Shown: positions 1 through 64,000 of the stretch, piece after piece | Layout of the letters: every line of letters starts with the position of its first letter | How positions within the stretch are numbered: the first letter of the stretch is position 1 | NCBI RefSeq assembly: GCF_006539125.1 | Contig: NZ_BJMK01000009.1 | Span: 1-64,000, forward strand | Origin: Gluconobacter sphaericus NBRC 12467 | Lineage (GTDB): Bacteria > Pseudomonadota > Alphaproteobacteria > Acetobacterales > Acetobacteraceae | Length of the DNA: 64,000 nucleotides | Reading direction: 5' to 3' | The notes under the pieces: generated by a model | Told to the model about the DNA's origin: nothing | Seen by the model: the letters and a program-made list of their open reading frames with translations, nothing else | Databases searched by the model: none | Position numbers and translations under genes: made by a program

Positions 1-2
1 CT

Positions 3-626
3 CGTCGCCTTTACGCAGCCCGGGACGACCAGAAAGTCCATCACTGGAATCCCCCTCGGCATGGCTCTTCAAACCGGCAGCAGGAGCTCAAAGGAAAGCA
101 TGTCGGTATTATTGGCTATGGGAAAATCGGAAGCACAATTGGTGAGCTGTGTGGTTTGCTTGGAATGAAAGTGACGGCTGTCCGCCGTAGCCTTCCTGAG
201 AAAGGTAATGGACAGGGCGGTGTTGAAACCGTGCTTTACAGTGATCTCGGTACACTGATTCCGGATTTGGATTTTGTTGTTTTGAGCTGCCCGCTGACGC
301 CACAGACCGAAGGACTGGTGGATATGGCATTTCTTGAGCGCATGAAGCCCTCTGCCTGGCTTGTGAATGTGGCACGGGGACGTGTAGTTCGCGAAAGGGA
401 TCTGATTTCGGCTCTGGATCAAAATTTGATCGGAGGGACGGCGCTTGATACGTTTGAGACTGAGCCTTTGCCGAAGGAAAGCCCGCTGTGGGCTATGTCC
501 AATGTCATTGTAACGCCACATAATGCCGGAGACAGTGAGAAATATGCTCCCAATGTTGCCAAGCTTCTGCTGGAAAATATTCGCAGATTTGAAACGGATG
601 AACCCCTGATCAACAGGGTCGTCTGA
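3..626 (+). CDS. D-2-hydroxyacid dehydrogenase, C-terminal part (5' end outside window)
   Basis: The frame is open from the window edge and ends at TGA 624-626, giving 207 visible residues, so the N-terminal catalytic half is missing. The NAD-binding glycine motif GYGKIG lies at visible residues 38-43. NVARGRVVRERDL carries the family's substrate-binding Arg, DTFETEPLP the catalytic Glu, and VTPHNAG the catalytic His. Family members reduce 2-keto acids to D-2-hydroxy acids with NAD(P)H in the cytoplasm; glyoxylate/hydroxypyruvate or phosphoglycerate-type substrates cannot be told apart here. It converges on the deacetylase gene downstream with about 30 bp between stop codons. Family assignment is firm, substrate unknown. 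Confidence 0.9.
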   Translation, partial: RRLYAARDDQKVHHWNPPRHGSSNRQQELKGKHVGIIGYGKIGSTIGELCGLLGMKVTAVRRSLPEKGNGQGGVETVLYSDLGTLIPDLDFVVLSCPLTPQTEGLVDMAFLERMKPSAWLVNVARGRVVRERDLISALDQNLIGGTALDTFETEPLPKESPLWAMSNVIVTPHNAGDSEKYAPNVAKLLLENIRRFETDEPLINRVV

Positions 627-656
627 GCGTAAAGGCTGGCTGAGACGGGAGCGGGC

Positions 657-1583
657 TTACGCTCGTTCCTGTCCTGCCGACTGCCGGTAAGCCGACGCGA
701 TCTGTCCACGGGTGGAAACCCATACTTTTTCTTTCGTGCGGATGTAGTCGACAAACTTTTCCAGAGCGGCAAAGCGCCCTGGACGACCGATGATCCGGGT
801 ATGAAGGCTGATCGTCATCATTTTTGGGTGGGTTTCGCCCTCTCTGTAGAGCACATCGAAAGAATCTTTCAGATACTCGAAAAAATCATTGCTTGTGGAG
901 AGGCCGCCCCGCCAGAACTTGATATCGTTCGTATCGAAGGCATGCGGGACGACGCACCACTCCCGCCCATCGACGTTGACTGTAAATGGCAGGTCGTCAG
1001 CGTAGGAATCACAATCATATTCGAAGCCGCCATGCTCTATCAGCAGGCGGCGCGTGTGGATGCTGGGCGCATACCGGCAGTACCAGCCAGCAGGCGTTTT
1101 CCCAGTGGTTTTCTGCAGGGATTCAATGGCAAGTCGGATATGCTCCCGTTCTTGCTCGGCTCCAAGCTGTGTGACGTCCTCCCAACGGTATCCGTGACAG
1201 ACGATTTCATGTGAGATCGGTCCGGAAAGATAGTCCGCAAGGTCAGGATTGCGCTCGACAGCGACTGAGCAGGCGTAGAGAGAAACCGACATGCCGTAGC
1301 GGTCAAAGAGCTTCAGAACACGCCACAGGCCAGCGCGGCCCCCGTATTCATAAGTTGTTTCCATAGCTAGATCCCGTTCTCCTGGCGCAGGAGAGCGAGC
1401 GACCTCTCCAAGGGACTCACCAGCTGGATCGCCGTCTGTAACAGATTGCTCAGAGCCTTCCTCGATATTGATAACGAAGGAAACGGCGATCTGGCTGCCG
1501 TCCGGCCACTGCATCACAGGCACATTACGGGCGTAGCCAACGAAATCGCGATCAGACAGGCCAAACATGGAATGTTCTTTCAT
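657..1583 (-). CDS. PuuE-like polysaccharide deacetylase-family hydrolase (allantoinase type)
   Basis: A 308-residue cytoplasmic protein without signal peptide. VSFVINIEEGSE near residue 35 and HEIVCHGYRWEDV near 125 are typical of the PuuE branch of the NodB/polysaccharide-deacetylase superfamily, which hydrolyses cyclic amides such as allantoin rather than chitin. It is the second gene of a two-gene minus-strand unit: the amidohydrolase upstream ends 9 bp before this start. An internal ATG at 1568 (MFGLSDRD) fits the usual family N-terminus better, and neither start has a clear ribosome site. With its neighbour it could open a ring and then cut the ureido product; allantoin is one candidate, hydantoins another. 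Confidence 0.8.
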   Translation of the reverse strand: MKEHSMFGLSDRDFVGYARNVPVMQWPDGSQIAVSFVINIEEGSEQSVTDGDPAGESLGEVARSPAPGERDLAMETTYEYGGRAGLWRVLKLFDRYGMSVSLYACSVAVERNPDLADYLSGPISHEIVCHGYRWEDVTQLGAEQEREHIRLAIESLQKTTGKTPAGWYCRYAPSIHTRRLLIEHGGFEYDCDSYADDLPFTVNVDGREWCVVPHAFDTNDIKFWRGGLSTSNDFFEYLKDSFDVLYREGETHPKMMTISLHTRIIGRPGRFAALEKFVDYIRTKEKVWVSTRGQIASAYRQSAGQERA

Positions 1584-1592
1584 GAAAGTCGA

Positions 1593-2858
1593 TCAGAGGG
1601 AGAGAGATGTTTCCTGCTTCAGGACAACGTCAAAGACGTCAATCGCCTTGCGCAGGTCGGCTATATCCAGAAACTCTTCAGGGCAGTGACTTCCATTCTG
1701 ATTGCGCACGAACAGCATGCCACAACGGATTCCCTGATTGGCAAAAATTGCTGTGTCATGACCGGCCCCGCTGGGCATCGTCTGTGCGCCCACACTAAGG
1801 TCAGCCGCGGCTTCAAGCATTTCGTTTTGAATCGTTTCATCCATTATCGCTGGCTTGGAGCCTGAATGAGTCCCGAATTCGAAACTCACACCATACTTTC
1901 TTTCAACATCGAGGCACAGCTCTTTCAGCTTCGTCTCAATGACCTGAAGGGTCTCGGAAGACGTGGAACGGATGTCGATGGAGAAGGCAACATCGCCGGA
2001 GATCTTGCAAAAACTCGCCAGATCAGCGTCGGTGGAAAAGATACCGAAAGTTAGAGTGAAAAGATGCCCCTGTGCCTCTTGCTCCGCCCACATGGCCTGA
2101 GCCCGGGTCACAAGATCGGAGAGGGCAACTACGGAATCCTGACGGAACAGCCGTGGAGTGGCGCCTGAGTGTGCATAGGCGCCATGAAGTCTAGCATAGC
2201 GATAGCGTGTGCTACCACAGATGCCTGTCACAACACCGATGACGGTATCACTTTGCTCAAGGAGGCAGGGGCCTTGTTCGATATGAAGTTCCAGAAAAGC
2301 GTGGATATCCGCCGCTTTCAGGAATGGTTGACCGTATAGAAGGGCTTGTGGGTCACCGCCCGAACTGCTGATGCCGTCTTTTAGAAGACTGCCATTATCA
2401 TGGCGTTTTGCCTCCAGATCGCTTGCACTGAGAAGGTTGAAAGCGGCTTTGCTCCCGATGTAGGAAACCGGAAACCAGGCGCTTTCTTCCGCACGGATCG
2501 CCATGACGACCAGAGATCGATCAGGGACATAGTTATCCTGACGCCATCGTCTTGCGATTTCCAAGGCCGCAATGACACCTGTCGCCCCATCGAAATTCCC
2601 GCCAGCAGGTACAGAATCCATGTGCGAGCCGGTCATGACGACGGGCAAGCCGGGTTCCTTGCCGGTTAGCGTCATATAGAGATTGGCACCGGCATCCGTG
2701 GCAATGTCTAGGGACAGCTCTTTCGCGACTGACTTCAGCAAGTCGTGAGCAGCCTGCTCGCCTTTGCCATAGGTATCTCGGCGAACGCCTCGCACATCTG
2801 GCGCGACGGAAGCGAGTTTGTCGAAAATATCTTCAAGGAATGTGTGTGCAGGCTTCAT
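1593..2858 (-). CDS. M20-family amidohydrolase (N-carbamoyl-L-amino acid hydrolase / allantoate amidohydrolase)
   Basis: A 421-residue enzyme of the HyuC/AllC/beta-ureidopropionase family, which cleaves a ureido group to amine, CO2 and ammonia with two metal ions. GSHMDSVPAGGNFDGATG (about 78-95) supplies metal-ligand His and Asp; RAEESAWFP carries the catalytic Glu pair; LELHIEQGP and the final GSHCPEEF are metal and substrate motifs; GAYAHSGATP marks the lid/dimerisation domain. Length is normal. It leads the unit that continues into the PuuE-like gene 9 bp downstream and is divergent from the TonB receptor across a 297-bp gap. Family is sure; carbamoyl-amino acid versus allantoate is undecided. 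Confidence 0.88.
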   Translation of the reverse strand: MKPAHTFLEDIFDKLASVAPDVRGVRRDTYGKGEQAAHDLLKSVAKELSLDIATDAGANLYMTLTGKEPGLPVVMTGSHMDSVPAGGNFDGATGVIAALEIARRWRQDNYVPDRSLVVMAIRAEESAWFPVSYIGSKAAFNLLSASDLEAKRHDNGSLLKDGISSSGGDPQALLYGQPFLKAADIHAFLELHIEQGPCLLEQSDTVIGVVTGICGSTRYRYARLHGAYAHSGATPRLFRQDSVVALSDLVTRAQAMWAEQEAQGHLFTLTFGIFSTDADLASFCKISGDVAFSIDIRSTSSETLQVIETKLKELCLDVERKYGVSFEFGTHSGSKPAIMDETIQNEMLEAAADLSVGAQTMPSGAGHDTAIFANQGIRCGMLFVRNQNGSHCPEEFLDIADLRKAIDVFDVVLKQETSLSL

Positions 2859-3155
2859 GGGAACCGGCGGCCTTCCTGGATTTTGTAATGGTCCTGTAAT
2901 GTTCTACAGCGGCGAATCTCTTCCGGAAAGATAGATAAACTATATTCTCAAACAAGGAAAACGAATAACGTTCCGGAATCAATATGGTGTAGTTCTGAAG
3001 AATGATTTTTCGTGTTCAGAAGTCTGAAGCGGTTGTCCTTTATGCTTCGTGGAGACGAAAGGATGCTTTTCAGGCGATCTGGAACCGATACCCTCCCTGC
3101 CGTCCTGACGACAATCTGCCGTTCCGTTTTTGAGCGCGCTTAAGGAGATCGTAAC
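2859..3155. promoter_or_regulatory. Divergent intergenic region, hydrolase operon / TonB receptor
   Basis: This 297-bp gap must hold both promoters. It is AT-richer than its flanks around 2931-2970. AAGGAG at 3142-3147 is a strong ribosome site 8 bp before the GTG start of the receptor gene and decides that start over the ATG at 3165. I see no convincing operator or RNA structure. Confidence 0.45.
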
Positions 3156-6038
3156 GTGAATAGAATGAAATATGTCTTCCTGGGTGTGGCCATCTGCTCG
3201 ACAGCTGTTGAACTGCACCCTGATATATCTATTGCTGCGACCACGACCGTGGGTGCCCTCAAAAAGAATAAGGTCATTGCCACGAAAGGTGTGACACTGC
3301 CTGCGGGCTCCGAGAAAAAAAAGACGCAGGTTGTGCAGGCGGCACAAAAGCAGAAGGTCGCCGCGTCCGAAAATATTGTCGTCACCGGCTCTTTTCTCGG
3401 TGCGGGCCGCAATGCGGATCCCAACCCGGTCCAGATCATCAAGGCCACTGATATCCAGAAGACATCTGCGACGACAATCGGAGATTATCTCCTCCGGCTG
3501 CCATCCATCGGATCCACCGGAAGTTCAAACGCAAAGTCCATTGCGGGAAATGGCCTGTCCTGCGTTGATTTGCGAAATCTGGGTCAGTCCCGTGTACTGG
3601 TTCTGGTGGACGGAAAACGTCAGGTCCAGACAATGGGCACTTCCACAGCCTGCGTTGATCTGAATGCCATCGCAACGGATCAAATTGCCTCGGTCGAAAT
3701 TCTTAAGGACGGTGGTTCGGAACTGTATGGTGCGGATGCTGTATCGGGCGTCGTCAATATCAAGCTCAAGCATGATGTGAATGACGCAGCAATTTCGATG
3801 CGCGGTGGTATCACGGATGTTGGTGATGACCGTACGGGTCGTATTTCTGCGCATAAAGGATTTAATTTCGACCACGACCGCGGTAATATTTCGATCTTCG
3901 GTCAGTATATGACGCAAGGCGGAACATATCAGCGCGACCGCGCCTGGTCCCGCAATCCTTCCAGCAACAATCCTGCTCAGGGGGCTGCGGCCATCTTTGG
4001 ATCGGCTATTACATCCCGTACACGTGTTGATCCAAGCGGGATGAACCTGATCAGCAATAATAACGGCACGTTCTCCCCTTACAATTCGTCCGATAATTAT
4101 AATTATGGCATGGATCAGACGATGGTGGGCTATACGCAGTCTGCCAATCTGAGTGGTGATTTCCATTACGACATTAACCGTCATATGACGCTGTATAGTC
4201 AGGTCAATTATGCCCATCGTACAACATCGGGCATTACTGGACTGGGTGTACCGGGCAGTGGCAATCCGCAGTCCGAGCTGCTGAGCTCTCTGACCCTTCC
4301 CGCAGGAAATCCGTATAATGTCTGGGGCAAGGATGTCGGCCTGTACAAACGCTTTCCGGAGCTTGGGCCACGTGAGCTGAGCACAGCCGTGGATACCTAT
4401 CAGGTTACCTCCGGTGCGCGCGGAAAAATCATCGGAAACTGGAATTACGACGCGTCCATGGCCTATGGGTCAAGCCAGTCATCCTTCCAGACCACCAATG
4501 ACATCAACTACGCGCATCTTCTTCAGGAGCTGGGCGTAGAGCAGCTTAATCCATCCAGTTCATCCAGCGCCGTGGTCTATAACCCATCCGTTTGTAACAG
4601 CGCTGCCGGCTGCCAGCTTGCCAATCCCTTCATGCCATGGTCCGGTCAGGCGGCCAAATACATCAGCTATACACAGCATAGTCATGCCAACTATCAGTTG
4701 AGAGATTTTAATCTTCGGATTAACAACAACAAACTCGTAAAACTGCCTTACCAGAATGGTGGCAATATCGGTCTTGCATTTGGCATGGAACATCGCAGCG
4801 AGCAGGGAAGTTTCAGTCCCGATCCGCTGATTGCTGCTGGGCAGATTGCGGGTGAAAGCTCTGCTGCGACGGGCGGTGGCTTCAATGCGAATGAAGTCTA
4901 TGGCGAACTTCGTGTGCCGCTGCTTCAGAATGCTCCTTTCGCCAAAGACCTGACAGTAGGTGCGCAGGGCCGTTGGTCCTCGTATAATACTTTTGGTGAT
5001 ACCCAGAACTGGAAGGCTAGCATCAACTGGGCGCCTACACGCGATATTCGCTTCCGTGCGACGCTGGGAACGTCCTACCGTCAGCCGAGTATCTATGAAC
5101 TCTATGGCGGCAATACGCTGGCATTGACTTCTGCGATCGATCCCTGCTCACAGGCGAGTACTTATGGTGGCCTCAAGGCGGCAGTGATTGCGAATTGCGC
5201 AAAGGCGGGCGTGAACGCCAATAAATTCACCTCAGCCTGGTCGGGACAGCTCCCGGTCCTGTCGGGCGGCAACAAGGCCCTTCGGCCGGAGCAGGGGCGT
5301 ACCTACACTTTTGGCACAGTCATCACGCCGCGCTTTGCTCCGGGTCTGAATGTTTCTGTTGAATACTGGCACTACACAATCAAAAATACGATCAATACCG
5401 TAAACCCGCAGTACATTCTCGATCAGTGTTATGAGGGTCTGAACAACTCTTATTGCAGCAGCATTGCTCCGAGGAGTTCTTCCGGCCAGATTACGCAGGT
5501 TTCCTCAGTTTACCAGAATATGGGTGGAGTAAAGACTGGTGGTATCGACTTTGACGTGAGTTATCCGATTCACATATCGATGAATGATACCGTTGTGATC
5601 GCCAATAACATGCAGGAAACGGTAAGCTATCTGCAGCAGAACAGCCCGGGTGGTGCGTGGCTGAATTATAACGGTCGGATGATCTATTCTGCTGGTTATG
5701 GTTTCCCGCGCGTCAAGGACTATTTCTCTGCCAACTGGTATCATGGGAATTTCAGCCTGACATACATGATGAACTTCACAGGTGGTATGAAGCTCAATAA
5801 TGGTTCGACTGATTTGACCGCCAAGACCAACTCGGTCTCCCATGTTAGCCCTATCACGTCGCATGACATCTCTGTCGGGTACAATTTCGGCAAATGGCAC
5901 TTGGATGGTGGCGTGAACAATATGTTCAACAAGGCGCCTCCATACGTTCCGACCGGTGTTTACAACACTGCCAGCGGTTTGTACGCTGAAGAAATGATTG
6001 GCCGATATGTCTGGCTTCAGGCAGGAGCTCATTTCTAA
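3156..6038 (+). CDS. TonB-dependent outer-membrane receptor
   Basis: A 960-residue receptor. GTG start chosen for the AAGGAG site 8 bp upstream. A signal-peptide-like N-terminus is followed by a Lys/Ala/Thr-rich linker to about residue 70, then a plug domain (ENIVVTGSFLGAGR; VLVLVDGKRQ; VEILKDGGSELYGADAVSG) ending near 205, and a long beta-barrel that finishes in WLQAGAHF with the terminal Phe expected of outer-membrane barrels. It imports a ligand into the periplasm with TonB/ExbBD energy. The binding protein and permeases downstream suggest an amino acid or small peptide-like ligand rather than a siderophore, but this is context only. The barrel contains several Cys pairs (e.g. CNSAAGC) typical of surface loops. 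Confidence 0.92.
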   Translation: MNRMKYVFLGVAICSTAVELHPDISIAATTTVGALKKNKVIATKGVTLPAGSEKKKTQVVQAAQKQKVAASENIVVTGSFLGAGRNADPNPVQIIKATDIQKTSATTIGDYLLRLPSIGSTGSSNAKSIAGNGLSCVDLRNLGQSRVLVLVDGKRQVQTMGTSTACVDLNAIATDQIASVEILKDGGSELYGADAVSGVVNIKLKHDVNDAAISMRGGITDVGDDRTGRISAHKGFNFDHDRGNISIFGQYMTQGGTYQRDRAWSRNPSSNNPAQGAAAIFGSAITSRTRVDPSGMNLISNNNGTFSPYNSSDNYNYGMDQTMVGYTQSANLSGDFHYDINRHMTLYSQVNYAHRTTSGITGLGVPGSGNPQSELLSSLTLPAGNPYNVWGKDVGLYKRFPELGPRELSTAVDTYQVTSGARGKIIGNWNYDASMAYGSSQSSFQTTNDINYAHLLQELGVEQLNPSSSSSAVVYNPSVCNSAAGCQLANPFMPWSGQAAKYISYTQHSHANYQLRDFNLRINNNKLVKLPYQNGGNIGLAFGMEHRSEQGSFSPDPLIAAGQIAGESSAATGGGFNANEVYGELRVPLLQNAPFAKDLTVGAQGRWSSYNTFGDTQNWKASINWAPTRDIRFRATLGTSYRQPSIYELYGGNTLALTSAIDPCSQASTYGGLKAAVIANCAKAGVNANKFTSAWSGQLPVLSGGNKALRPEQGRTYTFGTVITPRFAPGLNVSVEYWHYTIKNTINTVNPQYILDQCYEGLNNSYCSSIAPRSSSGQITQVSSVYQNMGGVKTGGIDFDVSYPIHISMNDTVVIANNMQETVSYLQQNSPGGAWLNYNGRMIYSAGYGFPRVKDYFSANWYHGNFSLTYMMNFTGGMKLNNGSTDLTAKTNSVSHVSPITSHDISVGYNFGKWHLDGGVNNMFNKAPPYVPTGVYNTASGLYAEEMIGRYVWLQAGAHF

Positions 6039-6141
6039 AAAGTATAACTTAATCAAGGCGTGTTCTGGGAACGGTTTGTGCTGCTTCAGGAACATTCTGG
6101 GGTGCGAATTCTGGATATGGTTTTTGAAAGGGGCTGATGCC

Positions 6142-6993
6142 ATGCGTTTGCGGAGATCTCTCTGCGCTTTTCTGTCCATGGCATGCATGCTCTTTTCGGG
6201 AGTAACGTGTGAAGCCGCCCGTGCTCAGGATACCCTGACGGTGGGTTCTGATTTCGGCGTGGCGCCCTGGGTCATCCGTGGTCCGAATGGCCCGGAAGGC
6301 TTCGGGATTGATCTCATCAACATGGTGGCACGGAAGATGGGATACCGTTCGGTCGATGTCGAAGATATTAATTTCTCGGGATTGTTTCCGGCGTTGTTTT
6401 CGTCACGGATCAACATCATGGTCAATCCATTGAATATTACTCAGGATCGTAGTGAAAGATTGCTGTTCAGTGAGCCGATTTTTGCTACGGGCAATGGGTT
6501 TATTGTTCTCAAGGGACAGAAAATCTCAGGACAGGCGGATCTGAGAGGTAAGGTTCTCGCTGTGAACCGCGGAACACTCTCCGATACCTGGGCGACAGTG
6601 AACCATGATCGCTACGGGTTTTCGGTTCAGCGATACGAGACTTTTCCTGATTCGGTTCTGGCTGTCATGACGGGCCGCGCCTTTACAGCGCTGAATGAAA
6701 TTCCAACAACCGTTTATGCGGCCAGCCGAAATCCTCTTATCGAAGTCGGATACAAGGATTTCGACGGACGTAATTTTGGTTATGCATTTCGCAAGGACGA
6801 TGTAGAGTTGCGGAACCGGACAGAAATGGCAATCGAGTGTCTGAAACAGGAAGGCGCTCTGGGGCGCCTTTATACAAAATGGTACGGCGCGCCTCCTTCG
6901 AAGGACAATCCGCTGATGACCATTTATCCGGGTTTCGGACCACCGGGTTTTTCCGGTTACGATCCTGCGCCCCATTCTGTTCAATGTCACTGA
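6142..6993 (+). CDS. Family 3 periplasmic solute-binding protein (polar amino acid type)
   Basis: ATG at 6142 is preceded by GAAAGGGG; the frame is open further upstream but overlaps the receptor gene. The 283-residue product has a Sec signal peptide (MRLRRSLCAF, hydrophobic core, likely cut after ARA) and the SBP_bac_3 fold: TLTVGSDFGVAPWV, GFGIDLINMVARKMGY, ERLLFSEPIF and YTKWYGAP near the C-terminus. It should deliver a polar amino acid or derivative to the two permeases encoded next. It lies 103 bp after the receptor gene, so the two are probably co-expressed. Family assignment is strong; ligand unknown. Confidence 0.9.
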   Translation: MRLRRSLCAFLSMACMLFSGVTCEAARAQDTLTVGSDFGVAPWVIRGPNGPEGFGIDLINMVARKMGYRSVDVEDINFSGLFPALFSSRINIMVNPLNITQDRSERLLFSEPIFATGNGFIVLKGQKISGQADLRGKVLAVNRGTLSDTWATVNHDRYGFSVQRYETFPDSVLAVMTGRAFTALNEIPTTVYAASRNPLIEVGYKDFDGRNFGYAFRKDDVELRNRTEMAIECLKQEGALGRLYTKWYGAPPSKDNPLMTIYPGFGPPGFSGYDPAPHSVQCH

Positions 6994-7049
6994 CCGGGGC
7001 TTCATGACTTTCTCTGTCATTTCCGGAATATTCTTCTCCTGGATGGTCC

Positions 7050-7715
7050 ATGCAGCAGATTTTTGAAAACTATTTTAATCTGCAGGTTCTGAAGGCTGCC
7101 TTTCCGGATGTATTGGCAGGCTTCTGGGTAACTGTGCGGGCAGCGGTGCTCATTATTGCGATGGGTGTCAGTGGTGGTCTGGGGCTGGCTTTGTTGCGAT
7201 GTCTGCGCAATCGGCTTCTGGATGCAGCGATCCGGTTTTACGTCGAAATTTTCCGGACGCTCCCTCAGCTTGTAGTGTTAATCTTCATATACTTCGGACT
7301 GCCTTATGCTGGCATCCGCTTTTCGGCATTTCTATCTACAGTCATTGCGCTGTCAGCAGTTCTGGCGGCCTTTTCGGCAGAAATTTTTTGGGCTGCCATT
7401 GCAGCAGTGCCTGTGGGGCAGTGGGAAGCTGCGTCTGCACTGGGCTTCCGACGCCCGCAGGCCCTTTTTCTTTTCATTCTTCCGCAGGCCATTCGCCTTG
7501 CGCTCCCTCTGGTTACGAACCGTACGATTGCAATCACAAAGGGAACTGCGTTTGGCATCGCAGTATCGTTGCAGGAAACACTCGGGAGCGCGCAGAGCGT
7601 TATGTCCATAAAGGCCAATTCGTCACCGCTTACGCTTGCAGCAGGGTTCTATCTTTTGTTCTTTATCCCGCTTGTCATGTTCAGTCGTTATCTTGAACGG
7701 CATTTCTCGCACTAG
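7050..7715 (+). CDS. Amino acid ABC transporter permease (HisQ/GltJ-like)
   Basis: A 221-residue inner-membrane protein with about five hydrophobic segments. The HisQM-family EAA loop is visible as EAASALGFRRPQALFLFILP, which docks onto the ATPase. IFRTLPQLVVLIFIYFGLP is the conserved second-helix motif (FRGTPLL equivalent). It pairs with the permease 12 bp downstream to form the transmembrane channel for the binding protein encoded just upstream. Length is normal. Confidence 0.92.
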   Translation: MQQIFENYFNLQVLKAAFPDVLAGFWVTVRAAVLIIAMGVSGGLGLALLRCLRNRLLDAAIRFYVEIFRTLPQLVVLIFIYFGLPYAGIRFSAFLSTVIALSAVLAAFSAEIFWAAIAAVPVGQWEAASALGFRRPQALFLFILPQAIRLALPLVTNRTIAITKGTAFGIAVSLQETLGSAQSVMSIKANSSPLTLAAGFYLLFFIPLVMFSRYLERHFSH

Positions 7716-7727
7716 GATGCCCTGAAA

Positions 7728-8408
7728 ATGCATCTGTTTCTGGATAATTTCTTCAATATTCCGTCCCTGATAACCGTTCAGGCTCTGCTCTGGCAGGGGG
7801 TGAAGTTCACTCTGCTCCTTTCGGCAGCAGCGTTGCCCTTGTCGTTACTGTGTGGTCTTGCGCTGGCGCTTCTTTATAGCTTCTCAGGGCGGATATTGCG
7901 TCGGATCCTTTTGGTGCTGATCGATCTGATGCGGGCTTTTCCTGTGCTCATGATGCTGATCCTGATCTATTACAGTCTCCCCTTTTTGGGGATCACGCTG
8001 GGTAGCTTCGCAGCGGTGGTGGCAGCGATTGTTCTTAATAATACCGGGTATTTCAGCGAGATTTTTCGCGCCGGGCTGGACTCCATTCCCAAAGGGCAGA
8101 TGGAGGCGGCTCAGTCTCTTGGCTTTCATCGCGCCAAAGCCATGATCTACCTGATTTTGCCGCAGGTTCTGCGTAAGGTTGTTGCACCGCTGGCCAGTAA
8201 TTCTCTCGAACTTGTTAAGACAACATCGATTGCGGGTCTTGTTGCAATCCCTGAACTTCTCCGATCTGCTCAAATCGCACAGGAGCAGACTTACAACCCG
8301 ACACCACTAACAGCAGTTGCTGTCATTTTCTTTGTTCTGTTGTGGCCCTTTTCCCACTGGGTTTCGCGTCTGGAGCAAAGAGAGCTTTCGGGGCGTTCCA
8401 GAACGTGA
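7728..8408 (+). CDS. Amino acid ABC transporter permease (HisM/GltK-like)
   Basis: A 226-residue partner of the preceding permease. It has the same architecture: hydrophobic helices, MRAFPVLMMLILIYYSLPF, an EAA loop (EAAQSLGFHRAKAMIYLILP) and NSLELVKTTSIAGLVAIPEL, typical of HisQM proteins. Its stop codon overlaps the GTG start of the epimerase gene (GTGA), so translation is probably coupled. Confidence 0.92.
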   Translation: MHLFLDNFFNIPSLITVQALLWQGVKFTLLLSAAALPLSLLCGLALALLYSFSGRILRRILLVLIDLMRAFPVLMMLILIYYSLPFLGITLGSFAAVVAAIVLNNTGYFSEIFRAGLDSIPKGQMEAAQSLGFHRAKAMIYLILPQVLRKVVAPLASNSLELVKTTSIAGLVAIPELLRSAQIAQEQTYNPTPLTAVAVIFFVLLWPFSHWVSRLEQRELSGRSRT

Positions 8409-9376
8409 AAATCCTCATAACAGGTGGCACGGGATTTGTCGGGTTGGCACTCGCGGAAGCATTGCTGAAGCTGGGTCATGTTCCCGTGCTTTTTGCAATG
8501 ACGCCTGTTGCGCCCTGGTTCGGCAGTCGGGCTCCGTTTCGGGACGTAAAATTTATTGAGGGGAATGTTTGCTCGGCTTCCGATGTGGGTGCCGCAGTGG
8601 AAGCCTGCGCGCCTGAAATCGTCATCCATCTTGCTGCCATGACACCGGATCTTGCTACCGAAAAGGCGTCTCCGGCCCGCATTACCGAGATCAATGTTTC
8701 CGGGGTCGCAAACCTGCTCTGCGTCCTCCAGAACGCATGTAATGTCCGGCGTGTCGTGATCGCCAGCAGCGTGGCAATCTATGGACCCGTTGATCCGGCG
8801 GAGGGCCCTATAGAAGAGACCCGTCTTCTGGCGCCGCAGTCGCTTTACGGTATTACCAAACTGGCTGCGGAAAAGATGGCCCTCCGTCTGGGGGATATTT
8901 ATGGGATGGATATCCGCCTGGCGCGGATCGGGCCGGTCTACGGGCCGTGGGAACATGATACCGGGGTCCGCCCGCTCCTCAGCCCGCAGGCACAGGTGCT
9001 GAGCCTTCTAAAGGCTGGCAAAAAAGCCGTTTTGGGGAGGGAGATGTGGGGAGATTGGCTTTACAGTCGTGATGCCGGGGCGGCGCTTGCGGCCATCGCG
9101 CTGAGTACCCGCTTGCGTCACGCAATTTATAATGTCGGCAATGGTCATGTCAGCGCTGTGGCAACATGGGGAACTGTAATGGCGGAAGCCCTGCACGCCC
9201 CCGGCATTTCGTTGGCTGGCGGAGGTGACGATGCCAACGTCCATTTTCCCATGAAGCAGGACAGGGCACCGCTTTCCATCGCACGCCTTCGTCAGGATAC
9301 GGATTTCATCCCGTCCTTCACCGATACGTTGAATGATTATCTCACATGGCTGGAGCACTATCCCAATGACTTCTGA
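8405..9376 (+). CDS. NAD-dependent epimerase/dehydratase family protein
   Basis: GTG start at 8405 overlaps the permease stop; the frame is open upstream but that part is inside the permease. The 323-residue extended SDR has the Rossmann motif TGGTGFVG near residues 7-14, a catalytic SSVAIYG segment and YGITK (Tyr-x3-Lys). [20 protein letters not shown] resembles sugar-nucleotide epimerases and related lactone/ketose dehydrogenases. Its position between the permeases and the ATPase of one ABC transporter is unusual and implies action on the imported compound, perhaps one carrying a sugar moiety. Reaction unknown. Confidence 0.85.
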
Positions 9377-10145
9377 AAGGTCGCCCGCTATTCCACCCGT
9401 TCCGAATGTTTCGGTTGCAATTGACGTCCGGTCTCTGGAAAAGCATTACGGTAGCTATCATGCCCTGCGAAATATCAACCTTACGATCAATCAAGGAAGC
9501 AGGGTGGTCATCTGCGGCCCGTCTGGGTCAGGTAAATCCACCTTGATCCGCTGTATGAACGGTCTGGAGACGTTTGATAGTGGTGAACTGCTGGTGGAAG
9601 GGGTGCCAATCAACGGGAAATCTCGGAACCTGGACCTGATCCGCCGCGAGGTCGGTATGGTATTCCAGCATTTCAACCTTTTCCCGCATCTGACCATTCT
9701 GCAGAACCTCATGATTGCGCCGATGAAGGTTCGTGGCAAATCAAAAGCCGAAGCTGAGGCGCTTGCCCGGCATTATCTGGAACGCGTAAAAATCTCTCAG
9801 CATGCCGACAAGCTCCCATCCGCGATTTCAGGCGGTCAGCAGCAGCGCGTTGCGATTGCGAGAGCGCTGTGCATGCAGCCCAAAGTCATGCTGTTTGATG
9901 AACCAACTTCTGCGCTCGATCCGGAAATGATCAAGGAAGTTCTGGATGTCATGGTCGAGCTGGCGGACGAGGGCATGACGATGGTTTGCGTAACGCATGA
10001 AATGGGATTTGCCCGCAGCGTCGCGGATGAAGTCATCTTCATGGATGCCGGACAGATCGTCGAGCGTAATGCGCCTGACGCGTTCTTTCTGCACCCACAG
10101 CATGAACGTACCCGCGCTTTTCTTCAACAGATCATCCGACACTGA
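9366..10145 (+). CDS. Amino acid ABC transporter ATP-binding protein (GlnQ/HisP-like)
   Basis: ATG 9366 overlaps the epimerase end by 11 bp and has GGAG at 9352-9355. The 259-residue ATPase shows Walker A ([13 protein letters not shown]), Q-loop ([11 protein letters not shown]), the ABC signature [14 protein letters not shown], Walker B ([12 protein letters not shown]) and the H-loop (VTHEMGFA). It is the polar-amino-acid subfamily and powers the two permeases encoded at 7050-8408. No second ATPase is needed for this family. Confidence 0.94.
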
Positions 10146-10155
10146 GGGCTACGCG

Positions 10156-10926
10156 ATGCGTCTGTTAGATAAGACAGTAATTGTTACAGGTGCATCCTCC
10201 GGGATCGGAAGGGCCATTGCACTTCTTTTCGCGCGTGAGGGTGCGGTTGTCGTGGCCGCGGACATCACCGAGGATGTCGTGGAGGGTGGCGAACCAGTCA
10301 TTCAGGCGCTTGGTCAGATTACACCGCGGGCTGTGTTCATCAAAACCGATATCTCCAGAGAGGATGAGGTCAAAGCGCTGTTTCGGCAAACCGTCGAGAC
10401 CTTCGGGCGTGTCGATATCCTGATCAATAACGCCATGGTCCGGGGTGGTCTGCCTCTGGCAGAGACGGAAATGGCGGACTGGGACCGGGTGATGAACGTC
10501 AATCTGACAGGCGCCTATCTATGCCTGCGGGAGGCCGTGCGGCAGATGCTGAAGCAGGACATTGTGAACGAGACCCGCGGGCGTATTGTCAATATCACGT
10601 CCCAACACGGCATGATTGGGGCGCCGGACGATTTTGCTTACGGGGTCAGTAAGGCAGGTCTTGTCTATATGACCAAACAGGTTGCGACGGACTATGCGAA
10701 GGAATTCATTGTCTGCAATGCCGTGGCACCAGGCAAGATCCTGACCGGTAAGAAGGGATCGGCTATTGATCCCGCGAAACTGGAATATTCACGCCAGCGG
10801 ACCGCCATGCCCCGATTGGGAACGTCACAGGATGTCGCTCATGCGGCTTTGTTCCTTGCAAGTGACGAGGCGACTTATATCGCCGGGCACAATCTGATGG
10901 TGGACGGCGGTTGGATGGCCCAATAA
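10156..10926 (+). CDS. Short-chain dehydrogenase/reductase (classical)
   Basis: ATG 10156 lies 10 bp after the ATPase stop; the frame is open upstream inside that gene. The 256-residue protein has TGASSGIG cofactor motif (residues 11-18), NNAM in place of the usual NNAG, catalytic Ser in NITSQHG, YGVSK (Tyr-x3-Lys) and a C-terminal VDGGW. It resembles FabG/glucose-1-dehydrogenase-like oxidoreductases that act on alcohols or sugars. As last gene of the transporter operon it probably oxidises or reduces an intermediate of the imported substrate. Confidence 0.88.
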   Translation: MRLLDKTVIVTGASSGIGRAIALLFAREGAVVVAADITEDVVEGGEPVIQALGQITPRAVFIKTDISREDEVKALFRQTVETFGRVDILINNAMVRGGLPLAETEMADWDRVMNVNLTGAYLCLREAVRQMLKQDIVNETRGRIVNITSQHGMIGAPDDFAYGVSKAGLVYMTKQVATDYAKEFIVCNAVAPGKILTGKKGSAIDPAKLEYSRQRTAMPRLGTSQDVAHAALFLASDEATYIAGHNLMVDGGWMAQ

Positions 10927-10967
10927 TTACTGGACCAGTTCGTTGGGTTGACCGCTCCTCCGCACAT

Positions 10968-10991
10968 CCTGCATCAACGTTAAGATGCAGG
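10968..10991 (+). terminator. Hairpin after the amino acid ABC operon
   Basis: Perfect 8-bp stem CCTGCATC / GATGCAGG with an 8-nt loop, 42 bp after the SDR stop. There is no clear U-tract, so termination is likely but not certain. Confidence 0.45.
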
Positions 10992-11046
10992 CCTAGAGAA
11001 CTTTAATGTGCTATCCACTTGTTTTCAGCTCCAACGGGTTAGAAGC

Positions 11047-11214
11047 GTGACTGTCAGCACGACGCGCGACGTGTTGAAGCAATATCAGGTAGGACTATAT
11101 TTTCGGACCATTTTTCTGGGTGTTGCAACGGCCATGCTGGCAAGAGAGACGCCATCTTGGGAGATCGTCATTAAGCCTGCATTGAGCGTGACGCTGTTCG
11201 TGATTTTTATCCAG
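11047..11214 (+). pseudogene. Remnant of an arsenic-resistance/bile-acid symporter-type transporter
   Basis: From GTG 11047 the reading frame gives about 56 residues that resemble the N-terminus of BASS/Acr3-type arsenic efflux proteins: LKQYQVGLYFRTIFLG followed by KPALSVTLFVIFIQ, the first two helices. The match stops at about 11214, where the IS remnant begins. The remaining two to three hundred residues are absent. I infer that an IS insertion or deletion removed the rest. Identification is from memory of the family pattern over a short stretch, so it is tentative. Confidence 0.4.
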
Positions 11215-11263
11215 AGGGACGGCTCGAAAAACCTCTTGGCTCTGGCTTGTTTTGTGTGATTCC

Positions 11264-11940
11264 ATGTTTCTTTGATGTTGAGGAGCGGCTTGCGCGATTA
11301 AGCGGGCTTGGTGATCAGCTCAAAGTGTTTTCCCGGACTGCGGATTTGGAAGTGTTGCTTCCTGCCCTGGAGAAGGCTCTGGCCTATTTCGACAGAAGCA
11401 AAGGCGGACTTCCTAGGTTCGATCTAGTACTGATGTTCAAAACTCTGCTCATTCAGGCTCTGTACAATTTGTCTGACGAACGAACGGAATATCTGATTGA
11501 CGTGCTCCCTTTTTGTATCCTCTCATAAGGAGAGTTCCCGTTTTTATGGTTTGGGGTTGATGGGATGACAAGTGTCTCGGGGGTATGTCATCCAGTTGGG
11601 AATGGGGCTGTCGCGCATGGCCGAGGGGAGCGAACCCTCCAGCTTCTTCATGACAGCCGGAAAGGTCAGTGAGGACACCGGTGTCTCAGCTCTGTTGAAC
11701 AGCCTTCCCATGGTACAGTGGCCGTTGGGCCGGACCGAGGGCGTGATGCTGACAGGTTCAGGGATACCCTGGAGGAACGAGGGATCAGCTCTCCCATGGT
11801 AGGAACGGAGATCCCGCGGAAAAGCAATCAAATATGACAAACGAAAATACAAACGTCTCGACCGCATCTAAATCATGTCCAGTCGACACAAGGACAGGCG
11901 ATGGATCACCACACACTATGATAGATATTCGACGGCCTTC
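11264..11940 (+). pseudogene. Decayed IS5-family transposase
   Basis: Pieces of one IS5-type transposase appear in order but in different frames. FDVEERLARLSGLGDQ and LSDERTEYLID (about 11272-11505) are the N-terminus; SSFFMTAGKVSEDTG with LPMVQW (about 11637-11727) is the middle; IKYDKRKYKRLDRI, a stop codon, and then IMSSRHKDRRW (about 11829-11910) are the C-terminus. The start ATG is out of frame by one base. Several frameshifts and stops make it non-functional. It abuts the arsenic-transporter remnant on one side and the IclR stop codon on the other. Confidence 0.85.
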
Positions 11941-12701
11941 TAGCTCGCTGCAGCCTTAGGTTGCGTCGTGGACACCGCGTCCAAAAGGATTTTTCCGAGG
12001 GTGTCATAAATGCCTACAGGGTGGTCCTTGATGGAGAGGGCCACGCCCAGGACCAGACCTGTACCGATGTTTCGCTCGGGGATCGAGACGGCGACGCCTC
12101 CGACGCCGTTTATGAAAGCGCCCTGATCCGTCGTGTAGCCAGAAGCCTTTGCGCGGGCGATATTTTCAATCAGGATTTCATACTGACGCTTCGGTCTTTT
12201 TTTCTGAAGAACATCATTGATGGTTTCGTCCTCACAGCCAGCAAGGATCATTGTGGCACCCGGCCCAAATCCCAATGGGATCCGCCCCCCCACACCCTGC
12301 GTCAAAGAGGGTATTATTTCGTTTCCAAAATAGGCATCGATACAGATCGCACTGTTGTTCGAGCGTGCCAGGAGGAAAACGGCATCGTTTTCCTGGAGGG
12401 GCAGACCAGCGATCACGCTTCGCAGGCGGCGACTGTGCATCAGCCGAAACTGTGACTCATTAAGCTGAAAATGCCCGGTCGGGGCGAGGATATAGCGCCT
12501 TGTCTGCGGTACGCGCGTCACGAGATGTTCCTGCATCAGGGAAGCCAGAAGCCTGTGTGTTGTCGCTTTCGGGAGCTCACACAATGCGGCCAGCTGACCC
12601 AGCTCCTCTCCGTCGATCCCGGATAAAGAGAGCGCTTTCAGGATACAGGCTGCCTTGCGAACTGCATTTTTCGATTCGTTACGCATCCGCTGTTCCACCA
12701 T
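11940..12701 (-). CDS. IclR-family transcriptional regulator
   Basis: A 253-residue regulator. The N-terminal winged helix-turn-helix includes ELGQLAALCELPKATTHRLL (about residues 32-51); the C-terminal effector domain carries GVGGRIPLGFGPGATMILA and GVGGVAVSIP. ATG at 12701 or 12686 could be the start. It is divergent from the TonB receptor gene at 12825 and most likely controls module A. It is a paralogue of the regulator at 36112-36933: both share the (G)LGQLAEL-type helix and the GGRxPLGxGxG effector motif. Confidence 0.88.
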   Translation of the reverse strand: MVEQRMRNESKNAVRKAACILKALSLSGIDGEELGQLAALCELPKATTHRLLASLMQEHLVTRVPQTRRYILAPTGHFQLNESQFRLMHSRRLRSVIAGLPLQENDAVFLLARSNNSAICIDAYFGNEIIPSLTQGVGGRIPLGFGPGATMILAGCEDETINDVLQKKRPKRQYEILIENIARAKASGYTTDQGAFINGVGGVAVSIPERNIGTGLVLGVALSIKDHPVGIYDTLGKILLDAVSTTQPKAAAS

Positions 12702-12785
12702 TCGGAATTCTTCTGGAGATTAATTCAAGATGATTGATTTTGTCAGTTCATTTCAGCAGCGTCGTATCGGAAACGTTATGAGAAA

Positions 12786-12804
12786 TTCCTGAAGGCATCA
12801 GGAA
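12786..12804. promoter_or_regulatory. Inverted repeat in the leader of the TonB receptor gene
   Basis: TTCCTGA-AGGCA-TCAGGAA, perfect 7-bp arms, 21 bp before the receptor ATG at 12825 and in the gap it shares with the divergent IclR gene. It may be an IclR operator or an mRNA hairpin near the ribosome site. The 15 bp just before it (ATCGGAAACGTTATG, 12766-12780) resemble the direct repeats upstream of the pxp genes. Confidence 0.35.
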
Positions 12805-12824
12805 CTCCGCGAGAGGGAAGTTCA

Positions 12825-15293
12825 ATGAGGTCAGTGTGTTGTGGTCTTGCTGAAGAAAAGAAGCGTGTTATTACAACACGTAAGCTGGCTCTTCTGGTAA
12901 CCAGCCTTGCTGGGATCCTGCCCGATTTTGCGGCTGCCGCCACGGCGGACACCACAGCGACCAAGTCTATCAAAACGTCTGTCCTCAAAAAAGCACACAG
13001 GCCTGTCGAGGTTGCTAGCAAGGAAGATGAACAGGTTATCGTGACCGGAACACGGGACCCGCATCAGACCGCGCGCAAAAGCATCAGCCCGATTGTCGTG
13101 ATTTCTGCGAAACAGTTACAGCAGACGGGCCAGGCCGATCTGCGCGATGCGCTGATCCAGATGGCGCCGTCCATGACACGTTCGAACATGAATATCGGCA
13201 ATTCGAACATGACGGATGCGATACAGCTTCGTGGCCTGACGCCTAACCAGACGTTGGTTCTGGTCAATGGCAAGCGCCGGCACACGACGTCCGTCATGAC
13301 GGATTATACCGGGCCTCAGCAGGGTTCGATTCCGGTCGATATTGACATGATCCCGGTCTCGGCGGTGGATCACATTGAAATTCTGCAAGATGGTGCGGCG
13401 GCCCAGTACGGGTCTGATGCGATTGCGGGTGTTGTCAACATCATCCTCAAGCATTCGGCGCACGAACTTACGGCACAGGCCATCAATGGGGGTTATTATG
13501 CAGGAGACGGCTTTACTTCAGGGGAATCCGTCAACTGGGGGACGGACCTTGGCAAGGGGCGTGGTTTCTTTGATCTGAGCGCTGAATACAAGTACATGGA
13601 CCATACCGACCGTGGCGGTATGGATGATCGTACGGGAGCGTATGACAACCATGTCTTGGGCAATCCGCGTCAGATGCGCGAGACGATTTCCTATAACATG
13701 GGCTATCATATCACCGACCACATCCAAGCTTACTCTTTCGCCTCCTTTGGGCACGTCAACGGAGAAAGCTACCAAAACTATCGTCTGCCCACGGTTCTGC
13801 CTGAAGTCTATCCCAACGGATTTTCACCGCAGATCACTCTGGCGCAGAACGATTACAGCTTTACGGGCGGCTTCAAGGGGCAGTTTATCGGATGGGACTG
13901 GGATGTCAGCACCACATATGGCGGAAACGTTGCCGATGTTGGCATGTTCGATACAGTCAATCCCGATCTGTATGCCGCAACAGGAAAAACCCCCACGCGC
14001 TTCTCTCCCATGATGACCTTCAATGATACGGAATGGACGACCGATGCCGGGATCCGCCGTGGATTTGATGTACCTCTTCTGGCAGGGCCGCTCAATTTCG
14101 CTCTTGGTGCCCAGTACCGCTACGATACGTATGAGGTCGGGGCTGGTGAGCCGGCGTCCTATTACGGCGGCGGACCGTCCGCGGATGATGGTCTCTCACC
14201 CATGTCTGCATCCAAGAACTTCCGTGATGTGACAGCCGGCTATATGGACCTTTCCACGCAGCTGATGAAGGGCTGGCAGCTGGATCTTGCTGGACGCGTC
14301 GAACACTACACGGACGTTGGTAACACTGAGACCGGCAAGGCCTCGATGCGTTACGATATCAATCCGATGATTGGTCTGCGTGGTACGATCAGTAATGGCT
14401 TCCGCGCACCGACGCTTGCTGAGGAACATTATTCCGACATGGGGGTTTCTCCGACAGGCGCTTCGGGCATTCTGCCTGTTTCCTCTGCTGCAGCTAGACT
14501 GCTGGGGTCTCGGCCTCTCCGTCCGGAGCGGTCAATGAACTATTCCGCCGGTATCGTGATCAACCCGATCCCGCGCATGCATATCAGCGTGGATGTCTAT
14601 CAGATTTCCCTGCGCAACCGGATCACGCTGGGGGGTGTTTATAATGGGCAGACAGCCATTGATGCTCTTGAGGCCGGTGGGTTTGGGCTGCCCAGCGGGC
14701 TGATCCCTGAGGATGTGACGGCGCAGTATTTTGCCAATACGGCCAATACGCGCACACGCGGCATGGATATTACGGCGAATTACGAAACGCCTTTCGGACG
14801 GTTCGGGACCGTCAACTGGGACGTTGCGATCAATCTCAACGACCCCGTCATCACCCGGACTGCGACGGATGAAAACGGCAATTCCTTGCTGAACGCGCTC
14901 TATCGCGGGTTCCTGACAAGCTATACGCCTCACAGCAAGGAAATCATCGGCGGGACCTGGCGCAAGGACAAATGGTCCGTTTCCATTCATGAAATCCATT
15001 ATGGAAACGTGGTCTCACAGCAGCAGTATGTGACTGGCCCCTACGCCTATTCCAACACGGTTTATCTGCCCTTCAACAACGGGGCGAACCAGCAGACGAA
15101 CATCCTTGTGGGCTATCAGATTTCTCCTCGATGGAGGGTCTCGCTCGGGGCGAATAATATTTTTAATGCCAAGCAGCCTATTGTGCCCAAGAGCACGAAC
15201 TATCTTGGTGTTCAGCGCTATAATTTCGACGTCCAGCAGATTGGATTCAATGGCGGATATTACTTTTTCCAAGTCAATTACAGCATGAAATAA
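12825..15293 (+). CDS. TonB-dependent outer-membrane receptor
   Basis: An 822-residue receptor. Signal peptide with a hydrophobic stretch near residues 20-40, cut near FAAA; plug domain with QVIVTGTRDPHQ (about 70), DALIQMAPSM, IQLRGLTPNQTLVLVNGKRR and IEILQDGAAAQYGSDAIAGV (about 185-205); then a 22-strand-type barrel. GAGRGTISNGFRAP-like barrel text and LRPERSMNYSAG are typical of the family. The protein ends FFQVNYSMK, i.e. with Lys after the aromatic beta-signal rather than a terminal Phe/Tyr. It heads a collinear block with the DAO flavoproteins and Dpp-type transporter, so it probably admits their substrate. Confidence 0.92.
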   Translation: MRSVCCGLAEEKKRVITTRKLALLVTSLAGILPDFAAAATADTTATKSIKTSVLKKAHRPVEVASKEDEQVIVTGTRDPHQTARKSISPIVVISAKQLQQTGQADLRDALIQMAPSMTRSNMNIGNSNMTDAIQLRGLTPNQTLVLVNGKRRHTTSVMTDYTGPQQGSIPVDIDMIPVSAVDHIEILQDGAAAQYGSDAIAGVVNIILKHSAHELTAQAINGGYYAGDGFTSGESVNWGTDLGKGRGFFDLSAEYKYMDHTDRGGMDDRTGAYDNHVLGNPRQMRETISYNMGYHITDHIQAYSFASFGHVNGESYQNYRLPTVLPEVYPNGFSPQITLAQNDYSFTGGFKGQFIGWDWDVSTTYGGNVADVGMFDTVNPDLYAATGKTPTRFSPMMTFNDTEWTTDAGIRRGFDVPLLAGPLNFALGAQYRYDTYEVGAGEPASYYGGGPSADDGLSPMSASKNFRDVTAGYMDLSTQLMKGWQLDLAGRVEHYTDVGNTETGKASMRYDINPMIGLRGTISNGFRAPTLAEEHYSDMGVSPTGASGILPVSSAAARLLGSRPLRPERSMNYSAGIVINPIPRMHISVDVYQISLRNRITLGGVYNGQTAIDALEAGGFGLPSGLIPEDVTAQYFANTANTRTRGMDITANYETPFGRFGTVNWDVAINLNDPVITRTATDENGNSLLNALYRGFLTSYTPHSKEIIGGTWRKDKWSVSIHEIHYGNVVSQQQYVTGPYAYSNTVYLPFNNGANQQTNILVGYQISPRWRVSLGANNIFNAKQPIVPKSTNYLGVQRYNFDVQQIGFNGGYYFFQVNYSMK

Positions 15294-15319
15294 GACCTTT
15301 ACACACCGGGAGACGCGAA

Positions 15320-16495
15320 ATGCCTGATGTTGTTGTCATCGGATGTGGAATCAGTGGTGCGGCCACAGCCTGGGAACTTGCGAAATCAGGCTGTTCTGTC
15401 ACCCTCGTGGACCGATACGGTCCTGCAGCAATGGCGAGCGGGTGGACACTGGCCGGCGTCCGGCAGTCCGGGCGCCATCCTTCTGAACTGCCACTTGCCA
15501 TGGCAGCCGTGAAAATCTGGGAAGGTCTGGACGAGGAACTCCAGGCCTCCACAGGCTACACGCAGCATGGCAATCTCAGAATTGGGCTGACCCCAGAAGA
15601 CCTTCCGGCCCTGCGGGTGATTGCGCAGGACGGTGAGGCCGTGGGACTACCCATCGAAGTTCTTGCGGATGCACAATCCGTTCGCGATATCGCGCCAGCT
15701 CTCTCACCCGCGATTGCCGGGGCCACCTGGTGCCCGACAGACGGACATGCGGACCCGGATGCAACGGTAAACGCCTTTATCAATGCTGCCCGACGTCTGG
15801 GCGTTGAGACCGTTTACGGTGAGGCTGTGCTGTCTCTCGAGAGCCGGAGCCGCCGCATCTGCGGGGTGCGTACCACCTCGCGGACCATTGCAACAGATGC
15901 CGTTGTCCTGGCGACCGGCATTTCCGGAAATGAGCTGCTTGCCCCTTTCGGGAGCCCCCTTCCGGTTGACGTCAAAAACGTGACGGTCGTGCGGACCCGG
16001 CCTCTGCCGCCTCTGCTCTCGCAGGTTCTGTCGGTTGCCAGCGCCTGCAACTCGGACGCCGCCTGTGCCGGGCGGCAGCAACTGGACGGGGCGTTCCGTT
16101 TTACAAGCGGGATCAAATCCTGGGATGGCCTCATGCGGGAAAAAGACGGACGGCCCGTCATTGCTCCCACTATCGCCAGCCTTCTTGAGACCCTTCAGAG
16201 TTTCGGGGATGTCGTCCCGGCGGTCCGGGAGGCGGAAATCGACGCTTACTGGTGCGGTCTTGTCGATCAGACGCCGGATGCGCTGCCGGTTCTGGACCAT
16301 GTCCCCGGTGTGGACGGTCTGGTGATGGCACGGGGGTTTTCCGGGCATGGGTTCTGTCTTGGGCCTTTAACCGGCAGGATCATGGCCGCTCTTGTTCAGG
16401 GGCAGGCTCCTCCGCTTGATATTTCGGCTTTTGCATTCAGCCGTTTTTCCGGTCTGACCACTCCTTCCAGCAGCCCCGTGACGCTCCATGGGTAA
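15320..16495 (+). CDS. FAD-dependent DAO-family oxidoreductase
   Basis: A 391-residue flavoprotein of the glycine oxidase/sarcosine oxidase/D-amino acid dehydrogenase family. The dinucleotide motif VVVIGCGISGAATAWELA spans residues 4-21; an acidic ribose ligand follows (TLVDRYGP); TDGHADPDATVNAFINAA is the conserved mid-protein motif; GFSGHGFCLGPLTGRI near residue 345 closes the FAD site. It should oxidise a C-N bond of an amino acid derivative. Its stop overlaps the permease start by 8 bp, so it is the first enzyme of the transporter operon, 27 bp after the TonB receptor gene. Confidence 0.92.
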   Translation: MPDVVVIGCGISGAATAWELAKSGCSVTLVDRYGPAAMASGWTLAGVRQSGRHPSELPLAMAAVKIWEGLDEELQASTGYTQHGNLRIGLTPEDLPALRVIAQDGEAVGLPIEVLADAQSVRDIAPALSPAIAGATWCPTDGHADPDATVNAFINAARRLGVETVYGEAVLSLESRSRRICGVRTTSRTIATDAVVLATGISGNELLAPFGSPLPVDVKNVTVVRTRPLPPLLSQVLSVASACNSDAACAGRQQLDGAFRFTSGIKSWDGLMREKDGRPVIAPTIASLLETLQSFGDVVPAVREAEIDAYWCGLVDQTPDALPVLDHVPGVDGLVMARGFSGHGFCLGPLTGRIMAALVQGQAPPLDISAFAFSRFSGLTTPSSSPVTLHG

Positions 16496-17447
16496 TGGGA
16501 ACCTCCTGTATGTGTTGCGGCTGGGCGGCGTGAAGATCCTGCTACTGCTGCTGGTTTCGATAACCGGGTTTACGCTCCTTCATCTTGCACCTGGAGATCC
16601 GCTCTCGCAGTTCACGCTTGCCCCCGGCATGACGGCGGAGCGGCTTGCACAGATCGCGCATGGTATGGGGCTCGACCAGCCTCTGTGGCGGCAGTATCTG
16701 CACTGGCTGCACGGCATCATGACGGGCGACTGGGGACGCTCGTTCCGGGATCAGTCGCCGGTTCTGGGCATCATCGTCTCACATCTGACCGCAACCATCG
16801 AGCTTGGTCTGGCTGCGCTGGGGATCTCGTTCAGTCTGGGGTTGGGTATGGGGCTGATGGGAGCTCTGCGCGCGGGACGAACTGTGGATGATGTGACGTC
16901 CGTGATCTCCATCATCCTTTTCTCGCTTCCGACCTTCTGGCTCGGGCTGGTGTTCATCTACATTTTTTCCGTGCGGCTTCAGTGGTTTCCAACCGGAAAT
17001 TTCAGCAGTCCGGGCGACCGGTCCATTGTGGGGTATCTCAGGCATCTTGCCCTGCCCGCCCTTACGCTCGGGCTGGTTTCCGTCCCTGTCTGGAGCCGGT
17101 ACATGCGGACATTCGCGGGCGAAATCCTGAAGCAGGACCAGATCCGGACGGCACGGGCTCTGGGACTGTCTTCCGGGCGCATCATCGTCCACCGGCTGTT
17201 GCGGGGCGCGCTGCTTCCGATGATTCCGGTGGCGGGGATTTATCTTCCGACCCTGCTTAGCGGGGCGCTCGTGACGGAGACGGTTTTCAGCTGGCCGGGG
17301 ATTGGCCGTCTGTTTCTCGATAGCCTTCAGTACCGCGACTATCCCGTTGTCATGGGGGTTCTGATGTTCAGTGCCATTCTCGTTCTGGTCAGCAGCACGC
17401 TGGCGGAACTGCTGCATCATGTCGCTGATCCGAGGCTGAGGGCATGA
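16488..17447 (+). CDS. Dipeptide-type ABC transporter permease (DppB-like)
   Basis: A 319-residue inner-membrane permease. It has the DppB/OppB layout: N-terminal helix, periplasmic segment ending MGLDQPLWRQYLHWLHG, then helices with the EAA loop (RTARALGLSSGRIIVHRLLR) and SGALVTETVFSWPGIGRL, a hallmark of this family. It overlaps the flavoprotein by 8 bp and the next permease by 4 bp (ATGA), indicating one operon. Confidence 0.93.
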   Translation: MGNGNLLYVLRLGGVKILLLLLVSITGFTLLHLAPGDPLSQFTLAPGMTAERLAQIAHGMGLDQPLWRQYLHWLHGIMTGDWGRSFRDQSPVLGIIVSHLTATIELGLAALGISFSLGLGMGLMGALRAGRTVDDVTSVISIILFSLPTFWLGLVFIYIFSVRLQWFPTGNFSSPGDRSIVGYLRHLALPALTLGLVSVPVWSRYMRTFAGEILKQDQIRTARALGLSSGRIIVHRLLRGALLPMIPVAGIYLPTLLSGALVTETVFSWPGIGRLFLDSLQYRDYPVVMGVLMFSAILVLVSSTLAELLHHVADPRLRA

Positions 17448-18292
17448 CGATGCGACTGCCTTCCATCCTGCGACGCCTGCTTGCCCATCCGCGTGGCATG
17501 ATTCCTACACTCTATGTTCCCACCATCATCGTGCTGTGCGGGCTCGGGCCGTGGCTTCTGCCGTTTGGGGAGCTACATGTTGATCTTTACCATCGTTTCC
17601 TGCCCCCTCTTGGAAACGGGCATCTGCTGGGAACCGACGAAATAGGGCGCGATGTTCTGAGCCGGGTGCTGATGGGGGGGCGTGTTTCCCTGCTGGTCGG
17701 GCTGGTTTCGACGGCCATCAGCACCCTGATCGGGACGACGGTGGGGATTGTTGCGGGTTACCATGCCGGTCTGGCGCGCTTCCTGATCACGACTGTGATC
17801 GATGCCGTGCTGTGTTTTCCTGTCGTTTTTCTGCTGCTGACGCTTGCTGCGGTCCTGCATCCTGGCATCGGGACGATCATCGGCATCATCACGCTGGTGA
17901 GCTGGATGGAAGTCGCGCGCGTTGCCCAGAGCCAGACGCGGATTGTGCGGCGACAGGATTATGTGACGGCCGTCGTGGCCATGGGCGCGGGCGATGCGCA
18001 GGTTCTGTTCCGCGAAATCCTCCCAAACATTCTGCCGGCCATCATCGTCAGCGCGACCCTTAATATCGCCCGGGCCATCCTGCTGGAATCCTATGTCAGT
18101 TATCTGGGCTACGGCATCCAGCCGCCCGATGCGAGCTGGGGAAACCTGCTGAACAATGCGCAGGAATACCTGGAATCCGATCCATGGCTGGCCATTATCC
18201 CCGGTGCGGTGATTGTTCTGACGGTCGTCATGTTCAATCTGCTCGGAGATGCCCTGCGAGATGCCATTGATCCATCGAGGCGCAGCTCATGA
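17444..18292 (+). CDS. Dipeptide-type ABC transporter permease (DppC-like)
   Basis: A 282-residue partner permease. The N-terminal extension leads to HLLGTDEIGRDVLSRVLMGG, the DppC signature, then helices, the EAA loop (VAMGAGDAQVLFREILPNIL) and LGYGIQPPDASWGNLL. It overlaps both the preceding permease and the following ATPase gene by 4 bp, as expected for coupled expression. Confidence 0.93.
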   Translation: MTMRLPSILRRLLAHPRGMIPTLYVPTIIVLCGLGPWLLPFGELHVDLYHRFLPPLGNGHLLGTDEIGRDVLSRVLMGGRVSLLVGLVSTAISTLIGTTVGIVAGYHAGLARFLITTVIDAVLCFPVVFLLLTLAAVLHPGIGTIIGIITLVSWMEVARVAQSQTRIVRRQDYVTAVVAMGAGDAQVLFREILPNILPAIIVSATLNIARAILLESYVSYLGYGIQPPDASWGNLLNNAQEYLESDPWLAIIPGAVIVLTVVMFNLLGDALRDAIDPSRRSS

Positions 18293-19314
18293 CTGACAGA
18301 AATGCAGCACCGCTCCTTTCAGTGCGCAACCTCACCGTCAACTTCGGTGGCCCCGATATCGTGGATGACCTGTCGTTCGATATCGGACAGGGCGAAATTG
18401 TGGCGCTTGTTGGCGAAAGCGGATCTGGAAAGAGTGTTGGCTCCCTTGCGATCATGGGCCTGCTGGAAAACGCGACGATTCAGGGCTCGGCCTCCCTGTC
18501 AGGAGGGGCGAGTTCGGGCGGGCAGGAGGCACCTACTGAACTGGTCGGTCTTCCTGCCCGCAGGCTGCGCGCCCTGCGGGGACGGCGAATCTCCATGATT
18601 TTTCAGGATCCGCTTTCCAGTCTGGATCCTCTTCAGACAATCGGCGGCCAGATCCGGGAAGTTCTGAAGGCCCACACCCGTCTGACAGGAGCGGCTCTGC
18701 ACAGCCGGGCGATTGCCCTGCTGGAGCAGGTCGGGATTGTCGATCCGGAGGGGTGTCTGGCGCTGCTTCCCCAGCGCCTTTCCGGCGGGATGAGGCAGCG
18801 GGTCATGATTGCGCTCGCCATTGCGGCAGAGCCAGATCTGCTGTTCGCGGACGAACCGACGACGGCGCTTGACGTCACCGTGCAGGCTCAGGTTCTGCGC
18901 CTTCTGAAAGGGCTGCGAGACCAGACGGGGATGGCCATGGTCTTCATCACGCATAATCTTGCCGTCGCATCCGCCATCGCCGACCGGGTGATCGTTCTTT
19001 ATGCCGGTCAGGTGGTGGAAGATGCCCCGGCGGATGTGTTTTTCCGGCGGCCCGCCATGCCCTACAGCCGGGCGCTGCTGTCTGCGGCACCTCGGCTTGA
19101 GGCTGTGCTGGCGGGATACGGCCATCTCGAGGCGCCGCGTGGACAGGTTCCTTCTCCCGGACAGAGAGGAACGGCCTGCCGCTTTGCCGCACGCTGCGAT
19201 GACGTACGGGAAACGCCCTGTCTCGCGTCCATGCCGTCCCTTGTCTCCATCGCGGCGAACGGAGAGGCTCACCATACCGTTCGGTGTGCACGTTGGGAGG
19301 AACTTGCACCATGA
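18289..19314 (+). CDS. Dipeptide-type ABC transporter ATP-binding protein (DppD-like)
   Basis: A 341-residue ATPase with Walker A (GESGSGKSVGSLAIMG), Q-loop (MIFQDPLSSLDPL), signature LSGGMRQRVMIALAIA, Walker B (LLFADEPTTALDVT) and H-loop (ITHNLAVA). The C-terminal oligopeptide-transporter extension carries CRFAARCDDVRETPC, a cysteine-rich segment known in DppD/DppF. It overlaps both neighbours by 4 bp and works with the DppF-like subunit. Confidence 0.93.
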   Translation: MTDRNAAPLLSVRNLTVNFGGPDIVDDLSFDIGQGEIVALVGESGSGKSVGSLAIMGLLENATIQGSASLSGGASSGGQEAPTELVGLPARRLRALRGRRISMIFQDPLSSLDPLQTIGGQIREVLKAHTRLTGAALHSRAIALLEQVGIVDPEGCLALLPQRLSGGMRQRVMIALAIAAEPDLLFADEPTTALDVTVQAQVLRLLKGLRDQTGMAMVFITHNLAVASAIADRVIVLYAGQVVEDAPADVFFRRPAMPYSRALLSAAPRLEAVLAGYGHLEAPRGQVPSPGQRGTACRFAARCDDVRETPCLASMPSLVSIAANGEAHHTVRCARWEELAP

Positions 19315-20267
19315 GTACGGCTGTTCTGAGTGTGCGCGGGCTTTCGAAAACCTATGTTCAGCGGAAGGGCCTTTTCGGCGCGGTGAAGGAGACGCATGCG
19401 GTCAGGAATGTCTCGTTCGATGTGGGGCGCGGCGAAATCCTGGGGCTTGTGGGAGAATCAGGGTCGGGGAAGACGACTGTGGGGCGCATGGCCATGCGTC
19501 TTCTGGAGGCGACATCGGGGCAGGTTGTGCTGTCGGGGACGGATATCACGGTCTATTCGCATGCCCGTCTGCGGTCTGTGCGGCGCAAGATGCAGCTGAT
19601 TTTTCAGGACCCTTCGGCATCGCTGAATCCCCGACAGACGATCGGCCGTATTCTCAGGACACCTCTGGCGCTGCGAGGGATCGACAATGATCAGGACATT
19701 CTCGAAACGCTGGCGCTTGTGGGAATGTCGCCCGATATCCTGAACCGCACACCGGCCATGTTTTCAGGTGGGCAAAGGCAGCGGCTGAGTATTGCGCGCG
19801 CGCTGCTGATGCAGCCGGAACTGCTGGTGGCGGATGAGGCTGTGTCTGCCCTGGACGTCTGTGTTCAAGCGCAGGTGGTCAATCTGTTCGTGGATCTGCG
19901 GGACCGGCTGGGGCTTTCCATCCTGTTCATCGGGCATGATCTGGCGGTTGTCGGCGTTGTTTCTGACCGGGTGGGCGTGATGTATCGCGGCGTTCTGGTG
20001 GAAGTGGCCAGAACGGCCGATCTCTTCCGCCGGCCGCGCCACCCCTATACGGCGCAGCTTCTGGCGGCAGCACCTCGGCATGGCGCCCCGCTGCCTCCGG
20101 AGCCAGCATCTTCACAGTTTTCACAGGCATCGGGGGGATGCGTCTTCGCCCCACTCTGCTCTCACATGACGTCCGAATGTCTCAACAGGCAGCCGGACCT
20201 CAGCGAGGTCGGCCCAGCGCATCAGTCGGCCTGTCTTCGGACAGAGCTGCAACTGAGCGGTGTTTGA
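19311..20267 (+). CDS. Dipeptide-type ABC transporter ATP-binding protein (DppF-like)
   Basis: ATG 19311 overlaps the previous stop (ATGA). The 318-residue second ATPase has VGESGSGKTTVGRMAMRLLE (Walker A), LIFQDPSASLNPRQTIG (Q-loop), FSGGQRQRLSIARALLM (signature) and LLVADEAVSALDVCVQ (Walker B); note DEAVSALD where DEPTSALD is usual, a common DppF variant. The C-terminal CVFAPLCSHMTSEC segment matches the oligopeptide extension. With the DppD-like ATPase it energises uptake. Confidence 0.93.
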   Translation: MSTAVLSVRGLSKTYVQRKGLFGAVKETHAVRNVSFDVGRGEILGLVGESGSGKTTVGRMAMRLLEATSGQVVLSGTDITVYSHARLRSVRRKMQLIFQDPSASLNPRQTIGRILRTPLALRGIDNDQDILETLALVGMSPDILNRTPAMFSGGQRQRLSIARALLMQPELLVADEAVSALDVCVQAQVVNLFVDLRDRLGLSILFIGHDLAVVGVVSDRVGVMYRGVLVEVARTADLFRRPRHPYTAQLLAAAPRHGAPLPPEPASSQFSQASGGCVFAPLCSHMTSECLNRQPDLSEVGPAHQSACLRTELQLSGV

Positions 20268-20295
20268 ATGTTCATGATAACAAAGGACAAGTGTT

Positions 20296-21621
20296 ATGGG
20301 ACCTGAAGTCAAATCCATCGTAACCGATCAGCTTCCTCCCGAGAGCGCGGATGTTGTCATTGTCGGTGGTGGGATTGTGGGGGTCAGCACGGCCTATGCC
20401 CTCGCCAAGCGTGGCATCTCGGTGGTCCTGTGCGAGAAGGGGCATGTCGGCGGAGAACAGTCCAGCCGCAACTGGGGATGGGTCCGCCGTAATGGGCGTG
20501 ATCCCCGTGAACTGCCACTGATGATGGAAAGCTTCCGGATGTGGAAGGAGTTTTCCGACAAAAAGATCGATACGGGATTTACTGTCTGTGGTGTGCTGTC
20601 GGTTGCGAAGACGGCGGCGGATCAGGCGCGGCATGAGAAATTCGTTGCCGATGCCCAGCCTTACCAGATTGGCAGCCGGGTCGTGACCGGGCACGAGATC
20701 AACAACATTCTCCCAGGTCTGGTTGGGACGTTCAGGTCGGCCCTCTACAACCCGACAGACGGCCGGGCCGAGCCACAGCGCGCAGCCCCGGTCATTGCGC
20801 TGGCGGCGCGGGAGATGGGCGCGAGCATCGTGCAGAACTGCGCGGTGCGGGGCATTGACAGGGAAGGCGGGCGCATCTGCGGCGTGGTGACGGAGCTGGG
20901 CTATATCCGCACGAGCCAGGTTGTTGTGGCGGGCGGGGCCTGGTCCCGGCTTTTCTGCGGCAATCTGGGGGTCTCCCTGCCGCAGATGAAGGTCCTCTCC
21001 TCGGTCTGCCGGACGGCTCCGGTGCAGGGGCTTCCGGATGTTTCGGCCTATCTGGGCTCCGTGGCGTTCCGCAAACGTGATGACGGGGGTTACAATATTG
21101 CTCCCAGCGTCGGGCTGAGCGTGCCGATCGTGCCGGACATGTTCAAACTCGGACTGCAATATCTTCCGGCCTTCCGTGCTGAGCGCAAAGCCGTTTCCCC
21201 ACGTCTGGACAACCGGTTCCTGACAGAGCTTCTGACGCCGACGCGGTGGGACCTCGACATGCCCACGGCCTTTGAGAAGACCCGGACCCTTGACCCCAAA
21301 CCCAACGTCAAGCTGACACGCTCCATGGTCGCGAAACTGGAGGCTTTCTTTCCGTCCGTCGGGCATATTCCGGTTCTGCAGCACTGGGGGGGCATGATCG
21401 ATGTTGTTCCCGATGCGGTGCCAGTCATTGATACGCTTTCTTCCGTACCCGGCCTGACCATTTCCACCGGGTATTCGGGGCATGGATTTGGCATTGGCCC
21501 CGGTGCCGGTCAGCTCACGGCCGATCTGGTCACGGGCGCGACGCCTGTTGTGGATCCCACGCCGTTCCGGCTTTCGCGGTTTACGGACGGCACCCCCATC
21601 CGGCTGATCGGTGGCTTCTGA
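20296..21621 (+). CDS. FAD-dependent DAO-family oxidoreductase (EQSSRNWGW type)
   Basis: A 441-residue flavoprotein. FAD motif VVIVGGGIVGVSTAYALAKR at about 18-37, then CEKGHVGGEQSSRNWGWVRR, the marker of a large clade of uncharacterised amine/amino-acid dehydrogenases. NPTDGRAEPQRAAP lies mid-protein and YSGHGFGIGPGAGQLTADLV near the end. Family members oxidise secondary or primary amines of amino-acid derivatives. It is a paralogue of the protein at 39307-40602. It lies 28 bp after the DppF-like gene and 3 bp before the binding-protein gene, so it belongs to the same operon. Confidence 0.92.
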   Translation: MGPEVKSIVTDQLPPESADVVIVGGGIVGVSTAYALAKRGISVVLCEKGHVGGEQSSRNWGWVRRNGRDPRELPLMMESFRMWKEFSDKKIDTGFTVCGVLSVAKTAADQARHEKFVADAQPYQIGSRVVTGHEINNILPGLVGTFRSALYNPTDGRAEPQRAAPVIALAAREMGASIVQNCAVRGIDREGGRICGVVTELGYIRTSQVVVAGGAWSRLFCGNLGVSLPQMKVLSSVCRTAPVQGLPDVSAYLGSVAFRKRDDGGYNIAPSVGLSVPIVPDMFKLGLQYLPAFRAERKAVSPRLDNRFLTELLTPTRWDLDMPTAFEKTRTLDPKPNVKLTRSMVAKLEAFFPSVGHIPVLQHWGGMIDVVPDAVPVIDTLSSVPGLTISTGYSGHGFGIGPGAGQLTADLVTGATPVVDPTPFRLSRFTDGTPIRLIGGF

Positions 21622-21624
21622 CGA

Positions 21625-23292
21625 ATGGCAGGCTCCTTTCAGCTCTCCCGCCGCCAGAGCCTGACCCTTGCCGCGGGATTTCTGGGGGGGATGGCCTGCC
21701 GAGCCTTTTCTCCCCGACATGCCGTGTCTGCCGACGCCCCGACTTCGGCGGTGGGGAACGCGCCATCCAGCCAGAGGCAGGTCATTGTTGGTCTGTCTCA
21801 GGAGCCGACCGTCTTTCATCCCCTTCTGCCTCACATCGAAGTGGATGACGGGGTACTGATGAATCTTTTCAGTTCCTTGTGGCGGATCAATGCTAAGGGG
21901 GACTTTATCCCGGATCTCGTCACCGCCATTCCGTCCCTTGAAAACGGGGATATTTCCCCCGATGGCAGAACCTGGCGCATCCGGCTTCGGAGCGATGCGC
22001 TTTGGCATGACGGACAGCCGGTCACGGCAGGCGATGTGCTGTTCACGCTCCAGACCCTGCGCGATCCGGCATTTCCGGCCTATACCCGCAGCGGCTTCGG
22101 CCTCATCGACCATATCGAGCAGACCGGCCCCTTCGAGTTGAGCTGGCATATGCGCGAGCCCTATGCGCCCTTTCATGCCGTACTTGCGAGTGCCATGATT
22201 GTTCCGTCGCATTTGTTGAAGGACAGGAGCGACACATCCGCCTTTTCGCGCGCGCCCGTTGGGTCCGGGCCATTCGTCTGGGGCGATCGGATTCCATCCG
22301 AAGAGATCCGCCTGAAGGCCAATCCGCATTATCATCTTCCCAAAGCAGAGATCGAGGAAGCGATCATCCGGTATATTCCTGATCTGACCGTGATGTTCAC
22401 GCAGTTCGAGACCGGTGAAATCGATTATCTCGGCATGCAGGGCATTCTGCCTGACCGCTATCCGCAGGCCCGCACTCTTCAGAAACGGACCATCATCCAG
22501 GCCCCCCAGCCCTTCGTGGAAGGGCTCGCTTTCAATATGGGGCGGCCGTATTTTCAGGATCTGGCCGTCCGGCAGGCGATTTACGAAGCCATCGACAAAG
22601 AAACCATGCTCAAGACCCTTTTTCAGGGCATTGAGATATCAACGGAATCCTTCCTGCCCGCTGAATCTCCTTTCTTTAACCCCGATCTGCCTGCGCACCG
22701 CTTCGATCCCGATGCGGCCGCGGAAAAACTGGAACAGGCGGGCTGGCGGAAAAACCGTGATGGGGTGCGGTCGCGCAATGGCATCCGGCTGGAATTTACG
22801 AATGCGACGACCTCAAGCAATGCTCTTCGCACGCAGGCGCAGGAGATCATTCAGCAGTATTTGGCGGATATCGGCATCATCATGCGGATCGAGGACCGGC
22901 CCGCAGCCGTGATGTGGGGGCATTACTGGGTCAATTCCGAGTTCGATAGCGCGCTGGTTTCCGTTGATTACATGACCGGATCTGATCCGGACGCATCCAG
23001 TTTCTTCACGTCAACGGTCTCCCCGGCGAAAGGTGGACGGGGGCAGAATGTGTTCCAGTACGCCAATCCGGTTGTTGACAGACTGTTTCAGGAAGGGAAC
23101 AGAACTTTTGATCGTGCAGCCCGCATTCAGTGTTATCGGCAGATCCAGAAAATCCTGCGTGAAGATCTGCCCATGCTGCCGTTCTATCAGGTTAATAATA
23201 TTGAAGGCGTAAAGGATGATCTGGCGGGCTATGAAAGTAACGTCAATGTCCGCTCCAATTTGTGGAACCTGCCACAATGGCATTGGATATGA
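21625..23292 (+). CDS. Family 5 peptide/opine solute-binding protein with Tat-type signal
   Basis: A 555-residue SBP_bac_5 protein, the binding component of the Dpp-type transporter. The N-terminus LSRRQSLTLAAGFLGGMAC has the twin-arginine pattern S-R-R-x-x-L, so export in folded form is predicted. QEPTVFHPLLPH, WRIRLRSDALWHDGQPVTAG, VGSGPF and AIYEAIDKETM are family motifs. It is encoded 3 bp after the DAO flavoprotein. Putting the binding protein last in the operon, after an enzyme, suggests that enzyme and importer share a substrate. Confidence 0.92.
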   Translation: MAGSFQLSRRQSLTLAAGFLGGMACRAFSPRHAVSADAPTSAVGNAPSSQRQVIVGLSQEPTVFHPLLPHIEVDDGVLMNLFSSLWRINAKGDFIPDLVTAIPSLENGDISPDGRTWRIRLRSDALWHDGQPVTAGDVLFTLQTLRDPAFPAYTRSGFGLIDHIEQTGPFELSWHMREPYAPFHAVLASAMIVPSHLLKDRSDTSAFSRAPVGSGPFVWGDRIPSEEIRLKANPHYHLPKAEIEEAIIRYIPDLTVMFTQFETGEIDYLGMQGILPDRYPQARTLQKRTIIQAPQPFVEGLAFNMGRPYFQDLAVRQAIYEAIDKETMLKTLFQGIEISTESFLPAESPFFNPDLPAHRFDPDAAAEKLEQAGWRKNRDGVRSRNGIRLEFTNATTSSNALRTQAQEIIQQYLADIGIIMRIEDRPAAVMWGHYWVNSEFDSALVSVDYMTGSDPDASSFFTSTVSPAKGGRGQNVFQYANPVVDRLFQEGNRTFDRAARIQCYRQIQKILREDLPMLPFYQVNNIEGVKDDLAGYESNVNVRSNLWNLPQWHWI

Positions 23293-23338
23293 CGATGGCA
23301 GGCAAAGCGCTCTGACATAGCGATCTACCTTCGAGGGT

Positions 23339-24037
23339 TCAGTAAAGGTCTTCTTCCGAGCAGCTGATTGAAAGTTCGGCCACATTGGCTGTATTCGGCA
23401 GGTCCAGAACAGCCAGGATCATGCGTGCGATATCCTCTGGCTGCGTCATGTCCGCATCGCCTTTTGAGGTAATGCTCCGGGCCATATCGGTCGCGACGAA
23501 ACCGGGGCAGACGGCCGTTGCCCTGATGCCATCTGCCCAGCCTGTCTTCTTGATACTATGCGCCAAGGCCACGGCGGCATGTTTGGTGATGGCATAGGGG
23601 CCCGAGCTGGCGGATTTGACACGTTTTCCGGAAAGTGAGGCTAGAATGATGACACGTCCCCGCTGACAGGCCTTGAGAGAGGCCCATGCGGCCTGAACCA
23701 GCCGGATTGGCGAGCGCAGATTGACCGTCAGCATCGTGTCCATATCCTCGTCACTGATATCGATGATTGAGGATGGGATCATGACGCCGGCATTCGCAAT
23801 TACGGCGTCAATCCGGCCATAATGGGCGAGTGTGGCTTCGACCCATGCTTTCTCCTGATGTTGCTTCGCATCGAATGTGTGCACGAACATGTCCGGGCCG
23901 GACGTCATGGAAGATGCATCCCGGACACCCGCGCTAATCCGCCAGCCGGCCTGCTTCAACTGTTCGGAAAGAATTTTTCCGATACCACGACTGGCACCCG
24001 ATATCATGACGACACGGTTGGCTGAGACTTCATTCAT
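23339..24037 (-). CDS. Short-chain dehydrogenase/reductase (module A copy)
   Basis: A 232-residue SDR with SGASRGIG (cofactor, about 13-20), NAGVM, catalytic Ser in LASLSGKRVKS, YAITK (Tyr-x3-Lys) and CPGFVATDMA. The C-terminus ELSISCSEEDLY is unusual for the family and has a counterpart (ELCFTCQDEDMA) in the SDR at 36967-37680; the two are close paralogues throughout. It converges on the module A operon with 46 bp between stops. Likely oxidises or reduces a product of the neighbouring flavoprotein. Confidence 0.9.
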   Translation of the reverse strand: MNEVSANRVVMISGASRGIGKILSEQLKQAGWRISAGVRDASSMTSGPDMFVHTFDAKQHQEKAWVEATLAHYGRIDAVIANAGVMIPSSIIDISDEDMDTMLTVNLRSPIRLVQAAWASLKACQRGRVIILASLSGKRVKSASSGPYAITKHAAVALAHSIKKTGWADGIRATAVCPGFVATDMARSITSKGDADMTQPEDIARMILAVLDLPNTANVAELSISCSEEDLY

Positions 24038-24112
24038 GATGAACTCCGTATTTCCTGAAGGAGATGGCCCAAAAGACCCGTGACAAGACAGTACGTTCGA
24101 TGTGAAGCTGGA

Positions 24113-25441
24113 ATGATAGACACAGCCTGGGAAAATGTAATGCTGTTTGATGAACTGTCAGTTCAAAAATTCCATATCAGGGTCTTGATTGCTGGAGCGT
24201 GCGGCATTTTCACGGATGGTTATGTTCTGGGCTCCATCAGCCCTGCCCTTCCCAGTCTGACATCGGCATTACATCTCAGCCCTCATCAGACGGGTCTGGT
24301 GGCGTCTGCTCCGCTGGCCGGGCTTTTGTTCGGAAGTCTTCTTGCTAGCCCGATCCTCGATAAAATCGGGCGCAGAATTCCTTTTGAATTCGACATGATG
24401 TCTTTTGTATTTCTGGCGTTTTTGCATGCTCTCACTTCAGATCTGACCAGTCTGCTTATCCTGCGTTTTATTATCGGTTGTGTACTGGGTGTCGATTACG
24501 TTGCCGGCAAGCTGTATGTCAGTGAGTTCCTTCCTTCGGCGTTTCGCGGCAAGCTGATGAGCTGGCTGAGTGTGGCCTGGGTGGGGGGGTATACGTCTGC
24601 TTACGCCATTGGCTATGTCATACATCTCGTCTGGCCTCAGGGGACGTGGAAAATCATTTTCATGAGCGCTGCCTTTCCTGCACTCTGTGCAGCGATTTTG
24701 CGCTACGGGATGCCGGAATCCATTCTGTGGCTTCTGGCCCGGCGGCGCATTGGCGATGCCCGCAGAGTCGCAGACCGCTATTTTGGTGCTGTTAAACTGC
24801 CGTCATGGAGTTCTGATACGCAGTCTACTGGACGCTCAGGCACACTGCGTCGTGTGGTGGAGTTATTCTCCGGGCAGCAATGGCGCCGCAGTATTGGCGC
24901 GACGCTTTTCTATGTTTTGCACAATGTTCCTTATCTTGTCCTGAGTGCGTTTCTGCCAGAAGTTCTGCGGAATGTGGGGCTTCATGATCCGTTCAAGAGC
25001 GGACTGTTTTATGATGCACTGTTGTTCAGCGGTGCTGTCACAGGATTATGGATTGTAGAGCGTTTCCAGCGACGGGCGCTGATTGTCGGTAGTTTTGTTC
25101 TTCAGGGGAGCTGTCTTTTCATCGTCAGTCTATTTGCGCTTCCGCCACTGATGACGCTCCTGCTTCTGACGGCTTTTGGCTTTATCCTGACCGCGGCGGA
25201 CTGTCTGACCTATGTCTATCCGCCAGAAGTTTTCCCGACGGATCTGCGGGCCACGGGTGTGAGCTTGATGGTTTCCAGCAGTCGGCTTGTTGCGACATTA
25301 AGCACGATGGCCTTTCCCGCTGCCATCGCAGAATACGGGCTGTCGGCCAGTTTGGCAGCGATTGCCGTTCTTTTATTCGCAGGTGCTGTGATCTGCGGCT
25401 TCTGGGCTTCTGAAACGCAAGGGAAAAAGTTGTCTACCTGA
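24113..25441 (+). CDS. MFS transporter, sugar/aromatic-acid porter type
   Basis: A 442-residue, roughly 12-helix inner-membrane transporter. ATG 24113 is chosen because it lies just before the conserved N-terminal helix; an in-frame ATG at 24080 is possible. Motifs: GIFTDGYVLGSISPAL in helix 1, ASPILDKIGRR (MFS motif A), PESILWLLARRRIGDA after helix 6 (sugar-porter-like PESPRWL) and YPPEVFPTDLRATGV near helix 10. It is divergent from the SDR and convergent with the LysR gene. Substrate unknown. Confidence 0.88.
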   Translation: MIDTAWENVMLFDELSVQKFHIRVLIAGACGIFTDGYVLGSISPALPSLTSALHLSPHQTGLVASAPLAGLLFGSLLASPILDKIGRRIPFEFDMMSFVFLAFLHALTSDLTSLLILRFIIGCVLGVDYVAGKLYVSEFLPSAFRGKLMSWLSVAWVGGYTSAYAIGYVIHLVWPQGTWKIIFMSAAFPALCAAILRYGMPESILWLLARRRIGDARRVADRYFGAVKLPSWSSDTQSTGRSGTLRRVVELFSGQQWRRSIGATLFYVLHNVPYLVLSAFLPEVLRNVGLHDPFKSGLFYDALLFSGAVTGLWIVERFQRRALIVGSFVLQGSCLFIVSLFALPPLMTLLLLTAFGFILTAADCLTYVYPPEVFPTDLRATGVSLMVSSSRLVATLSTMAFPAAIAEYGLSASLAAIAVLLFAGAVICGFWASETQGKKLST

Positions 25442-25627
25442 GGGGCTAAAAACGCTAACAGCCGCTCGTGACGTGCTCAGTTACCATTGATCGTCCTAAA
25501 GAGTTTTTTTTGAGTATAGGCTCTGTTTTCGTGATCCCGAGCGCATGCGTCTGGCTTTTTCCCAAACGTTTTCTTCTCCGCCATCTGTCTTGCCGCGACT
25601 ATCATCTTCTGGCTATGAGGCCTGAGC

Positions 25628-26527
25628 CTAAGATCGGACTTGGGTATAATCTAGCCGCTGCATAATCTCCAAGAAGCGGTGGGTAAGGTTGTCGGATTTC
25701 TTCTCGGTCGGGTAACATACACGAAACTTAAATTTCATGTCGGGTGAAAATTTTCGGACGATAATGTTCGCATCGTCAGGTGGGATATAGAATGGATGCA
25801 CGATGGAGACGCCCAGCCCTGCCGAGACGAGGGACAGCAAGAGCGGTGCCGTGTTAACGACATGGGCGATATCCAGCGTTGCGTTTTCCTGCTGGAAAAT
25901 GTCCCGGACCAGACGGGCCGTCAGTGTTTCCATACTGAATGAGATGAACGGGACGTTCGTCAGGTGATGTGGCGTGATGATGGTTTGTGCCGTAAGTGGG
26001 TGATCGCGAGGCATGATGCAGACCATCGGGCGCTCCATGAGCGAAACGCACGTGATTTCGTCCGACAGTTCCTGGCTGCCGATCACACCGATATCGATCG
26101 TCTTGTTGGTAAGGCCACGCATGATATCGATTGAGGGCAGGGAAACGATATTGAGAAAGACGTTCTCGTTTTTTTCAAGATAAAGTGCGGCTGCCCGGGA
26201 AATAAAACCTGTTGAGAGAGCGGGCAGGACGCCGATAACCAGCTCCCTGTTCTTGCGGCGCCTGATGGCCTGAACGACATCTTCGATCTTGTTGAGGCTG
26301 TGATACAGGTAGGACACTTCTTCATATAGTGTTCTGGCTTCGGCAGTGGGCCACAGGCGACCTTTTGCGCGCTCAAACAGTTCCAAACCGGTATCGATTT
26401 CTAGGTTCCGGAGCAGTTTGCTGGCCGCAGGCTGGGAGATGTTTAGCTCTACGGCTGCCGCACTGACGGTTTTTTGTTCCATCAGGGTCGTGAAGAGTTC
26501 GATCTGCCTGAAATTCAGGGGCTTCAT
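25628..26527 (-). CDS. LysR-family transcriptional regulator
   Basis: A 299-residue regulator. GGAAGG lies 11 bp before the ATG at 26527; the ATG at 26536 is too close to it. The helix-turn-helix is visible in NFRQIELFTTLMEQKTVSAA and NISQPAASKLLRNLE. The rest is a periplasmic-binding-protein-like effector domain. It is divergent from the HcnABC-like operon across about 100 bp containing a palindrome (26577-26590), so it probably controls that operon and itself. Confidence 0.9.
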   Translation of the reverse strand: MKPLNFRQIELFTTLMEQKTVSAAAVELNISQPAASKLLRNLEIDTGLELFERAKGRLWPTAEARTLYEEVSYLYHSLNKIEDVVQAIRRRKNRELVIGVLPALSTGFISRAAALYLEKNENVFLNIVSLPSIDIMRGLTNKTIDIGVIGSQELSDEITCVSLMERPMVCIMPRDHPLTAQTIITPHHLTNVPFISFSMETLTARLVRDIFQQENATLDIAHVVNTAPLLLSLVSAGLGVSIVHPFYIPPDDANIIVRKFSPDMKFKFRVCYPTEKKSDNLTHRFLEIMQRLDYTQVRS

Positions 26528-26576
26528 CGCGGCCATAACCTTCCGGAATAGGATGGGTCAAAAACGGTCTTAGACA

Positions 26577-26590
26577 ATTCATAATTGAAT
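26577..26590. promoter_or_regulatory. Palindrome between LysR gene and flavoprotein operon
   Basis: ATTCA-TAAT-TGAAT, perfect 5-bp arms, 50 bp from the LysR start and 35 bp from the operon start. Position and dyad symmetry fit a LysR-type operator; the sequence is AT-rich, so chance is not excluded. Confidence 0.4.
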
Positions 26591-26624
26591 ATGCAACGTT
26601 CTTGTGCCGAAAGAATGGGGTGTG

Positions 26625-27086
26625 ATGTTCGATTGCGTCGTCATCGGGGGTGGAGTTGTCGGTTCGGCCATCGCCTGTGGTCTGACTTCGCATCTGGATT
26701 CTGTTTTGATGATTGACGGAAGAGACAGCTATCCGCGCGCTGCTCAGGCGAATTTCGGACTGGTCTGGTATCAGAGCAAGGGTGTGAGTATGCCTGCCTA
26801 TCAGCGTCTCTCCCGGCTGGCGACCCGAGCCATCAGTGTATTTCTTGATTTGCTGCGTGTTTCAGCCGTTCGTCAGTGGAGCGGTCGACGCGTAATCACG
26901 CCGGATATCGTACCCATTTTTGGGCGCAGTTCGAGGTTTCCAGGAACGTATTTCTGTATCTGTCATTCGGGGGTAACGCTGGCGGTCTATCATGCTCGCA
27001 GCCTCGTTCAGCGTCTCTTCGGATATGTGAGTGGGCATGACGTCCAGCAGTTCAGTGCCAGGAGATTCGATGTTCAGGCTGCTTGA
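26625..27086 (+). pseudogene. DAO-family flavoprotein with large internal in-frame deletion
   Basis: About 153 residues against the usual 370-400. The N-terminus is intact (VVIGGGVVGSAIACGL, then AQANFGLVWYQSKG and PAYQRLSRLA), and so is the C-terminus (RRVITPDIVPIFGRSS, CHSGVTLAVYHA, FSARRFDVQAA). Around residue 85 one runs directly into the other, so roughly 220-230 residues of the substrate domain and middle are missing while the frame is kept. It resembles the HcnC/opine-oxidase catalytic subunit. ATG 26625 starts it; GTG 26604 is an alternative. Its end overlaps the ferredoxin-like gene by 17 bp. A functional mini-protein is unlikely. Confidence 0.8.
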
Positions 27087-27381
27087 AGATGACTGGGGCA
27101 GAGTGGAGAGCACGGTGACGATCGAGATCGACGGGTATCCGGTCATCGCGCAGATCGGAGAAACGGTGGCGTCTACGTTGTTGCGTGTCGAAGCTTCCTG
27201 GAGCAGGACGACACCGGTCTCCGGTGCTCGGCGGGCTCCGTACTGCATGATGGGTGTGTGTTTCGACTGTCTGATGCTCGTCGAGGGAGAAGGGCTGGTG
27301 CGTGCGTGCCAGACATCTGTCCGGGCGGGTTTGAAGGTGCAGCGGCAGATGGGGCCAAGGAAGGTAGGGCCGTCATGTTGA
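27070..27381 (+). CDS. 2Fe-2S ferredoxin-like subunit (HcnA / opine oxidase small subunit type)
   Basis: A 103-residue protein from ATG 27070 (GGAG at 27061-27064). The plant-type ferredoxin cluster ligands are visible as YCMMGVCFDC (C-x4-C-x2-C) and RACQT. Domain order (VTIEIDGYPVIAQIGETVAS first) matches the small iron-sulfur proteins fused or paired with HcnA, OoxA and hydroxyproline dehydrogenase subunits, which pass electrons from the flavoprotein. It overlaps both the preceding remnant and the next gene, so the three were made as one transcript. Confidence 0.88.
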   Translation: MFRLLEDDWGRVESTVTIEIDGYPVIAQIGETVASTLLRVEASWSRTTPVSGARRAPYCMMGVCFDCLMLVEGEGLVRACQTSVRAGLKVQRQMGPRKVGPSC

Positions 27382-28769
27382 GGCCTGATCTTCTGATCGT
27401 GGGAGCCGGACCGGCAGGAATGAGTGCTGCGATCGTTGCGGCGCGTGCGGGGTTGAAGGTTGTCGTCGTTGACGAGCAGCCGACCCCCGGAGGCCAGATC
27501 TGGCGTGGGATCGAAGCGAATGCGGGGACGTCCCGCGGCAGGGCGCTGGGGGAGCAGTACTGCTCCGGTCTGGCGACAGTCCGGACGTTTCGTGAATGTG
27601 GGGCGGTTTACTGGCCGTCCACTCGGGTCTGGCAGGTCGAGTCCACTCTGGGGACATATGTTACTGGTCCCGGGGGGACACGTGTGGTCGCCCCACGTCT
27701 GGTTCTGATCGCGACAGGGGCGCAGGAGCGTCCGGCTCCGTTCCGGGGATGGACGTTGCCTGGGGTCATGACGGTTGGAGCGGCGCAGATCCTGCTCAAA
27801 AATCCCGGAAGTGTTCCTTCGGAGCCTGTCTGGATAGCAGGATGTGGGCCGCTGGCGCTGCTTTATGCACATCAGCTGATCAGAATGGGGGGAGTGGTGG
27901 CGGGTTTTCTCGATACTCGGCCTTCCACTCCGCTGCGTGAAACGTTGCAGCTTGCAGGCAGGGCCGCCCTACGGAGCAGCCGTGAGCTTGCCAAGGGTGC
28001 GTCTTGGTATGCGGAACTGTACTGTCGTGCGGGACGCTATGTTCCGGATGTTGTTGATCTTCAGGCTCTGGGGACGGATCAGCTTGAGGGCGTACGCTAC
28101 CGGACGGCAGCCGGACGGGTGGAAGAGATCAGGACGTCTCTTCTGCTGGTTCATGAAGGGGTTCTGCCCGAGCTGCATACGGTGCGCAGTCTCGGATGTG
28201 AAATCCAATGGGATGCCGGGCAGGCCGCATACAGGCCTGTTCTGAATGAATGGGGCGAGTGCAGCCATCCCGATATTCTGATCGCGGGGGATGCGGCAGG
28301 TATTGGTGGCGCCGTGGCTGCTGTCCATCGGGGCAGGCTGTCGGCTCTACGCATTCTACAAAGACTCGGGAAAGTCGCTGCTGAACCCGAAATGACCGAG
28401 GAGAACTGTCGGGCAGCCCTGGCGCATGCTCTGGTGCTGCGTCCTTTTCTGGATCGGGTTTTCCGGCCGCGCGAGCAGGTCTTTGCGCCGGATGACGACA
28501 CGATCGTCTGTCGCTGCGAGGAACTGCGGGCTCGTGATCTGTGTGCGGCGCTGTCGGGGAGCGTGGGGTCGAACCAGCTCAAGGCCTTTACCCGGGCTGG
28601 AATGGGGCCTTGTCAGGGGCGACAGTGCGGTCTGACCGTGGCGGCCTTGATTGCCGCCGCCGAGGGGCGGCACATGAGTGAGGTCCAGCCTTTCCGGGTG
28701 CGGCCGCCCCTGAAACCGCTCCGGCTCTGCGATCTGGCAGGTCTGGCAGATGAAAGTCGTTCGTCATGA
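27375..28769 (+). CDS. FAD/NAD(P)-binding oxidoreductase subunit with C-terminal Fe-S site (HcnB / OoxA-like)
   Basis: ATG 27375 overlaps the ferredoxin stop by 7 bp. The 464-residue protein has an N-terminal FAD motif (LLIVGAGPAGMSAAIVAARA), VVDEQPTPGGQIWRG, a second nucleotide motif (IAGCGPLALLYAHQL), ILIAGDAAGIGGAVAA and a C-terminal BFD-like cluster region with CRCEE and MGPCQGRQCG, four or more Cys ligands. It matches the alpha subunit of HcnABC-type amine/opine/hydroxyproline dehydrogenases. Its last 4 bp overlap the next flavoprotein gene (ATGA). Confidence 0.9.
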   Translation: MLRPDLLIVGAGPAGMSAAIVAARAGLKVVVVDEQPTPGGQIWRGIEANAGTSRGRALGEQYCSGLATVRTFRECGAVYWPSTRVWQVESTLGTYVTGPGGTRVVAPRLVLIATGAQERPAPFRGWTLPGVMTVGAAQILLKNPGSVPSEPVWIAGCGPLALLYAHQLIRMGGVVAGFLDTRPSTPLRETLQLAGRAALRSSRELAKGASWYAELYCRAGRYVPDVVDLQALGTDQLEGVRYRTAAGRVEEIRTSLLLVHEGVLPELHTVRSLGCEIQWDAGQAAYRPVLNEWGECSHPDILIAGDAAGIGGAVAAVHRGRLSALRILQRLGKVAAEPEMTEENCRAALAHALVLRPFLDRVFRPREQVFAPDDDTIVCRCEELRARDLCAALSGSVGSNQLKAFTRAGMGPCQGRQCGLTVAALIAAAEGRHMSEVQPFRVRPPLKPLRLCDLAGLADESRSS

Positions 28770-29881
28770 GGGCAGGGCAGGCGACGACTGCCGTGATCGG
28801 CGGAGGGCTGCATGGTCTGGCCTGTGCGCTGGCTCTGGTGCAGCGGGGGCAGGATGTTGTGCTGTTCGAACGGTCATGGATTGGGCGGCGGGCATCGAGT
28901 GCGACGGCGGCAGGTGTTCGAACCCTGTGGCGTGACCCCGCGGAAATTTCTCTTTCCCTTGAGGCGCTGGAACGATGGTACCGGATGGATGCGCTTGTCG
29001 GGGATGACTGCGGATTTCGGGCGGGAGGTCAGATCAAGGTTGCCGAAAGTCATGCCGAGATGGAGGCACTGGCGGCCCGCTTCGCCCAGATGCGCGAGCT
29101 TGGGTTCCATCATGAAGAACTGATCGATGCCCGGGAACTGCGTCGGCTGGCTCCCATGATCAGTGAGCACTGTGTCGGAGGGCTAATCGCCCGTCGCGAT
29201 GGAGCGGCTGACCCTCATCGGACGATTGCCGCATTCCGCCGGGCTGTCGAAGGACATGGCGCCGTCATTCGCGAAGGGATTGCAGTTATGGCGCTTGAAC
29301 CTGCGGTCGGAGGCTGGCGCGTTGTGACGGATGCTGGAAGTTGGACAGTGCGTCATGTCGTCAATGCGGCAGGTGCCTGGGGCGCTCAGGTCTGTCGGAT
29401 GGTCGGCGAGGTAATCCAGTTTGGGTACAAGGCTTCCATGGTGTTTGTCACCGAACGGGTGGAGCAGGCGTTCAGACCGGTGTTCAGCACGGTCGGTCGG
29501 TCCTTGAGCTTCAAGCAGTCTTCGCAGGGAACACTGGTTGTCGGTGGCGGGATCCAGGGGGGGGGCGATCTGGAAAAGGGGTTAACGCAGGTTGATTTTC
29601 GTGCCCTCGCTAAAGGGGCAGCGGCAGCGCAGGAGCTGTTTCCGGCCATCCGGAACGTCCAGATCGTGCGGGCCTGGACGGGTCTGGAGGGGAAGACGCC
29701 TGACCTTCTGCCTGTCATCGGGCCGTCCGCACGTGCTTCCGGCGTCTTCCACATATTCGGCTTTTCCGGACACGGGTTCGAGCTTGTTCCCTTGGTAGGG
29801 GAGATTGTCGCCGATTGCATCACCTACGGTCGGTCCCGTTACGATATTGGCTCCTTCGATGTCGCCCGTCTTCTAACTTGA
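28766..29881 (+). CDS. FAD-dependent DAO-family oxidoreductase (probable catalytic subunit)
   Basis: A 371-residue flavoprotein: TAVIGGGLHGLACALALVQR (FAD motif), SSATAAGVRTLWRDP, RRDGAADPHRTIAAFRRAV (mid motif), then LPVIGPSARASGVFHIFGF and SGHGFELVPLVGEIVAD. Overlap with the HcnB-like gene (ATGA) makes it the likely catalytic partner of the Fe-S/FAD complex, replacing the deleted copy at the head of the operon. Complexes of this kind oxidise opines, D-hydroxyproline or glycine; the substrate here is unknown. Confidence 0.9.
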   Translation: MRAGQATTAVIGGGLHGLACALALVQRGQDVVLFERSWIGRRASSATAAGVRTLWRDPAEISLSLEALERWYRMDALVGDDCGFRAGGQIKVAESHAEMEALAARFAQMRELGFHHEELIDARELRRLAPMISEHCVGGLIARRDGAADPHRTIAAFRRAVEGHGAVIREGIAVMALEPAVGGWRVVTDAGSWTVRHVVNAAGAWGAQVCRMVGEVIQFGYKASMVFVTERVEQAFRPVFSTVGRSLSFKQSSQGTLVVGGGIQGGGDLEKGLTQVDFRALAKGAAAAQELFPAIRNVQIVRAWTGLEGKTPDLLPVIGPSARASGVFHIFGFSGHGFELVPLVGEIVADCITYGRSRYDIGSFDVARLLT

Positions 29882-29888
29882 GGTGTGC

Positions 29889-30275
29889 ATGATGTCTGGA
29901 AAGAACCTGAACGCTGAAAATAGTCTGTCAACGGTTGCTCTCATGCTCCAAATAGGAATGAATGTCGACGTAACGTTTGCCGCTTTCCCGGCCTTGGAGG
30001 CTGAAGAGCTGGCCTATTGCATGGCCCCCTCCACCCCGCATGATCCGTCTGCAGCCATTCTAACCGAGATCAGAACAATCCGTGCGATACAGGAAATTGT
30101 GGTCTGGAAGTACGAATTACCCGATGTCGACTCTTGCATCCCTCAATGGAGCACAGGGCAATCAGGATATTTTCATCGGAAAGAGACGGTGTGGGATGTG
30201 TTTAAGTTCAGTATTGAAAATGAATGGTTGCCAAAATATCGAAAAATTTCCATGAAATCTTTCATATTTATGTAA
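29889..30275 (+). CDS. Unknown small protein
   Basis: A 128-residue frame starting at ATG 29889 (or 29892), 8 bp after the flavoprotein stop with GAGGTG just upstream, so it looks like the last gene of that operon. I do not recognise it. It is mostly hydrophilic with no transmembrane helix or signal peptide, an acidic middle (LEAEELAYCMAP) and a basic, aromatic end (ENEWLPKYRKISMKSFIF). Base composition becomes AT-rich after about 30150, and the next recognisable sequence is a broken TonB receptor, so its 3' end may have been created by a rearrangement. Confidence 0.4.
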   Translation: MMSGKNLNAENSLSTVALMLQIGMNVDVTFAAFPALEAEELAYCMAPSTPHDPSAAILTEIRTIRAIQEIVVWKYELPDVDSCIPQWSTGQSGYFHRKETVWDVFKFSIENEWLPKYRKISMKSFIFM

Positions 30276-30311
30276 AATTCTGTCCTTAATTACTTATATG
30301 TATCTTATTTT

Positions 30312-30606
30312 TTCAGTTCCTATTTTAGGGATATTAATTCTAATTATTCGATATTTGTGAAAAATCAGAGCGTGCCTGCTTACAAGACGGTGGATCTGGG
30401 CTTTGGTTATCATTTTCCGTCTTAAGGGCCACGGTATAATGCGACGCTGAGTGACTAATGGTTGTTATCTCAAATCTGTCGCAGTAGTCGTTGCTATTTC
30501 GAATTATATGCAGGGCGTTTACGGTACGACCATCGCAGCCGGTATGCCTGAGTATTATATGGCCGCCCTTTTGGGCTTCATGATGAATTTGTCCACGGAT
30601 TTCTAA
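30312..30606 (+). pseudogene. C-terminal remnant of a TonB-dependent receptor
   Basis: About 35 codons from 30312 read SVPAYKTVDLGFGYHFP, matching SMPAYKTVDLGLGYHFP in the receptor at 32146-34572. After a stop and a frame change, 30516-30606 reads GTTIAAGMPEYYMAALLGF then MMNLSTDF and stop, matching that receptor's last 30 residues including the terminal Phe. Everything before the last ~90 residues is gone. It lies directly upstream of an MFS gene paralogous to the one beside the intact receptor. Confidence 0.85.
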
Positions 30607-30646
30607 AAACAGAGTGTGCAACAGACAACTTTTCTGGAGGGAATTC

Positions 30647-31918
30647 ATGAGTTTGCTACGGTCTGGACTTCTCGTGAACCGATGGGCCATTCTCCTGCTT
30701 ATTATTGCTCCACTCAATTTTTTGCTGGGCGTCGACAGGAATGCCCTGACTGTATGCTCTCCCCTTGTGCGGGCAGATCTGCAGATTGGTGCAGTTGCGA
30801 TGGCGGGGCTGATTACTACTGCAACGGCCATCTATGCTTTTCTGCAATTGCCAGCGGGGTGGTTTGTTCAAAAGATCGGTGTTCGTTGGGCGCTTTTCGG
30901 GGCTTGTCTGCTATGGTCAATCGCGACGCTCGCAACCGGGCTCCCACATTCCCTGTGGCAGTTCGCGGCCGCCCGGATTGCCCTCGGGATCGGTCAGGCG
31001 CCGGACTGGGTGGCGTCGATCCTCGCCTTGAAGCTTCTTTTTTCGGAAAAGGACCGTGAAGCTGCAAATTCGGTTCTGCTTGGATCTCTGTACATTGGTT
31101 ATTCCGCCAGCGGATGGCTGACTGCCTGGCTTATGGGGTTCGCAGGCTGGCGATGCAGCTTCCAGATCTTCGGACTGGTGGGAATAGCCGTGAGTGTCCT
31201 CGTGTTTGTGCTGTATGGAGGGGCATCGCTGGAGCCTTCCCCGCAGGTCAAGGAAGATGGGAATGCCGGAAAACGGCCTGACATTCGCAGGTTACTCGGT
31301 GTCATGCCGGTTGCCCTGTTTTACGGCATCGTCTGCTGCCTGCAGAGCTTCTTTCACGTGACCTTTTCCCATTTTGTCATGAATCGTTTCGCGCTGAGTG
31401 CGACGACAGCAGGTCATGTCTTTTCGCTGCCCTGGCTGGTTCTGTACGTGGCTGCGATCGGGTGGGGCGCGGGTATCAGAAGTTTGAAGAAGGCCTACCC
31501 GTCATTCGGACTGCGACAGCAGACATATATGGGATGCATCGCAATCGTTATCGCCGCACTGGGGCTGGGGGGCGGTATCCTGTGCAGCAATATCGTGATG
31601 TGTCTGGGGCTGTTTGCCGTGTGCATGCTGTCAATCGGACTGTGTCAGGTTTTGACCTGGACGCAGGTGCAGCGTTTTGAATGGGGAGCGGCTATCGCGG
31701 CCGGGGCGGTTGCTCTGGCAGGAAATCTTGCCTCTTCCGCTGCCCCGGTCGGATATGAAATGATATTCGCCCGTTCTGGCGGATGGGGCACTGTTTCGCT
31801 TGTTATCTGTGTTCTGGGTGGAATGGGCGTCATCGTCTGGCAGCTGGCGCATCGGAAGGACGGTGCGGTCAGCCGGTTGGACAGCATGAGCATCCAGAAA
31901 GGTACAGACACGCTCTGA
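30647..31918 (+). CDS. MFS transporter (ACS/phthalate-permease-like), copy 1
   Basis: ATG 30647 has GGAGGG about 8 bp upstream. The 423-residue protein has about 12 hydrophobic segments, APLNFLLGVDRNALTVCSPL in helix 1, LPAGWFVQKIGVRWALFGA (motif A region) and RIALGIGQAPDWVASI. It aligns along its length with the MFS protein at 34800-36110. Substrates of this branch are usually organic anions or amino-acid-like acids. A TonB-receptor remnant precedes it, so it once formed a receptor-transporter pair. Confidence 0.9.
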   Translation: MSLLRSGLLVNRWAILLLIIAPLNFLLGVDRNALTVCSPLVRADLQIGAVAMAGLITTATAIYAFLQLPAGWFVQKIGVRWALFGACLLWSIATLATGLPHSLWQFAAARIALGIGQAPDWVASILALKLLFSEKDREAANSVLLGSLYIGYSASGWLTAWLMGFAGWRCSFQIFGLVGIAVSVLVFVLYGGASLEPSPQVKEDGNAGKRPDIRRLLGVMPVALFYGIVCCLQSFFHVTFSHFVMNRFALSATTAGHVFSLPWLVLYVAAIGWGAGIRSLKKAYPSFGLRQQTYMGCIAIVIAALGLGGGILCSNIVMCLGLFAVCMLSIGLCQVLTWTQVQRFEWGAAIAAGAVALAGNLASSAAPVGYEMIFARSGGWGTVSLVICVLGGMGVIVWQLAHRKDGAVSRLDSMSIQKGTDTL

Positions 31919-31934
31919 AAGTGACAGGATCGTT

Positions 31935-31968
31935 ATGGCATCACGTCTCCTTGCAGGCGTGATGCCAT
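31935..31968 (+). terminator. Hairpin after MFS copy 1
   Basis: ATGGCATCACG / CGTGATGCCAT, 11-bp perfect stem 17 bp after the stop codon, with CCT/AGG able to pair inside the 12-nt loop. No clean U-tract. Confidence 0.6.
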
Positions 31969-32068
31969 GTAATCGCCAAAAGGCTCTTACGGTTCGATCC
32001 TGATTGATTGGTAAAGCGGTACGTCCGGCGATTTGGGACCTGGTTATCGCCTGTTGGGATCAAATGAA

Positions 32069-32103
32069 ACGCCGCCCTGCGAGGGGTTCTCGCAGGGCGG
32101 CGT
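32069..32103. terminator. Strong GC-rich hairpin between convergent MFS and TonB receptor genes
   Basis: ACGCCGCCCTGCGAG / CTCGCAGGGCGGCGT, a perfect 15-bp stem with a 5-nt loop. It lies 42 bp past the receptor stop on the minus strand. AAAATGTTGTT on the plus side and TTTCATTTG on the minus side give short T-containing tails, so it probably works in both directions. Confidence 0.75.
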
Positions 32104-32145
32104 AAAATGTTGTTCTGGTCCCGGTGTAAAGAGTTCCGGTTTCGC

Positions 32146-34572
32146 TTAGAAAGAAGATGAAATGTTGATGACAAAGGTCATGGGGGCTGCGAGGAAGTAG
32201 GCGGGTGTCGAGCCTGCGACGATCTGGCCATTCGTGGCACGTGTGGGTCGTGCATTGGGGGTGACAGTACTGATGCCGCCGAGATAGGCTTTGTTCGTCA
32301 GGTTCATGAAGTTCAGACGAAGAACTGGCTCATGCAGGACAAACCATTTCGGGAAGTGGTAACCCAGCCCCAGATCGACGGTTTTGTAAGCTGGCATCGA
32401 CTGATCGTCCATAAAGGTAGAGTACTGGGAATCAACATATTTGAAGGTGACGTTGGCAAAGAATGGTCCTTTTGTGTACATTACCCCAACATTAGCCATG
32501 AACTTTGGGCTGAAAACCGCAATTTTGCCGGCAGTCGGCAAGGTCCCCGACGCCGTGTTGAAATTGTTATCCATCGTGGAATGGAGATATTGCCCGTTCA
32601 CATAAGGCGCAAAGCCGTAAAACGGATGAAGGGAAGCTTCTGCCGTCACGCCGCGTACGGTCTGGCCGCCTGCTGCGATGGCGGTGTTGGTTGATGCGCC
32701 GTTGATGAAAGCCTGGGTCGTTACCTGGTGATTCGTTAGGTTGGCATTGAAAAACGCTGCGTCGAAATTGAAAGCACCGTAGTAACGAAAGCCCAGCTCC
32801 TCGCTGATCGTGTATTCCATACGGGAATTGTTCGAGCCGCTCTGGGAGATTGCTCCCGTTGCGGTGCTGTAGATGTTGGGATAGGTGGACAGCGGGACAG
32901 GCGGTCGTGCGTTAGTTGTTCCGTTGATATAGACCTGCATGTTCTTGGTGATGTTGTACGACACCGATACGCGCGGCATGGGCTGTGTTATGGCCTGCGA
33001 GAAATGATATTGTGGCCCGGCGAGCTGGTTGGTGCCGGAGACGTAAAACATCATCTCTTTCACACCAGCAGTAATTTTTAGTTTGTCATCTAAGAAGCTC
33101 TGTGTATCCGAGACATAGAAATTATTGATCATCGTAGACATCTGATACTTGGCGCCCGCGATGAGACTGCCATTCGTGGCGTAAAGCAGGTCCTTGCCCA
33201 TATAGCTGGACGCGTTTCCGTTAATGTCGAGAGGCGTAACCCCGGATGTTGCGTCCATGTTCCAGTGATCGAACCAGTAACCGAAAATCAGGTGATTGCT
33301 GTGGATCGGATCATATTGGATATAAGTGTTAACTCCGGTCTCGTATTCACGCTGTGCTGTATTCGCTAAGCCATTGACGCGACCATTGACGAGCGTCAGG
33401 TTTGACGTATCCAGGGAGACGCGCTGCTCTCCCGAATACAGAGAGTCGGGGTTAAGCGAAGTCTGGCCTGGGCTGTTGGAGAAATTCCAGTGGAAATAGG
33501 GCGTGATATGCAGGTTCAGGTGACGCGCAAGCGAGAATTCGTTCTGGAATGAAACCAGAACGCTGTTGCGGTGATAAATGTAGTTCTTCCAGTAGTTGGT
33601 AGTTACTCCAGTAATATAACTGGAAGCGTAGTTTCCTACGGAAAAATTATTGTTTGTCTTTGCAGCGGTTTCATAGGCTGCAAGCGTATAGGGGTTGCTA
33701 CGTGCATTCTTCCAGTCATCGTAAGAAACAAACAGACTGCTGCGGCCGATGGAACCCCATTCCCTAAGAGCCTTAAAATCGACATGTGTCTTGTTGCTGC
33801 GTCCTGAACCCGCGAATATGTCAGCAGCGGTATAGGATGCGGAACCGAACAGGCGGATGCCGGAATGGCCGATATAGCCGCTGTCGAGCCGTCCAAAGAC
33901 GCGTTGCGCGCGGTAGGATCCTGCAGCATAGGAAATCATGCCACCGGCTTTCTCTGACGGATCCCGCACCGTTTCGATCAGTTCACCACCTGAGGAAGAT
34001 TGAACCGGGTCGTTGATCCGTGAGGTGCTGGGAATCAGCGTGATGTCAGACAGATTCTCATTGTCGGCATAGCTCTCGGTATAGGGATTGTAATAGGCCT
34101 GATCGACGCCTGGGACGCCTTCAATTGTATAGCCCAATTGTGTCTGCTGGAAGCCGCGGACGCTAATTGTGTTGCGAATGCTTAGGCCAAACGCATCCTG
34201 CGTTCCGTAATTGACGCCCGGCAGGGTGGAGACGAGCTGTAACGGTGAAGCGATGGCAGATTTGCGCGCAATGGCTGCAGCCGTAATGGAGCTTGTGGAC
34301 TCTGGGGCAACCTGACGTTTCATAAAGCCGCCCGCCATGCGCCGTCCGGCTGAGACATGAATCTGCTCGGGATCTGACTGCACCTTGACAGCGCCTGCCG
34401 CTCTGCGGGGTGTTGGGTGAAATGTGGGAGGAGCGCTATGCCCGCTGTGAGGCCGGACGTTCTTCACGGAAGACGTTGCACCCTGGGCGCTTATGGGAGA
34501 CATCGCACTGGCTGCAAATAGGAGTGTGGTTGCCGACAGGCGTCTGGAGAATGTGAAAGATGCCACTGACAT
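32146..34572 (-). CDS. TonB-dependent outer-membrane receptor
   Basis: ATG 34572 is chosen for GGAG 7 bp upstream and the signal peptide that follows (MSVASFTFSRRLSATTLLF); the frame stays open a further 106 codons with no such features. The 808-residue protein has a plug domain (SPLQLVSTLPGVNYGTQDAF; ISVRGFQQTQLGYTIEGVPG; IDDPVQSSSGGELIETV-like segment) and a barrel ending FVINISSSF. The GVPG/AYYNPYT plug resembles FecA/ferrichrome-like receptors. It is divergent from an MFS gene, sharing a 227-bp control region with the module B motif. Confidence 0.92.
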   Translation of the reverse strand: MSVASFTFSRRLSATTLLFAASAMSPISAQGATSSVKNVRPHSGHSAPPTFHPTPRRAAGAVKVQSDPEQIHVSAGRRMAGGFMKRQVAPESTSSITAAAIARKSAIASPLQLVSTLPGVNYGTQDAFGLSIRNTISVRGFQQTQLGYTIEGVPGVDQAYYNPYTESYADNENLSDITLIPSTSRINDPVQSSSGGELIETVRDPSEKAGGMISYAAGSYRAQRVFGRLDSGYIGHSGIRLFGSASYTAADIFAGSGRSNKTHVDFKALREWGSIGRSSLFVSYDDWKNARSNPYTLAAYETAAKTNNNFSVGNYASSYITGVTTNYWKNYIYHRNSVLVSFQNEFSLARHLNLHITPYFHWNFSNSPGQTSLNPDSLYSGEQRVSLDTSNLTLVNGRVNGLANTAQREYETGVNTYIQYDPIHSNHLIFGYWFDHWNMDATSGVTPLDINGNASSYMGKDLLYATNGSLIAGAKYQMSTMINNFYVSDTQSFLDDKLKITAGVKEMMFYVSGTNQLAGPQYHFSQAITQPMPRVSVSYNITKNMQVYINGTTNARPPVPLSTYPNIYSTATGAISQSGSNNSRMEYTISEELGFRYYGAFNFDAAFFNANLTNHQVTTQAFINGASTNTAIAAGGQTVRGVTAEASLHPFYGFAPYVNGQYLHSTMDNNFNTASGTLPTAGKIAVFSPKFMANVGVMYTKGPFFANVTFKYVDSQYSTFMDDQSMPAYKTVDLGLGYHFPKWFVLHEPVLRLNFMNLTNKAYLGGISTVTPNARPTRATNGQIVAGSTPAYFLAAPMTFVINISSSF

Positions 34573-34674
34573 GATCTCCGTTTTCAGGGCTCGCAGCAGG
34601 TTGCGATCGGGGGAGCTGGGTTGTCGTCGTTTCGATCTAGAAAGCATCTTCTGAAGGGCGTTAGAATCCAACAC

Positions 34675-34685
34675 ATAGCTGTTAT
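34675..34685. promoter_or_regulatory. Module B motif ATAGCTGTTAT, site 1
   Basis: The 11-mer is a near-palindrome of form ATAnCnGnTAT and is followed by TCAAAA. It sits 102 bp from the receptor start and 114 bp from the MFS start, near the middle of the divergent region. Identical 11-mers occur at 40685-40695 and 43797-43807. Confidence 0.55.
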
Positions 34686-34799
34686 TCAAAAAGTGCAGGT
34701 AAATCGTTTTGGCTGCTGGCCCGGGTGTATAACTGATATACTGGCCGTACATCAGGAAATTGCATACTATCGCCATGAATGTTTCGTAAAGGAACCAAA

Positions 34800-36110
34800 A
34801 TGCTAGGGGAACGACCGGGGAGGCAACGAAAATTGAGCGGCATTGACGCGGATCTTGTCGATGAATTCGGGATGCGGCTTGTTCGGACATCGTGGGGGGC
34901 TGGCTGGATAATCCTTTTCGCTTTGGTGGCGCCGATCAATCTGCTCATGTCTCTGGACCGTCAAGCCATGACGCTGTCAGCTCCCCGGATACAGGCGGAA
35001 TTCGGTTTTTCCCTCGTCCAGATTTCTATCATCATTGCCAGTGTATTGTGGACCTACGCGCTGCTTCAGATTCCGGCCGGCGCTCTGGTGAACCGTTACG
35101 GTCCTAGAAAATGCTTGTTTGTTGGCTGTCTCGCATGGTCGGTCGCAACTATCATGACGCCTATGGGCAGTTCGTTTGTCAGCTTTCTATTGATCCGCCT
35201 TGCGATGGGGATCGGGCAGTCTCCGGACTGGTCTTCAAGCATTGTGACTATCAACAACTGGTTTCAGCCCCGTCGGCGGGCCCGGGCGAACGCGGTTCTT
35301 TTGGGTTTTCTCTATCTGGGATCGGTGGTCGGTGGCCCGATGTTGACGCAGATGACGGCTCATTATTCTTGGAAACTTGGGTTTTACGTCTTTGGCGTAG
35401 GAGGAGTGATCTGGAGCTGCCTGTGGAGCATCTTCATGCGTGATCGTCCGGCGATGGCGGAGGCGACGGTTGAAGGCGTGAAACCTGCGGTAGATCGTGT
35501 GCCCATGAAACGCTTTATGCGCTCACGGCAGTTCTGGTGCATCGGTATTCATTACATGTGCCTGCTGACCATCCAGTCCTTTTTCCTGACGCTGATGCCG
35601 TTCTATCTCATGGATCACCGGCATCTTCAGTTCACGTCGATGGGATGGTTGTATTCCCTGCCATGGGCCTTCCTTTACGTTTCCGTCTTCCTGAGCGGTA
35701 TGATCGCGGACGCTGTGCTCAGGCGGACGGGCTCTGTGTGGAAGGCTCGGACTCCTATGGGCATGATCGGGACGTTCTGTTGTGGTGCGTTGGTTCTGGT
35801 TGGTGATCATGTGCAGAATGTAACGGGCATGATCGTGATTTTCGGAATTGCCTTGGGCTGTTCCGGGCTCAGCCAGATCTCCATCTGGACCTCGGTTCAG
35901 GATCTGACGTCCGGGCAGGCGGGGATTGTGGCCGGGTGGACGACGTTCTGGGGAAATGCGGCTAGTGGTGTTGCGCCAATCGTCATGGTGTATATCGTCA
36001 GGATGACAGGAAGCTGGTCCATGGCTCTTTTTCTGCCATTCATTGCGGGGATGATCGGTGTAGTCTGCTGTTCGGGCACGCATCCGGAACGTCCTATTGA
36101 AGGAACATAG
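34800..36110 (+). CDS. MFS transporter (ACS/phthalate-permease-like), copy 2
   Basis: ATG 34800 has AAAGGA six bases upstream; the in-frame ATG 34872 (MRLVRTSWGAG) corresponds to the start of copy 1, so the first 24 residues are uncertain. The 436-residue protein has about 12 hydrophobic segments with APINLLMSLDRQAMTLSAP, IPAGALVNRYGPRKCLFVGC and RLAMGIGQSPDWSSSIV. It is divergent from a TonB receptor and 1 bp upstream of the IclR gene, forming an uptake pair with the receptor. Confidence 0.9.
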   Translation: MLGERPGRQRKLSGIDADLVDEFGMRLVRTSWGAGWIILFALVAPINLLMSLDRQAMTLSAPRIQAEFGFSLVQISIIIASVLWTYALLQIPAGALVNRYGPRKCLFVGCLAWSVATIMTPMGSSFVSFLLIRLAMGIGQSPDWSSSIVTINNWFQPRRRARANAVLLGFLYLGSVVGGPMLTQMTAHYSWKLGFYVFGVGGVIWSCLWSIFMRDRPAMAEATVEGVKPAVDRVPMKRFMRSRQFWCIGIHYMCLLTIQSFFLTLMPFYLMDHRHLQFTSMGWLYSLPWAFLYVSVFLSGMIADAVLRRTGSVWKARTPMGMIGTFCCGALVLVGDHVQNVTGMIVIFGIALGCSGLSQISIWTSVQDLTSGQAGIVAGWTTFWGNAASGVAPIVMVYIVRMTGSWSMALFLPFIAGMIGVVCCSGTHPERPIEGT

Positions 36111-36111
36111 C

Positions 36112-36933
36112 GTGGTGATATCGGCGCCGTTCGTCCAGAAGAGAGCATCGAAGGGAAAGACGCCGGTACAGGCTGTCCCTGCTGCGAAACAGGTGCAGTA
36201 TTCCCAGAACTCTGATCGCGCCGCGCAGCTTCTCATGATTCTGAACGAACATGGGCCGCAGGGACTGGCGCTAGGCCAACTGGCCGAGCTTGTTTCAGCA
36301 GAAAAATCGGCCGTTCATCGGTCCCTTCAGGCATTACGAAGACATGGTTTGGTCGTGCAGGCGGCCCAGCGGGGACGCTATCGTCTTGGCCCGGCAGCTC
36401 TGGCGTTGGGAAGATTTAGAACAAGTCCCGTGGAGCGTATCCGGCAGTGGCAGCCTTATCTCGCCTTGCTGGGGCGGGAGTTCAAGGCTTCGGTGTTCCT
36501 GCTCGAACGGACGGGGCTGGATGCGATCATTACCGATATGTACATTACCGATAGTCGTCTTCCCATTCTGGGCCATGACGGGTTGGGGGGACGTTTACCG
36601 CTCGGTTACGGCATGGGAAGCACAGTTATTCTGGCGAATCAGGACCCGGACAATCAGCTGGCAATCCTGCAGGCGAATGCATCGCGTTATCAGGCACTGA
36701 ACGTTGACCTTGAGGCGTTGCAGGATCTTCTGGCTCACGTCCGTGAGGCGGGCTACGATTCCCGACGCAACGCGGTGATTCAGGGCATTTCCGGTATTTC
36801 CCTACCCATCCTTGAAGGAGACGGGACATGTCGGGCGGCGGTGACTGTTGCTAAACCGACGGATGATCTGTCTGACCAGGAGGCCGGACAGATCATAGAG
36901 AAAATCAGGAGTTATCTCGAGCTCCTGTCCTGA
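36112..36933 (+). CDS. IclR-family transcriptional regulator (module B)
   Basis: GTG 36112 follows GAAGGA by a short spacer and the MFS stop by 1 bp; TTG 36097 is an alternative. The 273-residue protein has the winged helix (LGQLAELVSAEKSAVHRSLQ) and an IclR effector domain (GLGGRLPLGYGMGSTVILA; GISGISLPI). Lying in the MFS transcript at the centre of module B, it is the best candidate to bind the ATAGCTGTTAT sites. It is a paralogue of the regulator at 11940-12701. Confidence 0.88.
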   Translation: MVISAPFVQKRASKGKTPVQAVPAAKQVQYSQNSDRAAQLLMILNEHGPQGLALGQLAELVSAEKSAVHRSLQALRRHGLVVQAAQRGRYRLGPAALALGRFRTSPVERIRQWQPYLALLGREFKASVFLLERTGLDAIITDMYITDSRLPILGHDGLGGRLPLGYGMGSTVILANQDPDNQLAILQANASRYQALNVDLEALQDLLAHVREAGYDSRRNAVIQGISGISLPILEGDGTCRAAVTVAKPTDDLSDQEAGQIIEKIRSYLELLS

Positions 36934-36966
36934 CGTTGGGAATCTGATCCTCCTTATGTTTCGGGG

Positions 36967-37680
36967 TCAGGCCATGTCCTCATCCTGGCACGTGAAGCAG
37001 AGTTCGGAAACGCTGGCTGTGTTGGGCAGGGCAAGAGTTGTTGCAACCATGACAGCGATATCGGCAGGCTGCGTCATGTCTTGCGCTGTCCAGCCGGCGG
37101 TGTCTCGTGTCATGTCTGTGGCGACGAAGCTTGGGCATACTACGATGGAGCGGATTCCGTTGTTCCAGCCTGTCCGCCGGATTGCAGCGGCAAGGCCGGA
37201 CGTGGCAAATTTCGTGATGGCATAAGTGCTCGATCGTGCGGATTTGACGCGCTTTCCCGACATGGATGATAGCAGAACGACGCGCCCCCGCCCGCCAGCC
37301 GCAAGGGCGTCCCACGCCGCCCGGACCAGTCGTGTGGGGGAGCGGACGTTGATCTGGAACATGCGATCCAGATCGGTGTCGTCGGTTTCAAGGATCGACC
37401 CGGGGATCATGATGCCTGCTGACAGGATCACGGCATCGATCCGGCCGAACACACGCATCGTTTCTGCCACCCAGGCCTCTTCCGAAGCCGGATCTGCAGC
37501 ATCATATGGACAGGTCAGATGGGGTGCTGTCAGCCAGCTTCCATCCACGTTCCGCATGCCGGCGCTGATGCGCCAGCCCTGATCTGCAAGACGCTTCGCA
37601 ATAGCGCGGCCGATCCCCCGGGATGCGCCTGAGATCAGGGCAACACGCCCGGAGGGCAGGGGAGAGCACTGTTCCGACAT
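36967..37680 (-). CDS. Short-chain dehydrogenase/reductase (module B copy)
   Basis: A 237-residue SDR with SGASRGIG, catalytic Ser in LSSMSGKRVKS, YAITK and CPSFVATDM. It ends ELCFTCQDEDMA, an acidic Cys-containing tail shared in form with its paralogue at 23339-24037. It is the third gene of the minus-strand series DAO flavoprotein, HyuB, SDR, 21 bp after HyuB. It probably acts on the carbonyl product of the same pathway. Confidence 0.9.
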   Translation of the reverse strand: MSEQCSPLPSGRVALISGASRGIGRAIAKRLADQGWRISAGMRNVDGSWLTAPHLTCPYDAADPASEEAWVAETMRVFGRIDAVILSAGIMIPGSILETDDTDLDRMFQINVRSPTRLVRAAWDALAAGGRGRVVLLSSMSGKRVKSARSSTYAITKFATSGLAAAIRRTGWNNGIRSIVVCPSFVATDMTRDTAGWTAQDMTQPADIAVMVATTLALPNTASVSELCFTCQDEDMA

Positions 37681-37701
37681 GATGTGATCTCCTCGTTTGG
37701 G

Positions 37702-39255
37702 TCATAAAACGTCTGGTGTTCCGTAGCCGCCCGCGCCGGGGGTAACTATTTCCACGATATCCGAGGGGGCGAGCGTGGCATTGCCACGGACCATCGGCGC
37801 CGTGCATTTCACCTGCGCCATACCACCCGGACCGCCGCCATCCAGGCCCCAGGGTGCCGTCGAGAGGCGGGACATGCTGCTGGAAACGTAACATTCCTCT
37901 TCTGCCCGATAAACGCGACGCAGGCCGCGGCCACCGGTGAATTTTCCGTTTCCGCCGGAGCCTTCGACCAGTTCGTATCGTAGCAGGGTTAGCGGGTATT
38001 CAGTCTCCAGTGCTTCGATAGGCAGGTTTGAGGTGTTGGTTAGATGGACCTGAACCCCATCCAGACCATCCTTGTTGTATCGCGCACCGGACCCGCCGCC
38101 GATGGTCTCGAGATAGATCCAGAACTTGTTGCTGCCATTGCGTGTTCCGCTGAACGTTGCGGAGCCGACGCAGCCATTGGCCGCTGCAGTGATGCTTTCG
38201 GGGCAGACAGGGGCCAGTGCGGCCATGATGACGTCAACAACCCGCTGGCACGTCGAAATCCGTCCCATGACGGCAGCGGGAAGTGCGCAGCAGAGCAGGG
38301 TGCCGGACTGAGCCTCGACATGGAGCGGTCGGGCCAGACCGGCATTGGGTGGGATCGTCGGATCGACGATTGATTTTATGGCGTAATACACAGTGGCCAG
38401 CAGAGCCGAACGCGTCATGTTGAGATTGGCACGGACCTGTGGCGGGCTCTGAAAGGCAAGGGTCATTTCATCGCCCGCAATCGTAATCAGGCAGCCGATT
38501 TCCATGATCTCGGGATGGTCGATGGTTTCGAACAGGTCGGAGGCTGTGTAGGTGCCATCCGGGATGGCTGCGATGCCCGCGCGCATCTTGCGTTCGGCAT
38601 AATCCTGGAGGGTCAGACCTGCGCTGATCATGACGTCAACGCCGTATTTCGTGCAGAGGCTCTTGAAACGGCTCACGCCGAGCCGGTTTGCAGCCATCTG
38701 GGCGCGAAGGTCGGAGATGCGCTCGTCCGGTACCTGACAGTTCAGGAGGATCAGGTCCTGCACGTCCTGTTGCAGAACACTTTGTTTGTAGAGCTTGATC
38801 GGTGGGATCCGAATGCCTTCCTGAAAGATGTGGGCATCACCCCGATCGGCGAAATCCGAATGATGGGCAGTGTTGATGGCCCAGGCTACAAGCGCGCCGT
38901 CCACGAAAATCGGTTCGGCCAGGACGATGTCGGGCAGATGCGTGCCGCCGCCTACGAAGGCATCATTGCCGATGAACACATCGCCCGGTTCAATTTGATC
39001 TGCCGGATAACGCTCCATGACGAGGGGGATGAATTCGATGAACGATCCCAGATGCATTGGGATGTGTTCAGCCTGACACAGCGTGTAGCCGAACTGGTCG
39101 AACAGTGCTGTGGAGCAGTCGCGGCGTTCCTTGATGTTCGTTGAATAACTGGTGCGTACGAGGGCTTCGCCCATCTCTTCCACGACAGAAGCGAGTGCGC
39201 TTCCGATGATTTCGACGGTGACGGGGTCGAGGGCGATGCGTTGGAAAGACGTCAT
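37702..39255 (-). CDS. hyuB: Hydantoinase B / oxoprolinase subunit B
   Basis: A 517-residue HyuB-family protein. GDVFIGNDAFVGGGTHLPD, NTAHHSDFADRG and HIFQEGIRIPPIKLY are the conserved metal- and substrate-binding segments; the C-terminal VEGSGGNGKFTGGRGLRRVY is typical. HyuA and HyuB together hydrolyse cyclic amides (hydantoins, 5-oxoproline) with ATP, or carboxylate ketones in the acetone carboxylase relatives. The partner hyuA is encoded divergently at 40776. It follows the DAO gene by 51 bp. Confidence 0.93.
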   Translation of the reverse strand: MTSFQRIALDPVTVEIIGSALASVVEEMGEALVRTSYSTNIKERRDCSTALFDQFGYTLCQAEHIPMHLGSFIEFIPLVMERYPADQIEPGDVFIGNDAFVGGGTHLPDIVLAEPIFVDGALVAWAINTAHHSDFADRGDAHIFQEGIRIPPIKLYKQSVLQQDVQDLILLNCQVPDERISDLRAQMAANRLGVSRFKSLCTKYGVDVMISAGLTLQDYAERKMRAGIAAIPDGTYTASDLFETIDHPEIMEIGCLITIAGDEMTLAFQSPPQVRANLNMTRSALLATVYYAIKSIVDPTIPPNAGLARPLHVEAQSGTLLCCALPAAVMGRISTCQRVVDVIMAALAPVCPESITAAANGCVGSATFSGTRNGSNKFWIYLETIGGGSGARYNKDGLDGVQVHLTNTSNLPIEALETEYPLTLLRYELVEGSGGNGKFTGGRGLRRVYRAEEECYVSSSMSRLSTAPWGLDGGGPGGMAQVKCTAPMVRGNATLAPSDIVEIVTPGAGGYGTPDVL

Positions 39256-39306
39256 GATTCAGGATCTCCGATGCGTCGTCAGAATGTTGAGAGAAGGCAG
39301 AAAAGG

Positions 39307-40602
39307 TTAACGGAAACGGTTGAAGCTGAAGGAGGCCGGATCGACAGAGGTCGTCACGTTCCGGACAATTTCGGACAATAGCTTGCCGGCCCCTGGTCCG
39401 ATGCCGAAGCCATGACCGGAGAAGCCAACTCCAAGAACCAGACCCGGAATTTTTTCGGCACGGTCGATGATGGGCACGGCATCCGGTGTGACGTCGATCA
39501 TCCCACCCCATCGTTCCACTTCACGCATGGTACGGAAGGGCGGAAAATCTCGCTTGATGATCCGTGCTGCCTCTTCCAGAAGGCCGTGTGATGGTTCGGG
39601 GTCCAGTGTGCGGATCTTTTCGAAAGGTGTGACACTGTCGGGCGTCCAGCGACGCTCCATTTTCCATTCGTCCAGAAACGCGCGGCTCAGACGAAGGCGC
39701 AGCTCCTTGTGGTTCTTCAGATAGGAGCCGGCAAACTGGCGTAGCTGACGGAATGAATCCGGGGTGATTTCCGAAACACTCGCGTTCCGGCGACTGATGT
39801 TATAGCCGCCCTGAATGTTGCGTCGGAAGGCAAAGTCGCTGCCGCCCACTGTTTCTTCCGGAGCGCCTTCCACATTGTCCACGCGCATGACGCTGCCAAG
39901 GACATTGAGCGCTGGAAGGTTGATGCCTTCATTCCTCCCGAAAAGCCGCGACCATGCTCCCCCGGCCAGAACAACGGTGCTGCATCTGATGCGCCCGCGT
40001 TCGGTGATGACACCCGAGATCCGACCGCCCTGATGATCCAGAGCACGAACGGCACAATGCGTCAGGATCGCCGCGCCGTGCTCCCGCGCGGCTTCGGCGA
40101 CGGCCGATGCGGCCATGGTCGGTTCTGCCCTGCCGTCTGTGCCGCAGAAGAGACCGCCCTGGAAGGTGCGCTGTGATCCCGCTGCCATCTCGGCCGTCCG
40201 GGCACCATCCAGGAGCGTTGTCTGGATCTGGTAGCGGTCGGCGATATCTTTCCAGTTCCGGAATTCGTTGAGCTGCTTTTCGTTATCGCAGGCATAGAGG
40301 ATGCCGCACTGTCGGAAGCCGGTTTCGCGTCCGGTCAGTCTGTTCATCTCGCGCCAGAGATTGAGACTGCTCATTCCCAGAGGGAGTTCACGCTCGTCGC
40401 GCCCCATGACGCGGGTCCAGCCCCAGTTGCGGCTCGATTGTTCGCCCCCGATAACGCCTTTTTCGCAGAGCGCAACGGAAACGCCTGCGCGCGCCAGGAA
40501 AAAGGCGGTCGTTACGCCGATAATGCCGCCGCCGATCACGACGACATCGACAGCTTCAGGCAGGTTTTCATCCGACTTCACGGGAATGACCTTCGGCGCC
40601 AT
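39307..40602 (-). CDS. FAD-dependent DAO-family oxidoreductase (EQSSRNWGW type, module B copy)
   Basis: A 431-residue flavoprotein: VVVIGGGIIGVTTAFFLARA, CEKGVIGGEQSSRNWGWTRV, CGTDGRAEPTMAASAV and FSGHGFGIGPGAGKLLSEIV. It matches the protein at 20296-21621 motif for motif. It heads the minus-strand series with hyuB and the SDR and is divergent from hyuA, across a 173-bp region centred on the ATAGCTGTTAT motif. Likely oxidises the amine exposed or left by the HyuAB reaction, or prepares its substrate. Confidence 0.92.
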   Translation of the reverse strand: MAPKVIPVKSDENLPEAVDVVVIGGGIIGVTTAFFLARAGVSVALCEKGVIGGEQSSRNWGWTRVMGRDERELPLGMSSLNLWREMNRLTGRETGFRQCGILYACDNEKQLNEFRNWKDIADRYQIQTTLLDGARTAEMAAGSQRTFQGGLFCGTDGRAEPTMAASAVAEAAREHGAAILTHCAVRALDHQGGRISGVITERGRIRCSTVVLAGGAWSRLFGRNEGINLPALNVLGSVMRVDNVEGAPEETVGGSDFAFRRNIQGGYNISRRNASVSEITPDSFRQLRQFAGSYLKNHKELRLRLSRAFLDEWKMERRWTPDSVTPFEKIRTLDPEPSHGLLEEAARIIKRDFPPFRTMREVERWGGMIDVTPDAVPIIDRAEKIPGLVLGVGFSGHGFGIGPGAGKLLSEIVRNVTTSVDPASFSFNRFR

Positions 40603-40684
40603 CTTTTTTGGTCCTCGAACTGAAAACAGGGTCGTTTTTTATCGATGACAAGACGTGCCATGACTCTTTGCGGCGTGTCTTGGC

Positions 40685-40695
40685 ATAGCTGTTAT
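40685..40695. promoter_or_regulatory. Module B motif ATAGCTGTTAT, site 2
   Basis: Identical to sites 1 and 3 and followed by TTCAAAA as at site 1. It lies 82 bp from the DAO start and 80 bp from the hyuA start, almost exactly at the centre of the divergent region. Confidence 0.6.
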
Positions 40696-40775
40696 TTCAA
40701 AACGGGTCTTATTCCGCGCCGAAAGAGGTGGGTATCCTCAACAGATCACGACGCAATCAATGAGCGGAGCGGAAA

Positions 40776-42836
40776 ATGGCGTGGAGACTTGGTGTCGATT
40801 CTGGTGGAACGTTCTGTGACATCTGTCTTTATGATACGGAATCGAAAAGATTTGCGATCTGGAAAGTCTCTTCGACGCCGGATGATCCGTCACGCGGAAT
40901 TCTGACCGGTATTACCGAAGGACTGAAAACGGTTTCGGCCAAAACCTCGGATATCAGCTTTCTGGGTCATGGCACGACTGTCGGCACGAATGCGCTTATC
41001 CAGCATAAAGGCGCGCTGACTGGGTTTATCACTACGGATGGTTTTCGTGATCTTCTGGAGATTGGTCGCCAGCAACGTCCTAGCCTCTATGATACGCAGG
41101 AAGACAAGCCGGAAACTCTGGTGGCTCAGGCCCTGCGGTTCGAGGTGCCGGAACGTGTGCGGCACGATGGCACGGTGGAGGTCACGCTTGATGAGGAAAG
41201 CGTGCGCGACGCGGCACGGGCCCTGAAAAAAGCAGGCGTCAAGGCGGTGGCGATCGGCTTTTTGTATGCATTCATAAAGCCGGAACATGAGCGCCGTGCC
41301 TATGAGATCGTTCGGGAAGAGTTTCCCGAAGCCTTTACCTGCGCAAGCTATCAGGTCGCCCCTGAATTCCGTGAATATGAGCGTTTCTCGACCACGGCGG
41401 TGAACGCTTATCTCGGCCCGGTCATGGAAGTCTATATTGCCCGTCTGGGGGCACGTCTTCTGGAGCTGGGTCTCTCGGTTGCGCCTCGGATTACGCAGTC
41501 CAATGGTGGTGTCATTAGTTTCGATCTGGCGCGCGCCCTGCCGGTGCGAACGGTTCTTTCGGGGCCGTCCACCGGAGTTGTCGCGGCGCAGGCCATCGGA
41601 CGCGTCATCGGCATCCCCAACATCATCACCTTTGATATGGGAGGCACCAGCACGGATGTTGCGCTGCTGAAGGACGGCACCTGCCGTCTGACCGGTGAAG
41701 CGGAAGTGCATGGCTATCCGGTCAAGGCGCCTATGCTGGATATCCATACGGTCGGTGCAGGGGGCGGTTCGTTGGCCTATCGCGATAATGGTGGCCTGCT
41801 GAAGGTCGGCCCCCAGAGCTGCGGCGCTTTCCCCGGACCCGTCTGCTACGATCAGGGCAATCTCACACCCTCCACAACCGACGCCAATGTCGCATTGCAG
41901 ACTCTCAATCCGGAATTCCTGCTGGGCGGCCGTATGGCGATCCGGCGGGATCTGACCATGGAGCGCATTGGTCTTTTGGCCAAAGAGCTCGGCATGGATG
42001 TGATGGCGACAGCGCAGGGAATCATTTCGGTCGTGACCGCCAACATGGCACGCGCCGTGCGTGTCATCAGCGTGCAGAAGGGACATGATCCGCGTGACTA
42101 TGCCCTGATGGCGCTGGGCGGGGCGGGTCCGCTGCATGCGGTGCGTCTGGCGCAGGAGCTGGACATGAAGCGTGTTATTATCCCGCTGACACCCGGTGTG
42201 ATGTGTGCACTTGGCCTACTGCTGACAGATCTGCGGGCAGATTTTTCAAGTACGCAGATTATGGTCGCGCATCCGGGTATGTACACTGATATCGTGTCGA
42301 TTTTCCGGGACCTTCTGAAACAGGCTAATCACTGGTTCGCTCAGGAAAATGTCCGTGAGGAAGATCGTGGCCTCAGGATGAGTGCGGATATGCGCTATGT
42401 TGGGCAGAATTACGAGCTAGCGGTGGACATGCCGGTTTCGATCGATGCCATGAGTGATGAAAGTGTGACTGATATGGTCCGCAGTTTCATTGCGACGCAT
42501 GAAGCGCAATACGGTTTTGCCTCACAGACGGATCCCGTTCAGTTCGTGACCTTCCGTATCGAAGCGATCGGGAAAGTGGAAAAAGCCGCATTTACGTCAC
42601 ATCCGGATTCTGGCCCTGATGCGCAGTCCGCTATTACGGGTGCGCGCGATGTGTGGTTTCCTGAGACGGAAGGCTTTGTGTCGTGCCCGATTTATGAACG
42701 TAGCCTGCTCAGAAGTGGGAATGAGGTCGCCGGGCCAGCGATCATCGAACAGATGGATGCCACGACGGTATTGCCGCCGGGAACACGCGCCATTGTCGAA
42801 CCACATCTCAATCTCATTGTTGAAACAGGGCGCTAA
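40776..42836 (+). CDS. hyuA: Hydantoinase A / oxoprolinase subunit A
   Basis: A 686-residue HyuA-family ATPase of the actin/hexokinase fold. LGVDSGGTFCDICLYD is the phosphate-1 loop, HGTTVGTNALIQHKGA follows, ITFDMGGTSTDVALL is the second phosphate loop, and MALGGAGPLHAVRLAQEL the adenosine-site motif. It phosphorylates a ring carbonyl so that HyuB can open the ring. Divergent from the DAO-hyuB-SDR series; co-control through the shared motif would keep both subunits in step. Confidence 0.94.
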   Translation: MAWRLGVDSGGTFCDICLYDTESKRFAIWKVSSTPDDPSRGILTGITEGLKTVSAKTSDISFLGHGTTVGTNALIQHKGALTGFITTDGFRDLLEIGRQQRPSLYDTQEDKPETLVAQALRFEVPERVRHDGTVEVTLDEESVRDAARALKKAGVKAVAIGFLYAFIKPEHERRAYEIVREEFPEAFTCASYQVAPEFREYERFSTTAVNAYLGPVMEVYIARLGARLLELGLSVAPRITQSNGGVISFDLARALPVRTVLSGPSTGVVAAQAIGRVIGIPNIITFDMGGTSTDVALLKDGTCRLTGEAEVHGYPVKAPMLDIHTVGAGGGSLAYRDNGGLLKVGPQSCGAFPGPVCYDQGNLTPSTTDANVALQTLNPEFLLGGRMAIRRDLTMERIGLLAKELGMDVMATAQGIISVVTANMARAVRVISVQKGHDPRDYALMALGGAGPLHAVRLAQELDMKRVIIPLTPGVMCALGLLLTDLRADFSSTQIMVAHPGMYTDIVSIFRDLLKQANHWFAQENVREEDRGLRMSADMRYVGQNYELAVDMPVSIDAMSDESVTDMVRSFIATHEAQYGFASQTDPVQFVTFRIEAIGKVEKAAFTSHPDSGPDAQSAITGARDVWFPETEGFVSCPIYERSLLRSGNEVAGPAIIEQMDATTVLPPGTRAIVEPHLNLIVETGR

Positions 42837-42860
42837 GCCCTGCTCCAATCCGTTGTTGGG

Positions 42861-42894
42861 AGGTCTTATCCGGGTTTGTTCCCGGATAAGACCT
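42861..42894. terminator. Bidirectional hairpin between hyuA and the aldo/keto reductase gene
   Basis: AGGTCTTATCCGGG / CCCGGATAAGACCT, a perfect 14-bp stem with a 6-nt loop, 24 bp past the hyuA stop and 7 bp before the minus-strand stop. No long T-tract on either side. Confidence 0.75.
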
Positions 42895-42901
42895 GAAAGT
42901 T

Positions 42902-43720
42902 TCAGAAGTCTGCTGTCAGAGGGTCAGGTCCGATGCGGCCATCGGGGCGGTCCATCGCCGCGATCTGTTCCATATCAGTCGCGTCGAGCGTAAAATCGAA
43001 AACGTCAATGTTTTCGGCGATTCTGGAAGGCGTGACTGATTTCGGGATCACGATCAGGTCGCTTTGGAGATGCCAGCGGATGATGATCTGCGCGGGAGAT
43101 TTGCTGTGCTTCGCGGCGATCTTTTCGATGATCGGACTGTTGAGCGTACGTCCCTGCCCAAGTGGGCTCCACGACTGGGTATGGATGCCTTTTGAGGCGT
43201 GAAAGCTCCTCAGGCTATGTTGCTGGAATTCGGGATGAAGCTCGATCTGGTTGAGTGTTGGGGTGACACCCGTTTCTCCGATAATTCGTTCAAGATGGGT
43301 TTGTGTAAAATTCGAGACACCAATCGCGCGAACACGGCCTTCGTCCCGCAGACGGATCATGGCCTTCCAGCTTTCGACATAGAGATCAAGGCGGGGTGCT
43401 GGCCAGTGGATGAGGTAGAGATCGACTGACGCTCGGCCCAGCTTGTGGCTGCTCACGTCAAAGGCGCGGAGGGTTTTATCGAAGCCTTGATCCGTATTCC
43501 AGAGCTTGGTTGTGAGGAAAGTTTCGGGATGCTCTTCTAAGCCTGTCCCGACACCTTCTTCGTTGCCATAGATCGTGGCGGTATCGACAGCGCGGTAGCC
43601 AGCAGCAATTGCGCATTTGACGACATCCGCCGTCTGATCGGCGGGAGTTTGCCAGACACCCAGCCCCAACTGAGGTATAGCGACGTCCCGGCCCAGGGAA
43701 ATAATGGGTTGTTCAGTCAT
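42902..43720 (-). CDS. Aldo/keto reductase (2,5-diketo-gluconate reductase-like)
   Basis: ATG 43720; upstream in-frame codons lack a ribosome site. The 272-residue TIM-barrel enzyme has IPQLGLGVWQTP, the catalytic Asp and Tyr in VDTATIYGNEEGVG, catalytic Lys in LTTKLWN, His in LYLIHWPAP, GVSNF and the NADPH site IPKSVTPSRIAEN. It reduces aldehydes or ketones. It is divergent from the ridA-like gene across a region holding motif site 3, so it belongs to module B. Confidence 0.92.
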   Translation of the reverse strand: MTEQPIISLGRDVAIPQLGLGVWQTPADQTADVVKCAIAAGYRAVDTATIYGNEEGVGTGLEEHPETFLTTKLWNTDQGFDKTLRAFDVSSHKLGRASVDLYLIHWPAPRLDLYVESWKAMIRLRDEGRVRAIGVSNFTQTHLERIIGETGVTPTLNQIELHPEFQQHSLRSFHASKGIHTQSWSPLGQGRTLNSPIIEKIAAKHSKSPAQIIIRWHLQSDLIVIPKSVTPSRIAENIDVFDFTLDATDMEQIAAMDRPDGRIGPDPLTADF

Positions 43721-43796
43721 GATGCGAATTCCTGTGCTTAAAGGTGCAACCGGTGTTGTTTCATGACGCTGGAAGGGGACCAAGGCGGTTTTATGT

Positions 43797-43807
43797 ATAG
43801 CTGTTAT
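43797..43807. promoter_or_regulatory. Module B motif ATAGCTGTTAT, site 3
   Basis: Third identical copy, 76 bp from the aldo/keto reductase start and 69 bp from the RidA start, again mid-way in a divergent region. Here it is followed by GGAAGG instead of TCAAAA. Confidence 0.55.
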
Positions 43808-43876
43808 GGAAGGAAAAAAATGCTGCGGTGAGCAATACTTTTTGATGAAACCTCTTCTTTTCTCGGAGAAAGACAG

Positions 43877-44299
43877 ATGCCGGATATCATCAAGGTTAAA
43901 TCAGGAAGCATGTACGAAGAGCGCAACAGCTATTCGCGATTGGTGGCAGTTGGTGACATGCTTTTCGTCGCTAATACGGCAGGTATTGATTATAGAACGC
44001 GGGAAATTTCGCCTGACGTCGCGGTCCAGGCCCGGCGCGCGCTTCAGACGATCGAGGGGGCGCTCAATTCGGTGGGATCGTCTCTTGCGGATGTGGTGCG
44101 AATTATTACGCATGTTCCAGATCGCGCGAACATGGCTCCCGTGGCTCTGGTTCTGGGGGAGGTTTTCAAGGGAATTGATCCGGCCGCGACAATGGCCTGC
44201 ACACCTCTGGCGCGCGATGATCTGAAGGTGGAATTTGAAGTCACGGCAATCCGTGGCGTTTCGAAACAACCGCAGGAATATCTCAGGATTTCAGTCTGA
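43877..44299 (+). CDS. RidA-family (YjgF/YER057c/UK114) enamine/imine deaminase
   Basis: A 140-residue protein with the RidA fold: SYSRLVAVGDMLFVANTAGI, QARRALQTIEGALNSVGSSL, DVVRIITHVPDR and ATMACTPLARDDLKVEFEVT, where the residue equivalent to RidA's catalytic Arg (usually R in RxxVxV) is not obvious, so it may be a Rid2-7 subgroup. RidA proteins hydrolyse reactive imines produced by flavoprotein or PLP enzymes, which suits the neighbouring DAO oxidoreductases. AGAAAGACAG precedes the ATG. Confidence 0.85.
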   Translation: MPDIIKVKSGSMYEERNSYSRLVAVGDMLFVANTAGIDYRTREISPDVAVQARRALQTIEGALNSVGSSLADVVRIITHVPDRANMAPVALVLGEVFKGIDPAATMACTPLARDDLKVEFEVTAIRGVSKQPQEYLRISV

Positions 44300-44310
44300 C
44301 GGCAGTGGGG

Positions 44311-44335
44311 GAGGCCATTCGTTCTGAATGGCCTC
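44311..44335. terminator. Hairpin between ridA-like and LysR genes
   Basis: GAGGCCATTC / GAATGGCCTC, a perfect 10-bp stem with 5-nt loop, 11 bp after the RidA stop. It overlaps the LysR stop codon (44334-44336) of the opposite strand. AGAAAACAATTTCTT follows; probably serves both converging genes. Confidence 0.7.
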
Positions 44336-45335
44336 AGAAAACAATTTCTTCTGCTGTCTGTAATGCGCTATTCAGAGAGGATGTCTGGATTGCCCGTATG
44401 TTTGGCTGTGTATTCGCGGGAAGTTGGGGCCAGAGAAAATCGTCCCGAACAGTTTCGATCATTTTCTTAATTTGGGTGACAAGCCCGGCGTTAACCGGGC
44501 GGCTCTGGGACGCTGCGAGTGCAATGGTACGGTAGAGTGCTGGTTTAGTGATCAGTCGGCAGCGAAAATAGCCGGAGAGAATTTCGCGTTTCAGGGATGC
44601 TGCCGGTAGCAGGGTCGCTGCCATCCCGGAAGAGACCACCTGAAGCATAGAAGAATAAGAATCACATTCGCATTGTACGGTCAGATCAAGCGCGTTCCGG
44701 TTGGCCCATGAGGCGACGATCTGCCGCAGGCCATGTCGCTTTCCTGGTAAAACTAGCGGGATCCCGGCAAGCTCAGCCGCCTCAATCGTCGCCCCGATGT
44801 CTGCTGCTTCCGAGGCGGTAGGACAGGCTTCGATGAGATAGAGTGGCTGCGAGAGCACGGCTTCCAGATTGGGATGAGCAATTCCTGGTGCATCATAAAG
44901 CAGTGCGACATTCAGTGAACCGGCATTTAGGTTGTTCAGAAGATCGCCGTTGCAGCCATCGAGAAAACGGAGTTCGGCATCCGCATGGGCGTTGCGCAGG
45001 GCACGGGCAAGCGGTGGTAGTAGAATGGCGCTGACGCTCGCAGGCATCCCGATGGAGGCAGAGTCCAGATAGTCTGGTGAGAGGTGGCGGATCTGGTTCT
45101 GTGCGTCTTGGATCTGGCGAATGATCGTGGCACCAAGCTGTTTGAGGCGCTCACCTGCCTGTGTCATGACGACGCCGCGACCATTTCGATAGAGAAGTGG
45201 AACCCGCAGCTCGGTCTCAAGCTCACGAATATGCCGGCTGAGCACGGGTTGAGGGCGTCCTAGCTGGACCGACGCGCGAGAAAATGATCCACATTCCGCT
45301 ACAGAAATGAAATATTCCAGATCCCTGACATTCAT
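44334..45335 (-). CDS. LysR-family transcriptional regulator
   Basis: A 333-residue regulator with MNVRDLEYFISVAECGSFSR and LGRPQPVLSRHIRELETELR (helix-turn-helix) followed by a substrate-binding-like effector domain (GMPASVSAILLPPLARALR). Within the LysR family it resembles nitrogen-assimilation/CbbR-type regulators of the NAC group. It lies at the edge of module B and next to an IS graveyard; it could regulate module B, although an IclR gene is the better-placed candidate. Confidence 0.9.
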   Translation of the reverse strand: MNVRDLEYFISVAECGSFSRASVQLGRPQPVLSRHIRELETELRVPLLYRNGRGVVMTQAGERLKQLGATIIRQIQDAQNQIRHLSPDYLDSASIGMPASVSAILLPPLARALRNAHADAELRFLDGCNGDLLNNLNAGSLNVALLYDAPGIAHPNLEAVLSQPLYLIEACPTASEAADIGATIEAAELAGIPLVLPGKRHGLRQIVASWANRNALDLTVQCECDSYSSMLQVVSSGMAATLLPAASLKREILSGYFRCRLITKPALYRTIALAASQSRPVNAGLVTQIKKMIETVRDDFLWPQLPANTQPNIRAIQTSSLNSALQTAEEIVF

Positions 45336-45584
45336 CGCTCAACCTTTCTCGTACGGCCTGACGCCGGATGATGACTTGGAAATGCTGAACCGACCGCAAT
45401 CGGAAGCGGTGAACCCGAGGCCACGCTCCGCATTGAGGCAAATATATGATCTCAATGTCAAACTATATTCTGTTTTCCGCAATGGAAAAAAATATATTCC
45501 AATTATAGCAATAAAACTTCCTAATTAGGGTTCGTTGACGAAGATTGATAGTAAGATTCCTGATTGATTTAACGCTGTCTTTTA
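45336..45584. other. AT-rich promoter region of the LysR gene, no gene seen
   Basis: No open frame of interest. From about 45445 the sequence is AT-rich, with TATA-TTCCAAT-TATA at about 45490, which fits the T-N11-A shape of LysR boxes but is of low complexity. GGGTTCGTTGACGAA near 45530 probably begins the IS5-family remnant that follows. Confidence 0.35.
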
Positions 45585-46018
45585 GAGGCATTGTTGAGCG
45601 AGCGTCTTGGGTTCTCGGGCGAAGAGTGAGCCATTATCGGGGTGCTGCTTTCGGCTGAGACGGGTCGGCCGTCCTGCGTAAGACAATCGCCTGTTTTTCG
45701 AATTGATGATGTGGATTGCCCGAACCGGATCGCAGATGGCGCCCTCTGCCTGATGATTATGGGAAATGGAACAGTGTGTTCCGGCGCTACCGGCGCTTGG
45801 TAATGACGGACGTGTTTGATGCGATGTTTGAAACCCTGGCTGAAATCGAAGCCGTCATCTCGAGCAAAAGAAATCGTCGTCCCCCTGTCCTTCATGACAG
45901 GGCTGAATCTCGCTAGCGTAAATTCGTCGAGCGTCTCTTCAATAAATTCCGGAATTGCCGACGTATCGCCACCTGATATGACAAAACCAAGGAATCATAT
46001 TCTCGCTTCATCATTGAA
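45585..46018 (+). pseudogene. Decayed IS5-family transposase (first copy of the IS graveyard)
   Basis: In broken frames: GERLGFSGEE then stop and AIIGVLLSAETGRP (about 45594-45670), ELMMWIARTGSQMAPSA (about 45700), YGKWNSVFRRYRR and MTDVFDAMFETLAEIEA (about 45760-45857), then after a gap RKFVERLFNKFRNCRRIAT and YDKTKESYSRFIIET (about 45920-46018). These are the N-terminal and C-terminal parts of one transposase with the catalytic middle deleted. Non-functional. Confidence 0.8.
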
Positions 46019-46020
46019 AC

Positions 46021-46440
46021 CTAGACATACGGGCTACCGGCCCTAAGCTCAGACCTCATAGGCAGAAGATGAGGGTTGTAGCGAGGCAGATTGCTGAGAA
46101 GAAGGCGTCGGGCATCCCTGAACCAGTCAGCATCATAACTCCGGGCTGCCAGCATCCACTGTACCATGGGAAGGATGTTCCGCAGAGCAGAAGCTCCAGC
46201 ATAATCGCTGACCTGTCCTGCTGTCATGAAAAAGTTCAGCGGTCGTCCGTTCTGATCGGTGACCGCATGCCGCTTCGTGTTCATGCCGCCTTTTGTCCGT
46301 CCGATCAGGCGGGCTGGATCCCCTTTTTTAGCCGCAGGTTCGAAGCCGTGCGCTGTGCCTTGAGATAGGTCGCATCAATCATAATCGTCTGGTGCTCTGC
46401 CTTTCCGTTAGTCAGACCGTTTATCTTCAGTTTCCTTGCA
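46021..46440 (-). pseudogene. Decayed IS5-family transposase fragment, opposite orientation
   Basis: Minus strand reads IMIDATYLKAQRTASNLRLK, a stop, then GMNTKRHAVTDQNGRPLN-type text, FFMTAGQVSDYAGASA, LPMVQWMLAARSYDADWFRD, after which similarity stops. This is the catalytic core of an IS5-type transposase, the same subgroup as the remnant at 11264-11940 (FFMTAGxVS, LPMVQW). Both ends are missing. Confidence 0.8.
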
Positions 46441-46441
46441 G

Positions 46442-46538
46442 AGCCTGAATCAGATTTCCGAAATCAAATCAATGAGTCCTGAGCCTGACGCAAGAGTGAT
46501 GGAATTACACAGAGACGCCCAAAACCAGTGGTTTTTTT
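46442..46538 (+). repeat. IS-derived segment, copy 1
   Basis: Begins GCCTGAATCA, contains TGAGCCTGA, ATGGAATTACACAGAG and ends AAAACCAGTGGTTTT. A diverged copy in the same orientation occupies 49532-49630 (GCCTGAATCA, TGAGCCTAA, GTGGAATTACGCAGAAG, AAAGCAGTGGTATTT). It probably is the end of an insertion sequence left after decay. Confidence 0.55.
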
Positions 46539-46709
46539 TGAACTCTTCAGATCACTCCGATATCCACGGAGTATCTATCCGCCCTGAACCACAAAATGAC
46601 TATGATGTTAATGGGTTCTCTTTAATGTCTGGCTAATGGTATCTCTTCTTCAAGAGGTTTCTGATAGCCTTTCTCGCATCTGATGCGGCGGTGTTTTGGG
46701 GAGTTTTGC

Positions 46710-47696
46710 ATGCGCTATCTTGTTACCGGTGGGGCAGGCTTCGTCGGTAGCCATGTTGTTCTCGCTCTACTCGATGCAGGTCATGATGTTGCCGTGCTGG
46801 ACAATCTGAGCACGGGATATCGTAAGGCGGTCCCCGCCGGCGTGCCTTTCCATCAAGTGGATCTTCTGGATTATGCCGCTACATCAGCCGTGGTGGCGCA
46901 GGGAGAATGGGATGGCGTCCTGCATTTTGCGGCACTTTCTCTCGTCGGCGACAGCATGCGCGATCCATTTCATTATCTGCGGCAGAACTATCTGACGGCC
47001 CTGAACCTTGTACAGATCTGTGCTGGACATGGCGTCAGGAAGATAGTGTTTTCTTCTACGGCCGCTCTTTTCGGTGGACCGGAGCGGATCGACCCTATCC
47101 CGGAAACAGCGCCTGTGCAGCCCGGTTCTCCGTATGGTGAGAGCAAATTCATGATTGAACGTGTGCTGCACTGGGCAGATGCGATCTATGGCCTCAGAAG
47201 CGCATGTCTGCGATATTTCAACGCGGCTGGCGCGGATCCCCAGGGACGGGCAGGTGAAGATCATCGTCCCGAAACCCACTTGATTCCCCTGACCATTGAT
47301 GCGGCACTCGGTCGCCGTCCCGCACTAAAGCTGTTTGGTACCGACTATCCGACCCGGGATGGTTCCTGTGTTCGCGACTATATCCATGTTACGGATCTTG
47401 CCGACGCCCATATCAGGTCTCTTGCACAGATCGATCATCGTAGCGTTACGTATAATATCGGCAATGGCCAAGGCTACTCAAACCTTGAGATCATCCAGAG
47501 TGTCGAGCGCGTCAGTGGCCGCAGAGTGCCTTGGGAGCCTGCTCCAAGACGTGATGGGGACCCAGCCCTTCTGGTGGCGGATTCCACGACTCTCCGAAAA
47601 GATACGGGATGGGCACCCCGATTCGGGGATATTGACAGTATTGTGGAGACGGCCCTGCGCTGGCGGGAAAGCCATCCTCACGGTTACGGTGGGTGA
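46710..47696 (+). CDS. galE: UDP-glucose 4-epimerase family protein
   Basis: ATG 46710; an earlier in-frame codon at 46683 lacks support. The 328-residue protein has VTGGAGFVGSH (NAD site, 5-15), catalytic SSTAALFG, YGESK (Tyr-x3-Lys) and LRYFNAAGADPQGRAGE, all diagnostic of GalE. It interconverts UDP-glucose and UDP-galactose for polysaccharide synthesis. It stands alone between IS remnants and a lipocalin-like gene, unlike the catabolic genes around it. Confidence 0.92.
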   Translation: MRYLVTGGAGFVGSHVVLALLDAGHDVAVLDNLSTGYRKAVPAGVPFHQVDLLDYAATSAVVAQGEWDGVLHFAALSLVGDSMRDPFHYLRQNYLTALNLVQICAGHGVRKIVFSSTAALFGGPERIDPIPETAPVQPGSPYGESKFMIERVLHWADAIYGLRSACLRYFNAAGADPQGRAGEDHRPETHLIPLTIDAALGRRPALKLFGTDYPTRDGSCVRDYIHVTDLADAHIRSLAQIDHRSVTYNIGNGQGYSNLEIIQSVERVSGRRVPWEPAPRRDGDPALLVADSTTLRKDTGWAPRFGDIDSIVETALRWRESHPHGYGG

Positions 47697-47715
47697 ACAG
47701 CACAACCTAACCGTG

Positions 47716-47743
47716 GCGGTCTCTGAAAGACGGCTCCCTTTTT
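47716..47743 (+). terminator. Intrinsic terminator after galE
   Basis: GCGGTCT / AGACGGC stem (one mismatch) with a 5-nt loop, followed by TCCCTTTTT, 20 bp past the stop codon. Confidence 0.6.
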
Positions 47744-47749
47744 GAGCTC

Positions 47750-48292
47750 TTACGCGCCGTCATCTGCGCGCTGGAAGCGGATCAGGCTGCGCGACAGTCT
47801 TCCCTGAGCCCAGTTCGGCATCTTTCGCCATGGTGTCGTGACGTCTGCGGTTGTGCCGCTGATCACAACGGTTCTGCGCTGCTCCGTGCCCACCCATTCT
47901 GGCGCCCAGGCTGTTTGGACCTGCGTAATCCACTGGTTTCCCTCGACACGATAGCGCCCGATATAGGCCACTAGCGTTTTCATAAGGCCCGGATAATCGG
48001 CTTCCGTTTCAGCCGGGTGGCGATGGCTACCCTCTAGATTGAACGCCACCCATCCATCAGGCGTAAAAATGACCCGTCCCCGTGGTGAAGGGCCCATCGC
48101 ATTGATGAATGTTCCCGTATCTTTTTCTTCCACCTGGTAGGATACGAGTTTCCAGGTGCCGACAAGCTGATCTTTTAGGGTTGGCTTTTCTGGACTTCCG
48201 TCGTCAGACGTCGTGACTGGAAAGACTGAAGCCATGCTGTTTTCCCGACCCTGTGTAGCGTTTCCGGGCGTTCTATAACGCAGGCCGATCAT
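47750..48292 (-). CDS. Lipocalin-like domain protein
   Basis: A 180-residue protein; ATG 48292 or an internal one 19 codons later. LKDQLVGTWKLVSYQVEEKD, GRVIFTPDGWVAFNLEG, YIGRYRVEGNQWITQVQ and WVGTEQRRTVVISG match the lipocalin-like (Pfam Lipocalin_5) domain, a small beta-barrel that binds hydrophobic ligands. No signal peptide. It is divergent from the LysR gene at 48373 and may be its target. Function unknown. Confidence 0.8.
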   Translation of the reverse strand: MIGLRYRTPGNATQGRENSMASVFPVTTSDDGSPEKPTLKDQLVGTWKLVSYQVEEKDTGTFINAMGPSPRGRVIFTPDGWVAFNLEGSHRHPAETEADYPGLMKTLVAYIGRYRVEGNQWITQVQTAWAPEWVGTEQRRTVVISGTTADVTTPWRKMPNWAQGRLSRSLIRFQRADDGA

Positions 48293-48372
48293 CTTTCAGT
48301 AGGCGCATCATTCGAAAGGGAATATTACGTCAGGCGCAATAATGAATCGAATTTCGTTTTAGGGGGGGCAGG

Positions 48373-49284
48373 ATGCGCCATGACGAAACAGGGGACCTGC
48401 GCTTCTTTGCCCATCTTGTCGCCTCCGGCAGTTTGACCGCCTGTGCTCGCAATCTCCAGACATCGCCTGCGACGGTGTCTCGTCGTCTTGCCCGTTTGGA
48501 AAGTCGGCTGGGCAGCCTGTTGGTTGTCCGGAATACGCGGCATTTTGGGCTGAGTGAAAACGGGCGGATCTACCACGAGCGCGCGGTGGAAATTCTGGCG
48601 CTCATTGACGGTCTGGAAGAAGAAATTTCGTCCAACACCAACATTCCCCGGGGAACACTCGGGATCGGCGCTCCGGTAGAACTTGGACGACGCCTGATCG
48701 CACCTTTTCTGGCGACTTTCAGCGCCACATATCCGAATCTTCTGGTCAATCTGGCACTGGCCTCGGAAGGTTTTTATGATACCAGTGACTCTCTCGATGT
48801 CGTTCTGCGTCTGGGCCTTCCTGATTCTCCCGATGCGGTTGTCACCCGGTTGGCCTCGACAGTGCGGGTCCTGTGTGCATCACCTGAGTATCTGGCCCGT
48901 CGCCCTCAACCGGTGACGCCGCAAGACCTAGCTGCCCATGATTGTCTCTGTCTGAGGCGCAACAAGACAATGGCTCTTCTGGACCGTTGGGTTATCGGCA
49001 ACGACCTACAGACCGAGATCATCACGGTCGAACCCCGTCTTTCGAGTACAAATGCCGAGATCATTCATGACTGGGCGCTTTCGGGGGAAGGGATTGCCTA
49101 CAAGTTGCTCTGTGATGTTCATCATGACTTGGAACAGGGAAGGCTCGTGCGGATTTTTCCTGATTTGCAGGGAGAGAAAATCGACCTTCACGCCGTGTTG
49201 CCCAACCGGAAATATACGCAGGCCAGTGTGCGTGCCTTTCTAGATAGTTTCAAACGCCGTCTGCGTGTCGCGGGCTTCTTCTAG
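48373..49284 (+). CDS. LysR-family transcriptional regulator
   Basis: A 303-residue regulator: DLRFFAHLVASGSLTACARN, SPATVSRRLARLESRLGSLL (helix-turn-helix), then an effector domain (LGIGAPVELGRRLIAPFLAT). It resembles the AaeR/DmlR-like group that usually controls a divergent neighbour, here the lipocalin-like gene. AGGGGGGGCAGG precedes the ATG as a ribosome site. Confidence 0.9.
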   Translation: MRHDETGDLRFFAHLVASGSLTACARNLQTSPATVSRRLARLESRLGSLLVVRNTRHFGLSENGRIYHERAVEILALIDGLEEEISSNTNIPRGTLGIGAPVELGRRLIAPFLATFSATYPNLLVNLALASEGFYDTSDSLDVVLRLGLPDSPDAVVTRLASTVRVLCASPEYLARRPQPVTPQDLAAHDCLCLRRNKTMALLDRWVIGNDLQTEIITVEPRLSSTNAEIIHDWALSGEGIAYKLLCDVHHDLEQGRLVRIFPDLQGEKIDLHAVLPNRKYTQASVRAFLDSFKRRLRVAGFF

Positions 49285-49341
49285 TTGTCTAGTCCCGTAT
49301 TTTAGTGGTGTGATATTTTCACGAGAGTGGAAGGAAGCCTT

Positions 49342-49506
49342 ATGGGACAGAGACGTCATGGCAGCGCCACGACCATGTACGGCGTACGAGCCAGCAATAC
49401 AGCGATCGCAGGTCTCGCTCGCGGCGCTGAGCAAGGAGTTCGGGATCAATCCGAAAACCGTTGCAAAGTGGCGGAAGCGACAGAGTGTCGAAGATCAGAA
49501 AACAGG
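49342..49506 (+). pseudogene. IS481-type transposase N-terminal remnant
   Basis: MGQRRHGSATTMYGVRAS from ATG 49342, then after a +1 shift AIQRSQVSLAALSKEFGINP and TVAKWRKRQSVEDQKTG. This is the helix-turn-helix start of an IS481-family transposase; the DDE domain is absent. Frameshifted and truncated. Confidence 0.8.
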
Positions 49507-49531
49507 TCGCTCATCTTCAGTCTTTTCACAG

Positions 49532-49630
49532 TGCCTGAATCACACCCAATCACTCATATTAATTGGGCTTGAGCCTAATCAGAAGCGGAAGAGTGGAATT
49601 ACGCAGAAGTTCTTAAAAGCAGTGGTATTT
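49532..49630 (+). repeat. IS-derived segment, copy 2
   Basis: Diverged copy of 46442-46538, same orientation. Together they bracket galE, the lipocalin-like gene and a LysR gene. No open frame in it; it fills most of the gap between the IS481 remnant and the MFS stop codon. Confidence 0.5.
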
Positions 49631-49656
49631 CGATTATTTTATCTATGTGTTGATGA

Positions 49657-50919
49657 TTATTTTTCATAATATATTATGGAAATTGGATTTTTTACTAGAA
49701 TAATTGAAATAGCTCCTGCTAACACTAGGGATGCTGAGCATGCATACCAGGCGATATCGAAGCGACCAGTATATGATATTATATATCCTGTTATAATTGG
49801 TGCAAAAAGACCAAGAGAATTGCTGCATGTAAGAGTAACCCCTGTCACCGTGCCAATTTTATCTCCTTCCTCAACTAGGTCCGTAAGTAACGCTGTATTC
49901 GCCCCGTTCGCTGCAATAAGGCAGGCTAGCGAGCCGCCAAGGATGAGGAGAATGGGTGTCATGGTATGGAACCGGGGGAGAAAGCCGATCGTTGCGGCTC
50001 CTCCCAGGCAAGCTGCAACGATGAACCTGCGGCGTGGTGGATGGATGCCGTTCCGGAAAGTGAAATGTTCAAGAATACGGCCTATGACGATCGCACCAGC
50101 AGCTGCGGCGAGATAGCAGAGTGCTGTCCGATTACCTGTTCCGGTAATATCAATATGAAGCTCGTGAATGAGGTAAAGTGGCATCCAAGACATGACCAGA
50201 AAATTCAGGTAGTTCTGGGTACACTGGACAATGAGAATACCCAGAAAAGACCGTGATCTGAAAAGATTCCGGATTGATCCGAGGGAGAAGGGCGCGCGGG
50301 CAGGGCGAGACGTCCTGTCGGCTGGAGCGCGATAGACCAACCACCAGATTACGGCCCAGACCAGCCCGATCACTCCGAGTGCCATGAATTCGAAGCGCCA
50401 GCCGAAGAACGCGATCAGATAAGCACCGGCGATCGTGCCTCCGGCCAGTCCAAGCTGCATGCCGGTCAATAGAATCGTCATAACGGAGCCGCGTTCTTTT
50501 GGGAGCGCCCAGCTACGGACAACCGTAGCGCCGACACCAAAGGTCGGTGCTTCTCCGACGCCGAGGAGAATACGCGTCATCAGGAATCTGGTAATGTTGT
50601 GAGCCATTCCCCCCAGCAACATTGCAAAAGACCATATTGATACTGCTAGACTGCCGATCAGCCGCGCGCCTTTGCGGTCGAGGAGCATGGTTGAAGGAAG
50701 ATTCAACAGGAAATACGACCAGAGAAAGCTGGAGGAGACCCAGCCCATCTGTACGGGAGAAAGTGTGAATTCTTTTCCGAGCGTGGGCAGGGCAATGGAA
50801 AGCGCTGCACGGTCACCGTAGCTGATGACGTACATCAGAAAGACCAAAAGAAAAAATATGTATCGAGACGGAATATTCAGTTTCCGGGATATGAACGTTG
50901 TGGCTTGATCGGGTGTCAC
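49657..50919 (-). CDS. MFS transporter (anion:cation symporter family)
   Basis: A 420-residue, about 12-helix protein. YGDRAALSIALPTLGKEF in helix 1, WSYFLLNLPSTMLLDRKGAR (motif A) and LGVGEAPTFGVGATVVRSW place it in the ACS group with glucarate, phthalate and tartrate permeases. It probably imports an organic acid or acidic amino acid derivative. Minus strand, upstream of it lie the EamA and pxp genes; the gap to EamA is 64 bp, so it may be the last gene of that operon. The 3' end is AT-rich compared with the rest. Confidence 0.9.
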   Translation of the reverse strand: MTPDQATTFISRKLNIPSRYIFFLLVFLMYVISYGDRAALSIALPTLGKEFTLSPVQMGWVSSSFLWSYFLLNLPSTMLLDRKGARLIGSLAVSIWSFAMLLGGMAHNITRFLMTRILLGVGEAPTFGVGATVVRSWALPKERGSVMTILLTGMQLGLAGGTIAGAYLIAFFGWRFEFMALGVIGLVWAVIWWLVYRAPADRTSRPARAPFSLGSIRNLFRSRSFLGILIVQCTQNYLNFLVMSWMPLYLIHELHIDITGTGNRTALCYLAAAAGAIVIGRILEHFTFRNGIHPPRRRFIVAACLGGAATIGFLPRFHTMTPILLILGGSLACLIAANGANTALLTDLVEEGDKIGTVTGVTLTCSNSLGLFAPIITGYIISYTGRFDIAWYACSASLVLAGAISIILVKNPISIIYYEK

Positions 50920-50983
50920 GCTGTCATTCTCCGGGAGTTTTTGCAGTTAGGTGTGGTGATGGGTATGGAAAGACGAGGAAAGC

Positions 50984-51901
50984 TCAAGAGCCCTCGGCAG
51001 CTTCAACTGTTGCCGCGACTGTCGATCTGGCTTTCGTTGCCCGGTCATGGCGCAGCATCCAGACGCCTGACCCGATGATCAGAACTGCTCCGGCAGCCAT
51101 GGCGGAGCTGGGAATTTCGCCAAAGCCGAGCCAACCGATCAGTGCAGCCCAGAGCAGACCCGTATAGGCGAATGGACCAATGGCAGAGACCTGCGCCGAA
51201 GCAAAAGCCTCAGTCTGAAGAACCTGTGCAATTCCGGCAAAAGCGCCCACGACCACCAGGCACAAACCATCCTGCCATCCCGGTGTGACCCAGATGAAAG
51301 GGAGGGGCGCAGCCGTCATGAGCGTCATGAGAATGGCCTGCCATAACGAAATCGTTGTACTGGCCTCGGTGGCCGAAAGCTGGCGGATCTGCATGGTCGT
51401 CAGCGCACCGACCGCTCCTTGTGCCAGCGCCAGCAGATAGATGATGGTGGACACTGATGTAGCGTTCGTATTTAGAAGCCCTTTTCCAAGAGCAACAATC
51501 ACGACACCTGAAAACCCGATCAGAACTGCAATCCAGCGCTGAAGGGAGGGCCGTTCGCCTAGCAACGGGATTGAGAGAAGCACAAGAAACAGGGGCTGTG
51601 TGTAGGAAAGGACCTGCTGTTCTGCCAGCGGCAACCGTGTCACGGTGATGACGATCATGATCATGCTGATCAGTCCGACAACAGATCGGGTCAGGTGACC
51701 AGAAAAGTGATGCGTTCTGAGGACCATACCTGTTCTGAAGGCGATCAGAAGTACAAAAGGCAGAGAAAAGAGATTGCGGAAAAAGATAATTTCAAGAGCT
51801 GGAAGCCGCGTTCCTGTGAGCTTTTGAAGAGCATTGAGCGCCGCAATAAAAAACGTGGCCGATGCTAGAAGCAGGGCGCCGCGTTTCAGATCATGCTTCA
51901 T
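50984..51901 (-). CDS. EamA/DMT-family transporter
   Basis: A 305-residue protein with ten predicted helices in two EamA repeats (LEIIFFRNLFSLPFVLLIAF; IYLLALAQGAVGALTTMQIR). DMT proteins commonly export amino acids or related metabolites. It lies 62 bp after pxpA on the same strand, so it could relieve accumulation of glutamate or its precursor. Confidence 0.88.
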   Translation of the reverse strand: MKHDLKRGALLLASATFFIAALNALQKLTGTRLPALEIIFFRNLFSLPFVLLIAFRTGMVLRTHHFSGHLTRSVVGLISMIMIVITVTRLPLAEQQVLSYTQPLFLVLLSIPLLGERPSLQRWIAVLIGFSGVVIVALGKGLLNTNATSVSTIIYLLALAQGAVGALTTMQIRQLSATEASTTISLWQAILMTLMTAAPLPFIWVTPGWQDGLCLVVVGAFAGIAQVLQTEAFASAQVSAIGPFAYTGLLWAALIGWLGFGEIPSSAMAAGAVLIIGSGVWMLRHDRATKARSTVAATVEAAEGS

Positions 51902-51963
51902 TTTAACTCATACCTTGATGCACGATACTGACGCAGCAGTGTCTGAAGGACTGGTCAGAGGCA

Positions 51964-52740
51964 TTATGATTGGCAATCGCGAAGTCGGAACGCCGGTGTC
52001 AGGACTGCCCCGGTCGCTTCAATTTCTGAGCGGATGGCTTTTGCCAGTTCCAGTGATCCCGGCGTATCGCTATGCACCAGAATGGACTGTGCCTTGACCT
52101 GAAGCCTTGATCCCACAGAGGTCATAACAGACCCGTCTTCAAGAAACTGCCTGACCCGCGCTCTGATGGCAGTCAGATCGTGGATGACGGCGCCCGGCTG
52201 GTCGCGCGGAACAAGCGTTCCAAGACTTGTATAGGCCCGGTCTGCAAGAAACAGTGTCTGAACACGAAGTCCTGCCGTCTCCGCTGCACGTTCCGTCAGT
52301 TGTCCGGGCATGCAGAACACTGTCAGTTCACGATCCAGCGCGGCGATGGCGCGGGCAAGCCTCAACGCCAGACCAGTATCGGCATTGGCCATGCTTCCGA
52401 AGGCAGCGTGATAGCTGACATGCGTGACTCGATGTCCGTGCAAGGCGGCCACGGCCTGAAGCGCGCCGATCTGGTAAACCATCATGGCCTCCATATCTGC
52501 ATCCGAAATAGACATGGAACGGCGGCCGAACCCGATCAGATCCGGTAATCCTGGATGTGCACCAATTCCGACACCTTTTGCTTTTGCGCGCTGAACCGTG
52601 CGGTTCATGATGGCGTAGTCACCGGCATGAAAGCCACAGGCGATATTGGCAGACGAAATAACGTCCATCAGCCCATCATCGTCAGCGATACGCCAGCGGC
52701 CAAAGCCTTCGCCCATGTCGGAATTTAGGTCGATCTTCAT
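51964..52740 (-). CDS. pxpA: 5-oxoprolinase subunit A (LamB/YcsF family)
   Basis: A 258-residue PxpA protein: KIDLNSDMGEGFGRW at the N-terminus, SSANIACGFHAGDYAIMNRT, GVGIGAHPGLPDLIGFGRRS and the terminal VHSDTPGSLELAKAIR. PxpA with PxpB and PxpC converts 5-oxoproline to glutamate with ATP. Its start overlaps the pxpC stop by 4 bp. Order on the minus strand is pxpB, pxpC, pxpA. Confidence 0.95.
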   Translation of the reverse strand: MKIDLNSDMGEGFGRWRIADDDGLMDVISSANIACGFHAGDYAIMNRTVQRAKAKGVGIGAHPGLPDLIGFGRRSMSISDADMEAMMVYQIGALQAVAALHGHRVTHVSYHAAFGSMANADTGLALRLARAIAALDRELTVFCMPGQLTERAAETAGLRVQTLFLADRAYTSLGTLVPRDQPGAVIHDLTAIRARVRQFLEDGSVMTSVGSRLQVKAQSILVHSDTPGSLELAKAIRSEIEATGAVLTPAFRLRDCQS

Positions 52741-53741
52741 GCTGTGCCTCGGGAGTTTGTACCGTTTCGTGACTGACAGGAGGCGCGGTAATGGGCGACC
52801 ATCAGGCGAAGATCATCAAGGTAACTGTCGATTGGCTGCTGGGCCGCGATGCCTGTCTTATGGCTGCATTCGACAAAGCGGATAGATGTTCCAATCCGCG
52901 CCTGGGACAGACGCCACAGATCGGCCTCGATCACGGTTGCAATGCGAGGGTAACCCCCAGCGGTATTCGCATCGGCGAGCTGGACGATAGGCTCACCTGC
53001 TGGAGGAACCTGTACGATGCCCGGAATAATGCCGTATGATCGCAGCTCGATCCGTTCGAGCAGGGTAAGTGGGGTGCCGCTTAGGCGATATCCTACGCGA
53101 TTGCTCTGGGGCGTGATGCGCCAGCCCTGATCCCAGAAACGCTCCCGGGACTCAGGTGTAAAACGCGCGTAATCCGCTCCGGGCACTGCGCGCAGCAGAA
53201 CGGTTTTCCCGTCGCCAGACTGATTTTCAAGAACGCGCGCTGGTGGAACCGCGCCATAACCCGAGAGCGAAGCGGACGCAGGTTTCGTGGCAAGCTCATC
53301 ACCGGCCTCGAGAAAGCGCCCATCCATTCCGCCGAAACCGCCTCGAAGCTGGGTGCTGCGTGAACCCAGCACCACAGGAACGTCAATGCCGCCTTCCACA
53401 CAGATATATGCCCGAGCACCCGTTTTGGGGATACCCACCCGTAGCACCTGTCCTGGAGCCGCGGTTTCCACGGACCACGTAAGAACAGGCCTGTCGTCCA
53501 GTGTCAGAGTCGCTTCAATTCCCGTGATGGCGAAGCTGGTTGGGGTGTCGAACCGGATTACGAAAGGATAGGTTTGAAGCTCGATACAGGCCGCTTCCGG
53601 CGCGTTTCCCAGAAGAATATTGCCAATTTCCAGGGCAAGCGAGTCCATGACGCCTGAGCTTCCAACCCCAAGATTACGATAGCCCGGACGTCCCTGATCT
53701 TGAATGGTGTTGAGCGGCGCGGTTTCGAGGATAGTGATCAC
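52737..53741 (-). CDS. pxpC: 5-oxoprolinase subunit C (KipA / biotin-dependent carboxyltransferase domain)
   Basis: A 334-residue protein: LETAPLNTIQDQGRPGYRNL, GVGSSGVMDSLALEIGNILL, ARAYICVEGGIDVPVVLGSR, RVGYRLSGTPL and VQVPPAGEPIVQLADANT. The fold is that of the C-terminal half of the carboxyltransferase domain in urea carboxylase, a fact relevant to the biotin genes encoded divergently. It overlaps pxpB and pxpA by 4 bp each. Confidence 0.95.
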   Translation of the reverse strand: MITILETAPLNTIQDQGRPGYRNLGVGSSGVMDSLALEIGNILLGNAPEAACIELQTYPFVIRFDTPTSFAITGIEATLTLDDRPVLTWSVETAAPGQVLRVGIPKTGARAYICVEGGIDVPVVLGSRSTQLRGGFGGMDGRFLEAGDELATKPASASLSGYGAVPPARVLENQSGDGKTVLLRAVPGADYARFTPESRERFWDQGWRITPQSNRVGYRLSGTPLTLLERIELRSYGIIPGIVQVPPAGEPIVQLADANTAGGYPRIATVIEADLWRLSQARIGTSIRFVECSHKTGIAAQQPIDSYLDDLRLMVAHYRASCQSRNGTNSRGTA

Positions 53742-54433
53742 AGCTCAATGCTCTCCGGGCAAAAACGGATGCGATCGCCTAAGGCAAACAGAGAAGGAGA
53801 GCTGCGATACGGGTCGAAAAGACAGATGTCGGTATAACCGATCGAATTCCAGCCATTGGGGCCGGTCAGTGCGGAAATCCCTGCCTGCATCCCCCCGATC
53901 GTCACGGTTCCTGCAGGCATGTTGAGTGAGGGAACGGATTTTCGCGGCGTTGCGATACGCGGATTCAGGCCATGGAGGTACCCGAACCCGGGTGCGCTTC
54001 CGACCGCGCATACGGTATATTCGCCTTCATGATGCAACCGGATAACCTCTTCGGGAGGCAGTCCAGTATGAGCGGAGACTGCTGCCAGATCTTCGCCTAG
54101 CGAGCCACCATAGCGAACATTCACTTCAAAGAGACGTCCGGTGATCTGGCGGGGCGGAAGGCTCTCCCAGGCGTTGTGGAGCCAGTCAGTAATCTGTTCC
54201 GGATCTTCCGGGGCGTGGGTGAAGATCAGAAGTAGGTTGGTGACGCCGGGGACGAGTTCCTGAATGTCAGGACGCTTTTCGGCATGCTCAATGAGTGCCC
54301 AGATCCGCTGCTGTTGCTCCATGGTAAAGGCGCCGGGTGCTTCGAACAGTATGGCGCGCGTGCCCATCATGCTGATAACTGGCGCGCTGCTGGCGTGATG
54401 CCGATCAGATGTGAGAAGCGTGTCTGCGGTCAA
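53738..54433 (-). CDS. pxpB: 5-oxoprolinase subunit B (KipI family)
   Basis: A 231-residue protein: FEVNVRYGGSLGEDLAAVSA, EEVIRLHHEGEYTVCAVGSA, PGFGYLHGLNPRIATPRKSV and MPAGTVTIGGMQAGISALTG. It corresponds to the N-terminal half of the urea-carboxylase carboxyltransferase domain and forms a complex with PxpC. First gene of the pxpBCA operon; the 312-bp region upstream holds a palindrome and a direct repeat. Confidence 0.95.
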   Translation of the reverse strand: MTADTLLTSDRHHASSAPVISMMGTRAILFEAPGAFTMEQQQRIWALIEHAEKRPDIQELVPGVTNLLLIFTHAPEDPEQITDWLHNAWESLPPRQITGRLFEVNVRYGGSLGEDLAAVSAHTGLPPEEVIRLHHEGEYTVCAVGSAPGFGYLHGLNPRIATPRKSVPSLNMPAGTVTIGGMQAGISALTGPNGWNSIGYTDICLFDPYRSSPSLFALGDRIRFCPESIEL

Positions 54434-54473
54434 AACATGCAGTTCCTGGGCTGTGACGGATCCGTCTCATTCT

Positions 54474-54491
54474 CTCAAAAGCCGTTTTGAG
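54474..54491. promoter_or_regulatory. Palindrome upstream of pxpB
   Basis: CTCAAAA-GCCG-TTTTGAG, perfect 7-bp arms, 41 bp from the pxpB start. Candidate operator overlapping the pxp promoter. Confidence 0.5.
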
Positions 54492-54553
54492 GCGGCATCG
54501 AAACGATATGACTGGCATGGGAATGATGACCAGAGGAATTCGGCGTTTGAGGT

Positions 54554-54611
54554 CATCGGATAATCTTATGGTTGAGTGATGGAGTACGAGTTCCATCGGA
54601 TAATGTTATGG
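54554..54611. repeat. Two direct repeats of CATCGGATAATsTTATGG
   Basis: Copies at 54554-54571 and 54594-54611 differ at one base (C/G), 40 bp apart centre to centre, about four helical turns. Each holds the dyad ATAA-nn-TTAT. Same-face spacing suits two regulator dimers. A looser copy (ATCGGAAACGTTATG) is at 12766-12780 beside the IclR gene of module A. Confidence 0.55.
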
Positions 54612-54745
54612 GGCAAGAACGAACGACTCTTGGTGTTTGCACAGTAACTCCATTAGCGTCAGGCTGATATTCCGGTCTGATGCTCCGTCTTGCGGGTCAA
54701 GCTGATGGCAGTCTTTCTCTTATTTCAGCAATGGGTTTTCTTCGC

Positions 54746-55501
54746 ATGAGTAATACTCCTTACCGCACAGCCCTCGTCACAGGTGCTTCTTCAGGCATTG
54801 GCGCGGCCATTGTCCGGCGGTTGAGCGAAGGCGGCATTGAAGTTCATGCCCTGGCCCGTGACGCAAAGCGTCTTGAAGCCCTGGCAAGCGATACGGGATG
54901 TATCCCCCATGCCGTCAGCGTATCGGATCAGGCCGGGCTCGAGGCGCTCATCGCTGGTCTGGAAGTCGATGTTCTGGTCAACAATGCGGGCCAGTCCCGG
55001 ACAGGAAACATCACCAACACGACGCCTGACGATATTGATGCGCTTGTGGACGTGAATCTGCGTGCGGTTCTGCAACTGACGCGTCTGGTGGTGCCGGGAA
55101 TGATTGAGCGCAACCGCGGGCATATCGTGAATATCAGTTCGATTGCCGGTCACTACGCCTTTGCAGGCGGCAACACGGTTTATCATACCACAAAGGCCGG
55201 CGTGCACTCACTATCCCAGCAGTTGCGGTGCGATTTGTTCGGCCGTCAGATCCGGGTGACGGAAGTCTCGCCCGCCCGTGTGGAGACCGAGGTTTTCGGC
55301 CGCCTGATTGGTGATATGGCCGAGGCGAAAAAGCGTTTCTTCGATGAGTATGATTCCCTGCTGCCTGAAGACATTGCTAACTCCGTGGCCTTTGCGGTTC
55401 TGGCGCCGCAACGCATGAATGTCAGCTTCATGGAAGTGCTGCCGACGATGCAGGTCGTGGGTGGGCTGAATTTTGCAAAGAAAACCTCTGCTCCGGGCTG
55501 A
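54746..55501 (+). CDS. Short-chain dehydrogenase/reductase (YdfG-like)
   Basis: ATG 54746 (MSNTPYRTALVTGASSG); other in-frame starts at 54731 and 54680 are possible and no start has a good ribosome site. The 251-residue protein has TGASSGIG, VNNAGQSRTG, catalytic Ser in NISSIAGHYAF, YHTTK and SPARVETEVFG. It resembles serine/3-hydroxy acid dehydrogenases of the YdfG type, which oxidise L-serine or 3-hydroxy acids. It opens the operon with the biotin genes, 5 bp before accB. Confidence 0.88.
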   Translation: MSNTPYRTALVTGASSGIGAAIVRRLSEGGIEVHALARDAKRLEALASDTGCIPHAVSVSDQAGLEALIAGLEVDVLVNNAGQSRTGNITNTTPDDIDALVDVNLRAVLQLTRLVVPGMIERNRGHIVNISSIAGHYAFAGGNTVYHTTKAGVHSLSQQLRCDLFGRQIRVTEVSPARVETEVFGRLIGDMAEAKKRFFDEYDSLLPEDIANSVAFAVLAPQRMNVSFMEVLPTMQVVGGLNFAKKTSAPG

Positions 55502-55506
55502 TATCA

Positions 55507-55935
55507 GTGGATCTCTCACAGATCAGACGCCTGATCGATCTCATGGCTCAGGCTCCGATTGCGGAGCTTGAGATTGAGGAAAATGGCCGCAGGGTCCGCC
55601 TTGCGAAAGCGCAGAACGGACAGAGGGCTGTTGCGGCAAAGCCAGCAGAAGCGACACCAGTCGTACCTCAATCCTCCGTGATGACACCTGCCTCAGATGC
55701 GCAGGCGACCATTACCGCACCGTCTTATGGTGTCTTCCACCTTGCGCCTTCACCGGATGCCTCGTCTTACGTTGTTGTCGGACAGAAAGTGGAAGCAGGG
55801 CAGCAGGTTGGATTGCTGGAGGCCATGAAGGTTTTCAATCCAGTCCGTGCGGGTATTGCAGGAACGATTGAGGCAGTTCTGGTGGCGGGTGGCACTGAAG
55901 TCGATATGGGAACGCCTCTGTTCCGTCTGGTATGA
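55507..55935 (+). CDS. accB: Biotin carboxyl carrier protein
   Basis: GTG start. The 142-residue protein has an AccB-type N-terminal helix (LSQIRRLIDLMAQAPIAELE), a Pro/Ala/Thr linker (about 45-70) and a C-terminal biotinyl domain with GLLEAMKVFNPVRAG, where Lys of the EAMK motif takes biotin. ITAPSYGVFHLAPSP opens the domain. It carries CO2 between the biotin carboxylase encoded next and a carboxyltransferase. Overlaps accC by 4 bp. Probably not the housekeeping copy, given the pxp setting. Confidence 0.92.
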   Translation: MDLSQIRRLIDLMAQAPIAELEIEENGRRVRLAKAQNGQRAVAAKPAEATPVVPQSSVMTPASDAQATITAPSYGVFHLAPSPDASSYVVVGQKVEAGQQVGLLEAMKVFNPVRAGIAGTIEAVLVAGGTEVDMGTPLFRLV

Positions 55936-57299
55936 ATAAAATGCAGCGTTTCAAAAGAGTTCTGATTGCCAATCGTGGGGAAATTGCTCTGCGCATCCAG
56001 CGCGCCTGTCGTCAGCTTGGGCTGGAAACAGTGGCGGTCTATTCGGAGGCCGATGCGGACAGCCGGCATGTCCGTGAAGCGGATGTGTCTCTATGCATCG
56101 GCCCTGCGGCTGCATCGAAAAGCTACCTCGACAGGGACGGCCTGCTTCTGGCTGCGAAAGTGACGGGAGCAGGAGCTATCCATCCGGGATATGGGTTCCT
56201 TTCGGAAAATGCGGATTTTGCCGATGCGGTTGAAGCCGCGGGGCTGACATTCATCGGCCCGACCGGAGACTCCATCCGTATGATGGGGGACAAGATTACC
56301 GCCAAGCGGGCCATGCGGGAGGCAGGGGTGCCCTGCGTGCCGGGTTCGGACGGACCACTTCCGGCTTCTGCGGAAGAAGTTCGGGCTATTGCGCTCGAAG
56401 TCGGTTTTCCCGTGATCGTAAAGGCCTCCGGCGGCGGTGGGGGGCGTGGCATGCGTGTCGTGCATGGTGGGGACGATCTGGAGAACGCCGTAGCACTGAC
56501 GGCCAAGGAGGCCCAGCAGGCCTTCGGTAACCCAACGCTGTATCTTGAAAAATACATGCAGAAGCCGCGCCATGTCGAAATCCAGGTCCTGTGTGATACG
56601 CATGGAACGGCACTCTGGCTTGGCGCGCGGGACTGCTCCTTGCAGCGGCGTCATCAGAAGGTTCTGGAAGAAGCCCCGGCACCTGGTATCCCGCCCGAAA
56701 CCATCGCCGAGATCGGAGAGCGCTGTGTTCAGGCCTGCCGACAGATTGCCTATCGCGGGGCAGGGACCTTCGAATTCCTGTATGAAGACGGGATCTTCGC
56801 GTTCATCGAGATGAACACACGCGTGCAGGTCGAGCATCCCATTACGGAAGAAACGACCGGCATTGATATCGTGGCCCAGCAGATTCGGATTGCACAGGGT
56901 GAAACACTTGGCCTGCGCCAGAACGATATCTTGATGCAGGGTCATGCGATTGAATGTCGTCTGAATGCGGAAGATGCGGCAACGTTCATGCCGTCTCCGG
57001 GAACGGTGACACGGTGGGACCTGCCTGGTGGTCCAGGCATTCGCGTGGATACGCATGTGGTCAGTAACTATACCGTGCAGCCTTACTATGACTCTCTGAT
57101 CGGGAAAATCATCAGCCATGGCGCAACGCGCGAACAGGCGATTGCCCGAATGCGCGTGGCGCTGGCCGAAATACGGGTTGAGGGCATTTCTACCAATATT
57201 GCTCTTCATCAAGCGCTTCTGGCCGATCCGCAGTTTCAGGAGGGAGGCGTCGATATTCACCATCTCGAACGCTGGCTTGCAGAGAGGTCGCCATCATGA
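55932..57299 (+). CDS. accC: Biotin carboxylase
   Basis: A 455-residue biotin carboxylase: VLIANRGEIALRIQRACRQL, GAGAIHPGYGFLSENADFAD, glycine-rich ATP loop KASGGGGGRGMRVV, EIQVLCDTHGTALWLGARDC, RRHQKVLEEAPAPG, FIEMNTRVQVEHPITEETTG. It makes carboxybiotin from bicarbonate and ATP. Overlaps with accB (4 bp) and the carrier-like gene (4 bp) show tight coupling. No carboxyltransferase gene lies in this operon; the divergent pxpBC genes are the only candidates seen. Confidence 0.95.
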   Translation: MNKMQRFKRVLIANRGEIALRIQRACRQLGLETVAVYSEADADSRHVREADVSLCIGPAAASKSYLDRDGLLLAAKVTGAGAIHPGYGFLSENADFADAVEAAGLTFIGPTGDSIRMMGDKITAKRAMREAGVPCVPGSDGPLPASAEEVRAIALEVGFPVIVKASGGGGGRGMRVVHGGDDLENAVALTAKEAQQAFGNPTLYLEKYMQKPRHVEIQVLCDTHGTALWLGARDCSLQRRHQKVLEEAPAPGIPPETIAEIGERCVQACRQIAYRGAGTFEFLYEDGIFAFIEMNTRVQVEHPITEETTGIDIVAQQIRIAQGETLGLRQNDILMQGHAIECRLNAEDAATFMPSPGTVTRWDLPGGPGIRVDTHVVSNYTVQPYYDSLIGKIISHGATREQAIARMRVALAEIRVEGISTNIALHQALLADPQFQEGGVDIHHLERWLAERSPS

Positions 57300-57739
57300 A
57301 CGCCGCAGAAAATCAGGTTCCGGAGTTTGAAGGCATTCCGTCTGCAGAGGATCTTGCACGGATTGCGGATTTTCTGATCAAGGCCGGGCTGGAGACAATC
57401 GAGCTTTCCGATGGCAAGGGTGCACGCTGTTTTATGCGTGTAACGTCCTCTGTCGTGAAATCGGATGTGCAGGTTGCAGAAAATGTTCCGCCTGTCGAGG
57501 CTCTCTCGAGCCGTATTGCAGTCAGTGCGCCATATTTCGGCACTCTGGTCCTGACGGAACTGGCGACAGTCGGAACCTTGGTGCAGCCGGGAGATGTGGT
57601 GGCAAAGATGCGGATCGGAGCCTTGCAGATCCCGGTTCTGGTTCCAGTAGCAGGGACGATCGTGGACGTTGCCGGGAAGGACGGTGCGCTGACGGGGTAT
57701 GGAGCTCCGGTTGTGCAGGTTGAATCGACAGGCCGATAA
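57296..57739 (+). CDS. Biotinyl-domain-like protein lacking the biotin lysine
   Basis: A 147-residue protein with AccB layout: N-terminal helix (AEDLARIADFLIKAGLETIE), linker, and a C-terminal beta-barrel (ISAPYFGTLVL-type segment, GTLVQPGDVVAKMRIGALQI, VAGTIVDVAGKDGALTGYG). Where EAMKV should stand there is RIGALQIPVLVPV, without Lys at the tip. It cannot carry biotin or lipoate there. It overlaps accC by 4 bp. It could be a structural subunit linking the carboxylase to PxpBC. Confidence 0.8.
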   Translation: MNAAENQVPEFEGIPSAEDLARIADFLIKAGLETIELSDGKGARCFMRVTSSVVKSDVQVAENVPPVEALSSRIAVSAPYFGTLVLTELATVGTLVQPGDVVAKMRIGALQIPVLVPVAGTIVDVAGKDGALTGYGAPVVQVESTGR

Positions 57740-57761
57740 CCACGATACCTGTCCGGCTTTG

Positions 57762-57800
57762 AAGGAGCGGGGAGGCTTCAGCTGCTTCCCCGCCATCCTT
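57762..57800. terminator. Bidirectional hairpin between carrier-like and aminotransferase genes
   Basis: GCGGGGAGGC / GCTTCCCCGC stem (one G-T pair) with a 7-nt loop, extended by AAGGA / TCCTT after a 2-nt bulge. It lies between converging genes 23 bp after one stop. Confidence 0.7.
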
Positions 57801-59015
57801 TCAGCTTAAAGAGCTCACAAAATCCGCGATACGTCGGCAGCCTTCCTTCAGGGTTTCCCGGTCGGTTGCATAGGAAATACGGAAGAACGGACTCATGCCG
57901 TAAGCTCCCCCCTGAACGGATGCGACCTGCTGCTCTTCCAGCAGAGCCATGACGAAATCGGCATCCGTGGCGATATGACGTCCCTTGGGTGTGGTCTTTC
58001 CCAGGCAGGCGCTGATTTCAGGGTAGACGTAAAATGCGCCCTGCGGCGTGTGGCACGTGACGCCCGGAATGGCAGTTAGCAGACCGACAACCAGATCGCG
58101 GCGGGACTGGTATTCGGCAACACGCTCTTTGAGAAAATCCTGCGGACCTTCGAGGGCGGCAATGGCGGCGGCCTGCGCGATGGTGTTGATACCGCTGGTG
58201 GACTGTCCCTGCATGTTGTTCATGGCGGCAATCAGGCTCCGTGGACCGCCACAATAGCCAACGCGCCAGCCGGTCATAGCATAGGCCTTGGAGACGCCAT
58301 TGACTGTCAGAACACGGTCTTTCAGGCGGGGTTCGACTTCTGCAATGGTGCAGAAGTCGAACCCGTCATAGAGCAGATGTTCGTAAATATCATCCGTCAT
58401 GATCCAGACATGAGGATGCTTCAGCAGGACGGCCGCGATTTCTTCCATATCCTCACGAGGGCAACATGCGCCGGTCGGATTGTTGGGGAAGTTCAGCAGA
58501 AGCCATTTGGTGTTGGGTGTAATTGAGGCATCCAGCGCTTTGGCAGACAGGCGGAAATTGTCTTCGGCCGGGCAGTCGATCTGCACAGGTTTGGCGCCAC
58601 ACAGACGCGCAATGTCCGAATAGCTGATCCAGTATGGAGCGGCGAGAATAACCTCATCGCCTGTGTTACAGGTGGCCATCAGGGCGTCGAAAATGATCTG
58701 TTTGGCGCCATTGGCGACCAGAATTTCGTCAAGGGCGTAGTCGAGATGGTTTTCGCGCAGAAACTTCGCCTGAATGGCTTTTTTGAGCGCAGGTTTTCCA
58801 TCCTGCGGCGGATATTTGGTATCACCACCACGTGCGGCCGCGATGGCAGCCTCCACGACGTGGTCGGGGGTCGGGAAATCGGGTTCGCCGGAAGAGAGGC
58901 TCACAATTTTGAGGCCTTCTGCCTTGAGTTCGCGGGCCTTGTCGGTCATGGCGGCAGAGGCCGAGACTCCAATTCCGTTCAGTCGATCAGCAAAACCGGG
59001 CATTGATGTCTCCAT
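57801..59015 (-). CDS. aatA: Class I aminotransferase (aspartate aminotransferase type)
   Basis: A 404-residue PLP enzyme: SGEPDFPTPDHVVEAAIAAA, ANGAKQIIFDALMATCNTGD, LNFPNNPTGACCPREDMEEI, the PLP lysine in VNGVSKAYAMTGWRVGYCGG and the C-terminal FRISYATDRETLKEGCRRI with substrate-binding Arg. It fits the Ib subgroup of aspartate aminotransferases (also active on aromatic amino acids or prephenate in some species). Divergent from aspA across a region with a LysR-type box, so both serve aspartate/glutamate metabolism. Confidence 0.92.
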   Translation of the reverse strand: METSMPGFADRLNGIGVSASAAMTDKARELKAEGLKIVSLSSGEPDFPTPDHVVEAAIAAARGGDTKYPPQDGKPALKKAIQAKFLRENHLDYALDEILVANGAKQIIFDALMATCNTGDEVILAAPYWISYSDIARLCGAKPVQIDCPAEDNFRLSAKALDASITPNTKWLLLNFPNNPTGACCPREDMEEIAAVLLKHPHVWIMTDDIYEHLLYDGFDFCTIAEVEPRLKDRVLTVNGVSKAYAMTGWRVGYCGGPRSLIAAMNNMQGQSTSGINTIAQAAAIAALEGPQDFLKERVAEYQSRRDLVVGLLTAIPGVTCHTPQGAFYVYPEISACLGKTTPKGRHIATDADFVMALLEEQQVASVQGGAYGMSPFFRISYATDRETLKEGCRRIADFVSSLS

Positions 59016-59098
59016 TGCCGCATCAAGGATAGCGCATGCGCGAATGAAGGCATCGTAAATCGTTTCGAAGGTGTCGAGATACTGCCGAAAATTGTCTG

Positions 59099-59123
59099 AC
59101 CCTATATCACAATCATATGGGGT
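59099..59123. promoter_or_regulatory. LysR-type box between aatA and aspA
   Basis: ACCCTATAT-CACAATC-ATATGGGGT, a 25-bp dyad with one mismatch; its core ATAT-N7-ATAT fits the T-N11-A consensus. It lies 56 bp before the aspA start. The LysR gene at 60647-61585 is the likely partner. Confidence 0.55.
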
Positions 59124-59178
59124 TGAATCGAAAACGCAATAATAGGCTCAGGGTCCATCACAGCTCTGGATACCCGAA

Positions 59179-60654
59179 ATGACGACATCCGCATCCCGGT
59201 CCGACGTTGCAGCAGACATGATGCCGCCACTGGATGGCTTCAGGGTCGAGAAAGACCTGTTGGGAGAGGCTTGTATCCCGAAGAATGCTCTGTGGGGGAT
59301 CCATACCAGTCGCGCGGTGGATAATTTTCCTATCAGCGGGGAGCCTGTCGGAGCATTTTCCGATTTCATCCGGGCATTTGTGACGGTCAAGCAGGCTGCT
59401 GCGCGGACGAACAGGGCACTCGGCTATCTGGATGAAGAGCGGGCCGGTTTAATCGAGGCGGCCTGCCAGGCCCTGTTGATCCGTGATGATTATCGTAACC
59501 ATTTTATTGTGGACGTTATGCAGGGTGGGGCAGGGACCTCTACCAACATGAACGTCAACGAAGTTATCGCCAATATCGCGCTGGAACTGGCGGGGCAAAA
59601 GCCCGGTGATTACCAGATTCTGCATCCAAACGATCATGTAAACATGGCGCAGTCCACAAATGATGTTTACCCAACCGCATTACGCTTGGGGCTTCTAACA
59701 GCAACTGCGCCTCTACTTGAGGCCTTGGAAGAACTGGCTCGGGCTTTCGAAAAGAAAGCTGATGAATTCTCGGACATTCTGAAAGTCGGCCGCACGCAGT
59801 TGCGCGATGCGGTACCCATGACGCTTGGACAGGAGTTCAGAGCATTCCAGCATGCAATGGAAACGGAACTCCATCACATACGCAGCCAGTCCGAAGCTTT
59901 TCTGACGGTCAATCTTGGCGGAACGGCGATTGGGACGGGCCTGAATACTGATCCACGTTACGCGGACGCCGTTATCCGGGAGCTTGGGAAATTGAGCGGT
60001 CTGGCCGTAACAGGTGCTGCCGACAAGATTGAAGCGACTTCGGATGTCGGAGCTTTCGTCCTGTTCTCAGGCGTACTCAAGCGGCTGGCGTTCAAATTGT
60101 CCAAGATTTCAAGCGATCTGCGCCTGCTGTCGAGCGGCCCGCGGGCGGGCATTGGAGAGATTACCCTGCCGTCCGTGCAGGCAGGGTCTTCGATCATGCC
60201 AGGCAAAGTCAATCCGGTCATCCCGGAAGCCGTCAATCAGGTGGCCTATCTCGTTGCAGGTTATGATGTCACGCTGAGCATGTGTGCTGATGGGGGACAG
60301 TTTCAGCTCAATCCTTTCGAGCCGATGATCGGATACTGTCTTTTTTCGTCCCTGAAGACGCTCACGGCAGCTATTAGGCTTCTGACCACAAAATGCGTCT
60401 CCGGAATTGCCGCGGACGCCGAGCAGTGCCGGTTTCTGTTTGAACGGAATATCGGTATCGTCACCGCGCTGGTTCCGCTTCTCGGCTACGATACCTGTTC
60501 CCGGATTGCCCGCCGGGCTCTGGCTGAAAACCGGAGCGTTCCGGAGCTTGTCCTTCAGGAAAAACTGGTGTCTCAGGACGTACTCGCAGGTCTGCTTCGC
60601 CCGGAATTCCTGACGCGGCCCAATGTCGGACAGGTTGAAGCGGCTTTCAGGTAG
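59179..60654 (+). CDS. aspA: Aspartate ammonia-lyase
   Basis: A 491-residue aspartase/fumarase superfamily enzyme: GEACIPKNALWGIHTSRAVD, MQGGAGTSTNMNVNEVIAN, HPNDHVNMAQSTNDVYPTAL, VGRTQLRDAVPMTLGQEF, and the GSSIMPGKVNPV signature. It converts aspartate to fumarate and ammonia. The 20-residue N-terminal extension is slightly longer than usual. It converges on the LysR gene with an 8-bp overlap of the stop regions. Confidence 0.93.
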   Translation: MTTSASRSDVAADMMPPLDGFRVEKDLLGEACIPKNALWGIHTSRAVDNFPISGEPVGAFSDFIRAFVTVKQAAARTNRALGYLDEERAGLIEAACQALLIRDDYRNHFIVDVMQGGAGTSTNMNVNEVIANIALELAGQKPGDYQILHPNDHVNMAQSTNDVYPTALRLGLLTATAPLLEALEELARAFEKKADEFSDILKVGRTQLRDAVPMTLGQEFRAFQHAMETELHHIRSQSEAFLTVNLGGTAIGTGLNTDPRYADAVIRELGKLSGLAVTGAADKIEATSDVGAFVLFSGVLKRLAFKLSKISSDLRLLSSGPRAGIGEITLPSVQAGSSIMPGKVNPVIPEAVNQVAYLVAGYDVTLSMCADGGQFQLNPFEPMIGYCLFSSLKTLTAAIRLLTTKCVSGIAADAEQCRFLFERNIGIVTALVPLLGYDTCSRIARRALAENRSVPELVLQEKLVSQDVLAGLLRPEFLTRPNVGQVEAAFR

Positions 60655-61585
60655 ATGCCTGCGTCCCCGGCCAGTTGCGTGATGATGCCATGGCCCTGGC
60701 CAGCTCGATGAGCCGCTCCCGGACGGCCACGGATGCCTCCGTTTCAGGAACCAGCTCGGGAATGCAGAGGGAAACATTCTCGCTGATGACCGGGTTGCGC
60801 AGGGCGTATATGCGCGACTGGCCTTCAACGGCAATTCTGCTCGCGACTGACCAGGGAAGGATGGTGCTCCCGATCCCTTCCTGAATGGCTCCCTGAAGCG
60901 TTGTCAGAGCTTCGATTTCCGCGACGATGTTCGGCTCCAGTCCTTTGCGCATGAATGCCATGTCGATCGCCTTGCGGACAAAGTTGTGCTTGGGCGGTAC
61001 GAGAAGGGGAATCTCCGTGATATCTGCGAGCTGAACCGTGTTTTCGCCGTCGTGAGGAATGGCAAGCGCCTCCGGAGCAAGCAGGAAGAATTCCTCCTTC
61101 ATCAGAGGCGTGAAGCTGACACCTTTCATGGGCCCCGAACCATGTATGACGGCCATGTCCAGACGTCCGGTCATGACGAGTTCGCTGTAAATGTCGTCAA
61201 AACTTTCGGTCAGATGCAGGACGATGCCCGGAAGTTCCTCCCGGATACGGCGCAGAAGCTCCACGGATAGCGTCGAGCCTGCGCTGTATGGAGACAGGCC
61301 GACCGAAACCTTGCCGACAAGGGGACCAGCCCCCTGGGTGATTTCGACCATGGCCCGGTCGAACTGTTTGCTCAGGATCTGGACGTGACGGTACAGGACG
61401 GAACCGGCAATCGTAGGCGTGACGCCACTTTTACTCCGGATCACCAGTTTCTGGCGGAACGCGCTTTCAAGGGCTGCCAGTTGCTGGCTGAGCGCGGGCT
61501 GGGCGATGTTCAGCAGATCGGCGGCGCGGGAAATGCTGCCAAGATCAATGATCTTCACGAAGGCCTGCAAACGCCTGATATCCAA
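60647..61585 (-). CDS. LysR-family transcriptional regulator (NAC-like)
   Basis: A 312-residue regulator: MDIRRLQAFVKIIDLGSISR, LLNIAQPALSQQLAALESAF (helix-turn-helix), then an effector domain (VGLSPYSAGSTLSVELLRRI). It resembles nitrogen-assimilation control proteins (Nac). It lies beside aspA and divergent from a TonB receptor, and probably controls one or both. Confidence 0.9.
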   Translation of the reverse strand: MDIRRLQAFVKIIDLGSISRAADLLNIAQPALSQQLAALESAFRQKLVIRSKSGVTPTIAGSVLYRHVQILSKQFDRAMVEITQGAGPLVGKVSVGLSPYSAGSTLSVELLRRIREELPGIVLHLTESFDDIYSELVMTGRLDMAVIHGSGPMKGVSFTPLMKEEFFLLAPEALAIPHDGENTVQLADITEIPLLVPPKHNFVRKAIDMAFMRKGLEPNIVAEIEALTTLQGAIQEGIGSTILPWSVASRIAVEGQSRIYALRNPVISENVSLCIPELVPETEASVAVRERLIELARAMASSRNWPGTQAST

Positions 61586-61695
61586 CGGGCCAATCTCCTG
61601 ATGTGACGAACTGTGAATCCAATACTCTGCCGATTGGGGAAAATGGTCAATGAACCCATCGGAATGCGATTGAACTCGCCCAAGGTAGCAGCAGA

Positions 61696-61712
61696 AGAAT
61701 TCCGGAAATTCT
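61696..61712. promoter_or_regulatory. Inverted repeat between LysR and TonB receptor genes
   Basis: AGAATT-CCGGA-AATTCT, perfect 6-bp arms, in the middle of the 234-bp divergent region. Candidate operator; AT/GC mix makes chance possible. Confidence 0.35.
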
Positions 61713-61819
61713 CATTGCGGGGTTGGAATATAAATAATCCCTATGACGCCAAAACATAACGCATCCGTACCATAAAATCATACTTCGTATTGGAATTCCG
61801 GCGACTTGAGAGGGATGCA

Positions 61820-64000
61820 ATGTTGATTGGGTCAAATTGGAAACTCTGTCTGGTCGCAGGAGCTGCACTGGGCGCGTTCATGCCGGACAGGGTTCTTGCG
61901 GCAACGGCTCCAGTGAAACATCATAGGGTCGTTGCTCAAAAAAAAGCGGGGGCTTCTCCCGCCCTGAGCAAGCCTTCGGTTCATCGTGCTCCGACGTCGC
62001 TTCAGGCGATATCAACGGAGAGTATTCAGGTCGGTGGACGGCAGACGAACTCGGTTTTCTCGCCGGTTACAGCGCGTCACAGCACGACGCAGGTCACTGT
62101 AGTGACTGGAGCTGAACTGCTCAAGACAGGCCAGACGAACGTGCTCTCCGCACTGGCGCAGGCCAATCCGGCCATCACGACGGCCGCGCTTCCAGGCGGT
62201 GGAGCGAGTTCATTCGTTCAGACGATGCAGCTTCGTGGTCAGTCTCCGGATGACACGCTAATTCTTGTCAACGGGCATCGCCGTCATATCGGCGCCAACT
62301 TCAACTCGAACGCCGGAACGAATTGGGGCAGTGAACCGAGCGATATTTCATTGATCCCGGTCTCTGCCATTGATCATATTGAGGTAATTACCGAAGGGGC
62401 ATCTGCGCTTTACGGACAGGATGCCATTGCAGGCGCGGTCAATATTGTCCTCAAACGGGACACCCATGGCGGCAGCATTAATTTCAAGAACAATGGTTAT
62501 TATGCTGGCGATGGACAGGGTCTCGACGGATCAGCCAATTATGGCATGGCTCTGGGCAATAATGGCGGATACCTTGATCTTGCCGCGCAGGTTACTCATC
62601 AGCTTCCCACAACGCGTGGTGGCGATTTCTATGGCACTCTCTTCAGCGATTCCCGAAATGAGACGGCCAATCGCGATGTTCAGCGAGGACTTGGTCTTCC
62701 AAAGTCAACGCTGGAGACATTAAGCGAGAATATGTCTCTACCGCTTGGGAACGGCTTCAGTGCCTACAGCACCTCAACATTCTCCCACCGTCGTGCCAAT
62801 GTCGCCGAAACATATCGTAGTGCGGCCGATACGGATACCTGGATCAATACCAACTTTTATCCCAACGGCAACCAGCCCTATATTACGATGGACCAGTATG
62901 ACTTTGAGACGGATAATGGCATCCGGACTCACAAGTTTGGATTTGCTTGGGACGCCTACGTCACGTTTGGGCGTGATGCGCAGAAATACGGGACCAAGGA
63001 TTCAGAAAATGTTTCCATTCCCGACAGCACACAGACGTCTTTTTATGATGGAGCGTCCATCGCAACAGAGCTGACGAGTGGCATTCGTGGCTCCCGATCG
63101 TTCCAGACAGGTTTCCTGCCCCGGCCTGTTGATCTGAAATTTGGCGCGGAATACCGGCATGATACGTTCCAGATGACCGAAGGCGAGACGGTATCTTGGG
63201 AAGGACTGGGAGCCACGGACCATCCGGGGAACGTGCCGATGGCCGTTACCAACCAGAATCGTGACGTTTACGAGGGCTTTGCGAATCTGGACTTCTACGT
63301 CACTAAAAAATGGGAGTGGACACTGGGTGGCCGCGTTGCGAGCTACAACAATCTCGCCACTGTTGAAACGGGTTCGGTTGGAACACGGTACAACTTCAAT
63401 AAACGCTGGGCTGTTCGCGCCAACGTCAATACCGGATATCGTCCGCCGACGTTGGGTGAGATGTCCTATTTCTATTCCGCGCCTTACCCCGGCTACACGG
63501 TGGATCAGGTTCCCGCAAACAGCACCATCGCCAAATATCTCGGTTCCGGTACGATGAAGGGTGAGTATTCCCGGAGTTACAGCATTGGTCTCGATGCTAC
63601 GCCGGTGGATAATTTTCATGTCACCGGGAATCTTTATTACATTGCCATCAATTCCCGTCTGGGAAGCACGAAAACCTATAGCGTTAATCAAGACGATTCC
63701 GTCCTCATGAACCTGCTGGCGCAGAATAATCTTGAGAGCGCGACATCGCTTTCTTATTACGCAAATCTTTATAATACCCAGACATTCGGTGGCGATTTTA
63801 GTGCAGATTATACGCTGCACACCCAGCGTCTGGGGCAGTTCCGGTTTGCGATGGGAATCAATTTCTCGGATACTGAAATTCGTTCCGCGAAGGACAGCTT
63901 CGTCAACGAATATACCAAGGAAGTCGTCCTGCACGCAGCTCCGAAAAACCGCGAGCAGATCAGCGTGAACTGGACCTATGGTAAATGGTCCGCATTCGTA
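61820..64000 (+). CDS. TonB-dependent outer-membrane receptor (3' end outside window)
   Basis: ATG 61820 with GAGAGGGA five bases upstream; the frame is open for 727 codons to the window edge. Signal peptide MLIGSNWKLCLVAGAALGAF, cut near VLAA; Lys/Ala/His-rich linker to about 75; plug domain with TVVTGAELLKTGQTNVLSAL, MQLRGQSPDDTLILVNGHRR and IEVITEGASALYGQDAIAGA; then barrel (RANVNTGYRPPTLGEMSYF). It resembles the receptor at 12825 in its plug motifs. Divergent from a LysR gene. Confidence 0.92.
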   Translation, partial: MLIGSNWKLCLVAGAALGAFMPDRVLAATAPVKHHRVVAQKKAGASPALSKPSVHRAPTSLQAISTESIQVGGRQTNSVFSPVTARHSTTQVTVVTGAELLKTGQTNVLSALAQANPAITTAALPGGGASSFVQTMQLRGQSPDDTLILVNGHRRHIGANFNSNAGTNWGSEPSDISLIPVSAIDHIEVITEGASALYGQDAIAGAVNIVLKRDTHGGSINFKNNGYYAGDGQGLDGSANYGMALGNNGGYLDLAAQVTHQLPTTRGGDFYGTLFSDSRNETANRDVQRGLGLPKSTLETLSENMSLPLGNGFSAYSTSTFSHRRANVAETYRSAADTDTWINTNFYPNGNQPYITMDQYDFETDNGIRTHKFGFAWDAYVTFGRDAQKYGTKDSENVSIPDSTQTSFYDGASIATELTSGIRGSRSFQTGFLPRPVDLKFGAEYRHDTFQMTEGETVSWEGLGATDHPGNVPMAVTNQNRDVYEGFANLDFYVTKKWEWTLGGRVASYNNLATVETGSVGTRYNFNKRWAVRANVNTGYRPPTLGEMSYFYSAPYPGYTVDQVPANSTIAKYLGSGTMKGEYSRSYSIGLDATPVDNFHVTGNLYYIAINSRLGSTKTYSVNQDDSVLMNLLAQNNLESATSLSYYANLYNTQTFGGDFSADYTLHTQRLGQFRFAMGINFSDTEIRSAKDSFVNEYTKEVVLHAAPKNREQISVNWTYGKWSAFV

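Follow-up and report, generated by a model that had tools for sequence, protein, structure and literature searches.

A pxpABC locus of Gluconobacter carrying its own biotin carboxylase and carrier genes, a probable split urea-carboxylase-type enzyme acting on a lactam

Lactam use in Aspergillus nidulans (lamA/lamB) requires a LamB/YcsF protein alongside a larger partner protein, which is taken here as a lead only. Urea carboxylase/urea amidolyase (K. lactis 3va7 and 5i8i; TIGR02712) holds a biotin carboxylase (BC), a carboxyltransferase (CT; CT_A_B and CT_C_D) and a biotinylated carrier (BCCP) on a single polypeptide and pairs with allophanate hydrolase. The 5-oxoprolinase PxpABC is described from E. 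coli (ybgJKL), B. subtilis and C. glutamicum. In one report PxpBC is assumed to phosphorylate 5-oxoproline (PMC13274462), and another reports ATP hydrolysis by co-purified PxpB and PxpC and cites a paper whose title asserts that a 5-oxoprolinase forms a phosphorylated tetrahedral intermediate (PMC8453981). In M. smegmatis (Msmeg0435-Msmeg0436 with AccA3; PDB 3mml and 9yx5), the chain lists of 9yx5 name homologues of PxpB and PxpC in the same entry as AccA3, a BC-BCCP subunit. Additionally, the plastid heteromeric acetyl-CoA carboxylase of plants contains BADC, a BCCP-like protein without a biotinylation motif that is reported to act as a glue between BC and BCCP (PMC11926652). A literature search across titles, abstract starts and partial texts found no published description of AccB/AccC working with PxpABC.

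The window analyzed in this study is a stretch of 64,000 nucleotides from Gluconobacter sphaericus NBRC 12467 (contig NZ_BJMK01000009.1) that encodes pxpA, pxpB and pxpC together. As the initial annotation described, pxpA-pxpC-pxpB are divergent from a run of an SDR gene, accB, accC and a second carrier-like gene, here called carrier2. These genes and their neighbors are as follows.

49657..50919, minus strand: MFS-like transporter, named by eye
50984..51901, minus strand: EamA transporter (PF00892), adjoining pxpA
51964..52740, minus strand: pxpA, LamB/YcsF family (PF03746, E 1.4e-88), proposed lactam hydrolase
52737..53741, minus strand: pxpC (PF02626, E 3.3e-87), carboxyltransferase subdomains A and B
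53738..54433, minus strand: pxpB (PF02682, E 2.5e-61), carboxyltransferase subdomains C and D
54434..54745, no strand: divergent intergenic region separating the two gene runs
54746..55501, plus strand: SDR family oxidoreductase (PF00106)
55507..55935, plus strand: accB, biotin carboxyl carrier protein (PF00364, E 3.7e-15; EAMKV biotinylation motif)
55932..57299, plus strand: accC, biotin carboxylase (PF02785, PF02786, PF00289)
57296..57739, plus strand: carrier2, AccB paralogue lacking the biotin lysine, putative subunit for assembly or gating
57801..59015, minus strand: class I/II aminotransferase (PF00155, E 8.2e-82; NF004769, aspartate transaminase, 528 under 617)
59179..60654, plus strand: aspartate ammonia-lyase family gene (NF008909, 665.8 over 510)

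Overlaps of 4 bases were found between pxpA and pxpC, pxpC and pxpB, accB and accC, and accC and carrier2, and the gap between the SDR gene and accB is 5 bases. A consensus scan of 54400-54800 found no sigma-70-like promoter or terminator, and Rfam gave no match over the whole window.

The claim that pxpB and pxpC between them encode the carboxyltransferase fold of urea carboxylase was borne out by the PF02682 and PF02626 matches and by the solved chains nearest to PxpC, which were E. coli YbgK, M. smegmatis AHS2 and K. lactis urea carboxylase. The window PxpC model matches the CT of urea carboxylase and the window AccC its BC domain, and all parts of a urea-carboxylase-like enzyme were indeed found as separate proteins alongside PxpA (Pfam and NCBIfam matches; EAMKV in AccB). 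Unlike urea carboxylase, the window set is spread over five genes, none of whose products comes near the TIGR02712 cut-off (1303.85 bits), and it has PxpA instead of allophanate hydrolase as well as the lysine-less carrier2. The same three Pxp proteins make up the E. coli enzyme, though E. coli pxpABC has neither accBC nor carrier2 beside it. The mycobacterial assembly differs in having BC and BCCP on one shared polypeptide, and its chain lists contain no carrier2 chain.

At the level of NCBIfam, the equivalog cut-offs were passed by PxpB (TIGR00370, 175.6 bits, cut-off 145.55) and AccC (TIGR00514, 658.6 bits, cut-off 626.5), while AccB fell under that for BCCP (TIGR00531, 102.6 bits, cut-off 115.2). 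PxpA reached its subfamily (NF003814, 325 bits, cut-off 226) and stayed under all three PxpA equivalog cut-offs. PxpC passed TIGR00724 (296 bits, cut-off 230) and failed the equivalog NF045499 (PxpC_5OPro) with 304.7 bits against a cut-off of 500, where the control E. coli PxpC scored 591.8. PxpABC is called ATP-dependent, yet none of the window PxpA, PxpB and PxpC matched an ATP-binding domain in the Pfam scan; AccC has one. The gene set suggests that ATP may be spent by the biotin carboxylase and that the ring may be activated through carboxylation.

Three biotin carboxylases were found in the Gluconobacter genome, and both of those beyond the housekeeping copy sit with pxpABC. The second pxp-linked cluster lies on contig C28 with hyuA/hyuB-like genes beside it, and the alignment of the window accC covered both the C28 copy and the housekeeping one. 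The initial annotation had seen no other carboxyltransferase nearby, which holds genome-wide for PF01039 (Carboxyl_trans): its two matches, on contigs C1 and C7, fit one AccA and one AccD, and the pxp-linked set has neither of its own. It had also reasoned that these genes would be housekeeping if the genome had no other accBC. A separate accB-accC pair is present on C10, and this pair and the PF01039 counts rule out a housekeeping role for the window accBC. A related view is that accBC encodes extra acetyl-CoA carboxylase subunits lying beside pxpABC by accident, as the passing score of AccC might suggest. However, the C10 pair already exists, AccB is under the BCCP cut-off, the association recurs across families, and in the AccC tree the pxp-linked proteins form one clade that is separate from housekeeping AccC and tracks PxpC, and an accident of this kind is considered extremely improbable.

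The PxpC, AccC and carrier2 trees agree, both copies from this genome included. The PxpC tree omits L127, which is truncated by its contig, and L147, which is another stretch of the locus represented by L080. The tree program warned of long branches, including those of L080 and L012 for carrier2. PxpC and AccC distances correlated with an r of 0.88, and 0 of 2,000 permutations were as high. In the PxpC tree the E. coli protein groups on the type I side, yet its gene has no accBC beside it, which counts against a biotin-dependent enzyme.

Co-occurrence of the set, which the initial annotation had proposed as a check, was found at two scales. In a phylum-wide sample of 160 genomes, 50 had CT_C_D matches, 69 in all; the 21 lying within frames longer than 1,100 aa (urea-carboxylase-like, two checked for BC) and 2 from the window genome itself were set aside. 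Of the 46 unfused PxpB loci, a count that includes one stretch (L079) fetched via the best matches of carrier2 profile A1, 13 had accC within about 8 kb, in three PxpC lineages and three architectures. This proximity exceeds chance (binomial p 6e-13, on the assumptions that the loci are independent and that each 5 Mb holds five BC genes), but the loci are related, so that the ratio alone is reliable. Gene content was all-or-none in the 80 nearest PxpC relatives from named genomes: 75 have accC, a BCCP with the biotin-lysine motif and a BCCP without it, 5 have none of these, and there were no partial sets. Among the matches listed within the order, accB-accC was directly upstream of carrier2 in 30/30 loci, and in all three types (I, II and III) the linked BCCPs retain the biotin-lysine motif. 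Profile A1 had matches in 332 of 398 genomes across the phylum, but it is unspecific and finds ordinary AccB too; of eight stretches outside the Acetobacteraceae taken from its best matches, four were type I, two were carrier2-only and two (L085 and L086) had accB-accC only, with no pxp gene found.

No accC lies near the other 33 of the 46 unfused PxpB loci. This counts against a biotin-dependent enzyme and would suit an ordinary biotin-independent, ATP-dependent 5-oxoprolinase in which PxpBC phosphorylates the lactam and AccB, AccC and carrier2 do something else in the pathway, as would the assumed phosphorylation of PMC13274462 and the ATP hydrolysis reported in PMC8453981. Residue conservation points the same way: 30 PxpC columns are common to types I, II, III and urea carboxylase (UC), and 28 of them also reach at least 75% in unlinked rows. 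However, R110 of PxpC is kept in 32/33 biotin-linked or urea-carboxylase rows against 17/32 unlinked ones, and T130 in 33/33 against 17/32. For PxpB, compared without UC rows, 17 columns are common to types I-III, and F71, E103, G181 and D207 occur in less than half of the 32 unlinked rows. With kinship uncontrolled, these six residues are only candidates for separating linked from unlinked proteins. The biotin-independent reading leaves the extra BC and BCCP without a second carboxyltransferase (PF01039), and it is also opposed by the all-or-none content of the 80 relatives, the three separate accC associations, the concordant trees and the 9yx5 chain lists. It is regarded as unlikely. The same evidence gives good support to the roles initially assigned to PxpBC (CT), AccC (BC), AccB (carrier) and PxpA (ring opener), but the urea branch of that proposal did not fare as well, since no allophanate hydrolase was over cut-off. 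As judged from sequence, the set probably encodes a split urea-carboxylase-type biotin enzyme plus a lactam hydrolase.

Carrier2 scored 19.5 bits for Biotin_lipoyl, under the cut-off of 22.1, and had no NCBIfam match at E 0.001; scanning against Pfam and NCBIfam gave no model specific to its family. It nonetheless has the BCCP fold (AlphaFold2 mean pLDDT 80.9; Foldseek target TM 0.79-0.92 to isolated biotinyl domains). Against two same-genus loci its dN/dS was 0.48 and 0.23, compared with 0.43 and 0.23 for accB. Carrier2 is therefore under purifying selection, and a decaying pseudogene was ruled out. The lysine at the biotin position is absent in 20/20 aligned relatives, one copy (L106) having a lysine one residue further on. 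The other 19 form one clade with the L106 copy outside it, and a single clade of all 20 was not rejected (p 0.327). The initial reading as a second carrier thus lost its footing: carrier2 is probably not one, and with the lysine missing throughout, a part in assembly or gating is the better fit. In BCCP fold and lysine loss it is like the plant BADC glue proteins (PMC11926652), though BADC belongs to an acetyl-CoA carboxylase and not a lactam enzyme, and binding of BC and BCCP by carrier2 is putative.

In the proposed scheme, AccC would carboxylate biotin on AccB, spending ATP and bicarbonate, and PxpB and PxpC, in a complex that may form in Gluconobacter, would transfer the carboxyl group onto a lactam, for which 5-oxoproline or something closely related is the likeliest candidate. 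The activated ring would then be hydrolyzed by PxpA. Because the resulting N-carboxy amino acid would lose CO2, the net reaction would be that of an ATP-dependent 5-oxoprolinase. Carrier2 would be non-catalytic and would dock or gate AccB/AccC on PxpBC, as reported of BADC, and the aminotransferase and aspartase could process the amino acid.

The complex might instead carboxylate urea, a hydantoin or another ureido compound, with PxpA acting on the product. The homology of PxpBC to the urea carboxylase CT, the hyuA/hyuB-like genes at C28 and the low PxpC_5OPro score would be compatible with this. However, the best allophanate hydrolase match in the genome was 196.4 bits against a cut-off of 511.05, which disfavors urea itself, a LamB/YcsF protein stands where an amidase would be, and rhizobial operons with the set carry an amino-acid transporter and an aminotransferase. 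A ureido substrate is thus thought very unlikely.

If lactam carboxylation is true, a lactam would join the substrates of biotin carboxylases, and the set suggests that bacteria have a family of carrier proteins without the lysine. Annotation would be affected in four plasmid records, which label accB and accC as acetyl-CoA carboxylase or biotin/lipoyl subunits and carrier2 as hypothetical or acetyl-CoA carboxylase. A broader and rather doubtful extension is that PxpBC could be a biotin-dependent carboxyltransferase family-wide, with the ATP cost of prokaryotic 5-oxoprolinase lying in biotin carboxylase. Dedicated accBC would then be an own supply, others (E. coli, f49 loci and mycobacteria) would borrow housekeeping BC/BCCP, and lysine-less BCCPs of the carrier2 type would be bacterial BADC counterparts that dock BC-BCCP, whether borrowed or dedicated, onto PxpBC. 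Pyroglutamate salvage would in this way be linked with biotin and fatty-acid metabolism.

The SDR, whose best NCBIfam match was YdfG (161.6 bits, under the cut-off of 411), is retained alongside the set in Acetobacteraceae and, at about 55% identity, in rhizobial loci. It has no place in the proposed scheme, which is a point against it. The aminotransferase also adjoins pxp genes in Acetobacteraceae and rhizobial-type loci and is likely a downstream step, and the aspartate ammonia-lyase family gene, retained in many Acetobacteraceae loci, is a possible one. The EamA transporter is retained in Acetobacteraceae loci, and a homologue of the MFS-like transporter, 48% identical, precedes pxpB on C28.

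The genes under study form two divergent runs (window genes and domain scans). The minus-strand run encodes an MFS-like transporter, an EamA transporter, PxpA, PxpC and PxpB, and back to back with it a plus-strand run encodes an SDR, AccB, AccC and a second carrier-like protein, an AccB paralogue called carrier2 here, with 4-base overlaps at four junctions of these runs. Beyond carrier2 lie an aminotransferase gene on the minus strand and then an aspartase-family gene on the plus strand.

51964-57739, pxpA-pxpC-pxpB (minus strand), divergent from SDR-accB-accC-carrier2 (plus strand)
57296-57739, plus strand, carrier2
49265-49669, small ORF in which a helix-turn-helix stretch like that of transposases was recognised by eye, between a LysR gene and the MFS-like gene; perhaps an insertion-sequence remnant

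The initial annotation tentatively read these genes as a split urea-carboxylase-like enzyme made of PxpBC, AccB, AccC and the second carrier, together with PxpA. The gene set is real and conserved, and its recurrence and co-inheritance support that reading beyond what could be seen from the sequence alone. Two points of it are weakened: the second carrier has no biotin lysine, and urea is an unlikely substrate. The set would represent a new form of urea carboxylase that includes a LamB/YcsF hydrolase and a subunit resembling BADC.

The accBC genes of the set are not the housekeeping ones. Searches of the whole draft genome (3.06 Mb over 97 contigs, with a completeness of 99.92%) found two PxpB, two PxpA and three biotin carboxylases, the latter all in frames of 466-493 aa, and three of the six Biotin_lipoyl matches adjoin these carboxylases. 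One of the three carboxylase genes, on contig C10, is accompanied by an accB of its own, and this separate pair removes the concern that the window might hold the only accBC of the genome. The remaining two, in the window and on contig C28, both adjoin pxpABC, the C28 genes running MFS-pxpB-pxpC-pxpA-accB-accC-carrier2 on a single strand. It had also been noted that no further carboxyltransferase was in sight, and this holds genome-wide for the Carboxyl_trans family, which gave two matches, consistent with AccA and AccD. Just past the C28 cluster lie two hydantoinase/5-oxoprolinase HyuA- and HyuB-like genes (locus L012, 11334-14992; named by eye), with a MarR-like gene between, on the opposite strand.

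Among named genomes, the closest PxpC is that of Gluconobacter albidus NBRC 3250 (95% identity), and the window is accordingly taken to come from a Gluconobacter. Within the order, a carrier2 query matched 65 of the 299 genomes searched at E 0.001, the weakest of which may be ordinary AccB, and accB and accC were directly upstream of carrier2 in each of the 30 loci listed, among them that of the window. When twelve longer stretches of the family were examined, ten held pxpA, pxpB and pxpC and two (L096 and L098) held pxpA only. Among the best 80 of 519 PxpC relatives, 75 loci had accC and two BCCP genes, of which one encodes the lysine motif and the other lacks it, and five had none of these. 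Of those five, L195 is truncated by its contig, L204 shares a contig with another copy (L212) that is complete, and L219, judged by the matching length of the contigs, seems to lie ~12 kb from the accBC-carrier2-pxpA part found in L098; no comparable reason was found for L233 and L242. When plasmids were searched with a rhizobial carrier2, 169 of 72,556 records matched, 122 of them from Rhizobium. The four records opened share the order accB-accC-carrier2-pxpB-pxpC-pxpA-aminotransferase-nac/LysR-SDR-amino-acid ABC transporter, followed by a gene annotated 4-carboxy-4-hydroxy-2-oxoadipate aldolase.

A CT_C_D search of 160 genomes drawn evenly across the phylum gave 69 matches in 50 genomes. After removal of the 21 matches in frames of >1,100 aa and of the two that belong to the genome of the window, 46 unfused PxpB loci were left; 13 had accC within ~8 kb, and the other 33 stand alone, which weighs against a biotin link. 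Type I, accB-accC-carrier2 with pxpABC, was found in G404, G352 and G371 (locus L106). Type II (L113, L118, L126, L130, L131 and L134) has pxpA, a BC-BCCP fusion with EAMKM or DAMKM in all six loci, and PxpB and PxpC in one frame in five of them; it comes close to a urea carboxylase made of two proteins and partnered by a LamB/YcsF protein. Type III (four loci: L142, L144, L145 and L146) has pxpA, a short BCCP (EVMK), accC and a divergent PxpB with PxpC. In the PxpC tree, types II and III each form one clade (support 100), and type III is closest to the urea-carboxylase carboxyltransferase (support 92). Type I falls within a third clade (95), together with two carrier2-only loci and L105, a locus without accC. 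PxpC of E. coli, where accBC is absent beside pxpABC, clusters with L105 and L106 (support 93).

Type I AccC proteins (n=23) form a single clade (84; 97 without L106), separate from housekeeping AccC. In each of the PxpC, AccC and carrier2 trees the window copy groups with its own family and the C28 copy pairs with G352 (support 90, 91 and 91/63, respectively). That two copies in one genome keep concordant placements speaks for the set being inherited as a unit. PxpC and AccC distances had a correlation of 0.88 over 14 chosen loci, a value inflated by shared species history, and none of 2,000 permutations was as high.

In the proposed mechanism, AccC and AccB would make carboxybiotin, PxpBC would move the carboxyl group onto a lactam, PxpA would hydrolyse the lactam ring, and CO2 would then be given off. 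The net balance would equal that of an ATP-dependent 5-oxoprolinase, and therefore biotin dependence could stay hidden in extracts containing AccBC. A structural precedent for PxpBC with BC-BCCP, going by chain lists, is PDB 9yx5, which lists 'Allophanate hydrolase subunit 1' and 'subunit 2' with the BC-BCCP subunit AccA3; these two chains are PxpB and PxpC homologues and match 3mml of M. smegmatis. The titles of 9yx1, 9yx2 and 9yx4 name an M. smegmatis long-chain acyl-CoA carboxylase and that of 9yx0 a 3-methylcrotonyl-CoA carboxylase. Nitrogen limitation raises the M. smegmatis pair ~two-fold, according to a passage in PMC4617892, and split urea-carboxylase carboxyltransferase genes, often adjacent, are described without functional data in section 8 of Lombard and Moreira 2011 (PMC3199775).

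Two published statements count against carboxylation: a passage in PMC13274462 assumes that PxpBC phosphorylates 5-oxoproline, and one in PMC8453981 describes ATP hydrolysis by co-purified PxpB and PxpC. Of 30 PxpC columns common to the linked types, 28 are present at at least 75% in unlinked PxpC too, the two exceptions (R110 and T130) each occurring in 17 of 32 unlinked rows. Such sharing is compatible with two readings: a single chemistry may be common to all PxpBC, many of which would borrow BC and BCCP, or the association may be an add-on. The former would be the more novel of the two.

Carrier2 is alignable with AccB over its full length, N-terminal part included. However, other residues replace EAMK of AccB, and the lysine at the biotin position is missing in all 20 aligned members (12 from the window family, the window and C28 copies, four of type I and two carrier2-only members of other families). 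Biotin_lipoyl (Pfam) matches all 20 at E 1 and the NCBIfam BCCP model matches 18; the window carrier2 is above no cut-off of either. Its AlphaFold2 model (mean pLDDT 80.9; carrier domain mostly >90) matches isolated biotinyl domains in Foldseek with target TM of 0.79-0.92 at 1.1-2.7 A, and its dN/dS against two same-genus loci (0.48 and 0.23) is close to accB values. In the carrier2 tree, 19 of the 20 fall in one clade (98/93). The most distant carrier2, outside this clade, is a second BCCP-like gene beyond pxpA in L106 (G371:C114, 4397-4885); it has a lysine one residue after the aligned biotin position and may represent a separate lysine loss.

In genomes G670 and G519 carrier2 is kept with pxpABC although only one stand-alone AccC was found in each, which suggests that carrier2 serves PxpABC itself. 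A described analogue is plant BADC, a BCCP-like protein in which the biotinylation motif is absent; in the part of PMC11926652 concerned, BADC is reported to glue BC to BCCP, or to be an inhibitor according to other authors. Another family, f49, has lysine-less carrier2 genes in two genomes (L082, 8278-8745; L084, 7745-8212) with pxpABC, an aminotransferase and an SDR; no accBC was found near either, and each genome shows only a single stand-alone AccC.

5-Oxoproline is the first guess for the substrate, based on PxpA, the amino-acid transporter and the aminotransferase. The window PxpC scores 304.7 against a 5-oxoprolinase PxpC cut-off of 500 (E. coli PxpC, 591.8), and being so far under it, the protein could possibly act on a lactam related to 5-oxoproline. 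Plain release of glutamate leaves the SDR and the rhizobial aldolase unaccounted for, and the aldolase hints at a possible substrate related to 5-oxoproline but hydroxylated. In loci L099-L102, the rhizobial operons end at ~18.0-18.4 kb in a gene annotated 4-carboxy-4-hydroxy-2-oxoadipate aldolase/oxaloacetate decarboxylase.
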